Below are positions 1-47,908 of a stretch of DNA of 47,908 bases, piece after piece. This DNA is from Gemmatimonadaceae bacterium (GTDB taxonomy: Bacteria > Gemmatimonadota > Gemmatimonadetes > Gemmatimonadales > Gemmatimonadaceae): positions 1-47,908 of the forward strand of contig JALHNZ010000024.1 of NCBI GenBank assembly GCA_022843265.1. Direction: 5' to 3'. Within the stretch, counting starts at the first letter, position 1, and each line of letters opens with the position of its first letter. The position numbers and the translations under genes were made by a program. The notes beneath the pieces are model-generated. The model was not told the DNA's origin, made no database searches, and saw only the letters and a program-made list of their open reading frames with translations.

Positions 1-177
1 GCTCACGGCGTCGAGATCACCGAGCCGTACCAGCCTGCGGAAGGCGTGACAGCCACGGTCAGCGTCAACGGCGGTCCGGCCGTCGATCTGGATGACGTCG
101 CCGCAGTGCACGAGGCTCTGACGCCGCTGTTTGAAGAGCTCGCTGAAAAGGCGGCCGGCAAGGCGGTGCACCCATGA
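1..177 (+). CDS. C-terminal part of a small phage protein spanning the contig junction
   Basis: Frame 1 is open from the first base to a TGA at 175-177, giving 58 residues without a start. The frame starting at ATG 47834 leaves the right end after exactly 25 codons, in the phase that enters base 1 in this frame. Joined, they make an 83-residue acidic protein beginning MSAPDLQQVLADW and ending with an amphipathic helix (VHEALTPLFEELAEKAAGK). The stop overlaps the ATG of the next gene by four bases. I do not recognise the family. It follows the SbcC gene and probably belongs to the same early operon. The join is inference from frame continuity and gene spacing. Confidence 0.7.
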   Translation, partial: AHGVEITEPYQPAEGVTATVSVNGGPAVDLDDVAAVHEALTPLFEELAEKAAGKAVHP

Positions 178-332
178 CTTCCCCCATCGCCCTCACGGCC
201 GAAGGCGTCGCCTGGGTGCTGGCGTCGCTGGTGGCCATCGTGTTGTTCGGGCTCGCCCGGGCGCATCGCGTGCGCCGCGACACGGCCGCCAAGGAATACC
301 AGCGGCGCGCGGACGCCCGGAGGGGCACATGA
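174..332 (+). CDS. small single-pass membrane protein
   Basis: Encodes 52 residues. ATG 174 overlaps the preceding stop (ATGA), and its TGA at 330-332 overlaps the next ATG at 329. Residues about 10-28 (VAWVLASLVAIVLFGLA) form one hydrophobic segment, followed by a basic tail (RAHRVRRD, RRADARRGT). This suggests an N-out, C-in inner-membrane peptide. Function unknown. Tight coupling on both sides supports it as real despite its size. Confidence 0.6.
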   Translation: MTSPIALTAEGVAWVLASLVAIVLFGLARAHRVRRDTAAKEYQRRADARRGT

Positions 333-577
333 CGGTCGGCATTGTCCCGCTGGCCCAGCGCCGGCGCAGCCCGCAGGCCGTCCGGCAGCAGCTACTCGCC
401 GCCATCGCGGCCCATCCTGGGATCTCGCGTCAGGAGATCAAGGCGCAGTTCGCGCACGTGAACCGGCACACGCTGCAGTCGGCCATGAACTGGTTGTTGC
501 ACATCGACCGCTTGGTGTCTCGCGATCACGCGTGGTCGCCGCAGGCGCGCTACTTCCCGACCGGGGGTGCCGCATGA
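329..577 (+). CDS. winged-helix-like small DNA-binding protein
   Basis: Encodes 82 residues starting at ATG 329, which overlaps the previous stop. Residues about 20-75 read like a winged helix-turn-helix: an AAIAAHPGISRQEIKAQF helix-turn-helix, then HTLQSAMNWLLHIDRLVSR as recognition helix and wing, ending in an aromatic strand (ARYFPT). It is probably a small phage regulator or accessory DNA-binding protein in the early operon. The fold call is from pattern only and no specific family is recognised. Confidence 0.6.
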   Translation: MTVGIVPLAQRRRSPQAVRQQLLAAIAAHPGISRQEIKAQFAHVNRHTLQSAMNWLLHIDRLVSRDHAWSPQARYFPTGGAA

Positions 578-789
578 CGCGCCCTCGCCGTCCGGCCTCG
601 TTCGATTGCCGGGACTACCTCGTAGGCGCCGAGCGCCGCGACTGGGACGCGCTCAACGCCGAAGCCGATGCGCTGCACGCGCGCCGTCGCGAAGTCACCC
701 GCCAACTCAACGCCCTCCGAGGTCGCGCATGGAACCGCCGCCGGGAAGAATCGCGCAAGATCACCCGCCAACTGCGAGACGCCGCATGA
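574..789 (+). CDS. small basic helical protein, unknown function
   Basis: Encodes 71 residues from ATG 574, overlapping the previous stop. It is almost entirely charged helix (RRDWDALNAEADALHARRREVTRQLNALRGRAW), with many arginines, so a short coiled coil or nucleic-acid-binding helix is plausible. Its start lies in the motif CCGCATGACGCGC, repeated at several early gene junctions. Family not recognised. Confidence 0.55.
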   Translation: MTRPRRPASFDCRDYLVGAERRDWDALNAEADALHARRREVTRQLNALRGRAWNRRREESRKITRQLRDAA

Positions 790-851
790 CGCGCCTCTGT
801 GTGGTGGTGCTCGCGGCGGTGGCGCGCGCGGTGGTCCGGGAGTGGGCGTGA
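786..851 (+). CDS. possible 21-residue leader peptide
   Basis: ATG 786 overlaps the previous stop and the frame ends at TGA 849-851, which shares three bases with the GTG start of the methyltransferase gene at 848. The peptide MTRLCVVVLAAVARAVVREWA is short and hydrophobic. It may exist only to couple translation of the methyltransferase to the upstream genes. It could equally be an untranslated gap. Confidence 0.35.
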   Translation: MTRLCVVVLAAVARAVVREWA

Positions 852-1585
852 ATCCCTACTACCAAGACGCGCGCGTGACGATTTACCACGCGGACATGTT
901 CGACGTGCTGCCACAACTCGGCGGCATCGGCGCGGTCATCACCGACCCGCCATATAGCAGCGGCGGCGCGTTCCGTGGCGATCGCGCAATGTCCACGGTG
1001 GCGAAGTATGTCAACAGCGACACGCAGGTGTATCGCCCAGAGTTTGCTGGTGACAACCGCGACCAGCGGTCCTTTCTCGCGTGGTGCAGTCTATGGATGA
1101 ACGCCGCCCGATGCGCCACGAAGCCCGGCGCGGTGTTGTGTTCGTTCATCGATTGGCGCCAGTTGCCCACGCTCACCGATGCCGTGCAAGCGGGTGGGTG
1201 GACGTGGCGCGGGCTGGCGACGTGGTGGAAGCCTGGCATTCGGATGGTGCGAGGCCAGTTCTCATCGTCTGCTGAGTACGTCGTCTATGCGACTAACGGT
1301 CCAGCAGATTCCGACCATGACGGCGCAGTGCAAAACGTGTTTCGGTGCGCCCCCGTTGCATCAAAAGAGCATATCGCAGAAAAGCCCGCTGATGTCATGC
1401 AGTGGGTGTGCTCTGTTGTGTTTCCGGGCTCTGTCGTCCTCGATCCCTTTATGGGCAGCGGTGCCACACTGGTAGCCGCCAAAGCTAAAGGGCACACCGC
1501 CATCGGCATCGAAGTAGACGAACGCTACTGCGAAATCGCGGCGCGTCGGTGTTCGCAGGAAACGCTTGACTTGGGGGTCGCATGA
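848..1585 (+). CDS. DNA methyltransferase, N4-cytosine or N6-adenine type
   Basis: Encodes 245 residues. It transfers a methyl group from S-adenosylmethionine to an exocyclic amino group of DNA. The catalytic motif DPPY lies at about residues 33-36. The SAM-binding motif DPFMGSG lies near the C-terminus at about 199-205 and is followed by GIEVDERYCEIAARR. The order catalytic then SAM motif is that of the beta class (N4C/N6A D21-type). No restriction endonuclease is next to it, so it is most likely an orphan phage enzyme that protects DNA from host restriction or marks it for regulation. GTG 848 is chosen because it directly overlaps the preceding stop and precedes the conserved NPYYQDARVTIYHADM start. 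Longer upstream frames lack a plausible start. Confidence 0.9.
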   Translation: MNPYYQDARVTIYHADMFDVLPQLGGIGAVITDPPYSSGGAFRGDRAMSTVAKYVNSDTQVYRPEFAGDNRDQRSFLAWCSLWMNAARCATKPGAVLCSFIDWRQLPTLTDAVQAGGWTWRGLATWWKPGIRMVRGQFSSSAEYVVYATNGPADSDHDGAVQNVFRCAPVASKEHIAEKPADVMQWVCSVVFPGSVVLDPFMGSGATLVAAKAKGHTAIGIEVDERYCEIAARRCSQETLDLGVA

Positions 1586-1812
1586 CCCGCTACCACGTCC
1601 CGCCCGACGTCGTGAAGCCGATCCGGGTGACGGATGACGACGCGTACCCGTACGCGGGCAGCACGCACTTCTTCAACGACTGGGCTCGCGCCCGCCTCGC
1701 CGCGCAGTGCAACGCCGACCGCATGGTCAAGGAAGCCCGCGCGCAGCTCGACCGCGCGCGCTCACTCAAGGCAGTCGCCGAGGCGCTCCCGGTGGAGGAA
1801 CCCACCGCATGA
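1582..1812 (+). CDS. hypothetical protein, 76 residues
   Basis: ATG 1582 overlaps the methyltransferase stop, and the stop at 1810-1812 overlaps the next ATG. The N-terminal half is polar (VVKPIRVTDDDAYPYAGSTHFFNDW). The C-terminal half is a charged helix (ADRMVKEARAQLDRARSLKAVAEAL). No family is recognised. It starts MTR like several neighbours, from the shared junction sequence CCGCATGACSCGC or a close variant. Confidence 0.6.
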   Translation: MTRYHVPPDVVKPIRVTDDDAYPYAGSTHFFNDWARARLAAQCNADRMVKEARAQLDRARSLKAVAEALPVEEPTA

Positions 1813-1901
1813 CCCGCCCCAATTACCCCGTCATTGCCACGCTCACCCTGCTCGCGCTCGTGTGGGCCGGGGCCGTGGCGTTACTCCGGAGACTCTGGTG
1901 A
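1809..1901 (+). CDS. small membrane peptide
   Basis: Encodes 30 residues, with the hydrophobic segment VIATLTLLALVWAGAVALL covering most of the chain and RRLW at the end. It is a candidate single-pass inner-membrane peptide. It overlaps both neighbours by four bases, which supports translation. Function unknown. Confidence 0.45.
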   Translation: MTRPNYPVIATLTLLALVWAGAVALLRRLW

Positions 1902-2260
1902 CTGAGCATACGACCAAGACTGCCATGACCACGCCCACGACGGCGGAGCAGGTAAATGCAGTGGTGCGCGAGTTCGGCCAAGGGCAGATGGTTGATGTGC
2001 TCGACATCGACAACGTGCGCTTCATCGCTAAGAGCACAGTACAAACACTTGTGCACAACATGGCGCAAGAAATCCTCTCCGCCCGCGCCACCATCGCGCG
2101 GTTGGAGGCTTTGGTCAGTACCGCCTACGAGGAGGGGTGGCGGACAGGAACATTTGATGCGTCGCGCACGGATGCGGACAACGATTCGGAATGCCGGAGC
2201 GACTGGCTCGTATCGTTCACACGCCGCGTCCTTGCCACCGTGAAGGAGGCTAAGCCATGA
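1898..2260 (+). CDS. hypothetical protein, 120 residues
   Basis: GTG 1898 is chosen because it overlaps the previous stop (GTGA) and has GGAG a few bases upstream. ATG 1925 has no Shine-Dalgarno sequence. The protein has a helix at about residues 50-85 (STVQTLVHNMAQEILSARATIARLEALVS) and a polar, acidic C-terminal part. An 18-base stretch within it (2091-2108) recurs at 2519-2536 in the next gene, encoding IARLE in both. Family not recognised. Confidence 0.65.
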   Translation: MTEHTTKTAMTTPTTAEQVNAVVREFGQGQMVDVLDIDNVRFIAKSTVQTLVHNMAQEILSARATIARLEALVSTAYEEGWRTGTFDASRTDADNDSECRSDWLVSFTRRVLATVKEAKP

Positions 2261-2859
2261 GTCTGTTCTATTGTAGCTATCACGATGGCGTCGAGGACTC
2301 TGACGCAGTGGGTCACATCGTCGTTGGGTTCGTCGAATCGTGCAACGTCGGTGCCGGTATTGCGTCCGTGCCGGAGAGTGCCGAACTGCCCGACGCGCAA
2401 AGGGCAAACCGCTACATGCTCGCTGCGCTGCGTGGTGTGACAACGGGGAAACCCGCGTCAGAGTACGCGAACGTGCTGAGCCCTGACCAATACCACGCAG
2501 TTGAAGATGTCGCAAAGGCCATCGCGCGGTTGGAGGGGGAGCAGATTGCCGAGCAGCGTGCCCACGAGGAGAAGTTTCAGCGCATGGCCGCCGACCTCGC
2601 GGCGGCGAAGAGGGAGGCTGCTTTGCTGACAGAGATTGCGCGATGCGAGACTGAGTTTGCGATGGCGGCCCGCACCCGCGCCGATGCGGCCGAGCGGCGG
2701 GTGGAGGCGGTGAGGGGTGACGCGGCTGAAGAAGCGGCATACCAGGTGATGGTCAAAGAATACGGTGGACGCGTGTTGTTCTCGCGGCTTTCGATTCGGC
2801 TTGCTCTAGAGGCCGCCCTCGCCGCCGCGTCGGGCGACACGACCACCACGGAGGGCTGA
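2257..2859 (+). CDS. hypothetical coiled-coil protein, 200 residues
   Basis: ATG 2257 overlaps the previous stop. The N-terminal part is mixed (MSLFYCSYHDGVEDSDAVGHI). Residues about 85-165 are a long charged, alanine-rich helix typical of a coiled coil (AIARLEGEQIAEQRAHEEKF, then AADLAAAKREAALLTEIARC). The C-terminus is threonine-rich (GDTTTTEG). The family is unknown. Codon use is slightly less GC-rich than in the structural genes. Confidence 0.65.
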   Translation: MSLFYCSYHDGVEDSDAVGHIVVGFVESCNVGAGIASVPESAELPDAQRANRYMLAALRGVTTGKPASEYANVLSPDQYHAVEDVAKAIARLEGEQIAEQRAHEEKFQRMAADLAAAKREAALLTEIARCETEFAMAARTRADAAERRVEAVRGDAAEEAAYQVMVKEYGGRVLFSRLSIRLALEAALAAASGDTTTTEG

Positions 2860-2862
2860 GGG

Positions 2863-3123
2863 ATGGCACTTTCTGACTACCGGCTCTGCGACGTGTGCGG
2901 AGGCAAAGCCTTCTACGACGCCAACCTGAATTACGATGAGGGCTGCTATTCGGAATGGCACTATCCGTATCGCACGGCCGGCATTGAGCAGCACTCCGAG
3001 AAGAAGGAACAGATGCGCCTCGACTACTTGGGTGACTGGGCGGTGATCTGCTCCGACTGCGCCAAGACGCATAAAACCGTCGTGGTACCTATCTCATCCA
3101 CCACCACGGAGGGCGGGCGGTGA
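2863..3123 (+). CDS. small zinc-binding protein
   Basis: Encodes 86 residues. CDVCGG at about residues 8-13 and CSDC at about 63-66 give a CxxC...CxxC pair, with aromatic residues in the intervening loop, consistent with one structural zinc site. The C-terminus (STTTEGGR) and the underlying 15 bases (3100-3114) repeat the end of the previous gene. Function unknown. The zinc site is inferred from cysteine spacing. Confidence 0.6.
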   Translation: MALSDYRLCDVCGGKAFYDANLNYDEGCYSEWHYPYRTAGIEQHSEKKEQMRLDYLGDWAVICSDCAKTHKTVVVPISSTTTEGGR

Positions 3124-3302
3124 GTAAGCGCAAGAAACTCACGCCGTATCAGCGCATTGTGCGCGCGGCTGAACGCGGTGTTGGCGTGCGGATCAGCGCA
3201 GAGGAGGCAAAGCAGATGGGCACCTACGACGACGCAATTATTACCGTCGCCATGCAGGACGACCACAAGGACAAAACGGGGGAAGACCTGTATGCCGACT
3301 GA
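3120..3302 (+). CDS. small hypothetical protein, 60 residues
   Basis: GTG 3120 overlaps the preceding stop (GTGA), with GGAGGGCGGGCG just upstream. The basic N-terminus (SKRKKLTPYQRIVRAAERG) is followed by VRISAEEAKQMGTYDDAI and an acidic end. It could be a small DNA-binding helical protein. No family recognised. Confidence 0.55.
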   Translation: MSKRKKLTPYQRIVRAAERGVGVRISAEEAKQMGTYDDAIITVAMQDDHKDKTGEDLYAD

Positions 3303-3357
3303 TTGCTGTCTTCACGCCGGCTACGTGCTGGCGCGGGGGGAGGTGGCGAGTGTCTGA
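3292..3357 (+). CDS. possible 21-residue linking peptide
   Basis: ATG 3292 lies inside the end of the previous gene, and the frame ends at 3357, eight bases into the next gene. The peptide is MPTDCCLHAGYVLARGEVASV. It fills the only gap between two coupled genes and may serve translational coupling. Evidence is positional only. Confidence 0.25.
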   Translation: MPTDCCLHAGYVLARGEVASV

Positions 3358-3712
3358 CAAGACCAAACCGCCGAAGCCCGCGTACACCGTTGAAATCAGC
3401 GTTGGCGGGTGCGAGTGGGAGCGTGTGGCCGCAGAGCTTTTGCGTGCCGCTGAGCATGTCGTGGAACACGGCCCAGACTGTCGCAGCGTGTGGGGTGGCG
3501 CTGGCACACACGGCCATGTGCACATCACGCGCCGCGATGTCACGCCGGAGCAGTACAATGCGGAACTGTCCGCATGGTTTGAGTCAACCAAGTCCGCGAA
3601 GGCAGAGTGTTTCGACGACTGCCCGCCCGGCCACTGCGCGTGCCACGACGGCGAGGCGCGGACGGTGAACCGCACACACACCGCCGACGCGGCGGGGGAG
3701 GGGGACGCATGA
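3350..3712 (+). CDS. hypothetical protein, 120 residues
   Basis: GTG 3350 follows GGGGGGAGGTGGC, a strong ribosome-binding site with short spacing. The protein has a central stretch rich in Cys, His and Trp (GPDCRSVWGGAGTHGHVHIT) and a DDCPPGHCACHDGE cluster near residue 90 that could bind a metal. It ends with an acidic, glycine-rich tail. The family is not recognised. Confidence 0.6.
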   Translation: MSDKTKPPKPAYTVEISVGGCEWERVAAELLRAAEHVVEHGPDCRSVWGGAGTHGHVHITRRDVTPEQYNAELSAWFESTKSAKAECFDDCPPGHCACHDGEARTVNRTHTADAAGEGDA

Positions 3713-4014
3713 GCGGAGGAGCCTACGACTACGTCTTTTCACACATCAACCGCGCGGCCGAAGATGTCGCTGCGCGTCACCGAGACAAGCCGCACGTCCT
3801 CGCGTTTGCGGCGCTGCTGCGCCGGTGCAGTGACGTGATGTATGCCATCGAGTGGGCGGACTCAGGAGACACGGCGTGGAACGAGGCGCTGGACGCGCAG
3901 ATCCGCGCGGCCGTGCATCCCGGCGAGGATCTGGCCGCTTCACTGACACTGGCGGAGACGGTGCTGGCCAACCTGCAACACGCGATTCGTCGCGGTGAGG
4001 CGATGGGGACATGA
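3709..4014 (+). CDS. hypothetical helical protein, 101 residues
   Basis: ATG 3709 overlaps the previous stop after a purine-rich site (GGGGGAGGGGGACGC). The start MSGGAYDYVFSHINRAAEDV and the amphipathic helices resemble small phage proteins of unknown role that often begin MSGGxYDY. The rest (VLAFAALLRRCSDVMYAIEWADSGD) is helical. No function can be assigned. Confidence 0.65.
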   Translation: MSGGAYDYVFSHINRAAEDVAARHRDKPHVLAFAALLRRCSDVMYAIEWADSGDTAWNEALDAQIRAAVHPGEDLAASLTLAETVLANLQHAIRRGEAMGT

Positions 4015-4307
4015 GCGACATCGACTACACCGCCGTGCTGATTGACCACGGCCTGCGCCCGCACGCCGCCACTGACCAAGAAAAGTCGATGGCTGTAGAG
4101 ATCGTGAACCTCCGGCGCCTGCTGTCTCACGGCGACGCCGCGCACGACATCAAGACGCTGCGCAACGTGTGGGACCAGAAGAACCGCGTGGTGGCGGAAG
4201 CCATCGCGTGGTACCGCGATCCGGCCACCTGTTGCGATGGGCGGGGCGGCCTGTTCAGCGCGGTCCGCGAGCTGCTGCGCATCACGGGAGGGGCGCCGCA
4301 TGCCTGA
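4011..4307 (+). CDS. hypothetical protein, 98 residues
   Basis: ATG 4011 overlaps the previous stop. The chain is largely helical with conserved-looking polar patches (KSMAVEIVNLRRLLSHGD, VVAEAIAWYRDPATCCDGRG). There is no recognisable domain. It is coupled to its neighbours in the early operon. Confidence 0.6.
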   Translation: MSDIDYTAVLIDHGLRPHAATDQEKSMAVEIVNLRRLLSHGDAAHDIKTLRNVWDQKNRVVAEAIAWYRDPATCCDGRGGLFSAVRELLRITGGAPHA

Positions 4308-4509
4308 CTTCCGCCTCCTCGAACTCCGGTGGATGGACGGCCGCGGCGAGGTCACGTCCATCATGCTTACCCCGTGGCAAGAGGTCGCGCTGTACGGCTC
4401 GCTGCTGGTGGGGTGGACGACGCTCGCTGTCATCGTCACCCTACTCCTCGCGGATGCGTGGCGCACGGTGCGGCGGACGACACACCCAACCAAGCGGAGT
4501 GCGCGATGA
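4300..4509 (+). CDS. small membrane protein with one transmembrane segment
   Basis: Encodes 69 residues from ATG 4300, overlapping the end of the previous gene by eight bases. Residues about 28-52 (VALYGSLLVGWTTLAVIVTL and onward) form one transmembrane helix, followed by a basic cytoplasmic tail (RTVRRTTHPTKRSAR). Function unknown. Confidence 0.55.
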   Translation: MPDFRLLELRWMDGRGEVTSIMLTPWQEVALYGSLLVGWTTLAVIVTLLLADAWRTVRRTTHPTKRSAR

Positions 4510-4790
4510 CCACACGCTTGCAACACACACTGCGTGCACTTGCGATGTGCACTCCGTTTTCCACACTGCACAATCGTGATAGCGCAAGCGCGATGCGTAT
4601 GTGTAGCACGCACTTCGCGCGCCCTTCCACGAACACCGGTTTCTGCGCACCATGCGCTCGCGTGAGTGACGGACCCACTCGCGTGGTGTACAATGTCGTG
4701 CAGCGCCCGCTGCCCTCCGTGCTGGTATGTCGCAAGACTGCCAGGGTCCACACGGAGGGGGCGGGCGCTTTCGTTCGGGAGGCAGCATGA
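4506..4790 (+). CDS. doubtful ORF over a regulatory stretch, 94 residues
   Basis: The frame from ATG 4506 overlaps the previous stop like a normal operon gene. However, its codon use is unlike its neighbours and the protein (MTTRLQHTLRALAMCTPFST onward) is rich in Cys, Thr and Arg without clear structure. It contains a promoter-like sequence at 4666-4694 and several TGCAC-type repeats near 4530-4560. I think the stretch is at least partly a control region for the HNH-replication operon. It may not be translated. Confidence 0.3.
   Translation: MTTRLQHTLRALAMCTPFSTLHNRDSASAMRMCSTHFARPSTNTGFCAPCARVSDGPTRVVYNVVQRPLPSVLVCRKTARVHTEGAGAFVREAA
4666..4694 (+). promoter_or_regulatory. candidate promoter upstream of the replication operon
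   Basis: GTGACG at 4666-4671 (TGAC core of a -35 box), a 17-base spacer and TACAAT at 4689-4694 match a sigma-70 promoter well. An imperfect inverted repeat (CGCG-TG-AGTG with CACTCGCG) overlaps the spacer and could be an operator. The first good gene downstream starts at 4787 with GGGAGGC as ribosome-binding site. Confidence 0.5.
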
Positions 4791-5482
4791 GTCAGGCCGC
4801 ACTGGGCCGTGAGGTGAAGCGACGGCTGCTGTTGATCGCCGGCCGCACCTACTTGAACGGCTCGATCGAGTTCTCGTGGTTGCTGGACCTGGTGCAGCAG
4901 CACCCAGAGGCCCGCGAGAAATTGCAAGACGTGGTCGGCATCGAAGTCGTGCGTCGTGATCGCGGGGCGCTGGTGTATCCGGAGCTATGGTTGCACCTGG
5001 ATGGTGGTGGCGTGCGCGACTGTTCGTGGCGTGCCTGCGTGCACGGTCCGTCCTCACGCGAGGCGCGACTGTTCGCGGCGCTGCGGTGGGCGGTGCGCGA
5101 CCAGATCGAATCCGCGCGGCGGGAGTGGGCCGCATGGCGGCGCGATGCGTACGACGGGCGAAGCACGGTGACGTGCGGCGTCTGCGGCGATGTCATCGAC
5201 GCGGGCGAGCCGCTGCATGTCGACCATAGCGGGCTCCCCTTTGTCATGCTCGCGCGGCGGTTTCTTGCGAGGTACGACGACGGATCGCCGGCGCTCACCC
5301 TGCAGGCGCTGCCGATTGGCGGGTACGAGTTGGCCGACCCACAGACGGTGTCGGCGTGGCGTGCACTGCACGACAGCACGGCACGGCTGATGCCGACGCA
5401 CGCGCTGTGTAACCTACGCAAGGGCGCGAGGGGCCAGGGGCATGCCCGAGACGAGGCACACCCAACCGGTGCAGGTCGCTGA
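4787..5482 (+). CDS. HNH endonuclease-like protein (DUF3223-like)
   Basis: Encodes 231 residues. The C-terminal half carries a zinc-finger HNH pattern: CGVC at about 130-133, HVDH at 144-147, and HALCNLRKG at about 205-213, where H-x-x-C-N-x-x-K-G is typical of HNH nucleases. The VDH...PF...FL spacing also resembles the DUF3223 family found in phages and bacteria. The N-terminal 120 residues are helical and unassigned. It would cut or nick DNA, perhaps in replication or recombination, since it precedes the replication initiator by a one-base stop/start overlap. ATG 4787 has GGGAGGC six bases upstream. It could instead be a non-catalytic zinc-binding derivative. Confidence 0.65.
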   Translation: MSQAALGREVKRRLLLIAGRTYLNGSIEFSWLLDLVQQHPEAREKLQDVVGIEVVRRDRGALVYPELWLHLDGGGVRDCSWRACVHGPSSREARLFAALRWAVRDQIESARREWAAWRRDAYDGRSTVTCGVCGDVIDAGEPLHVDHSGLPFVMLARRFLARYDDGSPALTLQALPIGGYELADPQTVSAWRALHDSTARLMPTHALCNLRKGARGQGHARDEAHPTGAGR

Positions 5483-6438
5483 TGCCAACACCCAAGCGAC
5501 CGCCAGCGTTTCAGTTCTACCCCGACGCGTGGCTGGGCAGTGTGTCGGTCGAGACCATGCCGCCCGAAGTGGAGGGCACGTACATCCGCCTGCTGGCGCG
5601 GCAGTGGCTGGCGGTCTCGCTGCCGGCCGACCCCAAGCTGATGCAGAAGCTGACCAAGCTGACGCCTGCCCAATGGCGCAAGGCGTGGCCGCTGCTTGAG
5701 CCACACTTCCCGCTCGTCGATGAGGGCGCCGCGCGGCGCAATCCCACGCTCGCCGCCGTGCATGAAGCCCGGGAAGCGTTCCGCACACAATCGGCCGAGC
5801 GCGGCCGGGTCGGCGCGGAAAAACGATGGGGTGGGCATGAGGACCCCACCCCGAAACCGCCGCGAAAAGCAAAGGGTCCCCCATCCAGAAACGGTAGGGT
5901 ACCCCATGCCGACCCTATGCCAGAAAACATGGGGTCACCATCGTTTGGCCAATGGGGTACGGATGACTCTGTATCTGGGTCTGTAACTGATACCCCCCCT
6001 ACTGCTGCTGACGCAGCAGTATCCCCCCCAGGGGGAGCGGCGACGGCGACGGCGACGGCGACGGCGCGGGAGGAGCTACTCGGGCGCTTTGCCAACCCCC
6101 TGCACCGTGACGCGGCAGCCGGGTACGTTCGCGCGGCGCAGCACCCGGACAGCGTCGTGGCGCATCTCGACGGCCTGCTCTCAGGGCTCAGTGCGCCGAA
6201 CATGCAGCCGATCGCGCCAGAAGTGCTGGGGCAAGCGCTGCACGAGATGCGCGTGGCTGGCATTGCTCGCCTGACACCCAACGCTGTCTCCGGGTTCGTC
6301 GTCGGCAAACGCACGCCAGTGACAGCGGGGACGGGCGAGCGACCAAAGACCGAGGCAGAAATCGAGGCGGACTTCATGGCGCGCATTGAGCGCGGCGACT
6401 TCCTGCCCCCTGAACTCCGCGAGACGACGCATGGGTGA
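5482..6438 (+). CDS. DUF1376-type phage replication protein
   Basis: Encodes 318 residues. Residues about 8-90 (FQFYPDAWLGSVSVETMPPE, YIRLLARQWLAVS) match the DUF1376/YdaU-like N-terminal domain found in phage replication initiation proteins of lambda O-like position. The middle (about 115-200) is a proline- and glycine-rich linker, ending in repeated Ala-Thr pairs. The C-terminal 110 residues form a second helical domain. The linker DNA holds ATGGGGT repeats and a 9-bp perfect stem, described separately as a candidate origin. It is followed by a helicase-loader-like gene, the usual O/P arrangement. ATG 5482 shares its A with the previous TGA. Confidence 0.75.
   Translation: MPTPKRPPAFQFYPDAWLGSVSVETMPPEVEGTYIRLLARQWLAVSLPADPKLMQKLTKLTPAQWRKAWPLLEPHFPLVDEGAARRNPTLAAVHEAREAFRTQSAERGRVGAEKRWGGHEDPTPKPPRKAKGPPSRNGRVPHADPMPENMGSPSFGQWGTDDSVSGSVTDTPPTAADAAVSPPGGAATATATATAREELLGRFANPLHRDAAAGYVRAAQHPDSVVAHLDGLLSGLSAPNMQPIAPEVLGQALHEMRVAGIARLTPNAVSGFVVGKRTPVTAGTGERPKTEAEIEADFMARIERGDFLPPELRETTHG
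5826..6021 (+). repeat. candidate replication origin inside the initiator gene
   Basis: ATGGGGT occurs at 5826-5832, 5929-5935 and 5952-5958 on the plus strand and as ACCCCAT at 5901-5907. Further near matches lie close by. They are followed by a perfect 9-bp stem (TACTGCTGC at 6000-6008, GCAGCAGTA at 6013-6021) with a four-base loop. C-tracts flank it on both sides, at about 5992-5999 and 6023-6029. An iteron array within the initiator gene is the lambda O arrangement. Origin function is inference. Confidence 0.45.
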
Positions 6439-6997
6439 CGAGATCAAGGGCCGCGAACACGTGGTGGCGCGGCAGCAGGCCCTCGGCGCCGTGTTCAAGC
6501 GGTTCGCGGCGATCTGGCCGCGCGCCTTTGCGCCGAGCACCTGGGATGGGCTCATGGAGCCGTGGCTGGACGCGCTCAAGGGCGTGCCGACGGACGCGTT
6601 GGAGCCGGCGGCGCGCGAGATCCTGCGCGACGGCAACACGCAGTACCCGCCGAAGCCGTGGGAACTGGCGAAGCGGGCTCGCGCCATTGATCGCGCCACG
6701 CGGCCTGACCGGCCGGCGGCACCAGCCGACACGTGGGACCTGTTCGCGAAGGCCAAGCCGTTCCGGTATGCCAAGCCCGGCGCGGATACCGGCTACGGGC
6801 GGCTGGACGGCGCCAACGCGATTGCCTTTGTGCTGCGCAGCGGCGGCAGTCTGGGAATCAGCGAGTTCGAGATGGATCGGATTCACGCGCGCGAGCTGGA
6901 TTGGTCGTGGATGGCGCCAGAGGATGTGCCGATGACGGCCGCCCCGACCGCGTTCTTCCGGTCGTGGAGCATCGCGCTGCCCGGGAGCGCCGCATGA
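6431..6997 (+). CDS. putative helicase loader (G39P-like N-terminus)
   Basis: Encodes 188 residues. Residues about 15-75 (AVFKRFAAIWPRAFAPSTWD, LEPAAREILRDGNTQYPPKP) resemble the N-terminal domain of the SPP1 G39P helicase loader/inhibitor family: a helical bundle with a YP/W...W...L pattern and a closing PPKPWEL. The C-terminal half is unassigned. Its position just after the initiator gene (8-base overlap) supports a role in bringing host DnaB helicase to the origin. No replicative helicase or polymerase is encoded here, so host enzymes are needed. Family assignment is by motif only. Confidence 0.5.
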   Translation: MGDEIKGREHVVARQQALGAVFKRFAAIWPRAFAPSTWDGLMEPWLDALKGVPTDALEPAAREILRDGNTQYPPKPWELAKRARAIDRATRPDRPAAPADTWDLFAKAKPFRYAKPGADTGYGRLDGANAIAFVLRSGGSLGISEFEMDRIHARELDWSWMAPEDVPMTAAPTAFFRSWSIALPGSAA

Positions 6998-7449
6998 CCC
7001 GCTTTTCGACCAGGCAATACCGCCAGCATCCCCCGGTCCTCGCGCCGGAATCGGGCCGTGGCGCCACGATCCCCGCCGCGCGAGGGTCTGACCCTGCCCT
7101 CGCCGCCATGAACGGCGTGGAGGCCCGCTACGCCGGATTCCTCGTGCAGGAAACCGCCGCCGGTCGCGTGGCCGCGTGGTGGTACCAGAAACTCACGTGG
7201 CGCCTGGGCACCGGCGTGCACTACCGGCCGGATTTCGTGGTATTGCGGCCGGACGGCCTGCTCGAGATCCACGAGGTCAAGGCGCGCGCGAAGGCCGGCG
7301 ATTTCGGCGCCACCGAGGCGAGCTGGGCCAAGGTCAAGGCGACGGCCGGCGAGGCGCCGTTTCGCGTGTGCGTCGTGTGGCCCGGCGCGCAGGGGCAGTG
7401 GCACCAGCGGGTGATCTCGCCAACGGAGGGTCCGGCCGATGCCCCATGA
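6994..7449 (+). CDS. DUF1064-like PD-(D/E)XK nuclease
   Basis: Encodes 151 residues. HYRPDFVVLRPDGLLEIHEV followed by K at about residues 80-100 has the PD...(E)xK core of restriction-fold nucleases. The preceding LTWRLGTG and following TEASWAKVKATAGEAPFRVC fit the DUF1064 family of phage nucleases, often proposed to resolve recombination junctions. It lies in the replication operon with a 4-base overlap upstream. ATG 6994 follows GGGAGCGCCGC. Nuclease activity is inferred from the fold pattern. Confidence 0.65.
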   Translation: MTRFSTRQYRQHPPVLAPESGRGATIPAARGSDPALAAMNGVEARYAGFLVQETAAGRVAAWWYQKLTWRLGTGVHYRPDFVVLRPDGLLEIHEVKARAKAGDFGATEASWAKVKATAGEAPFRVCVVWPGAQGQWHQRVISPTEGPADAP

Positions 7450-7648
7450 CCTCTGCCCCACCAGCGGCAAGGTGCGCCATGCGTCCAAGCGCGACGCCCT
7501 GGCGACGGGCGTCGCACGCAAACAGCGGGACAAGTCCCGGCGCCACCGCGAGCCGCACATCCCCCGCTACGCGTATCGCTGTCCCGACTGCGGCGCGTGG
7601 CATCTCACGCGGGTGCCGCAGGAACCGCGGCGCAAGAGGGCGAGCTGA
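7439..7648 (+). CDS. small zinc-ribbon-like phage protein
   Basis: Encodes 69 residues, basic throughout, with CPTSGK near the N-terminus and YAYRCPDCGAWHLTR near residues 44-58. Small proteins with a C-terminal YxCPxCGxWHLT motif are common in phage replication regions. A single CxxC plus nearby His could bind zinc. ATG 7439 is preceded by GGAGGGTCC. Function unknown, probably nucleic-acid binding. Confidence 0.65.
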   Translation: MPHDLCPTSGKVRHASKRDALATGVARKQRDKSRRHREPHIPRYAYRCPDCGAWHLTRVPQEPRRKRAS

Positions 7649-8004
7649 TGGCGGTCTCGGTCTCCGTCGCCCTCCGGCACCGCAAGCTGCGCCGCCGCAA
7701 CGTGGCCAAACTCGTGTGGCTGTTCGTTGCGCCCACGCTGTCGGCCGACACGCCGCAGGTGGTCAAGGTGTGCGGCACCGCGCGGGCGCTCGGCCTCAAG
7801 CGCGTCGATGTGCGGCGCGCGCTGCAGCTGCTCACGCGGCTGCGGTTTCTGCACGTCGCGAAACCGGCCACCGACGGCACGCCGGGCGAGTATGTGCTGG
7901 GCCCGCGCGCGTTGCAGGTCCGCGAGTGGTCGCCCCCAGCGGGGACCCAGGGGGGCCCCCCTCGGCCTATCGAGGAATTGCCCTTGTTCCGCCGCGTGGC
8001 GTAG
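7648..8004 (+). CDS. winged-helix protein, possible regulator
   Basis: Encodes 118 residues. VVKVCGTARALGLKRVDVRR, then ALQLLTRLRFLHVA and GEYVLGPRAL, read as a helix-turn-helix with a wing, like DNA-binding domains of phage regulators or replication proteins. The N-terminus is very basic (ALRHRKLRRRNVAKLVWL). It is the last gene before the packaging block and could control late expression. ATG 7648 shares its A with the previous TGA. Confidence 0.55.
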   Translation: MAVSVSVALRHRKLRRRNVAKLVWLFVAPTLSADTPQVVKVCGTARALGLKRVDVRRALQLLTRLRFLHVAKPATDGTPGEYVLGPRALQVREWSPPAGTQGGPPRPIEELPLFRRVA

Positions 8005-8011
8005 GTGGAGC

Positions 8012-8683
8012 ATGGCCCCTCGTGCGTCATCGCGTGCCGCTGCGCGCCGCTCTCTGGTGTTCCCGACCCTGCCCCGCCGTCCGATGCCGCCGGCCCCGTG
8101 TGCCGAGGAGGAGCCGGTGGGGTTCTGGGTTGCGGATGAGTTCGCCGCATGGATTGTGGACACATTCATCCGGCCGGGTGGCCCGTTGGCGAACGAAGAG
8201 CACGCGCACCTAAACGACGCGCGCCTTGGTGTGCTGTGGACCAACGCGATCAACCGGAGTCAGCAGCGCGAGGTGATGGCCACCGCGGAGATCCCGGGCA
8301 TTCAGGCCGGCGGCTGGCGCCGAGCGCGCTTTGAGTGGCAGCTCGCGCAGTGGTTCGGCACGGCACCGGACTTCCCGCTCACGTTCTCCGGGCCGATCGC
8401 GCGCACGCTGAGTGACCGCGCGTTCTGTGCGTTGGTCTCGCACGAGCTGCATCACTGCGCGCAGGCGCTGGACCAGTACGGCGATCCCAAGTTCGATGCG
8501 GTCGGCGCGCCGATGTACGCCATAAAGGGCCATGATCTGGAACAGTTTGTCGGCGTCGTGCAACAGTTCGGGGTGACGAGTGCCGCCGAGCGCGCGTTCC
8601 TCGCGGCGGCCGCGTCGGCGCCGGATGTCGGGGACGACGCGATTGAGATCGCGTGTGGCACGTGTCTCCGGGCGGCGGCCTGA
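8012..8683 (+). CDS. putative phage zinc metallopeptidase
   Basis: Encodes 223 residues. LVSHELHHC at about 141-149 gives an HExxH zinc motif, with a further histidine in KGHDLEQFVGVVQQFG at about 174. This is the pattern of the putative phage metallopeptidase family (PF18894-like), commonly found beside terminase genes. The first 40 residues are basic and proline-rich and look disordered. Possible roles are processing of a head protein or a host target; neither is shown. ATG 8012 follows TAGGTGGAGC, a good ribosome-binding site, eight bases after the previous stop. Confidence 0.65.
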   Translation: MAPRASSRAAARRSLVFPTLPRRPMPPAPCAEEEPVGFWVADEFAAWIVDTFIRPGGPLANEEHAHLNDARLGVLWTNAINRSQQREVMATAEIPGIQAGGWRRARFEWQLAQWFGTAPDFPLTFSGPIARTLSDRAFCALVSHELHHCAQALDQYGDPKFDAVGAPMYAIKGHDLEQFVGVVQQFGVTSAAERAFLAAAASAPDVGDDAIEIACGTCLRAAA

Positions 8684-8717
8684 TGCGCGTACATGGCCGT
8701 TCAATGCGGGGGCGCTG

Positions 8718-9182
8718 ATGGCGCGCCTCTCGACCGAGCATAAGGTGTTGATCGTCAGCCGGTTGGCTGCCTTCGTGGCCCCGTCGGAAATCGTGGCCGA
8801 ACTCAAAGAGCTCGGGGTGACCGCGTCGATCGAACAGGTGTTCCACTACGACCCCACCGCCAAGGGCAGCGACGTTGGGCAACGATGGCGCGAGATGCAC
8901 ACGCAACTGCGTGCCGAGTTCCTCCGCGACACCGCCAGTATCCCGATTGCGCACAAGAGTTACCGCCTCCGCGAGCTCAACGACATGGCCCGCCAGGCGA
9001 AGCTCCGAAAGAACTTCCCGCTCGCGGCGCAGTTGCTTGAGCAAGCCGCGAAGGAAATGGGCGAGTCCTACACGAACCGCCGGGTGCTGGAGCCGGCCGA
9101 CCCCGTGGCCGCCCTGGCCGCAACGCTCGGCGTCACGCCAGAGGAGATCACCGGCGCGCTCGCCGACGTGGCGGGGGCGTGA
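8718..9182 (+). CDS. terminase small subunit (DUF2280)
   Basis: Encodes 154 residues. It would recognise phage DNA for packaging and load the large subunit. LSTEHKVLIVSRLAAFVAPS, then ELKELGVTASIEQVFHYDPT and RLRELNDMA...LLEQAAKEMGE match the DUF2280 family, whose members precede large terminase genes. The N-terminal helix-turn-helix lies at about residues 5-45. ATG 8718 follows GGGGGCGCTG. The gene overlaps the large subunit by one base. Confidence 0.85.
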   Translation: MARLSTEHKVLIVSRLAAFVAPSEIVAELKELGVTASIEQVFHYDPTAKGSDVGQRWREMHTQLRAEFLRDTASIPIAHKSYRLRELNDMARQAKLRKNFPLAAQLLEQAAKEMGESYTNRRVLEPADPVAALAATLGVTPEEITGALADVAGA

Positions 9183-10612
9183 TGTGGACCCTATGCCTTG
9201 CCCTCGTGGTGATGCTGACCCGCGCTGAGCTGGCGGCGCGGATTCTCGCGCTCCCGGCCAGCGAGCGCGCGGCGGCGTTCGCCCATCTGCAGCGCGTGGC
9301 CCCGGCGCGGGCGGTGGGCGCCGCGGGCACCGTGGTGCTCCGGTCGCTCCCGGTGGCGCGCACGATTCCCGCGTGGGCGGAGCCACTGCGTGGCGCGCGG
9401 CGCTACAAGGGGGCCAAAGGCGGACGCGGAAGCGGCAAGTCGCACTTCTTCGCGGAAGAGTTGGTCGAGCGCGCGGTCGCGAATCCCGATTACCGCGCGG
9501 TGTGCATCCGCGAGATTCAGCGCTCGCTCGAGTTCTCGGCGAAGGCGCTGATCGAGTCGAAAATCCGCACGCTCGGTGTCAGCTCGCAATTCGAGATCAC
9601 GAACCGCCTGATCCGCCGCCGCGGCGGGTCGGGGCTCATCATCTTTGAAGGCCTGCAGGACCACACGGCCGACACACTCAAGTCGCTCGAAGGCTTCGAC
9701 CTCGCGTGGGTCGAAGAGGCGCAGAGCCTGTCGGAGCGGTCGGTGGACATCCTACTGCCGACGATCCGCGCGCCGGGCTCCGAGGTCTGGTTCTCGTGGA
9801 ACCCGCAGCGCAAGACGGACCCGGTCGACGCGATGTTCGAAGCGGCCGAGGACCCGTCGATGGTGTGCGTGCACACCACGTATCTCGACAACCCGTTCTG
9901 CACGGACGAGCTACGCGCCGAGGCCGAGCGCCTCAAGGCGAGCGACCCGGACAAGTACAATCACGTGTGGCTCGGTGGCTACGACACGGGCGGCAAAGGG
10001 CGCGTGTACAGCCGGTTCATGGCGCGCCCGTTCCCCGAGGGCAACATCGATCCGAGTGTGCGCGACCTCGGCGGCACGATCTACATCGGCCAGGACTTCA
10101 ACGTGAACCCGATGGCCTCGGTGTTCGCGTGTAAGGTGGCGGACGAGTGCCACATCTTCGACGCGTGGGCCGTCGAGACGTCGAACACCACCGAAGTGTG
10201 TGAAGCGGTGAAGGCGCAGTTCCCCGGGCGCGATATCGTCTTCTGCCCCGACCCCGCCGGCAACCAGCGCCGCAGTAGCACGACGCGCGTCGGGCAAACG
10301 GACTTCACGATCATTCGCAGCTTCGGGTTCCGGCTGCATGCGCCGCCCAAGCACCCGGCGGTGGTGGACCGCGAGAACAACGCGAACCAGATGTACGAGC
10401 ACAACGGGCGCCGCCGCGTGCGCATCAGCCCCAAGGCGTCGGTGCTCATCGAGGCGCTCAACGGCCTCAAGTACAAGCCCGGCACCAACCTCCGCGACAA
10501 GTCGTCGTACCACGATCACGTGTGCGACGCCGCCGATTACCTCCTGTGGCAGGAGTTCAACGTGCTGCAACAGAACCGCGCGACCGTGACCACCTTCGCT
10601 GTGAGCGGCTGA
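9182..10612 (+). CDS. terminase large subunit
   Basis: Encodes 476 residues. It is the packaging motor: an ATPase that drives DNA into the prohead and a nuclease that cuts concatemers. Walker A GGRGSGKS is at about 80-87 and the Walker B-type LAWVEEA at about 174-180. The C-terminal RNase H-like nuclease domain shows GQDFN (Asp at about 305), CPDPAGNQ and YHDHVCDAADYL. It fits the PBSX/Terminase_3 type. ATG 9182 is chosen because it overlaps the previous stop (TGATG) behind GGCGGGGGC. ATG 9212 is an alternative that removes a hydrophobic ten-residue lead. Confidence 0.93.
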   Translation: MWTLCLALVVMLTRAELAARILALPASERAAAFAHLQRVAPARAVGAAGTVVLRSLPVARTIPAWAEPLRGARRYKGAKGGRGSGKSHFFAEELVERAVANPDYRAVCIREIQRSLEFSAKALIESKIRTLGVSSQFEITNRLIRRRGGSGLIIFEGLQDHTADTLKSLEGFDLAWVEEAQSLSERSVDILLPTIRAPGSEVWFSWNPQRKTDPVDAMFEAAEDPSMVCVHTTYLDNPFCTDELRAEAERLKASDPDKYNHVWLGGYDTGGKGRVYSRFMARPFPEGNIDPSVRDLGGTIYIGQDFNVNPMASVFACKVADECHIFDAWAVETSNTTEVCEAVKAQFPGRDIVFCPDPAGNQRRSSTTRVGQTDFTIIRSFGFRLHAPPKHPAVVDRENNANQMYEHNGRRRVRISPKASVLIEALNGLKYKPGTNLRDKSSYHDHVCDAADYLLWQEFNVLQQNRATVTTFAVSG

Positions 10613-12231
10613 TGGCTGACGCGACCCCTGTCCGCACCATTGCGGCCGACGCGCCGTCCGGCGCCCGCCCCAATTTCGAGCGCCCGGAGTACGTGGCCGG
10701 CAAGCCCGCGCGCCGCCTGTCGCGCGCGATGATGGAGGGCACGCGCGGCATCCGCGCGCTGGGCGAAGAGGCCATGCCCAAATGGCCCGGCGAAGACGCG
10801 GGCTTCTACAAGATCCGCGCGAGCATCGTGCGCGTGGCGCGTTACTACAAGCGCACCGTGCAGGCGATTGTCGGCATGGTGGTCGGCACGCCGCCCACCC
10901 TGGCGGAGGACACCGCGCCGATCCTCATCGAGGACGCCGAGGATATCGACGGCCAGGGCACGCACTTCGAAGTGTTTGCGCGTCGGACCACCTTGGAAGC
11001 GGCGGTGGGCGGATACTCGGCGATCCTCGTGGATGCGCCGCCGGTGCCATTGGGGATGGTGCTCACGCTCGCGGATGAGCAGGCGCTGGGGCTCCGGCCG
11101 TACTGGGCGTTGATCCGCGCGGAACAGATCATCAACTGGGTCGTGGAAGCGCCCGACTGGCTCGCACTCCTCACCGCGTGGCAACAGCGCGCGTTGACAA
11201 CGGACCAAGTGCGACGGCTCGCCCGGCACATGGTCACCCGGCAAGTCACGATTCACGAACCCGCCGATGTGCGCGACGGCGACTTCGGCGTGCGCACGGT
11301 GAACCGGTACCGGGTGCTGACCCTCGACACGAACGGCGTGCGGTTCGCGATTTGGGAGCAGCGGCAGGCGCAAGGCACAACGGGCGAGCACTACGCGCTG
11401 ATCGCCGAAGGGCCCATGCTCGGTGGCAAGCGCCAGCCGTTGCCGGCGATTCCGTTGTCCATCGCCTACTCGCAAGAGCCCCAGGCGCCGTTTGTGTGCG
11501 AGCCGCTCGCCCAGCCGGTCGCCGAGCTCAACCTCGACCACTACCAGCTTTCGGCCGAACGGCGCTACCTGCTGCGTATCACGCACGCGCCGACGCTCGG
11601 CCTGTTCGGTTTCGAGGACGACCTCGACGAGCAGGGCAACCCGAAGCCGATCGCCGTGGGCCCCAACGCGGTACTCAAGTCACGCAACCCGGACGCGGAT
11701 GCGAAGTGGATCTCCGCCGAGGCCGGGGCGCTGTCCGAGAGCCGCGAGGAACGCGACGACGTGGTGGAGCAGATCGCCGCGATTGGCGCGTCGTTCTTGG
11801 GCCGTGATGAGCAGCGCGGCGCAGAGACCGCGCGCGGCCGCGCGCTCGACATGGCGGCCGAACACCAGATGCACGCGCTGTTGGGGCGCGGCGTGCAGGA
11901 CGCGCTCGAGCAGGCCTGGGTGTTCCACGCGCACCATCGCAACGTGGACCCGCCGAGCATCGAGATGCACACCGTCCAGGTGGCCCCCGAAGTCAATCCG
12001 CAGGTCGCGCAGCTCTTGTGGCAGGCGGTCATCGAAGAGCGGCTCGACATGGACCAGTGGCTCGCCTACCTGCGCACGGGGGTCGTCCCGCAGACCTTCG
12101 AGCGGGACGCGGCCGAGATCCTCGCCGCCGCGGAAGCGGCGCGCGCTGCCGAGGCGGAACGCAAGCGCCAGCAGGGCGGCGCTGGGGCGGATGACGGCGG
12201 TATAGGTGACAATCTCGACCAGGCGGCGTAG
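10612..12231 (+). CDS. portal protein (DUF4055)
   Basis: Encodes 539 residues. It forms the ring at the packaging vertex through which DNA enters and leaves. The N-terminal sequence (PEYVAGKPARRLSRAMMEGT, then YKIRASIVRVARYYKRTVQA, DIDGQGTHFEVFA and GGYSAILVDAPP) matches DUF4055 proteins, which serve as portals in many siphophages. It follows the large terminase with a one-base overlap and precedes an F-like head protein. The C-terminal 40 residues are an alanine/arginine-rich helix and an acidic tail. Confidence 0.85.
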   Translation: MADATPVRTIAADAPSGARPNFERPEYVAGKPARRLSRAMMEGTRGIRALGEEAMPKWPGEDAGFYKIRASIVRVARYYKRTVQAIVGMVVGTPPTLAEDTAPILIEDAEDIDGQGTHFEVFARRTTLEAAVGGYSAILVDAPPVPLGMVLTLADEQALGLRPYWALIRAEQIINWVVEAPDWLALLTAWQQRALTTDQVRRLARHMVTRQVTIHEPADVRDGDFGVRTVNRYRVLTLDTNGVRFAIWEQRQAQGTTGEHYALIAEGPMLGGKRQPLPAIPLSIAYSQEPQAPFVCEPLAQPVAELNLDHYQLSAERRYLLRITHAPTLGLFGFEDDLDEQGNPKPIAVGPNAVLKSRNPDADAKWISAEAGALSESREERDDVVEQIAAIGASFLGRDEQRGAETARGRALDMAAEHQMHALLGRGVQDALEQAWVFHAHHRNVDPPSIEMHTVQVAPEVNPQVAQLLWQAVIEERLDMDQWLAYLRTGVVPQTFERDAAEILAAAEAARAAEAERKRQQGGAGADDGGIGDNLDQAA

Positions 12232-12240
12232 GCTTATGCC

Positions 12241-12438
12241 ATGCCCCGGATCACCCCCGACGACGCCCAACGGCGCCAGCGCACCGATACGCTCGGGGCG
12301 GTGTCGCGCGAGCTCGCACACCCGGTGGCGACCTTCTACCGCGCGCTCCTCGACGAGGACATCGCGCCCGACGTGGCGCTGCAGCTCACGGCCGAATACA
12401 CCCGCATCCTGCTGGACGCGGTCGCCGGGCCGGAGTGA
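12241..12438 (+). CDS. small hypothetical protein between portal and head genes
   Basis: Encodes 65 residues, mostly helical (ITPDDAQRRQRTDTLGAVSR, VATFYRALLDEDIAPDVALQ). An in-line ATG at 12241 and a position nine bases after the portal stop support it. Small unknown proteins in this position are common. No function assigned. Confidence 0.5.
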   Translation: MPRITPDDAQRRQRTDTLGAVSRELAHPVATFYRALLDEDIAPDVALQLTAEYTRILLDAVAGPE

Positions 12439-12456
12439 AGTAGCGCGGGCGGCGGG

Positions 12457-12711
12457 GTGAACCGCCGCTTGTACGGCTACGTCCTGTTGCGCTACACGGA
12501 CGGCCGCGCGATCACCTTCGCGTCGTCGGAACGCGAGCGACTGGAGACGGCGGTGCGCGACGGCGTCCGCTGGTTTGAGGGTGTCGACGAATACGGCGGC
12601 AGCGTGCTCTGCTCCCTGGAGGGCGCCCGGGCCGTGCATCATTTCACGCCGGCATGTCTTGAGGCCTCCCGCGAAGAGGAGAAGGCCGAGCGGATTGAGG
12701 GCGGACTGTGA
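12457..12711 (+). CDS. hypothetical protein, 84 residues
   Basis: GTG 12457 follows GGCGGCGGG. The protein starts with a beta-rich part (RRLYGYVLLRYTDGRAITFA) and ends in a charged helix (SREEEKAERIEGGL). It overlaps the next gene by four bases (GTGA). Its place in the packaging/head operon suggests a minor head or assembly role, but I recognise no family. Confidence 0.55.
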   Translation: MNRRLYGYVLLRYTDGRAITFASSERERLETAVRDGVRWFEGVDEYGGSVLCSLEGARAVHHFTPACLEASREEEKAERIEGGL

Positions 12712-13718
12712 GCCCCGCCGAACGCGCGCAACGCCGCCTGCAGGCCTTGGCTGATGCATTGGAGCCCCGGCTTCGTGATCGGTTCCTGCGCATGGCGCGC
12801 GTGCTGCCACCCGACGAAATCGCGGACCTCGTGCGCCTGCTGGAAGCGGGCGACCTCGACGGCGCCGTGTCGCTGGTGTTCGATCGCTCGCAGGCGACGC
12901 AGGCGCTGACCACCATTCGCGCGGAGTTCGCGCGCGGCGTGGCCGAGGTGACGCAGCGCATTCAGCGCGACCTCACGCTCGTGGGCATTCGCGTGATCGT
13001 CCCGATCTCGTCCCCGGCCCTCATTGAGCGCGTGCGCACGTGGGAAGACACCGCGTTCCGGCGGGTGAACGAAGAGCTGCGCGCCGGATTGCGCGAGACC
13101 ATCGCCACCGAGCTGCAGCGCGGCATCGGGCCGCGTCAGGTGGCCGTCGCGCTCAAAGGGCCGATCAGCCCCGTAGGGCTCACAGCGTACGACGTGCGCA
13201 TCGTGCAGAGCTTCCGCGCGGCGCTCGAGGAAGGCCGGTACCGTGACGCGCTGCAGCGTGCGCTCCGCGATCGGCGCTCCGATCGTTCGCTCGTGGCGCG
13301 CCTCACGAGCGGCAAGCCGCTGACGCCAAAGCAGATCGACCAGATGACGGCGGCGTATCAGCGCAAGCTGGTCGCGTTCCGCGCCGAGACATTCGCGCGC
13401 ACCGCCGCGATTCAGGCGGCGAACGATGCGAATCAGGCGTCATGGCTCGAAGCGGTGGAACAAGGCCAGGTGCCCGAGGATGAGGTGCGCCGGTACTGGA
13501 TCGTGAGTGAGGATGAGCGGCTCTGTGCAACCTGCGCGCCGATTCCGGGGCTCAACCCCGACGGTGTCGGGTTGCGTCAGCCCTTCATCACGCCGCTCGG
13601 GCTGCGCATGGGGCCGACGATCCACCCAAACGATCGCTGCACCGTCTGGATCAGACGTGAACGCGCCGGCGTCCGCCGTGCGCCTGCGCCGGGCAGCACC
13701 CGGTTTGTGTTTGCATGA
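12708..13718 (+). CDS. Mu F / SPP1 gp7-like minor head protein
   Basis: Encodes 336 residues. Proteins of this family bind the portal and enter the head, helping early infection and prohead assembly. The first 230 residues are helical. The C-terminal 110 residues contain the family signature: RTAAIQAANDANQASWL, then YWIVSEDERLCATCAPIPGL with a Cys pair, a GLR...PPF-like loop (GVGLRQPFITPLG), and GPTIHPNDRCTVW, where His and Cys may bind metal. GTG 12708 overlaps the previous stop. The order portal then F-like protein then scaffold is standard. Confidence 0.8.
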   Translation: MSPAERAQRRLQALADALEPRLRDRFLRMARVLPPDEIADLVRLLEAGDLDGAVSLVFDRSQATQALTTIRAEFARGVAEVTQRIQRDLTLVGIRVIVPISSPALIERVRTWEDTAFRRVNEELRAGLRETIATELQRGIGPRQVAVALKGPISPVGLTAYDVRIVQSFRAALEEGRYRDALQRALRDRRSDRSLVARLTSGKPLTPKQIDQMTAAYQRKLVAFRAETFARTAAIQAANDANQASWLEAVEQGQVPEDEVRRYWIVSEDERLCATCAPIPGLNPDGVGLRQPFITPLGLRMGPTIHPNDRCTVWIRRERAGVRRAPAPGSTRFVFA

Positions 13719-13725
13719 GGTCCCC

Positions 13726-14031
13726 ATGGCCACCGCGATGTCGAAGACCCTCACCCCACGCGACGAATCCCCGTCCCCTGCCGAAACGCCGGCGGCAGTA
13801 TCTGACGCAGCGTCGGAATCCGTCGCCCAGGCCGAGACCGCGCCGCCCGCGAAGCCGGCGCCGAACGCGATCGTGACCCGCGCCGCGTTCGAGGCCGCGC
13901 GCACGTCGGGCACGTGGATGCACGACGATCCGTCCACGGCGCTGTGGCTCAACAGCACGTTCCCCGCGAAGAATGTCGACGCCGACACCCTGACCGCGAC
14001 GCTCGCGCTGCATGGCGTCGTGGTGCAGTAA
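13726..14031 (+). CDS. hypothetical head-region protein with disordered N-terminus
   Basis: Encodes 101 residues. Residues 1-50 are rich in Pro, Ala, Glu and Ser, as in a disordered linker. Residues 55-101 (VTRAAFEAARTSGTWMHDDP, STALWLNSTFPAKN) form a small folded end. It lies between the minor head protein and a terminator-like hairpin, so it is probably the last gene of that transcript unit. Function unknown. Confidence 0.55.
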   Translation: MATAMSKTLTPRDESPSPAETPAAVSDAASESVAQAETAPPAKPAPNAIVTRAAFEAARTSGTWMHDDPSTALWLNSTFPAKNVDADTLTATLALHGVVVQ

Positions 14032-14045
14032 GGACCGCGCATGGA

Positions 14046-14068
14046 ACGGGGCCCGTCAGGGGCCCCGT
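14046..14068 (+). terminator. terminator-like hairpin after the packaging genes
   Basis: ACGGGGCCC (14046-14054) pairs perfectly with GGGCCCCGT (14060-14068) across a five-base loop, followed by the pyrimidine-rich CTCTCCTTCTGCCCTC. A nearly identical hairpin lies at 30576-30596. There is no clean U tract, so termination may be partial. Confidence 0.6.
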
Positions 14069-14146
14069 CTCTCCTTCTGCCCTCTAGGTTCGCGCGGGAT
14101 GTGGTCGCATGATGCGGCATCACCTTGCAACCCCTGAGGGGACGCG

Positions 14147-14872
14147 ATGCTCAAGACGTATGACACGAAGGACGCGGTACCCGAGTCGTTGCGCGACGCG
14201 GCCGTGGAAACGAAGGACGGCAAGTGGGCGGCGTGGGATGTCTCTGGTCTCAAGCAGAACGCCGACAGCTTGCTGAACGAGAAGAAGCAGGTGCAGCAGA
14301 AGTACGAAGACCTGTCGAAGGCGCTCGGTGGGCTGAGCCCGGAGCAGATCGCCAAGTACCGCGAAGAGATGGCGCGCGCTGAGGACGAGCATGCGCGCAA
14401 GGCGGGCGACTTCGACAAGCTGCTCGAGAAGCGCGTGGGCGAGACGAAGGCGGAATACGAGAAGCGCATCGCCGAGCTCGAGCCCTACCGCAAGAAGTAT
14501 TTCGAGCGCGAAGAAGAGATCGCGATTCGGTCAGCCGCCGCGAAGGCGGGCGTGCCGGCCGAGGATCTCGATCACGTGGTGATGCTCACCCAGGGCCGCC
14601 GGGTGCGCTATGACGAGAAGAGTGGCAAAACGGTCGTGCTCGACCGCGACGGCGACGTCACGGGGCTCACGGTGGAGAAATTCTTTGCCGAGACGTTCAA
14701 GGCCGAAGCGCCGAAGTTCTACGGGCCGCAGGGCGGCTCGGGCGGCGGCGCTGGGGGCAGCACCGGCGGCAAGGGCAGCGCGAATGGCGCGCCCACCGTG
14801 ACGGACGACCGGAGTTTCTTGGCCAACGTCGACAAGATCGCCAGTGGCGAAGTGAAGGTCTCCGTCAGCTGA
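14147..14872 (+). CDS. capsid scaffolding protein
   Basis: Encodes 241 residues. Residues about 35-125 form a long charged coiled coil (NADSLLNEKKQVQQKYEDLS, EEMARAEDEHARKAGDFDKL, then EKRVGETKAEYEKRIAELEP). A small domain (IAIRSAAAKAGVPAEDLDHV) and a glycine/serine-rich tail with a final short helix follow. This is the layout of phage scaffolds (GP20-like), which guide coat assembly and then leave. Position directly before the coat gene supports it. ATG 14147 follows GAGGGGACGCG. Confidence 0.8.
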   Translation: MLKTYDTKDAVPESLRDAAVETKDGKWAAWDVSGLKQNADSLLNEKKQVQQKYEDLSKALGGLSPEQIAKYREEMARAEDEHARKAGDFDKLLEKRVGETKAEYEKRIAELEPYRKKYFEREEEIAIRSAAAKAGVPAEDLDHVVMLTQGRRVRYDEKSGKTVVLDRDGDVTGLTVEKFFAETFKAEAPKFYGPQGGSGGGAGGSTGGKGSANGAPTVTDDRSFLANVDKIASGEVKVSVS

Positions 14873-14878
14873 GCTGAG

Positions 14879-14990
14879 CGCGCTGCGGCGCGAAGAAGGT
14901 GCAGGACCGATCCGCTGAGCGGACGGCAGCAGGTCCGTAGTCCAGCGACGCGTTGAGCGCGTGCTGATTTGCCCTTCGGGGCTTTCGGTG
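14879..14990 (+). promoter_or_regulatory. hairpin-rich leader upstream of the coat gene
   Basis: The 180-base gap before the coat gene holds three stacked hairpins: GGACC/GGTCC (14904-14908, 14932-14936) enclosing TCCGC/GCGGA (14911-14923), then ACGCG/CGCGT (14948-14962), then GCCC-TTCG-GGGC (14971-14982) followed by TTTC. The last is terminator-like. The set could attenuate read-through or stabilise the coat transcript. No good ORF lies in the gap. Confidence 0.45.
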
Positions 14991-15052
14991 CGTCTCGACG
15001 CGTTCGCATTTGGGCGAGCCATCGAGCGCCAGACCTCTCTGGAGTCACTCAG

Positions 15053-16207
15053 ATGGCCAACGTCCTGACCGATGTCATCCCGATTCTGCTGGCGCAGGGC
15101 CTGCAGATCCTGCGCGGCGCCACCGTGATGCCGCGCCTCGTGAACACCGACTTCGCCAACACGCCGGCGCAGAAGATGGACACGATCAACGTGTGGATCC
15201 CCTCGGCGGCCACCGTGGCCGACGTGGCCCCGTCGGCGGCGCCGTACCAGGCGCCGGACTCGTCCGGCGTAAAGGTGCCCATCCGTCTCAACCGCTGGCG
15301 CCACTCCGGGTTCTCCTTGACCGACAAGGATCAGGAAGAGATCGTGGCGGGCTACAAGTCGCGCAAGGCGGAGGAAGCGGTGAAGGTGTTGGCGAACGAC
15401 GTCAACGCGTTCCTGCTGTCCAAGTACACGAAGATTTACGGCTATGTCGGCACGGCGGGCACCACGCCGTTTGCGTCCGACGTCACCGCCGCCACCGCCG
15501 CCCGCGCGGCCCTCAATCGCCAGCTCGCGCCGCTGACGGATCGCCGGTTCGTGATGGACGTGAACGCCGAGGCCAACGCGCTCGGCTTGGCGCAGTTCAC
15601 GTCGGCCGAGAAGGTCGGCACCAACGCGGCGATCATCGACGGCACGCTGGGCCGTCGCCTCGGCTTCGACTTCGCGATGGATCAGCAGGTCCCGACGCAC
15701 ACGTCGACGCCCCTGAGCGCCGGCAACGCGACGGTGAATGGCGCGCAGGCCGCCGGTGTCGGCTCGACCGACGGCGGGCGCACGGGCACCGTGTCGATTG
15801 CGAAGGCGACGAACGCCGGCACGCTCGTGGAAGGCGACATCATCACCTTCGCCGGCGACGCGCAGACCTACACCGTGCTGGAAAACGCCACGCTCATCGT
15901 GGGCAACACCTCGGTGAAGATCGCGCCAGCCCTGCAGTCGGCGAAGGCCGGCGGCGAAGTGATGTCGCTCAAGGCCACGCACGTCGTGAACCTCGCCATG
16001 CACCGCGACTGCATCGCGTTTGCCTCGCGCCCGCTGCAGGCCGCGAAGGACAACACGGTCGAGATGATGTCCGTGGCCGATCCGATCTCCGGCATCGCGC
16101 TGCGTCTCGAAGTCACGCGCCAGAACAAGCAGTGGCTGTGGGACTTCGACATCCTCTACGGCGGTGAGTGCGTGCGCCCCGAGCTCGGCGTCCGCGTCGC
16201 GGGCTGA
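15053..16207 (+). CDS. major capsid protein, P22 coat-like
   Basis: Encodes 384 residues. It forms the icosahedral shell. The start (ANVLTDVIPILLAQGLQILR, then GATVMPRLVNTDFANTPAQK, DTINVWIPSA and GFSLTDKDQEEIVAGY) matches the P22 gp5 coat family of HK97-fold proteins. Residues about 225-300 (DGGRTGTVSIAKATNAGTLV, GDIITFAGDAQTYTVLE) look like the inserted beta-barrel domain of that family. C-terminal strands (ALRLEVTRQNKQWLWDFDIL) complete the fold. ATG 15053 is the first in-frame start that begins at the conserved N-terminus. The CTCTCTGGAGTCACTCAG upstream contains GGAG at good distance. Confidence 0.88.
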   Translation: MANVLTDVIPILLAQGLQILRGATVMPRLVNTDFANTPAQKMDTINVWIPSAATVADVAPSAAPYQAPDSSGVKVPIRLNRWRHSGFSLTDKDQEEIVAGYKSRKAEEAVKVLANDVNAFLLSKYTKIYGYVGTAGTTPFASDVTAATAARAALNRQLAPLTDRRFVMDVNAEANALGLAQFTSAEKVGTNAAIIDGTLGRRLGFDFAMDQQVPTHTSTPLSAGNATVNGAQAAGVGSTDGGRTGTVSIAKATNAGTLVEGDIITFAGDAQTYTVLENATLIVGNTSVKIAPALQSAKAGGEVMSLKATHVVNLAMHRDCIAFASRPLQAAKDNTVEMMSVADPISGIALRLEVTRQNKQWLWDFDILYGGECVRPELGVRVAG

Positions 16208-16235
16208 CGCGCGCCAGCTCCTGCTGTCTTGACTC

Positions 16236-16262
16236 GCCAGCGGCGCACTCCGCGCCGCTGGC
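16236..16262 (+). terminator. terminator-like hairpin after the coat gene
   Basis: GCCAGCGGCGC (16236-16246) pairs perfectly with GCGCCGCTGGC (16252-16262) over a five-base loop. It lies 29 bases after the coat stop. There is no U tract, so it may act as a partial terminator or 3-prime stabiliser of the abundant coat mRNA. Confidence 0.5.
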
Positions 16263-16287
16263 CCGGCTTCCACGCTGAGTCCTCACC

Positions 16288-16503
16288 ATGTCCGACTTCG
16301 CACCGATCTCCATCATCCCGCAGCCGCCCATCCCGACCATGCGCATCGTCGCGCCTGATGTCGACGGTGGCGTGGCCATCATCAACCGCGCGGACTTCGA
16401 CCCCAAGACAATGGTCGATGCCGACGCCCCGAAGGCAAAGGCCGAGAAGGCCCCGGCCGAGAAGGCCCCGGCCGCAGCCACCGACGCCCCGAAGGACAAG
16501 TAG
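16288..16503 (+). CDS. small hypothetical protein after the coat gene
   Basis: Encodes 71 residues. The N-terminal half (MSDFAPISIIPQPPIPTMRI) is hydrophobic and proline-rich. The C-terminal half is repeated Lys/Ala/Pro (KAKAEKAPAEKAPAAATDAP), probably disordered. A proline- and lysine-rich tail is seen in small head-decoration or connector-associated proteins, but no family can be named. Confidence 0.55.
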   Translation: MSDFAPISIIPQPPIPTMRIVAPDVDGGVAIINRADFDPKTMVDADAPKAKAEKAPAEKAPAAATDAPKDK

Positions 16504-16509
16504 CCGCGC

Positions 16510-17004
16510 ATGCCGCTCACGCTGATCGTCGAAGACGGCACCGGCCGCCCGGACGCCAACGCGCGCGCGTCACGCGCGGGGGTGAGGGCCGTGCTGGCAC
16601 GTGTGCCGTTCACGGAGGCGTGGGCGGCATGCGCGACCGAGAAGCAAGACCAATCGATCGCCGAGGCGTCCGCCTGGCTCACGCGTCGCACGTGGTGTGG
16701 CATCCGCACGTACGAACGCCAGGCACTCGCCTTTCCTCGCGCGCATCTGGTGACGCCTGATGGCTACGCGGTCGCGTCGAACCTCGTGCCCGCGTGGCTC
16801 ATCGAAGCGGTGGCGCGCCTCGCGTTCTGGCTCTCGCAGCAGACCGCGACGCCGTTTGCCGATAGCGGGGTGCAGCCGGGCACGCGCCTGAATCTGCCCG
16901 GCGGCCTCAGCTTCACGGTCGCGGGCGGCGTCACGATGCCACCGGACGTGCGGGCGCTGATCGCGCCGTATGTCACCACATCGGCCACGGTGGTGCGGCT
17001 CTAA
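16510..17004 (+). CDS. head-tail connector protein (DnaT-like)
   Basis: Encodes 164 residues. VEDGTGRPDANARAS near the start, EASAWLTRRTWCGIRTYERQ, then WLIEAVARLAFWLSQQ match the putative DnaT-like family found just after coat genes, thought to be head-tail adaptors. It probably binds beneath the portal. The stop shares a base with the next ATG (TAATG). Confidence 0.7.
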   Translation: MPLTLIVEDGTGRPDANARASRAGVRAVLARVPFTEAWAACATEKQDQSIAEASAWLTRRTWCGIRTYERQALAFPRAHLVTPDGYAVASNLVPAWLIEAVARLAFWLSQQTATPFADSGVQPGTRLNLPGGLSFTVAGGVTMPPDVRALIAPYVTTSATVVRL

Positions 17005-17372
17005 TGCCCCTCGACCTCCGCGCCCTGGTGGGCAACGCGGTGCCCGTCGCGACGAGCGCCGGCGCCGCATCCACGATCACCATCACGCGACCTGTCGTGC
17101 CGAACCCGCTCACCGGCACCACGAGCGGGAGTCCGGTCGTGCAGCAGGTGCCGCACGTCTATCCGATCGCTGCGCGCACGATCAAGAAGGGCAACGACGC
17201 CGCGTGGAGCAGTGCGCGCGTCGTGTTGTTCGTCGCGGCGGCGCACGTCACGTGGCCACCCAAGCGGGGCGATCAGTGCACCTGGGGCGGCATCACGGCG
17301 CCGATTGCGGCGATGGATCAGTACGAGCCGAACGGCGTCGCGATCGGCTGGTATGTCGCGGTGGGGGGCTGA
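17004..17372 (+). CDS. putative head-closure or adaptor protein
   Basis: Encodes 122 residues, mainly beta strands (ASTITITRPVVPNPL, ARVVLFVAAAHVTWPPKRGD, GGITAPIAAMDQYEPNG, IGWYVAVGG). Size, fold pattern and position between the connector and a gp10-like neck protein fit a stopper/head-closure protein. The family is not identified by motif. Confidence 0.5.
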   Translation: MPLDLRALVGNAVPVATSAGAASTITITRPVVPNPLTGTTSGSPVVQQVPHVYPIAARTIKKGNDAAWSSARVVLFVAAAHVTWPPKRGDQCTWGGITAPIAAMDQYEPNGVAIGWYVAVGG

Positions 17373-17854
17373 TGTCGATCCTCGAGTTCTCCCGCGAGTT
17401 GCGCGACTTCATCCGCGAAGATGTGCACGGCGCGGGCGAGCGCACGCTGGAAACGGCGGCTGGGTTGGCCGCTGAGGCGGTGGTCGTTGGCAATACGTTC
17501 GGCCCCGGCGCGCCTGTGGACACGGGCTTTCTGCGCGCGTCGTTTCGGGTGTCGAAGAACCAGCCGGACGATGGGCCGAGCACGCCGCCGGAACTCCCCG
17601 GCCGCCAGGCGGGTGATCCGCCAGTGTTCGACACGCGCCTCAGTGCGACGCGCGGCGTCCGTCTGCGCTTCGGCGATCTGCTCTACGTCACGACGATGGC
17701 GGAGTATGCCATCTACCTCGAGGAAGGCGGGATGCTGCGCCGCAACGGCCCACCGGAATTGGTGGGCACCCCGACGCCGTTCGTGGCGCCGGTCGAAGCG
17801 CGGTGGCCCGCCATCGTCGAGACGGCCGCGCGACAAAACGGGTTCGGGTCGTGA
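17372..17854 (+). CDS. HK97 gp10-like neck / tail-completion protein
   Basis: Encodes 160 residues. An N-terminal helix (FSRELRDFIREDVHGAGERT) is followed by PVDTGFLRASFRVSKNQPDD, the VDTGxLR motif of HK97 gp10-like proteins, and a C-terminal segment FVAPVEARWPAIVETAA. An extra glycine/proline-rich loop (DDGPSTPPELPGRQAGDPPV) is longer than in typical members. It acts at the head-tail joint. ATG 17372 overlaps the previous stop. Confidence 0.75.
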   Translation: MSILEFSRELRDFIREDVHGAGERTLETAAGLAAEAVVVGNTFGPGAPVDTGFLRASFRVSKNQPDDGPSTPPELPGRQAGDPPVFDTRLSATRGVRLRFGDLLYVTTMAEYAIYLEEGGMLRRNGPPELVGTPTPFVAPVEARWPAIVETAARQNGFGS

Positions 17855-18258
17855 TCTACCAGACCCTCCTGACCACGCTGCGCACAGTGCTCACGGGCGT
17901 CTCGGGGCTCCCGGCCGATCGCCGGTGGCTCAACACCGCCGCAGGGCCATCGACCGGCGTCGCGCCGTTTGTCGAGGACGGATTCACGGCCATTGACAGC
18001 GAGTTCGCCGAGTGCGGGCCGAATGCGATGCGCCGCTGTGAAGCGACGTACCGCGTGTCGATCCGCGTCCCGCTCAACACCGATGCACACGCGGCACTCA
18101 GTCTGGCGAGCACGATTGAAGCGGCGTTCGCCGCGATGCAGGTCACCATCGCCGGGCAACCGGTAGAGGTGCTGAACAGCCGGGCCGGCCCCGCGCTCCC
18201 GGAAAACGCGTGGCTCCACGTGCCCGTGTACGTGACCGTCACCTTCGACCACCAGTAA
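17851..18258 (+). CDS. tail terminator protein
   Basis: Encodes 135 residues. GTG 17851 overlaps the previous stop (GTGA). IYQTLLTTLRTVLTGVSGLP at the N-terminus and beta strands later (RCEATYRVSIRVPLNTDAHA, WLHVPVYVTVTFDH) fit the phage minor tail/tail terminator fold, which caps the tail tube and joins it to the head. Position just before the tube gene supports this. Confidence 0.65.
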   Translation: MIYQTLLTTLRTVLTGVSGLPADRRWLNTAAGPSTGVAPFVEDGFTAIDSEFAECGPNAMRRCEATYRVSIRVPLNTDAHAALSLASTIEAAFAAMQVTIAGQPVEVLNSRAGPALPENAWLHVPVYVTVTFDHQ

Positions 18259-18271
18259 CCCCGAGACTCTC

Positions 18272-19210
18272 ATGCCTGGCAACGCCACCGCTCGCGGCTA
18301 CCGCGTCGCGTACATCAAGGAAGTCACCCAGGGCACCACGCCGGCCACGGCGCCCACGCTGCTGCGCACGACGGGCGGCGGGATGAAGATCAGCGCGCAG
18401 ACCGTCGAAAGCGACGAGCTGCAGCTCACCGAAGTGCCAGACGTCATTCGCACGAATGTCGACGGCACCGGCACCATCAACTTCGAGTATTCGTACGGCG
18501 GCATTCACCCGCTGCTCGAAGGCCTGTTCGGCGGCACCTTCACCACCAACGTGCTCAAGGTCGGCACGACGCCCACGTTCTTCACGATCGAGGACCAGCT
18601 CACCGACATCAGCCGCTATCTCGCGGCCAAGGGCTGCGTCATCGAGGGCATTAGCATCGCGTTGGCGCAGGGCCAGAAGATCACGGGCACGGTCACGTAT
18701 CGCGCCCTGACGCCGCCGACGTCCATGGCCAGCGCTACGGTGTTCGGCGCGGCGCCGAACGCGGCGCCCACGAACCCGATCATGAGCCCGGTGGGCTCCG
18801 TGCGCCTCATTCAGGAAGGCGGCGCGTTGGATCTCGGCCCGGCCGGCATCGGCACGCTCGGCTTCACGATCGAGATGACGCGGGCGGGCATTGCGCAGCC
18901 GCAGTTGGGCAGCACGGCGCTGTCCGGCCTCGATCACGGCACGTTCGTGTGCAAGGGCACCGTGGCGCTCTACGTGCCCGCCGGCGCGTCGGCGATCATG
19001 GACAAGTACCTGGCGGACACGCAGACGTCGCTGGCGCTTACGCTCGGCGGCGCGTCGTCGCTGCGCGACGCGTACCTGTTCAGCAAGGTGCGCTTCACGG
19101 ACGGCGGACTCGGCGACATGCAGAAGAACGCCGCCGCGAATCTCAATCTGTCGTGGCAGGCGACGTATGACGCCACGAACAGCACCGTGCAGGTCACGCG
19201 CACGCCCTGA
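18272..19210 (+). CDS. major tail (tube) protein
   Basis: Encodes 312 residues. RGYRVAYIKEVTQGTTPATA at the start, repeated ESDEL...EYSYGGIHPLLEGLFGG, and strongly beta-rich sequence match the tail tube family that stacks as hexameric rings around the tape measure. It lies between the tail terminator and the tail chaperones, the usual position. ATG 18272 follows AACCCCGAGACTCTC. Downstream 84 bases hold a GCGCCGG/CCGGCGC inverted repeat (19227-19252). Confidence 0.8.
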   Translation: MPGNATARGYRVAYIKEVTQGTTPATAPTLLRTTGGGMKISAQTVESDELQLTEVPDVIRTNVDGTGTINFEYSYGGIHPLLEGLFGGTFTTNVLKVGTTPTFFTIEDQLTDISRYLAAKGCVIEGISIALAQGQKITGTVTYRALTPPTSMASATVFGAAPNAAPTNPIMSPVGSVRLIQEGGALDLGPAGIGTLGFTIEMTRAGIAQPQLGSTALSGLDHGTFVCKGTVALYVPAGASAIMDKYLADTQTSLALTLGGASSLRDAYLFSKVRFTDGGLGDMQKNAAANLNLSWQATYDATNSTVQVTRTP

Positions 19211-19294
19211 TCCCCCGCGCGGACACGCGCCGGGGCACCGCGGCTCCGGCGCACGTGCGCTCCTTTCGCCTCGCGCTTCGGCGCACCCGATCCT

Positions 19295-19801
19295 ATGGCC
19301 AAGATTGCCGCCCTCAAGCTGTCCACCCACGCCGAAGAAGGCGCCACCCTCATCGTTCGCGACCCCTTCGGCGCGATCGACGACGACGGCGAGTTGCCGC
19401 CGCTCCGCGCGGCGGACGGCACGCCCGCCACCCTGACGCTGCTGGGGGCCGACAGCGCCGTCGCGCGCCGCCTCGACTACCAGCGCGCCGCGCGGGCGCA
19501 GAATCGGCTCTACGCGTCAGCGTTTGCCAAGGGCAAGAAGCCGGTGTTGGTCACGCCGGAGGATGTGGCCGAACAGGCGGCGCACGATCTTGACCGCCTC
19601 GTGGCACTGACCGTGACGTGGCACGGCTTCGAGGACGAGGACGACCATCCCATCCCGTTCTCACCCGAGGCCGTGCGGGCGCTGTACGAGGAAAACCCGT
19701 TCATCCGGGAGCAGGCGCTCGCGTTCATCGCGGATCGTGCCCGTTTTTTCGCCCGATCCTCGACGCCTTCCGCGCCTTCGTCGAGCACCAGTTCCACCTG
19801 A
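19295..19801 (+). CDS. tail assembly chaperone (G-type product)
   Basis: Encodes 168 residues when read without shifting. The C-terminal part (LTVTWHGFEDEDDHPIPFSP, then EAVRALYEENPFIREQALAF) matches the tail-assembly-chaperone pattern of lambda G-like proteins: W...d...ipf...v..l....p.i. It holds the tape measure soluble during tail assembly. The slippery site TTTTTTC at 19744-19750 lies near its end. Beyond it, the unshifted frame adds only a short Ser/Pro tail (ARSSTPSAPSSST), as expected of a gene whose functional extension is in the -1 frame. Confidence 0.8.
   Translation: MAKIAALKLSTHAEEGATLIVRDPFGAIDDDGELPPLRAADGTPATLTLLGADSAVARRLDYQRAARAQNRLYASAFAKGKKPVLVTPEDVAEQAAHDLDRLVALTVTWHGFEDEDDHPIPFSPEAVRALYEENPFIREQALAFIADRARFFARSSTPSAPSSSTSST
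19744..19785 (+). promoter_or_regulatory. programmed -1 ribosomal frameshift signal
   Basis: The slippery heptamer T TTT TTC (19744-19750) is in the zero frame of the chaperone gene. Both tRNAs can re-pair with TTT TTT after slipping back one base. Eight bases later a perfect 7-bp hairpin starts (CTCGACG at 19759-19765, CGTCGAG at 19779-19785, 13-base loop), a typical stimulatory structure. Confidence 0.8.
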
Positions 19802-20181
19802 GCGCGCGGGCCGGCGCGAAAGACGATCCCACCACGTTGCGCGACCAACTCATCGGCCTCGCGCAAGTCGACCCGGCGATGGGCTTGCCGGCGCTGGTGG
19901 GGCCGCCAATCCCGCCGATTGCGGAACACGCTTGGCGCGTGTTCTGGGACCTGAGCGAAACGCGCGCCGTCGGAATGGGCGGCGTCAGCGGCATCAGCTA
20001 CACCGAACTCGCGGCCTACGCCACCATGACCGGACAGCCTCTCACGCCCCTCGATGTCGCCTTGGTCCGGGAAGCGGACCGCGCGTTTCTCGCGTCCGTG
20101 CGCAAGGCCGACGCGGCGCGTGAGGCGGACCGGGACGACGAACGCGACCCCGACGCCGCTTCCACCGAGGATCCTGCCTGA
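19750..20181 (+). CDS. -1 frameshift extension of the tail chaperone (T part of GT)
   Basis: After TTC at 19748-19750 a -1 slip re-reads base 19750 and continues RPILDAFRAFVEHQFHL to the TGA at 20179-20181. This adds 143 residues to the first 152, a 295-residue fusion. The extension contains EHAWRVFWDLSETRAVGMGG, the WxxFWxLS...R...G motif of T-like extensions. No start codon with a ribosome-binding site suits independent translation of this frame. The fused protein would bridge tape measure and tube subunits. The shift itself is inferred. Confidence 0.8.
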   Translation, partial: RPILDAFRAFVEHQFHLSARAGAKDDPTTLRDQLIGLAQVDPAMGLPALVGPPIPPIAEHAWRVFWDLSETRAVGMGGVSGISYTELAAYATMTGQPLTPLDVALVREADRAFLASVRKADAAREADRDDERDPDAASTEDPA

Positions 20182-23100
20182 TGGCCCGCGTTGCCCGGCT
20201 CGGCATTGTGGTGGACGCGTCCGGCGCCCGGCGCGGCGCCGACGAAGCCAATAGCGCCCTCAAGACCGTCGACCAGACGGCGCAGCGCACCGTGCGCACG
20301 ATGCAAGCCGCTGCGGCGGCGCTCGGCGTCGCGTTTGGTGTGCGGGCGCTGCAGCAGAGCATCGACGAATACACGCTGTTGGATGCGCGGCTCCGCCAAG
20401 TGGCCGGCAGCAGCGCGGCCTTTGCGCGCGTGCAGCAGGACCTGTTTGCGATCGCGCAGAACACGCGGCAGAGCTACGCCGCGACGGTCGACCTCTACAC
20501 CCGCCTCGCGCGCTCGATTGACCAGCTTGGGATCTCGCAGACGCAGTTGGTGAGCGTCACCGAGGCGGTGAGCAACGCGGTGCGGCTCTCCAATGCGTCG
20601 ACTGGTGCCGCGGAAGCGGGCCTCGTGCAGCTTGGCCAGGCGTTCGCGTCGGGCACGCTGCGCGGTGACGAGCTGCGCTCGATCATGGAGCAGTTGCCCG
20701 CCGTCGCGAAGGCGATCGCGGATGGCCTCGGTGTGCCCATTGGCAAGTTGCGCGAGATGGGCGAGGCGGGCGAGCTCTCGGGCCGCAAGGTGGCGCTGGC
20801 GCTCGACAGTCAGCGCGAGAAGTTGGCGCTGTTGGCGGGCGAGATCCCGACCACCGTCGGGCAGGCGATCCAGCAGCTGAACAACGCGTTTGGCATGGTG
20901 GTCGCAGGCAGCAACGAGGCGAAGAGCGCCACCCAGGGCGTGGCGGGCGCGATCGGTGCGGCGGCGCGGTGGATGGTGGAGTATCAGGATGCCGTCGTCG
21001 CCGTCACCGTGGCGCTCGGGGCCGCGGGCCTCACGGGCGTGGCCGTGAAGGCCGGTGCGGCGCTGTTGGCCGCGAGCAGTGGCGGCGCCGTCGCGGGCTT
21101 GCTCGCGCTCGTGCCGGCGATCACCTCAGCATCGGCCGCGTTCGCGTTCCTGCAGCTTGCGGCGGCGGCGGCATGGACCGCGATCACCGGTCCGGTCGGT
21201 CTGGCGGTGGCCGCCGTGACCGCCGTCGCGGGGGCGGTCTACCTCTGGCGCAAGCGCCAAGATGAAGCCACCGAGGCGGTGAAGGCGACCGTGAAGTCGG
21301 CCGCCGAGTTGTATGACGCCGCGAAGCGGGTGGCCAGCGTGACCTGGGTGCCCACGGAGACCCTCACGCAGATTCAGAACCTGGGGGGCGAGCTGCGCGC
21401 CGCGCAGAGCGGTGGCAAGCAGGCGGTCGACGCGTTCCGCGAAGCCGCGAAGCAGTGGAAGGACACGGGCGACAGCACCCGCACGTTTGCGCAGGCCCTT
21501 GCGGATGGTGACCAGAAGGCGCGGACGCTGTACGACACGATCCGGGCGCAGGTCGCGCTGTCGTCGCAAGTGGAATCCACGCTCGAGCGCCAGACCAAGG
21601 CGCAGCGCGACGCGGCCAAGGCCGCGGAAGATCGCGCGACCATCGAGCGCGACTATCAGGCGCAGGTCGTGTTGCTCGGCATCGAGCTGGCCAATCGGGC
21701 GATGGCGGCGCAGGAAGCGCACAACGAGGCCGTGCGGGATGGCGTGCGGGCGTATACCACCCTTCTCACGATCCGGCGCACCGAGAACGCGCAGCTACGG
21801 GAGCAGGTGGCCGCGCTTTCGCAGGGCGCGCTGGCGTACACGCAGGTGACGCAGGCGCAGCAGACGCAGGCGGCGTTCACGGCCGCGCTCAACGACGCGA
21901 AGGCGCGCGGATTGGCGTTGTCGCCGCAACAGCTCGTGTTTCTGTTGGCCGAGATCAAGGAGACCGAGCGCCTCACGCGCGTGAAGCAGGCGCTCTTGGC
22001 GCTCAATGGCGAGAACCCGTTCACGCTGCCCGTCGAAGAGACGCGGCAGTGGGCGGACACCCTCACCGAAGTGGCGAGCACGGCGCAGCAGATCGGCCAG
22101 ATCTTCGGGCAGGTCGGCAGCACCATCGCGAAGATGGCGCAGCTCGCGGGGCAAGTCGGCACGAGCCTCATCAACGCCAGCCGCGCGGCGTCCGCGCTCG
22201 AGAAGGCGCGGGGGACACCGAAGGAAGGCGCCGCGCAGGCCGCGTCGACCGCGGCCACGGTCACGAGTGTGTTGAGTGTGGCCGCGGCCGTGACCACGGG
22301 GATCAGTGCGTGGGTGAACGGGGCGCGCCAGAGCGCCGAAGAAGCACGGCAGTTGGCCATCGCGCTGCGCGAAGCACGCGCCGCCGCGAAGGCGAGCGCG
22401 GAGCAGTTCATTGCACAGGGTGGGCTCCCCCTGGAGCGCGAGAAGGCGGCTATCACCAGTGGCTTTGAGGACGTCATCAAGGCGTTGCTCGCTGCCGGCG
22501 CCCCTCGCGTCGATCGACTCGGACCGCGCACCGCGCAAAGCGTCATACCAACGGCCGATCTTGTAAACCAAGTCATCGACAGGTACGAGGAGCTCATTCG
22601 AAAGGCGGAGGAAGCCGCCGCGTTTGCTTTGGAGCAGGCGACGGCTGACCTCGACGTGCGGCGCCTGGTGGCGGCCGGTCGGGAAGACGAGGCCGAACTG
22701 CTGCGGCTCCAGCGGCGTCAAATCAAGGAGCGCCGCGACGCGGAGGAAGAGTACGGCAAGAACTCGCCGTACCTGCAGCACTTGGCCGAGGTGCAGGCGG
22801 CCGAGATGGCCGCCGCGGAAGCGGCGCAGGCGCGCAAGCAGCTCGAGATCGCCCGGCGCCGCGAGGATGTCGGCTTTGACATCACCGCGCGTCGGCAGAC
22901 GCTCGATGGTGACGCGCGCGGGGCCTTCGTCACGCGCCAGGGGGCGGGCGCCATGGCCGCCCTGCGCGAGGCCGAAGACCTGTACAAGGCCGGCACGATC
23001 AGCGCCGAGATGTTTGCCGAGCTGTCGCGCATCATTGGCGACGAGCTCACGCAGGCCATTCAGGACTTCGATCAGGCCGCCGCCGAAGCGGCGGAACAGA

Positions 23101-24023
23101 CGCGGCTCGCGGCCGAAGCGGCCGAACGTGAGCGGATTGCCGCGATTCAGGAGAAGCAGACGGCCATCATCCGCGAGATGATCGACGCCTACAAGGTGCT
23201 CGATCCGCAGATGGCGGCGAGTCTCGAGCAACAGCAGCAGACCATCGATCGCAACGCACGCCTGGCCGACACCACGGACGAGGTCACGCGGGCGCAGTTG
23301 CAGCATCTCTTCGCGCTGCAGGACGAAGCCGCCGCTCAGGTCGCGGCAGCGCAGGCCGCCGAGGCCGCCGCGCGTGCCATCGAGCGACAGACGCAGGCCG
23401 CCGAGCGGTTTGCGCAGGTGGGGGCCGATGCCGAGGAGCGGTATCTCCGGGCCACCGGGCAGACGTTCGAGGCGGACCGGAAGCGCCGCACGCGCGAGCG
23501 CGACGAACAACTGCGCGACGCGGCAGAGGCCTTTGGGGGGCTCGGTCTCTCGCTGAATCCGAACAGCCCGAACTTCCTGCAGCAGGTGCAGCAGTTCGCG
23601 GCGCAGCAGGCCGAGTTCCAGAAGATCGTGGATTTCATCAACGGCGCGTATGAGGCGGATGTCGCCGCGCTGATTGCGTCGACGATCAACAACGCGGCGC
23701 CCGGTAGTGGCGGCGCATCGACCGCGGGAGGTGCGGGAGCTGGCTTCGGCGCGGCTGGCCGCGACGCGAGCCTCCCGATCTTGGGTGGCGACAGCGTGAC
23801 CTATCGCTCCGCCGCTTCGATGACCGAGACCAGCGCCACGCGCCTGATCGACTTCGCGTCGGCGCAACTCAGCGTGCAGCGGCGCATTCTGCAGGTCCTC
23901 GAGGAGAAGACGGGGGCTGGTCCGTCCGACCTCTTAGCGCCGGCGGTACTTGATCGCCTGGACACCGCGTTCGGGACGCGTCAGACGGACAGCGCGCTCT
24001 TGATCGGCGGGCGGGTGCTGTGA
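20181..24023 (+). CDS. tape measure protein
   Basis: Encodes 1280 residues. It sets tail length and leaves with the DNA. The first 230 residues (FARVQQDLFAIAQNTRQSYA, SIDQLGISQTQLVSVTEAVS, RSIMEQLPAVAKAIADGLGV) are the conserved tape-measure N-terminal domain. Residues about 270-356 are a run of hydrophobic segments (VVAVTVALGAAGLTGVAVKA, AAAWTAITGPVGLAVAAVTA) likely to span the inner membrane at injection. The rest is helical with long alanine/glutamine/glutamate-rich coiled coils, and the end is glycine-rich then helical. ATG 20181 overlaps the chaperone stop by one base. Confidence 0.9.
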   Translation: MARVARLGIVVDASGARRGADEANSALKTVDQTAQRTVRTMQAAAAALGVAFGVRALQQSIDEYTLLDARLRQVAGSSAAFARVQQDLFAIAQNTRQSYAATVDLYTRLARSIDQLGISQTQLVSVTEAVSNAVRLSNASTGAAEAGLVQLGQAFASGTLRGDELRSIMEQLPAVAKAIADGLGVPIGKLREMGEAGELSGRKVALALDSQREKLALLAGEIPTTVGQAIQQLNNAFGMVVAGSNEAKSATQGVAGAIGAAARWMVEYQDAVVAVTVALGAAGLTGVAVKAGAALLAASSGGAVAGLLALVPAITSASAAFAFLQLAAAAAWTAITGPVGLAVAAVTAVAGAVYLWRKRQDEATEAVKATVKSAAELYDAAKRVASVTWVPTETLTQIQNLGGELRAAQSGGKQAVDAFREAAKQWKDTGDSTRTFAQALADGDQKARTLYDTIRAQVALSSQVESTLERQTKAQRDAAKAAEDRATIERDYQAQVVLLGIELANRAMAAQEAHNEAVRDGVRAYTTLLTIRRTENAQLREQVAALSQGALAYTQVTQAQQTQAAFTAALNDAKARGLALSPQQLVFLLAEIKETERLTRVKQALLALNGENPFTLPVEETRQWADTLTEVASTAQQIGQIFGQVGSTIAKMAQLAGQVGTSLINASRAASALEKARGTPKEGAAQAASTAATVTSVLSVAAAVTTGISAWVNGARQSAEEARQLAIALREARAAAKASAEQFIAQGGLPLEREKAAITSGFEDVIKALLAAGAPRVDRLGPRTAQSVIPTADLVNQVIDRYEELIRKAEEAAAFALEQATADLDVRRLVAAGREDEAELLRLQRRQIKERRDAEEEYGKNSPYLQHLAEVQAAEMAAAEAAQARKQLEIARRREDVGFDITARRQTLDGDARGAFVTRQGAGAMAALREAEDLYKAGTISAEMFAELSRIIGDELTQAIQDFDQAAAEAAEQTRLAAEAAERERIAAIQEKQTAIIREMIDAYKVLDPQMAASLEQQQQTIDRNARLADTTDEVTRAQLQHLFALQDEAAAQVAAAQAAEAAARAIERQTQAAERFAQVGADAEERYLRATGQTFEADRKRRTRERDEQLRDAAEAFGGLGLSLNPNSPNFLQQVQQFAAQQAEFQKIVDFINGAYEADVAALIASTINNAAPGSGGASTAGGAGAGFGAAGRDASLPILGGDSVTYRSAASMTETSATRLIDFASAQLSVQRRILQVLEEKTGAGPSDLLAPAVLDRLDTAFGTRQTDSALLIGGRVL

Positions 24024-24030
24024 GGGCGCC

Positions 24031-27000
24031 GTGAGCCAAGCCTCCCGCCTGCCCGCCCTCTCACTCTGGTCCGACTTCGCGTCGGCCGGTGGCCAGCGCC
24101 TGGGCGGTCTCGACGCGCCCCTCGGCGGCAGTGCGCGCTACCGCATCGATGGCGACACGACGGCCACGCTCGGGGTCAGCGCCGCGCGCTGGCAGAAACT
24201 CGGCGGCACACTCGGGCACGTGGTGCGCATCGACTGGCCGGAAGGCACGATCGACGAATGGCGCGTGCAACGCGTGAGCGACGCGCGGACCTCGCCACTG
24301 CCCCCAGTGGACGTCGTGCAACTCGCGCTGGTGCCGATGTGGGCGGATCTCGCCGAACGCGGCCCCGTGTTGCCTGTGGTGGGCGGCGCGGTCACGACGC
24401 GCGTGGCAGGCGCCCTCAACCTCTCCACGTGGCTCACGCAACGGGTGCTCGCGCACGAAGCGGCGCAGCGGCTCGGGCTCGTGCTCGGCACCGTGGCCAG
24501 TGATCCGGTGGTCGATGCCGAGTTCGACGCGGCCGCGCCGCTCGCGATCGCGCAACAGGTGGTCGGGCAAGCGGGCGCCGAACTCACCTTCGAGCGCGTG
24601 GACGACACGCAGTGGCGCCTCCATGCGCCGGCCGCGCGAGGCGCCGAGTTGCCGGCGCTCGTGGCGCGTCCCGGCGTCAACGTGTTGGCGCAGCTCGCGG
24701 GCTACGACCGCGCGCAACTCAACACGGTGGTGTTGCCCTTCGGTGACGCGGATCCCGCGACCGGCGACCGCGCGACGATGGCCGAAGTGCGCTACGTGGT
24801 GCACGGCCTGCCCGGCGATCGCTGGGTGCAGCTCCGCGACGCGGACACCGACACGTCGCCCATTCTCGTGGACACGCAGTGGGTCGGCGCCGCGGTGCAA
24901 CTCGTGGACCTGTCGACGCGCGGCATCGTGGACAGTCGCGCGAGTGACGGCGCCGTGCGCCTCGACAGCGTGACGGGCCTCAGTGTGGGCAGCGTCGTGG
25001 GCCTCGCGATGGCCGATGGCGGGCCGCTCGTGGAGGTGTTCGACAGCACGAGCCTGGCCACCGGTGGGCGCCGCGTGCGCCCCCTCACGCTCGCGGGACG
25101 CGGGGAAGCCAACCGCATTGCCAACGGCCGGTTTGCTGACGCGCTCACCGGCTGGACGACGCCCAATGCCCCGACGCCCGCGGCGTATGCGGAGGTCAAG
25201 CGCAGCGAACTCGGGGTCACGCGCACGTTCCGTGCAGCGGGCGCCCGGTCGGCGGGCACGCCGGCCAGCACGCCGTTCACGGTCGATGGCCTCGCGGCCG
25301 GTGAGCGCATCGTCCGCGGCGACGTCATCACGCATGTGGGCGGCGAGCTGGCGCTGAGCGGGGCGTGCATCCCGAATGCGAGCGGCGTGCTCACGGTGCC
25401 GCTCCATTATCCGCTGCCCTCGGGCTTCGCAGATGGCGATGTGTTGCCGCTCGTGCGGCGTGAAGGCGGCAGCTACACGCTGGCCGCGCTGCCCAAGCTC
25501 GGTGGGATCCTGCTGTGTACCGGCGCCGATGCCAACGCGGTGCAGCGCCTCACGGCGTTCGCGCGGGTCGATGGGCCGCCGTTCTTGAGCACGCCGGGCG
25601 ATGTGTTCGTCACGGGCCCGGGCAGCGAGGTGTTCGACGGCAACCTGAACGCGCTGTATCCGGTGCCTGGTGCGTCGACGCAGGCGGCGTTTCGCTACGG
25701 CGGCTTCAGCGGCGGCAGCGCGAGCCCGTTGGGCGTGTTCACGTGCAACCTGGTCCGCGTGGTGAGCGCGCAGCGCCTCCGGTTCTACCAGAGCACCACC
25801 CCGTCGGGCGCACTGGGCACGCACGTGCGGGCCGATCTCAACCAGTTCAACGGCACGCTGCTGCCGGACTACTGCCGCAACAATCCCGGCACCCCGAACA
25901 CCGCCTGGCGCTTTCTCGGGCTCATCGTCGGCACGGGCGTCGATCCCGATGTCGGCCTCGGCTACCTCGAGGCAGATTGGGTGGGCGTGCCCGCGTGGGC
26001 GGATCTCACCGGCCTCGTGGCGGGCATTGTCAACTACGGCAGTGGGCCGCAGGTCATCTCCACCAGCGACCTCTGGTCCGGCAGCGCGATCCTCGACTGG
26101 CGCCGCGAAACGCGCCCACTCGTGTTGCAGGGCGCGCATCCCACGGGCAGCACGACCCTGACCACGAAGCCGATCCCCGCCCTCGCGCGCCGCGATTGGC
26201 TCGGGACGGACACGCTGTACGTGCCGAGTCTGGGCCTCGCGCTCGCGCTCACCGGCACGGCGTCGTGGGCCAGTACGGGGCTCGCGACGGTCCCCGTGAG
26301 TGTGCCAAGTGGCGTCACGATTCCGGCGGGCACGCGGTGCTACAGCAACTGGTCGGGCTTGAGCGAGGCTGACGGCTACCTCGTGGTGGCGAGCGACGTC
26401 ACGGGCCCTGCGTCCAGTGTGAGTGTGCGCGGCGGCGATGCGTACGCCAAGACGTGGGATGGCCTCAGCGCGGCGCCCACGGCGCTCTATCGCGTGGACC
26501 CGCTGTCGATCGTGCGGATTCTCGGCAACACGCTGCGCGCGGCGGCGACGGCCACCGCCGATGGCAGCGGCGCCGCCAGAGTCACGCTCGAAGGCCCCAA
26601 CGTCAACACGATCACCGACAACGCGACGCTGGTGCTCTCGCGCCCCGTGATGCTGCGGCCCACCGACCCGCAAGACGGCAGCGTGGTGCGCTGTGTGACG
26701 CCCGTGACCGCGCCCACGGCGGATGCGCCGGCGCTCGCGTCCAGTCTCGCGCGCATCCCCGTGCCCGCCGGCGGCACGCGGCCGGTGACCGTGTTCGTGA
26801 CGTTCAGCCTGTCGGCCGGCACGTATCAGGCCAGCGACTTGCCCTGGGTGGTCCTGATCGACGACGCGGGCTCCATCCGCGCGAGTGCGCGCCTTTCGGA
26901 TACCGCCGTGCAGGTGCTCACCACGCCGACGCTGGCGCGCGTCATCCTCACCACGACGATCACGAGCACGCAGTGGCTCGGGGCGCGCATCATTGGCGGT

Positions 27001-27366
27001 CCCGCGTCGCCCACATCGTGGATCGTGGTGACCGATGCGATGCTCTGCACCACGGCGCGCGACGATGTGCCGTTCACCGCGTCCTCGTGGGGCAACCCCT
27101 TGGCGCAGCGCGCGGCCGAAGCCCTCAGCCTGCAGCGCGTCCCCACGGCCGACATTCAGGTGTCACTCGCCACGCTCCGGCGCTGGTTCGATGCGGCGCC
27201 CACCGCGCCCGCCGTGCAGCTCGGGCAGCGGCTCGAGTTCCCCGCGCTCGGTGTCACGCGCCGCGTGGTGGAGATCGATCGCCCCTTCACGCAACCCGAC
27301 CGCGCCACGGTGACGGTCGGCACGCTCCCCACCGCCCTGTCGCGCCGCGTCGCGGCGTTGCGCTGA
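24031..27366 (+). CDS. large tail tip (hub-like) protein
   Basis: Encodes 1111 residues from GTG 24031. The N-terminal 240 residues (SLWSDFASAGGQRLGG, WADLAERGPVLPVVGGAVTT, QQVVGQAGAELTFERVDDTQ, then GVNVLAQLAGYDRAQLNTVV) resemble a baseplate-hub arrangement of beta domains. From about 360 the sequence is repetitive beta (NRIANGRFADALTGWTTPNA is typical of a carbohydrate-binding-like module), and the last 90 residues return to tail-like sequence (QLGQRLEFPALGVTRRVVEI). It directly follows the tape measure. Role: tail tip structure, possibly with receptor contact. Hub assignment is by position and pattern. Confidence 0.6.
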   Translation: MSQASRLPALSLWSDFASAGGQRLGGLDAPLGGSARYRIDGDTTATLGVSAARWQKLGGTLGHVVRIDWPEGTIDEWRVQRVSDARTSPLPPVDVVQLALVPMWADLAERGPVLPVVGGAVTTRVAGALNLSTWLTQRVLAHEAAQRLGLVLGTVASDPVVDAEFDAAAPLAIAQQVVGQAGAELTFERVDDTQWRLHAPAARGAELPALVARPGVNVLAQLAGYDRAQLNTVVLPFGDADPATGDRATMAEVRYVVHGLPGDRWVQLRDADTDTSPILVDTQWVGAAVQLVDLSTRGIVDSRASDGAVRLDSVTGLSVGSVVGLAMADGGPLVEVFDSTSLATGGRRVRPLTLAGRGEANRIANGRFADALTGWTTPNAPTPAAYAEVKRSELGVTRTFRAAGARSAGTPASTPFTVDGLAAGERIVRGDVITHVGGELALSGACIPNASGVLTVPLHYPLPSGFADGDVLPLVRREGGSYTLAALPKLGGILLCTGADANAVQRLTAFARVDGPPFLSTPGDVFVTGPGSEVFDGNLNALYPVPGASTQAAFRYGGFSGGSASPLGVFTCNLVRVVSAQRLRFYQSTTPSGALGTHVRADLNQFNGTLLPDYCRNNPGTPNTAWRFLGLIVGTGVDPDVGLGYLEADWVGVPAWADLTGLVAGIVNYGSGPQVISTSDLWSGSAILDWRRETRPLVLQGAHPTGSTTLTTKPIPALARRDWLGTDTLYVPSLGLALALTGTASWASTGLATVPVSVPSGVTIPAGTRCYSNWSGLSEADGYLVVASDVTGPASSVSVRGGDAYAKTWDGLSAAPTALYRVDPLSIVRILGNTLRAAATATADGSGAARVTLEGPNVNTITDNATLVLSRPVMLRPTDPQDGSVVRCVTPVTAPTADAPALASSLARIPVPAGGTRPVTVFVTFSLSAGTYQASDLPWVVLIDDAGSIRASARLSDTAVQVLTTPTLARVILTTTITSTQWLGARIIGGPASPTSWIVVTDAMLCTTARDDVPFTASSWGNPLAQRAAEALSLQRVPTADIQVSLATLRRWFDAAPTAPAVQLGQRLEFPALGVTRRVVEIDRPFTQPDRATVTVGTLPTALSRRVAALR

Positions 27367-27378
27367 CCCGAGGTAGCC

Positions 27379-28149
27379 GTGTCCATCTGGTTTGACGAGG
27401 TCGCCCTCACGACGCGCGGCGTGCGTCCCTCGCGCCTGGAGGGCTTTCTGAGTGGCCCGCTGCTCCGGCGCCAGCTTACGCCGGTGCCGGGCCTCACGCG
27501 CCCGCTGGTTGGCGGCCTGACGCCCTCCGACCCGCGCGTCGGCATCATCGAAGGGCACGTGCCGCTCAACGCGCTGACCGATCGCCCGGCCGCCATCCGC
27601 GCGCTGGAACTCGCGCTGACGGGCGAGCGGTGGGTGCGCACCATCGATCGGCCGGGCCTCCGCACGCGCTGTCACGTGACGTTGACGCCGCGCGAGATCC
27701 CGCAGGCGCGCGGCCTCACCATCGCGCGCTTGCTCGTCACGCTCACCTGCGCCGCGCTCGACGGCAGCTCGGAGCACTGGCCGGCGCGCTCGCCGGTGTT
27801 GCTCAGCACGACGCCGGCCGCCGTGCCCACGGGCTCGCTGCCGACGACTGGCTGGTTGCTCGCGTGGGGGTTCAGTTCGCCGCTCACCATCACGTACCGC
27901 ACCGCGCGCGGTGACGCCACGACGCTCACGATTACGCAGGCGCTCGCCACCGGGGAGCACGTGGCCATCGATCTGCTCACGGCGGATGTGTGGCACGTCG
28001 CCACCACCGGCGTGCGGACCCGCGTCGCGCTCGTCACCGGCACGATGCCCGCGTGTGATGGTCGCCACGCGCTCGGCCCTCTCGCGCCGACGCTCGCGCT
28101 GTCGAGCGGCACCGGCCTGCTGTTGCCCACGCTCCACGACCGGATCTGA
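27379..28149 (+). CDS. distal tail (Dit)-like protein
   Basis: Encodes 256 residues. GTG 27379 is preceded by GAGGTAGCC. The order of parts resembles Dit proteins: an N-terminal strand set (SIWFDEVALTTRGVRPSRLE), VGIIEGHVPLNALTDRPAAI with GERWVRTIDRPGLRTRCHVT, then a galectin-like half (LTITYRTARGDATTLTITQA). Unusually it comes after, not before, the large hub-like gene. It probably forms the ring joining tail tube and tip. Assignment is moderate. Confidence 0.5.
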   Translation: MSIWFDEVALTTRGVRPSRLEGFLSGPLLRRQLTPVPGLTRPLVGGLTPSDPRVGIIEGHVPLNALTDRPAAIRALELALTGERWVRTIDRPGLRTRCHVTLTPREIPQARGLTIARLLVTLTCAALDGSSEHWPARSPVLLSTTPAAVPTGSLPTTGWLLAWGFSSPLTITYRTARGDATTLTITQALATGEHVAIDLLTADVWHVATTGVRTRVALVTGTMPACDGRHALGPLAPTLALSSGTGLLLPTLHDRI

Positions 28150-28164
28150 GGGAGTCTCCAGACC

Positions 28165-28896
28165 ATGCGCGAAACCCAAGCCGACCTCGGGCCGCAGTCC
28201 CGGGCCCTGCTCCATCTCGACGTGCGCCAGGGCGCGATCTGGGAGCCCAGCACGGGGCTGTTGGTCGCGCACAGCGGCCAGCGTTTCACGTGGAGCCGGA
28301 GCGCGACGCTCGCGAGTGTCCCGGTGCCCGGCGGCAGCTACACCGCGCCGCTCACGGTGCCCGCCTATGCGGAAGCCGATGGCGGGCTCGGGCTCCATCT
28401 CGGCGCCGATGACATCCTGCGCGAAGCGACGGCGACGCCGTGGCTTCCCACGCCATTCTTCGGACGCTTCCGATTCGTGGAGCGCGGCGCCCGCACCACA
28501 AGCAATGCGACGCTGTTCGCGATCACACCCGACGATCCCACGACCGGCACGCGCTTTTATCTCTTCGCGTCGTCGAACTACTACGCCCTGTTCGCCCACA
28601 ACGGCAGCGCGAGCGCCACGGCCACGCTGAGCGCCGGCCAACCCGCGCCGGGGGACGTGGTGACGCTGGACTTCGCGTGGGCCGCGGGCGGCCTCGCGCT
28701 GCATCAACGCATTGGCGCGGGCGCGCCCACCAGTGCCACGAGCGGCGCCCTCGCGCTGCCGAGCGCGTGGAGCAACGGCACGCGGGCGCGCATCGGCCGC
28801 CGCGGCGCCACCGCCAATCCCGCATCGCTCACGCTGATCCAGTGGGCGCTCGTGCCCGGCGCGTACGACGTGGACACGCTCGATACCCTCTTCTGA
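28165..28896 (+). CDS. tail tip protein with a lectin-like beta-sandwich pattern
   Basis: Encodes 243 residues. FFGRFRFVERGARTTSNATL, TRFYLFASSNYYALFAHNGS, then DVVTLDFAWAAGGLALHQRI and TRARIGRRGATANPASLTLI give the strand order of a LamG/concanavalin-like jelly roll. Such domains bind glycans on host surfaces. It sits between Dit-like and spike genes. ATG 28165 has GGGAGTC upstream. Confidence 0.55.
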   Translation: MRETQADLGPQSRALLHLDVRQGAIWEPSTGLLVAHSGQRFTWSRSATLASVPVPGGSYTAPLTVPAYAEADGGLGLHLGADDILREATATPWLPTPFFGRFRFVERGARTTSNATLFAITPDDPTTGTRFYLFASSNYYALFAHNGSASATATLSAGQPAPGDVVTLDFAWAAGGLALHQRIGAGAPTSATSGALALPSAWSNGTRARIGRRGATANPASLTLIQWALVPGAYDVDTLDTLF

Positions 28897-28903
28897 CACG
28901 CAC

Positions 28904-30565
28904 ATGGCCACGCAAATCATCCACGGCAGCGCGCAGTTTGGCGACGGCAGCACCTCGGGCGGCGGCGGGACCGTGGTCGGCGGCGGTGGGGGCGGCGGCA
29001 CCACGACGCTGGTCGGCGTGTCACTGCTCAACCCCGGCGGCGGCTCGCTCGCGGATATTCGCACGCTCGAACTCTCCGGCTTGCAGGCCACCGCCTCCGG
29101 CCCCAATCGCGCGACGCTCGCCCCATTGGCCACCGCCGAGTTGCCGACGCCGGACGTCGTGCTGAGCGGTGGCGCCTGGGTGCCGCGGGACCTGAGCGCC
29201 ACAAGCTACGCGCTGCAGTTCACCGCCGGCTCGGGCATCCTGAACGGCCGCGCGATCGCGTGGCCGGCCGCGACGATCACGACGCCGGCCGCCAACGCGA
29301 TCGTGTACGTCGACAGCAACGGCACGGTGCAAGTGCGGAGCGCGGGCGCGCCCGAGACGCTGCCACCCGCTGGGCAACTCATGCTGGCGCGCACCTACGT
29401 CGATGTGGGGCTCTACGGCGCGCGGGTGTATGCCGTGGCCGACTCGCGCACGTATGACCGGAGCGCCGCGCCACGCGCGCCGCTGTTCTTGCGCGATCGC
29501 GTGATGGAGAGCCGCATCACGAGCGGTGCGTGGGCAGGCGCCACGGCCATCAACGCGACGGGCGACATCAACTGGTACTTCGCGAACCTCGGGCTCTATC
29601 CGTTCGTGGAAGAGTTGCCGCAGCAGGTGCAGGATCATCTGGACGTGCAGATCGCGAAGTTCGCGAGCGTCAGCACGGGCACGGGCGCGACCGATTGGGC
29701 GACGCTCCATGGCACGACGCACACCGATCAGTATCAGTGGTGGTACGACGTCGGCGATCCGCGCGGCACGCCGGTCAAGCGTCGCGCCGACTCACACGAT
29801 TCCTACTGCGCCACGTTCCTCCGGCTCGCCGTGCGTTTCGCGCGCCTGGCGCCCGGCGGGCTGGCGTGGTGGGATGCGAACATCGCGGCCATCCAAGAAG
29901 CGATCTACCGCAATCACCTGATTCGCCAACGGCTGGTGCACAGCGGCGCGGGCTACCTCAACGAAACCTTTCAGGACCCGGCCGTCTACCCATTCTGCCA
30001 GACCCTCGACAACATCGAGGTGTATCGCGGACTCGTGGATGCGCTCACGCTCATGACCGCACGCGGCGGCACACAGGCCACGTGGGCGGCGACGTACAGC
30101 GGCACCGCGCCCGGCATCCTCGCGGGCATCCAGGCGCAGTGGAGCGACGCGGCGAACAGCAACGGCGACACCGGCTGGCTCAGCGTCGCGTGGGACAACG
30201 CGGGCGCCGATGCGCTGGAGAATCCGCTGGCGCTGTTCTATCCGCACCTGACCATTGGCGTCCCGGCCGCGGTGTTCGATGTGCCGCTCTCGCCGACGCC
30301 CGCGACCGCACGGCAGCGGCTCGCGAAGTTGTTCGATCACCTCAACACGAAGGCGCCCGGCTGGTTCCAGTCGCGCAGCTACGATCTCTTCCCGTGGGGC
30401 ATCGTCGCGGCGGCCGCCGCAAAAGTCGGCTTTCGCGATCTCGCCGAAGCGTGGTTGTCGTTCGTGCAGCGGCATCATGCGCGCGACAGCGAAGGGTATT
30501 TGTACATTCACGAATTGGGGTGGGCGCGCTATATCGAGCGCACCTTGGGTGGCGAAGTGCTGTGA
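28904..30565 (+). CDS. tail spike or fibre with a helical, glycoside-hydrolase-like C-terminal domain
   Basis: Encodes 553 residues. The N-terminus has a glycine-rich hinge (GGGGTVVGGGGGGG at about 19-32) and a beta domain to about residue 190, probably the tail anchor. Residues about 200-553 are helical, with conserved-looking aromatic and acidic sites (INWYFANLGLYPFVEELPQQ, HGTTHTDQYQWWYDVGDPRG, DSHDSYCATFLRLAVRFARL, YIHELGWARYIERTLGG). This is the repetitive helix-pair pattern of an alpha/alpha toroid, as in six-hairpin glycosidases and polysaccharide lyases. It may degrade capsule or exopolysaccharide. The catalytic class is unproven. Confidence 0.55.
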   Translation: MATQIIHGSAQFGDGSTSGGGGTVVGGGGGGGTTTLVGVSLLNPGGGSLADIRTLELSGLQATASGPNRATLAPLATAELPTPDVVLSGGAWVPRDLSATSYALQFTAGSGILNGRAIAWPAATITTPAANAIVYVDSNGTVQVRSAGAPETLPPAGQLMLARTYVDVGLYGARVYAVADSRTYDRSAAPRAPLFLRDRVMESRITSGAWAGATAINATGDINWYFANLGLYPFVEELPQQVQDHLDVQIAKFASVSTGTGATDWATLHGTTHTDQYQWWYDVGDPRGTPVKRRADSHDSYCATFLRLAVRFARLAPGGLAWWDANIAAIQEAIYRNHLIRQRLVHSGAGYLNETFQDPAVYPFCQTLDNIEVYRGLVDALTLMTARGGTQATWAATYSGTAPGILAGIQAQWSDAANSNGDTGWLSVAWDNAGADALENPLALFYPHLTIGVPAAVFDVPLSPTPATARQRLAKLFDHLNTKAPGWFQSRSYDLFPWGIVAAAAAKVGFRDLAEAWLSFVQRHHARDSEGYLYIHELGWARYIERTLGGEVL

Positions 30566-30575
30566 ATCTTCCGAG

Positions 30576-30596
30576 CGGGGCCCGTGAGGGGCCCCG
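30576..30596 (+). terminator. terminator-like hairpin after the tail spike gene
   Basis: CGGGGCCC (30576-30583) pairs with GGGCCCCG (30589-30596) across a five-base loop, followed by TTGTCGTG. The stem and four of the five loop bases are the same as in the hairpin at 14046-14068. It ends the main tail operon ahead of the lysis genes. Confidence 0.6.
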
Positions 30597-30627
30597 TTGT
30601 CGTGTGGGGCATATAGGATCGCGCGAG

Positions 30628-30942
30628 ATGTCAGCGCATCGTGGGTCCATGGCCATTGAGATCACGGAGCGCAAGCGGCGTCTCGTCCTCGACTGGGTGT
30701 TGGTGGGTGTGATTGTCGCCTGCCTCACCGCGTTCTTCGATCTGTGCGCGACGGTGAAATCGCAAACCACGTCGTTCAACGAGTTGAGCGCGCGACTGGC
30801 CAAGGTCGAGGAAGAAGTGAAACAGACGGCGCAACACTCAAACCAAGCGTCGCAGAACACGGCCACGAAGGGCGACATCCTGCGCCTCGAAGGGCGGATC
30901 GACCAGCTGGTCAATCTGATGCTCACCAAGAACGGGAGGTGA
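30628..30942 (+). CDS. holin-like membrane protein with coiled coil
   Basis: Encodes 104 residues. A transmembrane segment at about residues 20-44 (RLVLDWVLVGVIVACLTAFF) is followed by a heptad-like helix (SFNELSARLAKVEEEVKQTA) and a second helix (GDILRLEGRIDQLVNLML). Single-pass proteins with this shape lie beside phage endolysins and act as holins or holin partners. ATG 30628 has AGGA eight bases upstream. ATG 30649 is an alternative lacking a site. Confidence 0.6.
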   Translation: MSAHRGSMAIEITERKRRLVLDWVLVGVIVACLTAFFDLCATVKSQTTSFNELSARLAKVEEEVKQTAQHSNQASQNTATKGDILRLEGRIDQLVNLMLTKNGR

Positions 30943-30944
30943 TC

Positions 30945-31199
30945 GTGATTCCGCTGTCGAAAGTGTGGGGCTGGTGGCTGTTCTACCTGCAGCTCGCGAA
31001 CGCCGCGCTGGCCGCCCTCGTGTACTTCCAGATGGTGCCGCTCGACATGGCGTTCATGGCGACGTGGAAGGCGCATGCCACGGTAATTCATGGCGCCATC
31101 GGCGTCGTTACGGGGGCGCTGCAGGCGTTCGCCAAGGCGCTGCCGGATGCGGACGGCGACGGCGTGCCGGACCTCTTCCAGTCGAAGCGCGCGCCGTGA
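30945..31199 (+). CDS. holin-like protein, two transmembrane segments
   Basis: Encodes 84 residues. Segments WGWWLFYLQLANAALAALVY (about 8-27) and TVIHGAIGVVTGALQAFAKA (about 46-65) are hydrophobic, with a short acidic end (PDADGDGVPDLFQSKRAP). GTG 30945 is chosen because GGGAGG lies five bases upstream. GTG 30939 overlaps that site. It precedes the amidase gene by a four-base overlap, so holin is the likely role. Confidence 0.65.
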   Translation: MIPLSKVWGWWLFYLQLANAALAALVYFQMVPLDMAFMATWKAHATVIHGAIGVVTGALQAFAKALPDADGDGVPDLFQSKRAP

Positions 31200-31708
31200 G
31201 CACCGCGACGCACGCGGCTTTCTCGCTGCCCGCGTCGTGGCAGTGGCGGCCGTCGCCGAATCACTCGGCGCGGCCCGCCCGCGTGTCCGCCATTGTACTC
31301 CATGCGGACGCGAGTAGCCGCGTCGCGTCGTCACTCGACTGGATTCGGCGCGCCGAGTCCAAGGTGAGCTACCACATCCTGATCGGGCGCGTCGGCGAGG
31401 TGTTTGCCGTCGTACATCCCGACCGGATGGCGTGGCATGCGGGCGTGTCGTCACTGGATGGCGTGTCGCACGTCAATCGCTTTTCGGTGGGCGTGTGCCT
31501 GTCGAACCGCAACGACGGGGTGGAACAGCACCCCGGCGCGCAGGTGAGCGCGGCGGCGGATGTGTGCGCGATCCTCTGCCGCCACTACGGCATCCCGGTG
31601 GACCGCATCGTCACGCACGCGCAGGTCGCGCCGGGACGCAAGACCGATCCGGTCGCGCTCGACCTCGCGGAGTTTCGCGAGCGCGTGACGGCGAGGCTCG
31701 CGATATGA
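31196..31708 (+). CDS. endolysin, N-acetylmuramoyl-L-alanine amidase (Amidase_2)
   Basis: Encodes 170 residues. It cleaves the bond between N-acetylmuramic acid and L-alanine in peptidoglycan. Zinc ligands are likely His36 (IVLHADASS), His141 (IVTHAQVAPGRKTDP) and Asp151. KVSYHILIGRVGEVFAVVHP and VNRFSVGVCLSNRNDG are the conserved core strands. There is no signal peptide or wall-binding domain, as in T7-type lysozymes released through a holin. GTG 31196 overlaps the holin stop (GTGA). Confidence 0.9.
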   Translation: MSTATHAAFSLPASWQWRPSPNHSARPARVSAIVLHADASSRVASSLDWIRRAESKVSYHILIGRVGEVFAVVHPDRMAWHAGVSSLDGVSHVNRFSVGVCLSNRNDGVEQHPGAQVSAAADVCAILCRHYGIPVDRIVTHAQVAPGRKTDPVALDLAEFRERVTARLAI

Positions 31709-32331
31709 CCCGCGTCCCTGGCTGGCTCTGGGGCACCCTCGGCGCCCTCGCCCTCGCCCTGGGCGTGTGGAAGGCGGGCGCGATTACGGTCGCGATGATC
31801 CGCGCCGACGAACGCGCGGCCGTCTTGCGTGAGGGCGACGCGCTGCTGGCCGTCATCAACACCAACGCCGGCCGCATCGCCCGCGAGCGTGACAGCGTGA
31901 CCCGCGTCCTTGCACAACGGGATACGCAACTCACGGCAGCGCTCGCCTCGGCGGGCCGCGTCATCGAACGCATCGTGACGAAAGAGGTGCCCGTGCTCCC
32001 GGCGTCGTTGCTCGATACCGCCGCCACACGGCGCACGCTCACCGCGCTCCGATTCGACCTCACGACGTGCCGCGATACCCTGGCCGATCTCGCCTCGGCC
32101 TGCATGCAGTACCGCATCACCAGCGACAGCGCGCGGGCCGCGGGAGCCCGGCAGCGCACGGCCGACTCCACCGCCCTTGTGCGGATGGCCGAGCAAACCG
32201 CCGCGATCAGTCGGAGTCGCGACGCGGCGGTGCAGCAACTCAGTCGCCGCTCGACATGGCGCACGGTGGAGCGCTCTGTCTGCGCCGTGTCGGCGGCTAC
32301 CAACGTGATTCAGTGGAGGTACGCGAAGTGA
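31705..32331 (+). CDS. inner-membrane spanin-like protein
   Basis: Encodes 208 residues. A transmembrane anchor near residues 6-30 (WLWGTLGALALALGVWKAGA) is followed by a long alpha-helical, coiled-coil-like region (AVLREGDALLAVINTNAGRI, RDSVTRVLAQRDTQLTAALA, DSTALVRMAEQTAAISRSRD). Anchor, helix and place after the amidase fit an i-spanin, which disrupts the outer membrane together with a partner. No o-spanin lipoprotein is evident nearby. Confidence 0.6.
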   Translation: MTRVPGWLWGTLGALALALGVWKAGAITVAMIRADERAAVLREGDALLAVINTNAGRIARERDSVTRVLAQRDTQLTAALASAGRVIERIVTKEVPVLPASLLDTAATRRTLTALRFDLTTCRDTLADLASACMQYRITSDSARAAGARQRTADSTALVRMAEQTAAISRSRDAAVQQLSRRSTWRTVERSVCAVSAATNVIQWRYAK

Positions 32332-32972
32332 TCCGCCTCGTCACCGTTGCGCTGCTGCTCGTGGGCGGCGCCTATGCCTATGCCGCGAGCCCCACGGCGC
32401 CGACGCTGCGCACGCTGCAGCAGGGCGATACCGTGCGCGTCGTGGCCGCCTGGCGTCCCGCGTGCGACGTGCGCGGCTGCAGTGATTCCAGCCGCATCGT
32501 GTGGCGCTGGGGCACGCAGACCATGACGCGCACGACGCGCCGCACCGCTGACACGCTGTGGGTCGCAGCGCCCGCGTGGGGCGATTCGCTGCGCGTGGCC
32601 ATCGAGGTGGCGACCATTCGCCGCCGCCTCGCGTCCGACGTGCGCACCGCCAGTGTGATCGTGCGGCGCCTCGATGCGCCGCCGCCGCCCGTGGACTCGC
32701 TCCGCGTCGACACGTTGGCCCTGCTTCGGGAGCTGGCCGCCATCGCCGTGCGCGACAGTTTCCCCGTCGTCGTCTCCCTCGACACGCTGGGCCGCCGCGA
32801 GGGCCCGCTCCCCGTTGGCGGCATGCTGTCGCTCTGCGCCATCGGCCGCAATCGCTACACGGGCACCGTGGCGGTGCTCACGGACATCACCTTGCCCGAG
32901 GATGTCGCCAACGCGGTAGAACGCCGCTGTGAGCGCGCCCGTGCCGCGTATGCCACTGAGCGCGGCGGGTGA
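32328..32972 (+). CDS. secreted protein of the lysis region, unknown function
   Basis: Encodes 214 residues. The N-terminus (MIRLVTVALLLVGGAYAYAA) is a signal peptide, with likely cleavage after AYAYA; no lipobox cysteine follows. The mature part is beta-rich (RVVAAWRPACDVRGCSDSSR with a Cys pair, then SVIVRRLDAPPPPVDSLRVD). GTG 32328 has GGAGG ten bases upstream. It overlaps the spanin-like gene and could be its partner in the periplasm. Otherwise unknown. Confidence 0.55.
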   Translation: MIRLVTVALLLVGGAYAYAASPTAPTLRTLQQGDTVRVVAAWRPACDVRGCSDSSRIVWRWGTQTMTRTTRRTADTLWVAAPAWGDSLRVAIEVATIRRRLASDVRTASVIVRRLDAPPPPVDSLRVDTLALLRELAAIAVRDSFPVVVSLDTLGRREGPLPVGGMLSLCAIGRNRYTGTVAVLTDITLPEDVANAVERRCERARAAYATERGG

Positions 32973-33295
32973 GCATGGCCATGCCGGGCGCCGTGGCTCT
33001 CGACCGTGACGACGACGCGCAGACGTTCGCGCACGTCGACCGGGACGCGTTGCTGCGCGCCATTGAGGCGTTGCCGGACACGCTGCGTCCGACCGCGCGC
33101 CGTCGGTGGATGCTCGACGAACGCCCCTATGGGATTGCCGAGGCGATGGACTGCCCCGTGTACGTCGTGCAGATGCGGCTGCGCCTCGCCTACGAGGCGA
33201 TCAGCGAGCTGCTGGCGGGCTTCCCGCATCACGAGTGCGTGCACCGCGTGTCACTCCGGCAACGCGCCCTGCTCCACGTCGGCGGCTGCACGTAA
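32969..33295 (+). CDS. small sigma-70 region 4-like protein
   Basis: Encodes 108 residues. RDALLRAIEALPDTLRPTAR, RRWMLDERPYGIAEAMDCPV and VQMRLRLAYEAISELLAG follow the pattern of sigma region 4: ALP...R.v..L....g.s..EIA..l.......v..rl..A...L. The helix-turn-helix would lie at about residues 40-85. There is no region 2, so it is not a complete sigma factor. GTG 32969 overlaps the previous stop. It may be an anti-sigma, activator or other HTH regulator, or a structural protein with a chance pattern. Confidence 0.45.
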   Translation: MSMAMPGAVALDRDDDAQTFAHVDRDALLRAIEALPDTLRPTARRRWMLDERPYGIAEAMDCPVYVVQMRLRLAYEAISELLAGFPHHECVHRVSLRQRALLHVGGCT

Positions 33296-33492
33296 TGCTC
33301 ATCCTCCGCGTGTCCTCGCCCACGCCCGGCCTCCGCTCCATCACCGTGATTCGGCGCCACAAAGGCCACGAGGTGGCGCGCGGCTATCTGCAGCCGACCG
33401 CTGAGGAGTGGGACGGCGAGGATTGGGCGCCGCTGCGGGCGCTGTACAAAGTCGAAACCGTGGACCCTTCACCTGAGCCCCGCGCATCATGA
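33295..33492 (+). CDS. small hypothetical protein, 65 residues
   Basis: ATG 33295 shares its A with the previous TAA. The sequence starts with strands (LILRVSSPTPGLRSITVIRR) and ends in WDGEDWAPLRALYKVETVDP. No family is recognised. It is coupled to both neighbours. Confidence 0.5.
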   Translation: MLILRVSSPTPGLRSITVIRRHKGHEVARGYLQPTAEEWDGEDWAPLRALYKVETVDPSPEPRAS

Positions 33493-33956
33493 CGACCGCC
33501 ACCGACCCCACGCTCACCGCGCACATCGAAGCGCGGAACGCGTCGCTGCCCAACGACTGGCCCGGCATCAAGCCGGAGCATTACCTCGACATCGTGTTGC
33601 GCGACCGCGCGGACCGCTATGCCGCGCATGTCGCGCAGATGACCATCACGCCCGAGCTGGTGCAGTGGGGCATGGCCATGGCGCGGCAGCATGGCCCGTA
33701 CGTGCGCGTGTGGCACTTCATCGCCGACTGGTTCACGGCGCTGCTCATTCTGCGCTACGGCGAGGAAGAGCGCGGTTATGACGCGGGCGAGGTGGCGCTG
33801 GCCGTCGCGGAAGGCCGCGCGCCCGCGTGCAGCACGGACCCGCAGTATCGCGGCTGGCCGCTCGCCTTCAGTGACGAGGACCGCGTGCGCGCCATGCAGC
33901 TGCTCAATGGCGAGCGCTGGCCCGAGGCGTTCACCCTGTTGCCGCGCGAGGGCTGA
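33489..33956 (+). CDS. hypothetical protein, 155 residues
   Basis: ATG 33489 overlaps the previous stop. Helices (HYLDIVLRDRADRYAAHVAQ, YVRVWHFIADWFTALLILRY) dominate. Tryptophan-rich segments around residues 60-85 are not long enough for a convincing transmembrane span. No family is recognised. Confidence 0.6.
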   Translation: MTTATDPTLTAHIEARNASLPNDWPGIKPEHYLDIVLRDRADRYAAHVAQMTITPELVQWGMAMARQHGPYVRVWHFIADWFTALLILRYGEEERGYDAGEVALAVAEGRAPACSTDPQYRGWPLAFSDEDRVRAMQLLNGERWPEAFTLLPREG

Positions 33957-33959
33957 CCC

Positions 33960-34391
33960 ATGGCGGATATGTGCGATGTGATGGAGAACGACATCATCGA
34001 CGTGTATATGCGCGGCCAGCCCTCCGGCAAGCCCAGCACGTGGAGTCTCCGTCTGTACACCGCCGCGCCCGGCGAAACGGGCGGCGGCACGGAAGCGAGC
34101 TACACGAACTATGCCGCCGTCAGCATTGCGGCGTCCCTCGCCGACATGGCGGGCACGCAGAGTGCGGGCAGCACCACGGCCAGCAGCGGCACGGGCGGGC
34201 AGACGTCGAACAACAACGCGCTGACCTGGGGCACGGCGGCGGGCAGTGGGCCGCAGACGCTGACGCACTTCGCGTGGTGCAACAGCACGACGCCATGGAT
34301 ACGCGGCACGCTCACCGCGTCGCGCACGATCAACAACGGCGATGCCGCGCCGACGGCGGCGGCCGGCCAGTTCACGATCACGGCGGCGTGA
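33960..34391 (+). CDS. phage tail fibre-like protein
   Basis: Encodes 143 residues. WSLRLYTAAPGETGGGTEAS followed by YTNYAAVSIAASLADMAG, TSNNNALTWGTAAGSGPQTL with THFAWCNS, and RGTLTASRTINNGDAAP match the pattern of small phage fibre/virion proteins (LYT..P..GGTE.s...Y.R.....). It is mostly beta with a short N-terminal helix. It is probably a virion surface or tail-associated protein. It overlaps the next gene by one base. Confidence 0.6.
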   Translation: MADMCDVMENDIIDVYMRGQPSGKPSTWSLRLYTAAPGETGGGTEASYTNYAAVSIAASLADMAGTQSAGSTTASSGTGGQTSNNNALTWGTAAGSGPQTLTHFAWCNSTTPWIRGTLTASRTINNGDAAPTAAAGQFTITAA

Positions 34392-34879
34392 TGAGTGCGA
34401 GCATGCACGGCCTTTACCGCGTGCAGGATGGGGCGCTGCTCTCGGTGGGCAGCGTGCTCCCCGATCCGCTACCCGAGGGGACGGCGACGCTGGCCCTGCC
34501 CGAGGGCGCGACGTATGGCGTCACGCACACGTGGGACGCCGCGACGCCCGCATGGGTGCCGGTGGTCGCGGTGCCCGACACGCGGTGCACGGTCACGCAG
34601 TTCCGCGAGCGCTTCACCGAGGCCGAACGCGATCGCATCGAGATGGCGCAAGCCGAGCACCCGGACCCGCTCGTTCGCGCCCGACTGCGCCGCGCCGAGA
34701 AGGAGCTGGCCAGCGCACAGGGACAGATGGCCGACCGCGCACACCCGGCGCTGCAGCGCGCCGTCGCGTGGATGACCACCGTCACGCTTGACGGGGAGCC
34801 GCTCATTGCGGACATCACGCGCGCCATCGACATCATTGGCGCGGACGCGTTCAACCCGGCCAATCTGGTGGAGTCGTGA
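34391..34879 (+). CDS. hypothetical virion-region protein, 162 residues
   Basis: An N-terminal beta part (MHGLYRVQDGALLSVGSVLP, GATYGVTHTWDAATPAWVPV) is joined to a helical C-terminal half (TQFRERFTEAERDRIEMAQA, RRAEKELASAQGQMADRAHP). The pattern resembles small fibre-assembly or tail-fibre-associated proteins, but no family is certain. ATG 34391 overlaps the previous TGA. Confidence 0.5.
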   Translation: MSASMHGLYRVQDGALLSVGSVLPDPLPEGTATLALPEGATYGVTHTWDAATPAWVPVVAVPDTRCTVTQFRERFTEAERDRIEMAQAEHPDPLVRARLRRAEKELASAQGQMADRAHPALQRAVAWMTTVTLDGEPLIADITRAIDIIGADAFNPANLVES

Positions 34880-35700
34880 GTAACTGGCCGCTGCTCGCGG
34901 GTGCGCCGCCGCGCTTCATCGGGGCCGACTCGCCCGCTGGAGTGAGCGCCGTGCTCACCACGTCAGCGGCCTACACGCCGTCGGCGTGGGTGGAAGTGGT
35001 GTCGGCGGTGCCGAGCGGCATGCAGGGTGTTCACCTCACCGTGCGCTGTCCCGCGTGGCGACGGTGCCTCATCGAGCTCGGGATCGGCGCTGCTTCGTCC
35101 GAGGTTGTCGTCGCACAACTGCCGTTCCTCGCCAACGCGCAATATGACTCTGATACAGCGGCCAACTACCATCACCCGCCAATATTCGTGCCGCTGGCCA
35201 TACCGTCGGGTGTGCGGCTAGTTGCGCGCTTGCGCGCTCCGGCGAGCGGTGTGATTGCCCATGCGTCCATCAATCTCGCGCCAAGTAGTCCCTTGCATCC
35301 CTATGGTTTTGCGCGATCGCAGTTGTACGGCATCAGCGAGTCCACGCTCTACCCAACCACGATTCTCGCAGGCGGTACCTCCTACGGATCATGGGTAGAG
35401 ATAGTGAGCTCCGCGCCGTTTCGTGTTCGGGCGATTTCCCTGCTTGGGACTACTGGGCACGAATCAGGCAGGGCCAATTACGGTGGACGCGCAGAGCATC
35501 AGATCGGCATTGGCGCTGCTGGCAGCGAAGTCGGCGTCTACGCGCGTCCCGTTGGTGTGCTCTATCAAGACTGGCCACCAGCCCTGCACGGCCCTGTGCT
35601 TCCGGTAAACTGGCCCGCTGGTACGCGCATCGCTGTCCGTTGTCGCGTTGATTCCGGCAATCTCTGGGAGCAAAGTGCCGCACTTCTTCTCTTCGGCTAA
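34876..35700 (+). CDS. duplicated-domain virion protein, probable receptor-binding role
   Basis: Encodes 274 residues in two similar beta domains. SAWVEVVSAVPSGMQGVHLT...IELGIGAASSEVVVAQL (about 36-80) is echoed by GSWVEIVSSAPFRVRAISLL...HQIGIGAAGSEVGVYARP (about 174-230). Base composition drops in GC in the second half (about 35150-35700) compared with its neighbours, suggesting recent exchange. GTG 34876 overlaps the previous stop. It lies in the fibre block, so host-surface binding is a reasonable guess. Confidence 0.55.
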   Translation: MSNWPLLAGAPPRFIGADSPAGVSAVLTTSAAYTPSAWVEVVSAVPSGMQGVHLTVRCPAWRRCLIELGIGAASSEVVVAQLPFLANAQYDSDTAANYHHPPIFVPLAIPSGVRLVARLRAPASGVIAHASINLAPSSPLHPYGFARSQLYGISESTLYPTTILAGGTSYGSWVEIVSSAPFRVRAISLLGTTGHESGRANYGGRAEHQIGIGAAGSEVGVYARPVGVLYQDWPPALHGPVLPVNWPAGTRIAVRCRVDSGNLWEQSAALLLFG

Positions 35701-35703
35701 CCG

Positions 35704-36054
35704 ATGCCCCTCGTCTCGATCGCTGCCAGCGGATCACAGACCGCGACGCTCAACACTGATCACACCCTCGTCACGCAGGCCGGCCCCACCGGCGGCGCAA
35801 TCTACCAACTGCGCGTGGACACCAACGCGCTGGCGAATGGCGAACGCGTGATCCTCACCCTGCAGACGCGGGCACGCGTCGCGGACACGACGCGCCAGCT
35901 GTATCAGGCGGTGTTCGAGCATGCGCAGGGCGACCCGATCAAGGACAGTCCGGCCGTCGCGGTGCCCGAGTCGTCGGAGGTCATCGCCATTCTGCGGCAA
36001 GAGGGCGGCACGGGGCGCGCGTTCCCGTGGGCGCTCTATCGCCTCAACGGGTAA
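35704..36054 (+). CDS. hypothetical virion-region protein, 116 residues
   Basis: Beta-rich from the start (PLVSIAASGSQTATLNTDHT, GAIYQLRVDTNALANGERVI, LTLQTRARVADTTRQLYQAV) with a short C-terminal strand (GRAFPWALYRLNG). Small beta proteins in this position often form part of fibres or head decoration. No family is recognised. Confidence 0.55.
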   Translation: MPLVSIAASGSQTATLNTDHTLVTQAGPTGGAIYQLRVDTNALANGERVILTLQTRARVADTTRQLYQAVFEHAQGDPIKDSPAVAVPESSEVIAILRQEGGTGRAFPWALYRLNG

Positions 36055-36060
36055 CCCCCA

Positions 36061-37017
36061 GTGATCGCGCAAGGCCTCCCCGCGTTGGGTGGGGCGCTGG
36101 CCGGCGCGTTTACGCCAGCAAGTGCCCCCAGCGCCGACGTCGCCGGGTCCGTCGCGCTCTCGCTCACCGCCACCGGCAGTATCGCCGTCGCGAAGCCGGT
36201 TTCGGGCAGTGTCGCCGTCGCGCTCGCCACGAGTGGGAGCATTGCGGTCGCCAAGCCCGTCGCGGGTGGCGTGGGCCTCGCGCTCAGTGCCACGGGCGCC
36301 ATCGCCGTGAACAAGCCGGTCGCCGGCGCGGTGGCCATAGGCGTCGCATGCAGCGGCGCGCTCACGGTGCCGAAGCCCGTCGCGGGTAGTGTGGCGGTTG
36401 GCCTCACAGCGGCGGGCAGTGTCGCGGTGGCGAAGCCGGTCGCAGGTGCCGTGGACATGGCGCTCACCACCAGTGGCGCGCTCACCACCGTCGGCATGGG
36501 CGGCGCGGTTGCGGTGTCCGTGGCCACTGCGGGCAGCGTGGCCGTCGCCAAGCCGGTGAGTGGGGCGGTGCTCGTCTCGCTCACCACGGCCGCCGCGCTC
36601 ACCGTCGCGAAGCCCGTGAGCGGCAACGTCGCGCTGAGTCTTACCACCAGCGGCAGTGTGGCCGTCGCGAAGCCCGTCGCGGGCGCGGTCAGTGTCGCGC
36701 TCACCGCCGCTGGCGCCGTGCAGGTGCCCAAGCTGCTGGGTGGCGCCGTCAGTGTCCATCTCACGGCTGGGGGCTCGGTGGCGGTGGCGAAACCCGTGGG
36801 CGGCGCGGTGCTGCTGTCGCTCACCACCACGGGGCGCATCGAGACGGTGACGCTGCGAGGCCTCGTCACCGCCGTGCTCACGCTGCGCTCGACCCCCACG
36901 ACCCTCACGCTGCGCCCGACCGACGCGACGCTCACCACGCGCGCGGGCGCTGCGGCCCTCACGCTGCGGCCGGCTGCGGATGCTGCGCTGCAATTCCAAA
37001 CCGACGACCCGGTGTAA
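36061..37017 (+). CDS. tandem 20-residue repeat protein, probable fibre or adhesin
   Basis: Encodes 318 residues from GTG 36061. Residues 27-265 are twelve consecutive units of 20 residues (one of 19), consensus VAGAVAVALTTSGSVAVAKP. The C-terminal 50 residues change to shorter LTLRPT-type repeats. The regular alternation of Val/Ala and turns at Gly/Pro suggests a beta-solenoid or stacked-strand shaft. It lies in the fibre block. There is no signal peptide. The gene is almost wholly repeats, so copy number may vary between relatives. Confidence 0.65.
   Translation: MIAQGLPALGGALAGAFTPASAPSADVAGSVALSLTATGSIAVAKPVSGSVAVALATSGSIAVAKPVAGGVGLALSATGAIAVNKPVAGAVAIGVACSGALTVPKPVAGSVAVGLTAAGSVAVAKPVAGAVDMALTTSGALTTVGMGGAVAVSVATAGSVAVAKPVSGAVLVSLTTAAALTVAKPVSGNVALSLTTSGSVAVAKPVAGAVSVALTAAGAVQVPKLLGGAVSVHLTAGGSVAVAKPVGGAVLLSLTTTGRIETVTLRGLVTAVLTLRSTPTTLTLRPTDATLTTRAGAAALTLRPAADAALQFQTDDPV
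36139..36855 (+). repeat. twelve 60-base tandem repeats within the fibre-like gene
   Basis: Each unit codes for the 20-residue motif. Units differ at third positions and some codons but keep near-constant blocks such as GTCGCGAAGCCCGTC. The phase is always in frame, with one unit three bases shorter. Confidence 0.8.
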
Positions 37018-37019
37018 CC

Positions 37020-37406
37020 ATGGCCAACGTCATCGATCCCGAGCTGTACCCGGACAACAACGCGCATAGCAGCGCGCGGCCGTCGCGGTGGCAATGCAAC
37101 CCGACGACCGGCGAGGATGAGCAAGTCGCGATTCCCGGGCTCACCGATCTGCGTATGTACGTGTCCACGCTGGCCACGACGCCGACGCACACCCATGGGA
37201 GCGTCGTGCATGCGGATCTGGTGAAACTGATGACGGAGATCGGCGCGACGGCGGTGTATCAGGCGACATTCCTGGGCAGTGCGCTGCGTGAGCGCGTTTC
37301 GCAGGCCGATGGTACGCCGCTGTTTGTGCATTGGCAGTCGCTCGCGTCCGGGTATCACGAGTTCGCCGAAGTGATCTGGCGCACCGCACGCCCGGCGGCG
37401 TCGTGA
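37020..37406 (+). CDS. hypothetical protein, 128 residues
   Basis: Start MANVIDPELYPDNNAHSSAR; a polar middle with THTHGSVVHADLVKLMTEIG; aromatic C-terminal part (FVHWQSLASGYHEFAEVIWR). Two bases after the repeat-protein stop and four overlapping bases with the next gene show it is in the same operon. Possibly a fibre-associated protein. Family unknown. Confidence 0.55.
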   Translation: MANVIDPELYPDNNAHSSARPSRWQCNPTTGEDEQVAIPGLTDLRMYVSTLATTPTHTHGSVVHADLVKLMTEIGATAVYQATFLGSALRERVSQADGTPLFVHWQSLASGYHEFAEVIWRTARPAAS

Positions 37407-37708
37407 GCGCGCTGTTGCCGCCGACCGACGTCACCTGCCACGATGCGCAGGTCACGCTGCCGATCCCCTGCCCGCCGCCGGTCGCGCGTGGCAGCGTCAC
37501 CGCGTGTCTTGCGCGATCGCGCGAGGGGCTCGCCATCATGCCGGCGCTCGAGCGGACGCTGGTGTGGCAGCGCGGCGGAGCGATTCCGCCGCTCACGCTG
37601 TTCACGCGCGATGTGAAAGCGGCACTCCCACGTGGCGGCAGCGTGTGGCTGGTGGTGCGCTACGGCGGCGTGGTGGTGGCCAGTGGGCAGGTGCAGGTGA
37701 TCGCGTGA
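37403..37708 (+). CDS. hypothetical beta-rich protein, 101 residues
   Basis: GTG 37403 overlaps the previous stop (GTGA). Strands dominate (RTLVWQRGGAIPPLTLFTRD, GSVWLVVRYGGVVVASGQVQ). No known domain is recognised. Confidence 0.5.
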   Translation: MSALLPPTDVTCHDAQVTLPIPCPPPVARGSVTACLARSREGLAIMPALERTLVWQRGGAIPPLTLFTRDVKAALPRGGSVWLVVRYGGVVVASGQVQVIA

Positions 37709-37932
37709 GGCGCAAGAAAACCGGCGGCTGGGGCTTCGCCGCGGAACAGGCCGCACTGGATCGAGAGGACGCCCTCCGCGCCGCGCGGCCGGTGCGCCCG
37801 TCAACCTCGCGCGTACCGCACCGGTGCACCACGTGCCGCGAGTGGACCACACCGACCCCCGCCGGGCGGTGTCCGGTGTGTGGCGACTGGTGGGAGGCGG
37901 CGGAAGCCGTGGGGCTGCCCGTGGTGCGGTGA
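37705..37932 (+). CDS. small zinc-ribbon protein
   Basis: Encodes 75 residues. CTTCREWTTPTPAGRCPVCG near residues 46-65 gives two CxxC pairs about 14 residues apart, a standard zinc ribbon. The N-terminus is basic (RRKKTGGWGFAAEQAAL). GTG 37705 overlaps the previous stop. It is the last gene of the rightward late block and may bind nucleic acid. Confidence 0.6.
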   Translation: MRRKKTGGWGFAAEQAALDREDALRAARPVRPSTSRVPHRCTTCREWTTPTPAGRCPVCGDWWEAAEAVGLPVVR

Positions 37933-37944
37933 GGTAACTGCATA

Positions 37945-37972
37945 TTGCGGACATATGTCCGCAAGGTATATT
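37945..37972 (+). promoter_or_regulatory. promoter overlapped by a perfect 20-bp palindromic operator
   Basis: TTGCGGACATATGTCCGCAA at 37945-37964 is a perfect palindrome. Its first six bases can serve as a -35 box, with TATATT at 37967-37972 as -10 after 16 bases. A dimeric repressor bound here would cover the promoter of the HTH-like gene downstream. The 5-prime leader holds two hairpins (37979-37996 and 38008-38020), the second ending right at the GAGGTG ribosome-binding site. Confidence 0.7.
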
Positions 37973-38030
37973 GCAACCCGGAGCAACGACGCTCCGCTTC
38001 TCCTACTGGGCGGCTCGCCCGAGGTGTGGT

Positions 38031-38369
38031 GTGACGATGCGATCATTCATTCTGCGTGACCTTGCAGGCAAAGGCCTCGGCGTCATTGAAGCGGTCGATG
38101 AGGCGAGCGCCTTGTCGGCGGGACAGGCAAACGACTGGCGCGTCGCGGCGGCGCATCCTGACAACCCCGCGCGCCTCAACCTGTCGGCCATGCTCGCGGC
38201 CTCTGGGTTGAGCAATCGCGAGTTTGCCCGGCGGGTCCTCGGGCGGGATGTGCGAAGCCTGGCACGGTACCTGAGCGGCGACATCATGCCCCCGGAGCTG
38301 GCCGACCAAGTATTGCGGATGTCCGTCTCTGTCTCCAAGGAAACCATTCACATCACGGTGCGCCGATGA
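38031..38369 (+). CDS. HTH-like regulator downstream of the palindrome
   Basis: Encodes 112 residues from GTG 38031, or 110 from ATG 38037. GAGGTG at 38021-38026 suits the GTG better. The N-terminal 40 residues (MRSFILRDLAGKGLGVIEAV) form a small mixed domain. Residues about 45-95 (LNLSAMLAASGLSNREFARR followed by VLGRDVRSLARYLSGDIMPP) resemble an XRE-type helix-turn-helix, with RSLARYLSG in the place of the recognition helix. It probably binds the palindrome ahead of its own gene. It overlaps the next gene by four bases. Confidence 0.6.
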   Translation: MTMRSFILRDLAGKGLGVIEAVDEASALSAGQANDWRVAAAHPDNPARLNLSAMLAASGLSNREFARRVLGRDVRSLARYLSGDIMPPELADQVLRMSVSVSKETIHITVRR

Positions 38370-38638
38370 CTGACGAAGAGCTTAACCGACTCGAAGCGCT
38401 CGCGAACGCGGCGACGCCGGGGCCGTGGCGCTACGACGATAGCGACGCCGACCCCTGCGTGATCACGCAAACCGGGCAGTATATCGCGCAGACCAGCTAC
38501 GATCAGCAGTCGGTGTCCCGCGGTGATCGCGATTACCACGCCGACGCGCACTTCATTGTCGCCAGCCGAGACGCTGTGCCGACGCTCATCGCGGAGGTTC
38601 GGCGGCTGCGAGGCGATCCGCATGCCACGCAAGCCTAA
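38366..38638 (+). CDS. Ead/Ea22-like small phage protein
   Basis: Encodes 90 residues. LEALANAATPGPWRYDDSDA at the start and DAHFIVASRDAVPTLIAEVR with RLR at the end are the two conserved ends of small phage proteins related to Ead/Ea22 (ATPGPW...D..fi..ard.vp.Li...rrL). Their function is not known. ATG 38366 overlaps the previous stop. Confidence 0.7.
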   Translation: MTDEELNRLEALANAATPGPWRYDDSDADPCVITQTGQYIAQTSYDQQSVSRGDRDYHADAHFIVASRDAVPTLIAEVRRLRGDPHATQA

Positions 38639-38855
38639 GCCCCGGATCCCCGACGACACCCCGCTCGGGCACCTGATCGACGACGGCACGCTCGCGCCGC
38701 GTACCGTGACGGCACTGGTGCGCTCCCTGTGGACCGTGGGCGAGCTCCGCCGCTGGTATGCGCAGCACGAGGCCGGGACAGCGGCCGCGCTCCAGTACGT
38801 GGGGCCGGCGGCGCTGGCGGACATCCGGCAGGGGATGCGGCGCATTGGCCGCTGA
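38622..38855 (+). CDS. small protein resembling the RNA polymerase alpha C-terminal domain
   Basis: Encodes 77 residues. IDDGTLAPRTVTALVRSLWT, VGELRRWYAQHEAGTAAALQ and YVGPAALADIRQGMRRIG follow the alpha-CTD pattern: L..R..NaL....i.tvgeL........l....G.ks..eI...L, with two helix-hairpin-helix-like turns. It overlaps the previous gene by 17 bases and lies next to an HTH regulator. It could touch promoter DNA or act as a decoy for host RNA polymerase partners. Only motif-level evidence. Confidence 0.45.
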   Translation: MPRKPKPRIPDDTPLGHLIDDGTLAPRTVTALVRSLWTVGELRRWYAQHEAGTAAALQYVGPAALADIRQGMRRIGR

Positions 38856-38859
38856 CGCG

Positions 38860-39054
38860 CCGGTTAAACTTTCGACAGCCACCGGGTGGGTGTCGGATCT
38901 TTAACCGGGCCGATCGTTGTCCGGTTTTTCCGTGCATGCAGCGGCGGCAGAGAAACCGGACACCCGACGCGGCAACCGGTTGTGGCGTCGTGTGATGCAC
39001 ACGTGCCTGTAAAGTTTTGCCCCGCTCTCACGTGGTTAGCGAAAACTTTACAGG
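38860..39054. repeat. cluster of inverted repeats in the regulatory gap
   Basis: In the 242-base gap 38856-39097 I find: CCGGTTAAA/TTTAACCGG (38860-38868, 38900-38908) enclosing an 11-bp stem with one mismatch (38873-38895); TGTCCGGTTT/AAACCGGACA (38918-38927, 38953-38962), extendable to 13 bp; a 26-bp imperfect palindrome around CAACCGGTTG (38965-38990); CGTGTG-atg-CACACG (38989-39003); and a perfect 13-bp pair CCTGTAAAGTTTT/AAAACTTTACAGG (39006-39018, 39042-39054). AAACTTT occurs three times counting both strands. An 11-bp tandem repeat (CCCCGCTGACg/c) follows. No promoter consensus stands out. Confidence 0.7.
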
Positions 39055-39097
39055 GCCCCGCTGACGCCCCGCTGACCCGTGGCAATACCGTGGCGGC

Positions 39098-39223
39098 ATG
39101 GACGAACTCGAACTCGAGGCGATCATCGCCGAAGCGGAAACCTCCACCAACCTCGCCTGGCTGCGGCGGACGCTGGTGGAGGTGTGCCTAGAACTGCTCA
39201 GGGTGGGGAGGAAGCGGGGTTAG
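39098..39223 (+). CDS. 41-residue helical peptide
   Basis: ATG 39098 opens MDELELEAIIAEAETSTNLA, then WLRRTLVEVCLELLRVGRKR and G. It is an acidic amphipathic helix then a hydrophobic/basic one. The TAG at 39221-39223 overlaps the stop of the convergent leftward lipoprotein gene. It lies right after the inverted-repeat cluster, so it may be controlled by it. The ribosome-binding site is weak (GTGGCGGC). Confidence 0.45.
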   Translation: MDELELEAIIAEAETSTNLAWLRRTLVEVCLELLRVGRKRG

Positions 39224-39558
39224 GGGGCGCACGCGAAGGCTTCGCCCTGCGCGCTCGAGCCCCAGAAGCCGTTCTTCATTTCGGCGAGCAACACCACGGT
39301 CGCGCCCTTTTGCCTACCCTCGTTCTTCAACTTGCGCTCCACTGCAGTCCGCGCCGCCCCCTTGTAAAGCAGCCCACCGCGCCCGTCGCTGGCGCGAAGC
39401 AAGCCCTTCGACGTGCAGCCTCTCACCGCTTCTTGAGAAAACGTCAGGACAACCGCATCGGCGCCGGGTACGAGGTGTGGGGTGCGGTAGCAGCCCATGA
39501 CCAAAATTGACGCGAGGACCAGCATTGGGCGCGTGACCAGAACTTCGCGTTTTGCCAC
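39220..39558 (-). CDS. lipoprotein of the leftward lysogeny-type operon
   Basis: Encodes 112 residues from GTG 39558 with weak AGAG upstream; ATG 39525 is the alternative. The N-terminus MAKREVLVTRPMLVLASILV followed by MGC is a lipoprotein signal peptide with a lipobox (VMGC). The mature part (GADAVVLTFSQEAVRGCTSK, KGATVVLLAEMKNGFWGSSA, EAFAC) resembles the short DUF4156/RcsF-like lipoprotein pattern with two cysteines. It starts 14 bases after the stop of the secreted-protein gene. Lipoproteins from prophage operons often change the host surface or block superinfection; that role is inference. Confidence 0.6.
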   Translation of the reverse strand: MAKREVLVTRPMLVLASILVMGCYRTPHLVPGADAVVLTFSQEAVRGCTSKGLLRASDGRGGLLYKGAARTAVERKLKNEGRQKGATVVLLAEMKNGFWGSSAQGEAFACAP

Positions 39559-39572
39559 GTCTCTTGAATGGC

Positions 39573-40280
39573 TCACGGCACCGCCGGCTTCATGCGGTTG
39601 GCGAACTCCCGGAGCGCGAACACCTGCTTGATGTTCAGCGAGAACTCCACGTTGCACAGCTTGCCTTCGACCCTCGCCGCACCGGCCATCTTGAAGAATT
39701 CGGACGTCGGCATCTCGGTCCCGATCTTCTCAAGCACGCCATACGTCTCGACGCTGCCGTCGTGGGTCGCAGGCTTTGTCGCAACTCGCTGTCCGTCGGC
39801 CAAGAATGTCAGCGAGTGGCACCGCAGGTACCGCCAATCACGCGAGGACGACCATACCCGGAGGAACACGGATTCCGGAAACTCTCGGTGCTCACCAGGT
39901 ACTGCAAAGAGCACTGTGATGTCGATCTCATCACCGCCTGCTGAATTGCGGACTTTGATTCCGCCGAGAGACCCGCCTGTCAGGTTGTTGAAGCGGTCGT
40001 ACTTCACCTCGATCTCGCCTTCGTACGGCTCACTAAGTCGCGCCGGGAGCAGAGACGCCAAGGTGTTGGCGCCAGGCTGCTTCGCGGCCCCCTGCCCCTT
40101 GCGGAGAGCGGCGATCACGCGCTCAAGCGAATCGACCCGAGCCCGGAGGCGCGCGTTCTCAGTGCGGGTGGCGGTCGCGCCACCGGTGATCTGGCTTTCC
40201 ACGGCTGCAGGCGAGACGGCCAACGTGCCCGCCAGAACAATGCGACACAGTGTCGCCATGGTGGTTTCCACAGTCTTCAA
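39573..40280 (-). CDS. secreted coiled-coil protein of the leftward operon
   Basis: Encodes 235 residues from TTG 40280, which has GGGAGGGG just upstream; ATG 40259 is the alternative. A signal peptide (ATLCRIVLAGTLAVSPAAVE) is followed by a short coiled coil (ENARLRARVDSLERVIAALR) and a beta-rich domain (YEGEIEVKYDRFNNLTGGSL, DEIDITVLFAVPGEHREFPE). The product is periplasmic or surface. It is expressed with the repressor and a lipoprotein, so it may act in the lysogen, for example in superinfection exclusion. No family is recognised. Confidence 0.6.
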   Translation of the reverse strand: MKTVETTMATLCRIVLAGTLAVSPAAVESQITGGATATRTENARLRARVDSLERVIAALRKGQGAAKQPGANTLASLLPARLSEPYEGEIEVKYDRFNNLTGGSLGGIKVRNSAGGDEIDITVLFAVPGEHREFPESVFLRVWSSSRDWRYLRCHSLTFLADGQRVATKPATHDGSVETYGVLEKIGTEMPTSEFFKMAGAARVEGKLCNVEFSLNIKQVFALREFANRMKPAVP

Positions 40281-40309
40281 CACCCCTCCCGCGTTGCGTG
40301 CTTGCACGA

Positions 40310-40338
40310 TTGCGACGCTCCCAAAAATCGGCGTATCT
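40310..40338 (+). promoter_or_regulatory. candidate rightward promoter
   Basis: TTGCGA at 40310-40315, a 17-base spacer and GTATCT at 40333-40338 form a fair sigma-70 promoter. It points to the plus-strand gene at 40364, against the leftward operon. A leaderless or very short 5-prime end is implied, since the ATG is 26 bases after the -10 box. Confidence 0.4.
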
Positions 40339-40363
40339 TCGGGCGACCCTGAATCCACTGCCA

Positions 40364-40675
40364 ATGCCTCACCGTACCGCCTCCTGCTACTTCGTTGTGC
40401 TGGCCCCGGTGCGCTTCCCTGTCGAAGCGGCGCCCGGGGAGCATCTGTCCGTCTGGCGTGGTGCCCCCAATCTGCTCGTGTTCGACGCGTCTGGCGAGAA
40501 CGTGGTGCGGGCAACTGACTTCCCCGAGGGGAAGCTCTGGACCGTGCTGGCCGACCTGTTGGATGCCCAGGCTATTTCGCCGCTGTCTCCGGCTGAGTTG
40601 TATCGCCTGGGGCATACCCTTCGCGGAAGCGGTGGCCCACTTCGTCCATACCTTCGCGCTTTGCGATTGGCGTAG
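40364..40675 (+). CDS. rightward gene opposite the repressor 3-prime end
   Basis: Encodes 103 residues: MPHRTASCYFVVLAPVRFPV, then HLSVWRGAPNLLVFDASGEN and PEGKLWTVLADLLDAQAISP with AELYRLG. The first 80 residues read like a real mixed alpha/beta protein with sensible codon use. The last 104 bases overlap the repressor gene on the other strand. It has its own promoter-like sequence. No family is recognised. Transcription would run against the repressor transcript. Confidence 0.5.
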   Translation: MPHRTASCYFVVLAPVRFPVEAAPGEHLSVWRGAPNLLVFDASGENVVRATDFPEGKLWTVLADLLDAQAISPLSPAELYRLGHTLRGSGGPLRPYLRALRLA

Positions 40676-41156
40676 CGAGCGCCTGCGCCATCTCGGCGCG
40701 AATGCGACCGTGGTGCGCCGCCGCGTCCTCGAGGATCGACCCCGCCTCTTCCAGTCGGCCGAGCCAATAGAGGAGCGATTGCCGCGGATCGGTGACCGTG
40801 CCCGCCGCGTTGCCGGCCATCTCGAGTGTGACGTGGGACTCACCTTTCGTGGGTGGCGGCTTCGGCACGTCGAGTCCGCCGGTGGCGGTGACGCCGATGC
40901 GCGCGTGCCCGCCAACAGTCGGCGGTGCTCCCAGAGAGTCGAGAAGCGCCTCATTCAGCTCGGCCGGCGCGTTCTTTCCTGTCTCCCAGTTCGAAACCGT
41001 TGGGCGCTCTACCCCCAACCGCTCCGCGAGCTCGCCTTGCGTCAGGCCCAGCCTCAGGCGCAGCGCTTTGATGGCATCAGGATGCCATCTCTTGTGCGAT
41101 ATAGTCTGATCCGGTAATGTGCCGTCGGACTCTGACACCGTTTCCTCGCGGCTCAT
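40572..41156 (-). CDS. XRE-family phage repressor
   Basis: Encodes 194 residues from ATG 41156. GTG 41138 is a serious alternative with GAGG five bases upstream. WHPDAIKALRLRLGLTQGEL, then AERLGVERPTVSNWETGKNA at about residues 24-63 is a clear XRE helix-turn-helix. The remaining 120 residues are polar and helical, without the serine protease (LexA-like) core of cI. It is the likely maintenance repressor: it is the first gene of the leftward operon and shares a back-to-back promoter region with the rightward early genes. It may be inactivated differently from self-cleaving repressors. Confidence 0.8.
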   Translation of the reverse strand: MSREETVSESDGTLPDQTISHKRWHPDAIKALRLRLGLTQGELAERLGVERPTVSNWETGKNAPAELNEALLDSLGAPPTVGGHARIGVTATGGLDVPKPPPTKGESHVTLEMAGNAAGTVTDPRQSLLYWLGRLEEAGSILEDAAAHHGRIRAEMAQALATPIAKREGMDEVGHRFREGYAPGDTTQPETAAK

Positions 41157-41502
41157 GCGCTCTGGGCTCGCCAAACAACGGGATGAAGGGCGGCGGCACA
41201 CGATACCAAATCCGGGCAACGCAGCCGTGCGACCCGGTCCGGCAGGCCAGCCACCGTCCGTAGTACCGGCGACGACAGCCGGGCCGCAGGTCTCGGGACA
41301 CCGCGTTGACGGCGCGGGAGCACAGACCGCCGGGAAGCGTCGGCCAGAGCGTTCGACCATGACACCGCCTGGCGGCCAACTGCCGGGTAAACGGTCGTCA
41401 TGCCCATATGAGAAGGTGCAGTGGAAGCCCTCGGGCGCCAGCCGCCGTCAACGGCTGGCTTGATCGGACGACGGTCCGGTACCGGGGGCTTTCGCACGCC
41501 TA
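41157..41502. other. untranslated leader of the leftward repressor operon
   Basis: I see no convincing gene here on either strand. If the leftward promoter at 41511-41540 is used, this is a leader of about 350 bases. It contains stable inverted repeats: GCCAGCCG/CGGCTGGC (41437-41444, 41452-41459), CGGAC/GTCCG (41465-41469, 41474-41478) and the palindrome CCGGTACCGG (41476-41485). These lie close to the promoter and could be operators or RNA structure. Confidence 0.45.
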
Positions 41503-41532
41503 TTGACAGGATCATACGGGGCGGTGTAGTAT
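41503..41532 (+). promoter_or_regulatory. rightward early promoter (PR-like)
   Basis: TTGACA at 41503-41508 is a perfect -35 box; TAGTAT at 41527-41532 is a good -10 after 18 bases. It faces the gene at 41604 and the recombination operon. GAAC...GTTC dyads follow (around 41546-41555 and 41566-41574) and may be repressor sites. Confidence 0.75.
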
Positions 41533-41540
41533 CGTGTAAG
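41511..41540 (-). promoter_or_regulatory. leftward repressor promoter (PRM-like), overlapping PR
   Basis: On the minus strand CTTACA (41540-41535) and TATGAT (41516-41511) are separated by 18 bases: four of six and five of six matches to consensus. It is nearly superimposed on the rightward promoter, so polymerase or repressor bound for one direction blocks the other. Confidence 0.6.
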
Positions 41541-41603
41541 CAGTGAACGTGTTCGATGTACGCCGGAACCGTTCGTAACCTTTCACGTGGAACGCTACTC
41601 GCT

Positions 41604-41864
41604 ATGGCCAAGCGCCGGAAGACACCGCCCGAACTCGTGGCCCTGCGCCGTCGGTTCAATGTGGCGCTCGCTGAAGACGGGACCTCGTTCACGAAGTGGT
41701 GCAGCGACCACGATTGGACGCGCCCCCATGTGGCTCTGACGCTGAGCGGCGACCGCGAATCGCGCCGCGTCATTGACGCCGTGACGGCCTTCACTGCCGC
41801 CCAGGAAAAGAAGATGGCGGCCCGATTGGCCGCCCAGGGTGGTGGGTCTCTCGCTGTCGCCTGA
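41604..41864 (+). CDS. Cro-position small DNA-binding protein candidate
   Basis: Encodes 86 residues, first gene of the rightward early transcript. MAKRRKTPPELVALRRRFNV, ALAEDGTSFTKWCSDHDWTR and HVALTLSGDRESRRVIDAVT suggest a helix-turn-helix (SFTKWCSDHDWTRPHVALTL) as in small phage regulators. By position it would be the Cro counterpart opposing the repressor. ATG 41604 has no strong Shine-Dalgarno sequence (GTGGAACGCTACTCGCT). Confidence 0.6.
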   Translation: MAKRRKTPPELVALRRRFNVALAEDGTSFTKWCSDHDWTRPHVALTLSGDRESRRVIDAVTAFTAAQEKKMAARLAAQGGGSLAVA

Positions 41865-41962
41865 CGGTCTGGTTGTGCCTGTCGTGGGTGGTCCATGACG
41901 GGAAGGTGTGGTGGCGACTGCCAGCGCTGCCATGCGGAATCCGCAGAAACACGGAGGATGTC

Positions 41963-42304
41963 GTGAGCGAACACCAGAAGGCCCCGCCGTCCATGGAGGC
42001 CCCGCCGCGTTGGGCGGCATCGCGAGAGCGCTTGACCTGCAGTCTCAAGCGCAGCGCACGACTCGCCGTGCGCGATGTGTTCCGGGAGGCGCGGCGCGAA
42101 CAGCGCGCTCGAGGAATTCCGGTCGACCCGTGGCACGACTGCGTGATTGCCGGGCGGTCAGGCAACGCGCTTGGCGATTTCGTCGTGCGGTCGTGGCAGA
42201 TGTGGCGCGTCGCGGGTGAGTGCCCGCAGAAGATCAAGGCGCGCTTGATGGACCTGATGTCCCGCTGCGCCGATGCGGCGCATTTGGCCCACTCGCGGGC
42301 CTGA
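41963..42304 (+). CDS. hypothetical early protein, 113 residues
   Basis: GTG 41963 is chosen for GGAGG at 41953-41957. Upstream codons (MCLSWVVHDGKVWW) look noncoding. The protein is helical and basic (RLTCSLKRSARLAVRDVFRE, ALGDFVVRSWQMWRVAGECP). No family is recognised. Confidence 0.55.
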   Translation: MSEHQKAPPSMEAPPRWAASRERLTCSLKRSARLAVRDVFREARREQRARGIPVDPWHDCVIAGRSGNALGDFVVRSWQMWRVAGECPQKIKARLMDLMSRCADAAHLAHSRA

Positions 42305-42312
42305 AAAACAAC

Positions 42313-42343
42313 GCCCGGGCACCCCTGCCAGAGGGTCCCGGGC
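42313..42343 (+). terminator. hairpin between early genes
   Basis: GCCCGGG (42313-42319) pairs with CCCGGGC (42337-42343), and inner ACCC/GGGT continue the stem past one bulged base. There is no U tract. It lies nine bases after a stop and before GGAGG of the next gene. It may be a weak terminator or a site for antitermination. Confidence 0.45.
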
Positions 42344-42365
42344 CGGTCACCACGGAGGCAGTGAC

Positions 42366-42596
42366 ATGCAAAAGGTAACACGCAAGATCAGCGCAGCCAA
42401 GAAGGAGCCGATGCGCTGCGTCGCCATCATCGTGATGCACGGCCGCGACGTCATCACCCGGCGCATCGCGCCGCACCTCGAGGTCATCCGCGAGGACGGC
42501 CAGCCCGCGCGCGTCGAACCGCTACGCGACGTGCGCGCCAGCATCGACGGCCCGAACCCGCAGCGTGTGGCCGCGTGGCCCAAGGGGGCGGCGTGA
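42366..42596 (+). CDS. hypothetical early protein, 76 residues
   Basis: ATG 42366 has ACGGAGGC eight bases upstream. The start MQKVTRKISAAKKEPMRCVA is basic, with strands (VAIIVMHGRDVITRRIAPHL). No family is recognised. It overlaps the next gene by four bases. Confidence 0.55.
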   Translation: MQKVTRKISAAKKEPMRCVAIIVMHGRDVITRRIAPHLEVIREDGQPARVEPLRDVRASIDGPNPQRVAAWPKGAA

Positions 42597-42778
42597 CGAA
42601 GGCTCTGTTGACAACACGCCAGGTCGCGGAGGCTCTGCGCGTCCACGTGGTGACGCTCGTCCGCTGGCGCCGCAGAAATTACGGGCCGCAGTGGGTCGAA
42701 GTGGCCCCCCGAACGATTCGCTATCGGCCGGAGGATGTAGAGCGCTGGGTCGCGGCAAGATCGCAGGGGGCCGCGTGA
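42593..42778 (+). CDS. excisionase-like HTH protein
   Basis: Encodes 61 residues from GTG 42593. LLTTRQVAEALRVHVVTLVR, WRRRNYGPQWVEVAPRTIRY and RPEDVERWVAAR match the HTH_17/MerR-type excisionase and small AlpA-like DNA-binding family: helix-turn-helix, wing, and a final helix. It would bind DNA as a regulator. Despite the excisionase resemblance I see no integrase in the window, so a transcriptional role is more likely. Confidence 0.7.
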   Translation: MTKALLTTRQVAEALRVHVVTLVRWRRRNYGPQWVEVAPRTIRYRPEDVERWVAARSQGAA

Positions 42779-43041
42779 CCCAAGCCGAACAGGCGGTCAT
42801 CACCCTCGCGCGGACGTGGGCCAAGGCCCGCATGACGCTCGCGGTGGCGCAGGATGAACAGCGGCAGCGTCCGGCGCGGGATGCGGCGCAGAAGGTGTTT
42901 CAGGATGCGCAGCTCATCAACGCCCGCACCGCGTTCGACCTGGCGTGTGTCGCGTTGGATGGCGCGGTCATCACGCTGGACCACGAAGCGGCGCGCCGCG
43001 CCGACGTCGCGGACCAGTACACGCGCGCCGGGGCGTTCTGA
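42775..43041 (+). CDS. hypothetical helical protein, 88 residues
   Basis: GTG 42775 overlaps the previous stop. It is nearly all amphipathic helix (TQAEQAVITLARTWAKARMT, RDAAQKVFQDAQLINARTAF). It belongs to the recombination operon by tight coupling. Function unknown. Confidence 0.55.
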   Translation: MTQAEQAVITLARTWAKARMTLAVAQDEQRQRPARDAAQKVFQDAQLINARTAFDLACVALDGAVITLDHEAARRADVADQYTRAGAF

Positions 43042-43385
43042 TGGTCATCGACCCCAAAGACCAGATCACCGTGTCACTGCCGGTGGCGGGCGTGCTGACG
43101 CCGTCGGAAATCGAGCAGAGCGCGATCGGCGCGGTCGAGCAGCGTGTGAACGACACCGCCTACGCGTGCTACAAGCAGTTGCAGGTGACGGCGGAGCGCA
43201 TCGGCAACATCGCCGGCGGCCCCGACTTTGACCGCACCACGTGGCTCGCCGTGACGCAGCAGCTTTACGCGTTGGCGCAGGACTGCACCCGCGCCGCCGT
43301 CGCCATTTCCACCAGCCTCGCGGCCCGCGATGCGCTGATCCAGCAAAACACCACACGGGCGCCGGAGTCGGCGCTGGAGCGATAG
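43041..43385 (+). CDS. hypothetical protein, 114 residues
   Basis: ATG 43041 overlaps the previous stop by one base. SEIEQSAIGAVEQRVNDTAY and LQVTAERIGNIAGGPDFDRT are helical. The rest is polar. It lies next to the annealing-protein gene. No family is recognised. Confidence 0.55.
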   Translation: MVIDPKDQITVSLPVAGVLTPSEIEQSAIGAVEQRVNDTAYACYKQLQVTAERIGNIAGGPDFDRTTWLAVTQQLYALAQDCTRAAVAISTSLAARDALIQQNTTRAPESALER

Positions 43386-43387
43386 CC

Positions 43388-44203
43388 ATGAGCAACGAAT
43401 CGACGAGCACCGCGATGGCTACCACGGAAGCGCCCACGCGCCCTGCGCTGAGCGCGGAAGCCCAGGCGCGTGTCGAAGAGCGCCGCCTGCAGAACGCGAT
43501 GGCGACGGCGATCCGCGGCGCCACCTGGTCCAAGGACCTGAGCGCGGCCGGCGCCCGAGCGTTGGCGGAGTATTGCCGCCAGAACCGGCTCGACCCGATC
43601 CGCCATGTGGAAGTGTTGGGCGGACGCATCTACCTCAACGCGGAACTCTATCGCGAGCGCGCCATGCCGCTGATTCAGGCGGGCGTGGTGAAGTGCGACG
43701 AACCGGATTTCATCAACGCCGATGCGCGGCTCGATGAACTCGCGAAGCAGGGCGACACGTGGGCGAAGGAAGAATCCTCGCGCCGCCTGCGTCTCCGCAT
43801 CCAGCACAACGTGCCGGAAAAGGCGGTGGCCGCGTGTCTCTTCCGCATCACGCTCGTGGAATCCGGCATGACCGTGGTCGGCGTCAACTGGTGCGGCGGT
43901 GGCGTGCGTCAGCGCGACCCCGTCGGCGACAGCGAGCCGACCAAGACCGCGCAGACGCGCGCGGAGCGCCGCGCCTGGACGCGTGTGGCGGAAGTGCTGC
44001 CGAGCTACGGGCGACAGTTCGAAGCGATGCAGGCGTCGGCGGAATCTGTGAGCGAAACGCTGGTCGGCGAAATCGAGGATATGGAAGCCGACGCCCGCGC
44101 ACTGCAGGCGACGCCGGCCATTGCGACCCCGGCCAACGGCTACGGCGTCAGCGCCGTGGAGGATGTGGTCGAGCTCGACCTGTCACATGAGGATGCCGCC
44201 TGA
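43388..44203 (+). CDS. RecT/Bet-like single-strand annealing protein candidate
   Basis: Encodes 271 residues. WSKDLSAAGARALAEYCRQN, RLDPIRHVEVLGGRIYLNAE and LYRERAMPLI, with KTAQTRAERRAWTRVAEVLP later, resemble the core of phage annealing proteins, where LDP...v.g..yl.......i and a conserved arginine-rich helix recur. Such proteins pair complementary single strands for recombination. It precedes SbcD/SbcC, which would supply resected ends. The C-terminal 60 residues are acidic and may bind a partner. The exact superfamily (RecT or Erf) cannot be fixed by eye. Confidence 0.55.
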   Translation: MSNESTSTAMATTEAPTRPALSAEAQARVEERRLQNAMATAIRGATWSKDLSAAGARALAEYCRQNRLDPIRHVEVLGGRIYLNAELYRERAMPLIQAGVVKCDEPDFINADARLDELAKQGDTWAKEESSRRLRLRIQHNVPEKAVAACLFRITLVESGMTVVGVNWCGGGVRQRDPVGDSEPTKTAQTRAERRAWTRVAEVLPSYGRQFEAMQASAESVSETLVGEIEDMEADARALQATPAIATPANGYGVSAVEDVVELDLSHEDAA

Positions 44204-45369
44204 TGCGTGTTCTTCACACGGCAGATTGGCACGCGGGTTTTCGGCAGTTCGACGCGCTCACCGACGACGGTCTCAATGTCCGCGAGCATGACGTCGCACA
44301 GACGCTCACGCGCGCCGTGACGGCCATGATCGCCGAGGCGCCGGACCTGCTGGTGATTGGCGGCGACATCTTCCACCAGTCGCACCCGTCAAACCCGGCG
44401 ATCGTCCACACGTTCAACGAGCTGGCGCGACTGCGGAAGGCGCTCCCATCAACTGAGATTCTGTTGGTTGCGGGAAATCACGACGCGCCGCGCACCGCCG
44501 ACGCCGGGAGCATCCTGCAGCTCTTCCGTTCGCTGCGCATCCACGTGGTGGAGCGCGCGGCCGAGACCATCGAACTGCCAGCGCTCGACTGCGAAGTGCT
44601 CGCGGTGCCCGATGTGGTCGGCATCGAGCGGCCGACGCTGCGCCCGTCCACCACCCGCCGCCATCGCGTGTTGCTGCTGCACGGCGAAATTGCGGGCATG
44701 CTGCCCGTGCGGACGTCGCATGACATCGATGTGGCGGCGCTGCATGCCGACGCGTGGGACGTGGTGTGCCTCGGCCACTGGCACGTGGCCCGCGAAGTCG
44801 CGCCGCGCGCCTGGTACAGCGGCTCCATCGACTACACGAGCACGAACCCGTGGGGCGAACTCGCGGAGCAGGCCGAGCGCGGCGTGAACGGCAAGGGGTT
44901 TCTCGTGCATGAGATCCCGGCCCGCACGACGCGCTTTGTGCCGCTGCCCGCGTCACGCGCGTTCCTCGACTTGGGGCCGATCCACTGCGGCGACCTCACG
45001 GCGGCCGAGATCGATGCGGCCATTGCGCGCGAGGTGGACACCACGTTCGGCAAACTCGATGGCGCGGTGGCGCGCGTGGTGCTCGTGGATTGCGAGCGGC
45101 ATCGGCTGCGCGAACTCGATCAGGAGGCGCTCCGCAGTTACCGCGCCCGCGCGCTCAGCTTCCAACTCGTGGCGCGTCCGCCCGAAGCCGTCGCGTCCCT
45201 CGTCACCGTGGAGGCGGCGAAGCACACGAGCCTTGAGGCGCTGCTGCACCGCGCCATCGCGGAACGCCCGCTGCCGCCGGACGTCGACCGTGACGCGCTG
45301 ACGCGCCTCGGCGCCACGTTCCTTGCCACGACCCGTCAATCAGCGGCGCCCGTCGCCGTGGAGGCCTGA
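44203..45369 (+). CDS. sbcD: SbcD / Mre11-type nuclease subunit
   Basis: Encodes 388 residues. It is the metal-dependent phosphodiesterase of the SbcCD complex, which cuts hairpins and resects double-strand ends. Motifs: HTADWHAG (Asp8, His10), IGGDIFH (about 52-58), AGNHD (90-94), LLHGE (His160) and GHWH (191-194), the full set for a two-metal site. ATG 44203 overlaps the previous stop. It is followed two bases later by the SbcC gene. Phage SbcCD/gp46-gp47 pairs generate recombination substrates and oppose host nucleases. Confidence 0.92.
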   Translation: MRVLHTADWHAGFRQFDALTDDGLNVREHDVAQTLTRAVTAMIAEAPDLLVIGGDIFHQSHPSNPAIVHTFNELARLRKALPSTEILLVAGNHDAPRTADAGSILQLFRSLRIHVVERAAETIELPALDCEVLAVPDVVGIERPTLRPSTTRRHRVLLLHGEIAGMLPVRTSHDIDVAALHADAWDVVCLGHWHVAREVAPRAWYSGSIDYTSTNPWGELAEQAERGVNGKGFLVHEIPARTTRFVPLPASRAFLDLGPIHCGDLTAAEIDAAIAREVDTTFGKLDGAVARVVLVDCERHRLRELDQEALRSYRARALSFQLVARPPEAVASLVTVEAAKHTSLEALLHRAIAERPLPPDVDRDALTRLGATFLATTRQSAAPVAVEA

Positions 45370-45371
45370 CC

Positions 45372-47837
45372 GTGCAACTGCACACGCTCCGACTCAAGAA
45401 TTTCCGCCAGTACGGCGATGCCACGCTGCGCTTCGATCGCGGGCTCACCGGCATCGTGGGCACGAACGGCGCCGGCAAGTCGACCATCCTCGAAGCGATC
45501 GCGTTTGCGCTCTACGGCGTCGGCGCCGCCCGGGGCAGCAAGGACAGCATCAAGAGCCGCCGCGCCGCGCCGCGCGCCAGTGTACTCGTAGAGCTCGAGT
45601 GCACCGTGGGCACGCAGCGCATGCGCATCGAGCGCGGGCTCTCGCAGGCCGCCGCGTTTCTCGGCACCCTCGACACACCCGTGGCGACCAGCCTGGGCGG
45701 CGTCACCGAGTGGGTGGAGCGCACGCTCGGCATGACGCGCAGCGAGTTCTTCACCACGTACTTCACGGGCCAGAAGGAGCTCGCCGTCATGGGCACACTC
45801 GGTCCGGCAGATCGCGCGCGGTTCCTCTCGCGTGTGCTCGGCTACGACCGGCTCGAGATGGCGCAGACGCTGGTGCGCGACGCGCGGAAGGGGCTGGTAT
45901 CGGAACAGCACGCGCTGCGCGCCACGATGCCCGACCCGGCCACGCTGGAACAGGCGCAGGCCGACGCCCGTGACCGGCTCGCGGCGGCGCAGCAGGCGCT
46001 GGTGAGCACGGAAGCCGCCGAGGACCGCACCGCCGAGATCGAGGCGCGCCTTCGCCCGGTGTGGGAGCGGGCGCAGGCCACGTGGGCGGCGCAGCAGACG
46101 CGGGTCACGACGCACGGCACGCTGACGCAGCGCGCGGAATCCGTGGCGCGCGACGTGCTGCGACTGGAACAGGAGCAGGCGGCGATCGCGGAGGCGGTGG
46201 CTGCACTCCCGGGCATCGCGCGGGATCTCGCCACCCTGCCGGCGCTGCGCGAGGAAGGCGCGCGCCTCGACCGTGAAGCGGCGGCGGATACGGAGCGGCA
46301 GCGGTTGCTGGGGGTGCAGGCGCATCTGCAGCAGCAGGCCAACGGACTCCCGCATCCCGACGAAGCGGCCGAGGAAGTGGAGCGCGCCAAGGACCTAGTG
46401 GATCGCCAGCAGCAGAAGGTGCTGGAGTGGCGCGCGGACGTAGAGAAGGCGGAGGCCAAGCTCGCCGAAGAAAGGGCGGCCTGGCGTGAGCGGCTCGCGC
46501 AGGCCCGCGCCGAGCTGCAGCAGGCGCGGGCGGCGGTGCGGCCGTTGCTCGACAAGAAGGCCAAGCTGGAAACGCAGGGGCCCGACGCGCCGTGTGGCAC
46601 GTGCGGGGTCGCGCTGGGTGATCGGTACCCCACGGTGCTCGCGGCGCTGGAACAGGAGATTGCGGCCATCACGGCAGAAGGCGTTCGCCTCGCCGAGGCC
46701 GCGCAAGGGCTGGAAGCTGAGCCGACGACGGTCGCGGAGTGGCGCGAGGAGTATGAGGGCACGGCCAACGGACTGGCGCGCGAACAGGAGCATCTCGCCG
46801 AACTGCAGCGGATACTGCAGGGCGAGATCAAGCAGCAGGCTGAATCGGTGCGCATCGTGACCGAAGGTGAGCGGGTGACCGCGCAACTCGCCGCCCTCCC
46901 CACCACGTACGACGTGGCGCGGCATGAGGTGGTGCGCGCCGAGCTCGCGCGGCTGGCCCCGATGGAGGCGCGCCGGGCCGTGCTAGCCGACAAGGCGGCG
47001 CAGGCCGAGCGCGTGGCCACGGCGCTGACGCAGGCGCAGGAACAGGCCCGCACCATCGCCAGCGAGCGCGCGACAATTGAGCAGCAGATCCTCGAAGCTG
47101 GGCTCACGGCGGAGCAATACGACGCCATGCGCCGCGAGTACACCGAGGCGGAACGCGCGTGGCGCGCGGCCGTCGACGCGAACCGCATCGCGCGCGATAG
47201 CGTCGGCCGCGCCGAGGATGCCGTGCGCCAGGCGGAGCAGCGCATCGCGGACACGCAAGCGGCCCGCGCGCGGCTCGCAACGCTGACGCGCGACGTGGTG
47301 CTGCATGAGGAACTCGACCGCACCATGGGCGACCTCCGCGCCGAACTCAATCACGCGCTGCGCCCCGAGCTGGCGGACCTCGCGAGCGCCTTCCTCGAGA
47401 CGCTCACCGATGGCCGCTACACGCAGGCGGAGTTTGGTGAGGACTACCAGCTCACGGTGCTCGAAGACGGCGTGCCCAAGCCGGTGATTTCGGGCGGCGA
47501 GGAGGATCTCTGCAATCTCGTGCTGCGCCTCGCCATCTCGCAGATGATCGCCGAGCGCTCGGGCACGCCGTTCTCGCTGCTGATTCTCGATGAGGTGTTC
47601 GCGGCGCTCGATGAGCAGCGGCGCACCAACGTGCTCACGCTGTTGCGGCGGCTGTCCGATCGCTTCGCGCAAGTCATCGTCATCACGCACAACGATCACG
47701 TGCGCGATGCGCTGGACCACGTGATCCGCGTGACGCTGGATGTCGCGGCGGGTGAGAGCCGGGTGAGCTATGGGGAGGGGCCTGCCCTGCCCCAGGCGGA
47801 CGCGGTGGCGGTGGTCGACCTGGCGGTGGCGGCATGA
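45372..47837 (+). CDS. sbcC: SbcC / Rad50-type ATPase subunit
   Basis: Encodes 821 residues, shorter than the about 1,050 of E. coli SbcC, mainly through shorter coiled-coil arms. Walker A GTNGAGKS (30-37), zinc hook CGTC (Cys408, Cys411) at the arm tip, ABC signature SGGE (707-710), Walker B LLILDE (about 736-741) with the D-loop FAALDE, and a His-loop VIVITHND near residue 774. It clamps DNA ends for SbcD. GTG 45372 starts MQLHTLRLKNFRQYGDATL, the usual N-terminus. It overlaps the junction gene by four bases. Confidence 0.92.
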   Translation: MQLHTLRLKNFRQYGDATLRFDRGLTGIVGTNGAGKSTILEAIAFALYGVGAARGSKDSIKSRRAAPRASVLVELECTVGTQRMRIERGLSQAAAFLGTLDTPVATSLGGVTEWVERTLGMTRSEFFTTYFTGQKELAVMGTLGPADRARFLSRVLGYDRLEMAQTLVRDARKGLVSEQHALRATMPDPATLEQAQADARDRLAAAQQALVSTEAAEDRTAEIEARLRPVWERAQATWAAQQTRVTTHGTLTQRAESVARDVLRLEQEQAAIAEAVAALPGIARDLATLPALREEGARLDREAAADTERQRLLGVQAHLQQQANGLPHPDEAAEEVERAKDLVDRQQQKVLEWRADVEKAEAKLAEERAAWRERLAQARAELQQARAAVRPLLDKKAKLETQGPDAPCGTCGVALGDRYPTVLAALEQEIAAITAEGVRLAEAAQGLEAEPTTVAEWREEYEGTANGLAREQEHLAELQRILQGEIKQQAESVRIVTEGERVTAQLAALPTTYDVARHEVVRAELARLAPMEARRAVLADKAAQAERVATALTQAQEQARTIASERATIEQQILEAGLTAEQYDAMRREYTEAERAWRAAVDANRIARDSVGRAEDAVRQAEQRIADTQAARARLATLTRDVVLHEELDRTMGDLRAELNHALRPELADLASAFLETLTDGRYTQAEFGEDYQLTVLEDGVPKPVISGGEEDLCNLVLRLAISQMIAERSGTPFSLLILDEVFAALDEQRRTNVLTLLRRLSDRFAQVIVITHNDHVRDALDHVIRVTLDVAAGESRVSYGEGPALPQADAVAVVDLAVAA

Positions 47838-47908
47838 GTGCCCCCGACCTGCAGCAGGTGCTTGCGGACTGGCGTGGCGACGCCCAGGTGCTGCGTCGCG
47901 CGGGCCAT
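47834..47908 (+). CDS. N-terminal part of the junction-spanning small protein
   Basis: ATG 47834 overlaps the SbcC stop. The frame gives MSAPDLQQVLADWRGDAQVL then RRAGH, and runs off the end after 25 whole codons. It joins in phase to the open frame at base 1 (58 residues, stop at 177). The start of the joined protein has a helix with LADW and VLRRAGH, as in small phage proteins of unknown role. The joined length is 83 residues. Confidence 0.7.
   Translation, partial: MSAPDLQQVLADWRGDAQVLRRAGH

Follow-up and report, generated by a model that had tools for sequence, protein, structure and literature searches.

Four adjacent hairpins at the end of a small phage operon, a candidate terminator without a U-tract

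The DNA analysed here (the window) is contig C24 of a 4.6 Mb draft genome, 47,908 bases long, and it reads as a siphovirus. A gap of exactly 242 bases (38856–39097) separates the stop codon at 38855 from the ATG at 39098. An inverted-repeat search finds four adjacent hairpins in the gap and one inner stem nested within the first of them, which is the count of five inverted repeats that an earlier note on this DNA had reported, and the cluster is thus real. The features, with the hairpins numbered from left to right, are as follows.

Terminase (9179), portal (10522), scaffold, capsid (14969), tape measure (20181) and endolysin (30965): siphovirus genes
37945–37964, no strand: perfect 20-bp palindrome TTGCGGACATATGTCCGCAA, overlapping the promoter-like sequence of the operon
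38008–38024, + strand: 5' UTR hairpin GGGCGGCTCGCCC, followed by GAGG, a likely ribosome-binding site
38037–38369, + strand: HTH regulator-like gene, first in the operon, with homologues in G060, G375 and L151
38366–38638, + strand: 90-aa gene with no function assigned, PHROG 722 (E = 6.5e-12)
38622–38855, + strand: 77-aa ORF, the last before the cluster, with coding-like third-position GC of the frame
38860–38908, + strand: hairpin 1, 49 nt, arms CCGGTTAAACTTT...CTTTAACCGG of 24 nt, 83% complementary
38918–38962, + strand: hairpin 2, TGTCCGGTTTTTC / GAGAAACCGGACA, 13-nt arms that are 92% complementary, with a G-T as the exception
38961–38994, + strand: hairpin 3, imperfect palindrome with centre AACCGGTT, overlapping 19-nt arms, 84%
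39006–39054, + strand: hairpin 4, CCTGTAAAGTTTT / AAAACTTTACAGG, 13-nt arms, 100% (a perfect 13-bp stem), loop of 23
39098–39223, + strand: 41-aa ORF, the first 33 codons nearly identical in G060
39220–39657, − strand: convergent gene, possible lipoprotein, 66% identity over 95 residues to a G060 protein
40572–41360, − strand: HTH repressor-like gene
44203–47837: SbcD/SbcC-like genes (palindrome-specific nuclease family)

A promoter-like sequence of the sigma-70 kind, TTGCGG-16-TATATT, is located ahead of the HTH gene and overlaps the palindrome TTGCGGACATATGTCCGCAA, which has no other copy in the window and is probably an operator. The nearest virus record is IMGVR_UViG_3300001920_000017 (G060), with about 90% DNA identity over long tail and lysis stretches, and its locus L010 carries the same operon unit with the palindrome core GGACATATGTCC kept at 9919–9930. 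Further genomes of the host family (G309 and G375) also contain related phages, with capsids that are 66–69% identical. The sequence CCNACTGGGNNNCTNNCCCGAGG is present in all four phages that were aligned (the window, G060, G375 and L151), and the 5' UTR hairpin CCTACTGGGCGGCTCGCCCGAGG at 38002–38024 is kept in the same four and carries the likely ribosome-binding site on the 3' foot. A longer ORF at 37971–38369 has a weak match to PHROG 6499 (E = 0.002), and the 77-aa ORF shows no family match. G375 and L151, which are more distant relatives, have the same HTH operon unit with strong sigma-70 promoter matches and another operator sequence, and in both phages the homologous HTH gene is followed by a canonical terminator consisting of a hairpin and T5, GCCCCACCGTCACCGGTGGGGCTTTTT in L151 and CCTCGCCGGTGAGGCGTTTTT in G375.

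Hairpin 1 begins 5 nt past the stop codon (38855) and folds on the + strand with -30.6 kcal/mol (z -6.3); its nested inner stem lies near 38873–38895 and has a CGG loop. The fold of hairpin 2 reaches -25.3 on the + strand and -21.0 on the − strand, and that of hairpin 3, the weakest of the four (z -2.2), -19.0 and -13.5 respectively. The loop of hairpin 4 includes GCTCTCACGTGG. The stems have 13–20 pairs in the + strand folds, and the hairpins are separated by 9 nt (1 and 2) and 11 nt (3 and 4), with hairpins 2 and 3 abutting or overlapping. The half-sites said to be common to the repeats are indeed concentrated here: AAA[CG]TTT has three copies in the whole 47.9 kb, all within the gap, and AACCGG/CCGGTT occurs six times between 38860 and 38981 (about 120 bases) against 18 times in the rest of the window, 24 in total. 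Folded as + strand RNA, 38850–39065 gives a z of -5.3, with 0 of 200 shuffles equally good; the same region gives -4.0 as − strand RNA and -5.6 with DNA folding parameters. The + strand tile at 38851 ranks third for structure among the 478 strand-specific 200-nt tiles of the window. Counted more strictly, as Watson-Crick inverted repeats only, the gap is matched by 2 of its 500 shuffles, and some GC-rich stretches elsewhere in the window have an equal score, indicating that the DNA repeats of the gap are not extraordinary by themselves.

The pairing points to RNA. Each of the six hairpins compared (four in the window and two in L010) is more stable when folded as + strand RNA than as − strand RNA, and the eight arm positions that could be read as G/T or A/C are all G-T on the + strand, that is G-U in RNA, with no A-C; one of them is common to both homologues of hairpin 1, leaving about seven that are independent. 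This fits selection on the + strand RNA and is unlike a DNA-binding site. The L010 region folds with a z of -3.8 on the + strand versus -1.6 on the − strand, but in L151 it is the − strand that has the better fold, indicating that the + strand bias is not general to this group of phages. The Rfam covariance models give no family for the cluster at the gathering threshold, and the best matches below it are implausible eukaryotic RNAs.

The earlier note had let its proposal depend on finding the stems in relatives and the repeat set in other phages, and the outcome is divided: hairpins 1 and 4 are conserved in one close relative, L010, while hairpins 2 and 3 have no homologue there or elsewhere among the phages searched, and neither hairpin 1 nor hairpin 4 has a further copy beyond chance in the host genome or the other phages searched. 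The homologue of hairpin 1, at 10648–10696 of L010, is 88% identical, and that of hairpin 4, at 10590–10641, has the loop GCTCTCACGAGG where the window has GCTCTCACGTGG, and an outer stem of 18 pairs as RNA, two G-U included. The order of the two is swapped in L010 with the strand unchanged, and the surrounding sequence is otherwise unalignable; the hairpin 4 homologue overlaps the stop codon there and the hairpin 1 homologue follows 6 nt later. All statements on conservation of the hairpins are comparisons of two sequences, the window and one close relative. Some pairs of hairpin 4 are kept through changes on both sides, where pair counts taken from the MAFFT alignment miss the full stem since it displaces the left arm by one base, and the loop is more conserved than parts of the stem. 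In hairpin 1 there is no pair with a two-sided change, and two pairs are lost in L010. Within the host family, a hairpin 1 model run on 178 further genomes finds no credible match, the loop pattern of hairpin 4 is absent from the species genomes collection, the host genome holds no other close DNA match at E 1e-3, and no DNA similarity of the window to annotated phages was found.

Several candidates were discarded on the way. A 22-bit match of the hairpin 1 model in G248 is attributed to chance, as it sits in an apparent acyltransferase-type coding sequence. Host REP-like repeats were rejected since the host genome has no copies, and guide-RNA arrays or ToxIN-type repeats since the hairpin units are not direct repeats. 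CACGTG in the loop of hairpin 4 was considered as a copy of the leader TTTCACGTGRAAC near 41580, but with 40 occurrences in the window it is too common, and a flanking CCGCTGACGC repeat regarded as a target duplication can also be put down to a local repeat.

We consider it fairly probable that the cluster is a hairpin-cluster terminator, or an mRNA 3' end without a U-tract, that insulates two convergent operons, the stop of transcription being what we infer. The cluster would lie at the 3' end of a self-contained small operon of the phage (the promoter with its palindrome, the HTH gene and two small genes), and several adjacent hairpins would replace the single hairpin with U-tract, serving as a compound terminator and 3'-end structure. 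A polymerase arriving from the left should transcribe hairpin 1 at 5–53 nt past the stop codon, followed by three more at spacings below 15 nt, and the nascent hairpins might pause and release the polymerase and shield the end of the mRNA. Because the repeats are inverted, the same DNA yields hairpins also in RNA from the right, and the block could thereby insulate the leftward genes on the lipoprotein and repressor side and the rightward operon from each other. Termination may accordingly work in one or both directions.

This reading draws on the hairpins located directly at the stop codon in both the window and L010, on the + strand RNA bias and the hairpin 4 pairs kept through two-sided changes, on the operon whose promoter and 5' UTR hairpin are conserved in relatives, on the canonical terminators after the homologous HTH gene in L151 and G375, on the convergent gene that the window and G375 have on the right-hand side, and on published U-less hairpin clusters (PMC8355165) and U-less mycobacterial terminators (PMC12288462). 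Against it stand the lack of a U-tract and of any match in a terminator scan of 38300–39700 for a canonical intrinsic terminator; the tail scores of the cluster hairpins are -1.5 to -3.5 compared with -4.8 for the G375 terminator. The statement that the cluster does not look like a single canonical terminator is thereby borne out, and the cluster is unusual. The opposite strand preference in L151, the hairpin 1 stem with its two broken pairs and no two-sided changes, and the stems of 13–20 pairs, which exceed in length the short hairpins of published clusters, also speak against this reading, and a plain terminator would need neither the strictly kept loop GCTCTCACGNGG of hairpin 4 nor the near-identical sequence of hairpin 1. 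In G060 the convergence is not immediate: the 41-aa gene is found again at 12908 of L010, and some 2.1 kb of other + strand genes, one of which resembles RadC by inspection, separate it from the hairpins.

Cluster-hairpin terminators (Gupta and Pal 2021) consist of hairpins less than 15 nt apart and within 80 nt of the stop codon, do not need a U-trail, are favoured in GC-rich genomes, and have units that are mostly short with stems of 2–10 bp, longer stems being a minority (PMC8355165). The present cluster resembles them in its spacing (9, 0 and 11 nt in the window, 6 nt in L010), in its distance from the stop codon (5 nt for hairpin 1, and an overlap for the hairpin 4 homologue in L010), in the missing U-trail and in the GC-rich genome. 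It differs in its stems of 13–20 pairs, and in that two hairpins are kept in sequence, loop included, with their order swapped in a relative. U-less, I-shaped terminators have been described in mycobacteria as single hairpins, with conflicting evidence, and the works cited in the review disagree on the need for a U-tract (PMC12288462); a hairpin near the stop codon of a GC-rich genome and no poly-U tail are found here as well, but the cluster has several hairpins. With the canonical terminators of the HTH operon in related phages (5241–5267 of L151 and 4714–4732 of L167) it shares the place relative to the homologous HTH gene, whereas these combine a GC stem with five consecutive T, and no such terminator is present in the window or G060. 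This operon ends in a canonical terminator in two of the relatives and in a hairpin cluster in two other phages, a compact natural setting in which to test if transcription in GC-rich phages is stopped by U-less hairpin clusters.

Termination alone accounts for neither the conserved loop GCUCUCACGNGG of hairpin 4 nor the swapped order, which keeps a structured RNA in view. Hairpins 4 and 1 could constitute a cis-acting RNA module (an antiterminator, an RNase III processing site or a protein-binding site) or a 3'-end small RNA with the loop as the working part, an explanation that we regard as possible but not likely. The two hairpins are conserved islands in unalignable sequence, the loop is better kept than parts of the stem, the pairing favours the + strand, and the strand is the same in both phages in spite of the swapped order; on the other hand they match no Rfam family, are found in two related phages only, and the window has no downstream operon that would need antitermination. 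That the pair, rearranged between relatives, is a conserved RNA module of these phages whose loop is sequence-specific, and that it acts on transcription or RNA processing beyond simple termination, appears doubtful; should the loop have a partner, this would be a new phage RNA element.

The order of hairpins 1 and 4 could also reflect recombination, the hairpins being mobile cassettes that mark points of exchange between phage modules. Phages of the T4 type reportedly have mobile regulatory cassettes with promoter and stem-loop, and the hairpins are likewise located at module boundaries with the gene content altered around them in phages that are otherwise about 90% identical over long stretches. 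The candidate units have no promoter inside, are seen in two phages only, have no other copies in either genome or (for hairpin 1) in the host family, and show no target duplication beyond a 14-nt match of 93% that is also part of a local repeat, which makes this explanation very unlikely. The multi-operator region suggested earlier, with AACCGG and AAACTTT half-sites to which the HTH protein, the repressor or another phage regulator would bind, is unlikely: six AACCGG/CCGGTT and three AAA[CG]TTT within about 190 bases, and the direct repeat CTGACGC-N-GCTGAC just downstream, kept in three phages, would suit it, but the palindrome at the neighbouring promoter is a different, single-copy one, almost no 7–8-mers are common to the gap and the HTH promoter or early switch region, the arms are anywhere between 0 and 23 nt apart, and the G-T mismatches weaken the DNA symmetry and keep the RNA pairs. 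AAA[CG]TTT does not recur at another regulated promoter, nor anywhere else in the window. A second replication origin, a partition site or an attachment-like site, also named in the earlier note, found no support and seems hardly credible. Hairpin clusters occur in some replication origins and the z of the region is low with DNA parameters, but there is no turn of the GC skew, no direct-repeat iterons, and no adjacent initiator in the family libraries, and the + strand bias of the stems points to RNA. As to an integron attC or a phage attP site, no integrase is present among the ORFs scanned with PHROGs, on a contig that is possibly incomplete, and the 5' foot of hairpin 1 carries GTTAAAC, which we take to be the opposite order to attC. 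These sequence tests lower the probability of an operator cluster, and likewise of an origin, a partition site or an attachment site.

On the downstream side, the direct repeat CTGACGC-N-GCTGAC at 39060–39078, upstream of the 41-aa ORF, is kept in G060 (47193) and G066 (15501) and is a possible promoter or operator element. The homology of the 41-aa ORF to G060 ends just past an inverted repeat at 39140–39183. The leftward gene at 39220–39657 faces the cluster from the right in the window and in G375; its G060 homologue begins with a lipobox-like signal peptide, and it is possibly a lipoprotein expressed during lysogeny. No relatives were found for the leftward ORF 39573–40514. At 41503–41540 and 41579–41592 there are overlapping divergent promoter-like sites, in the interval separating the repressor-like gene from the rightward genes, and a leader TTTCACGTGRAAC that is common to G375 (26049). 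The SbcD/SbcC-like genes share the phage with the palindrome cluster. Hairpins of the GGGGCCC type and GCCAGCGGCGC are found between late genes at 14046–14068, 16236–16262 and 30574–30598; they are kept in G060 and are likely ordinary terminators or gene spacers. The minor tail protein of 18272–19210 is 83–87% identical to G066/G064 and 44% to G060, whereas most other genes are closest to G060, indicating mosaic exchange.
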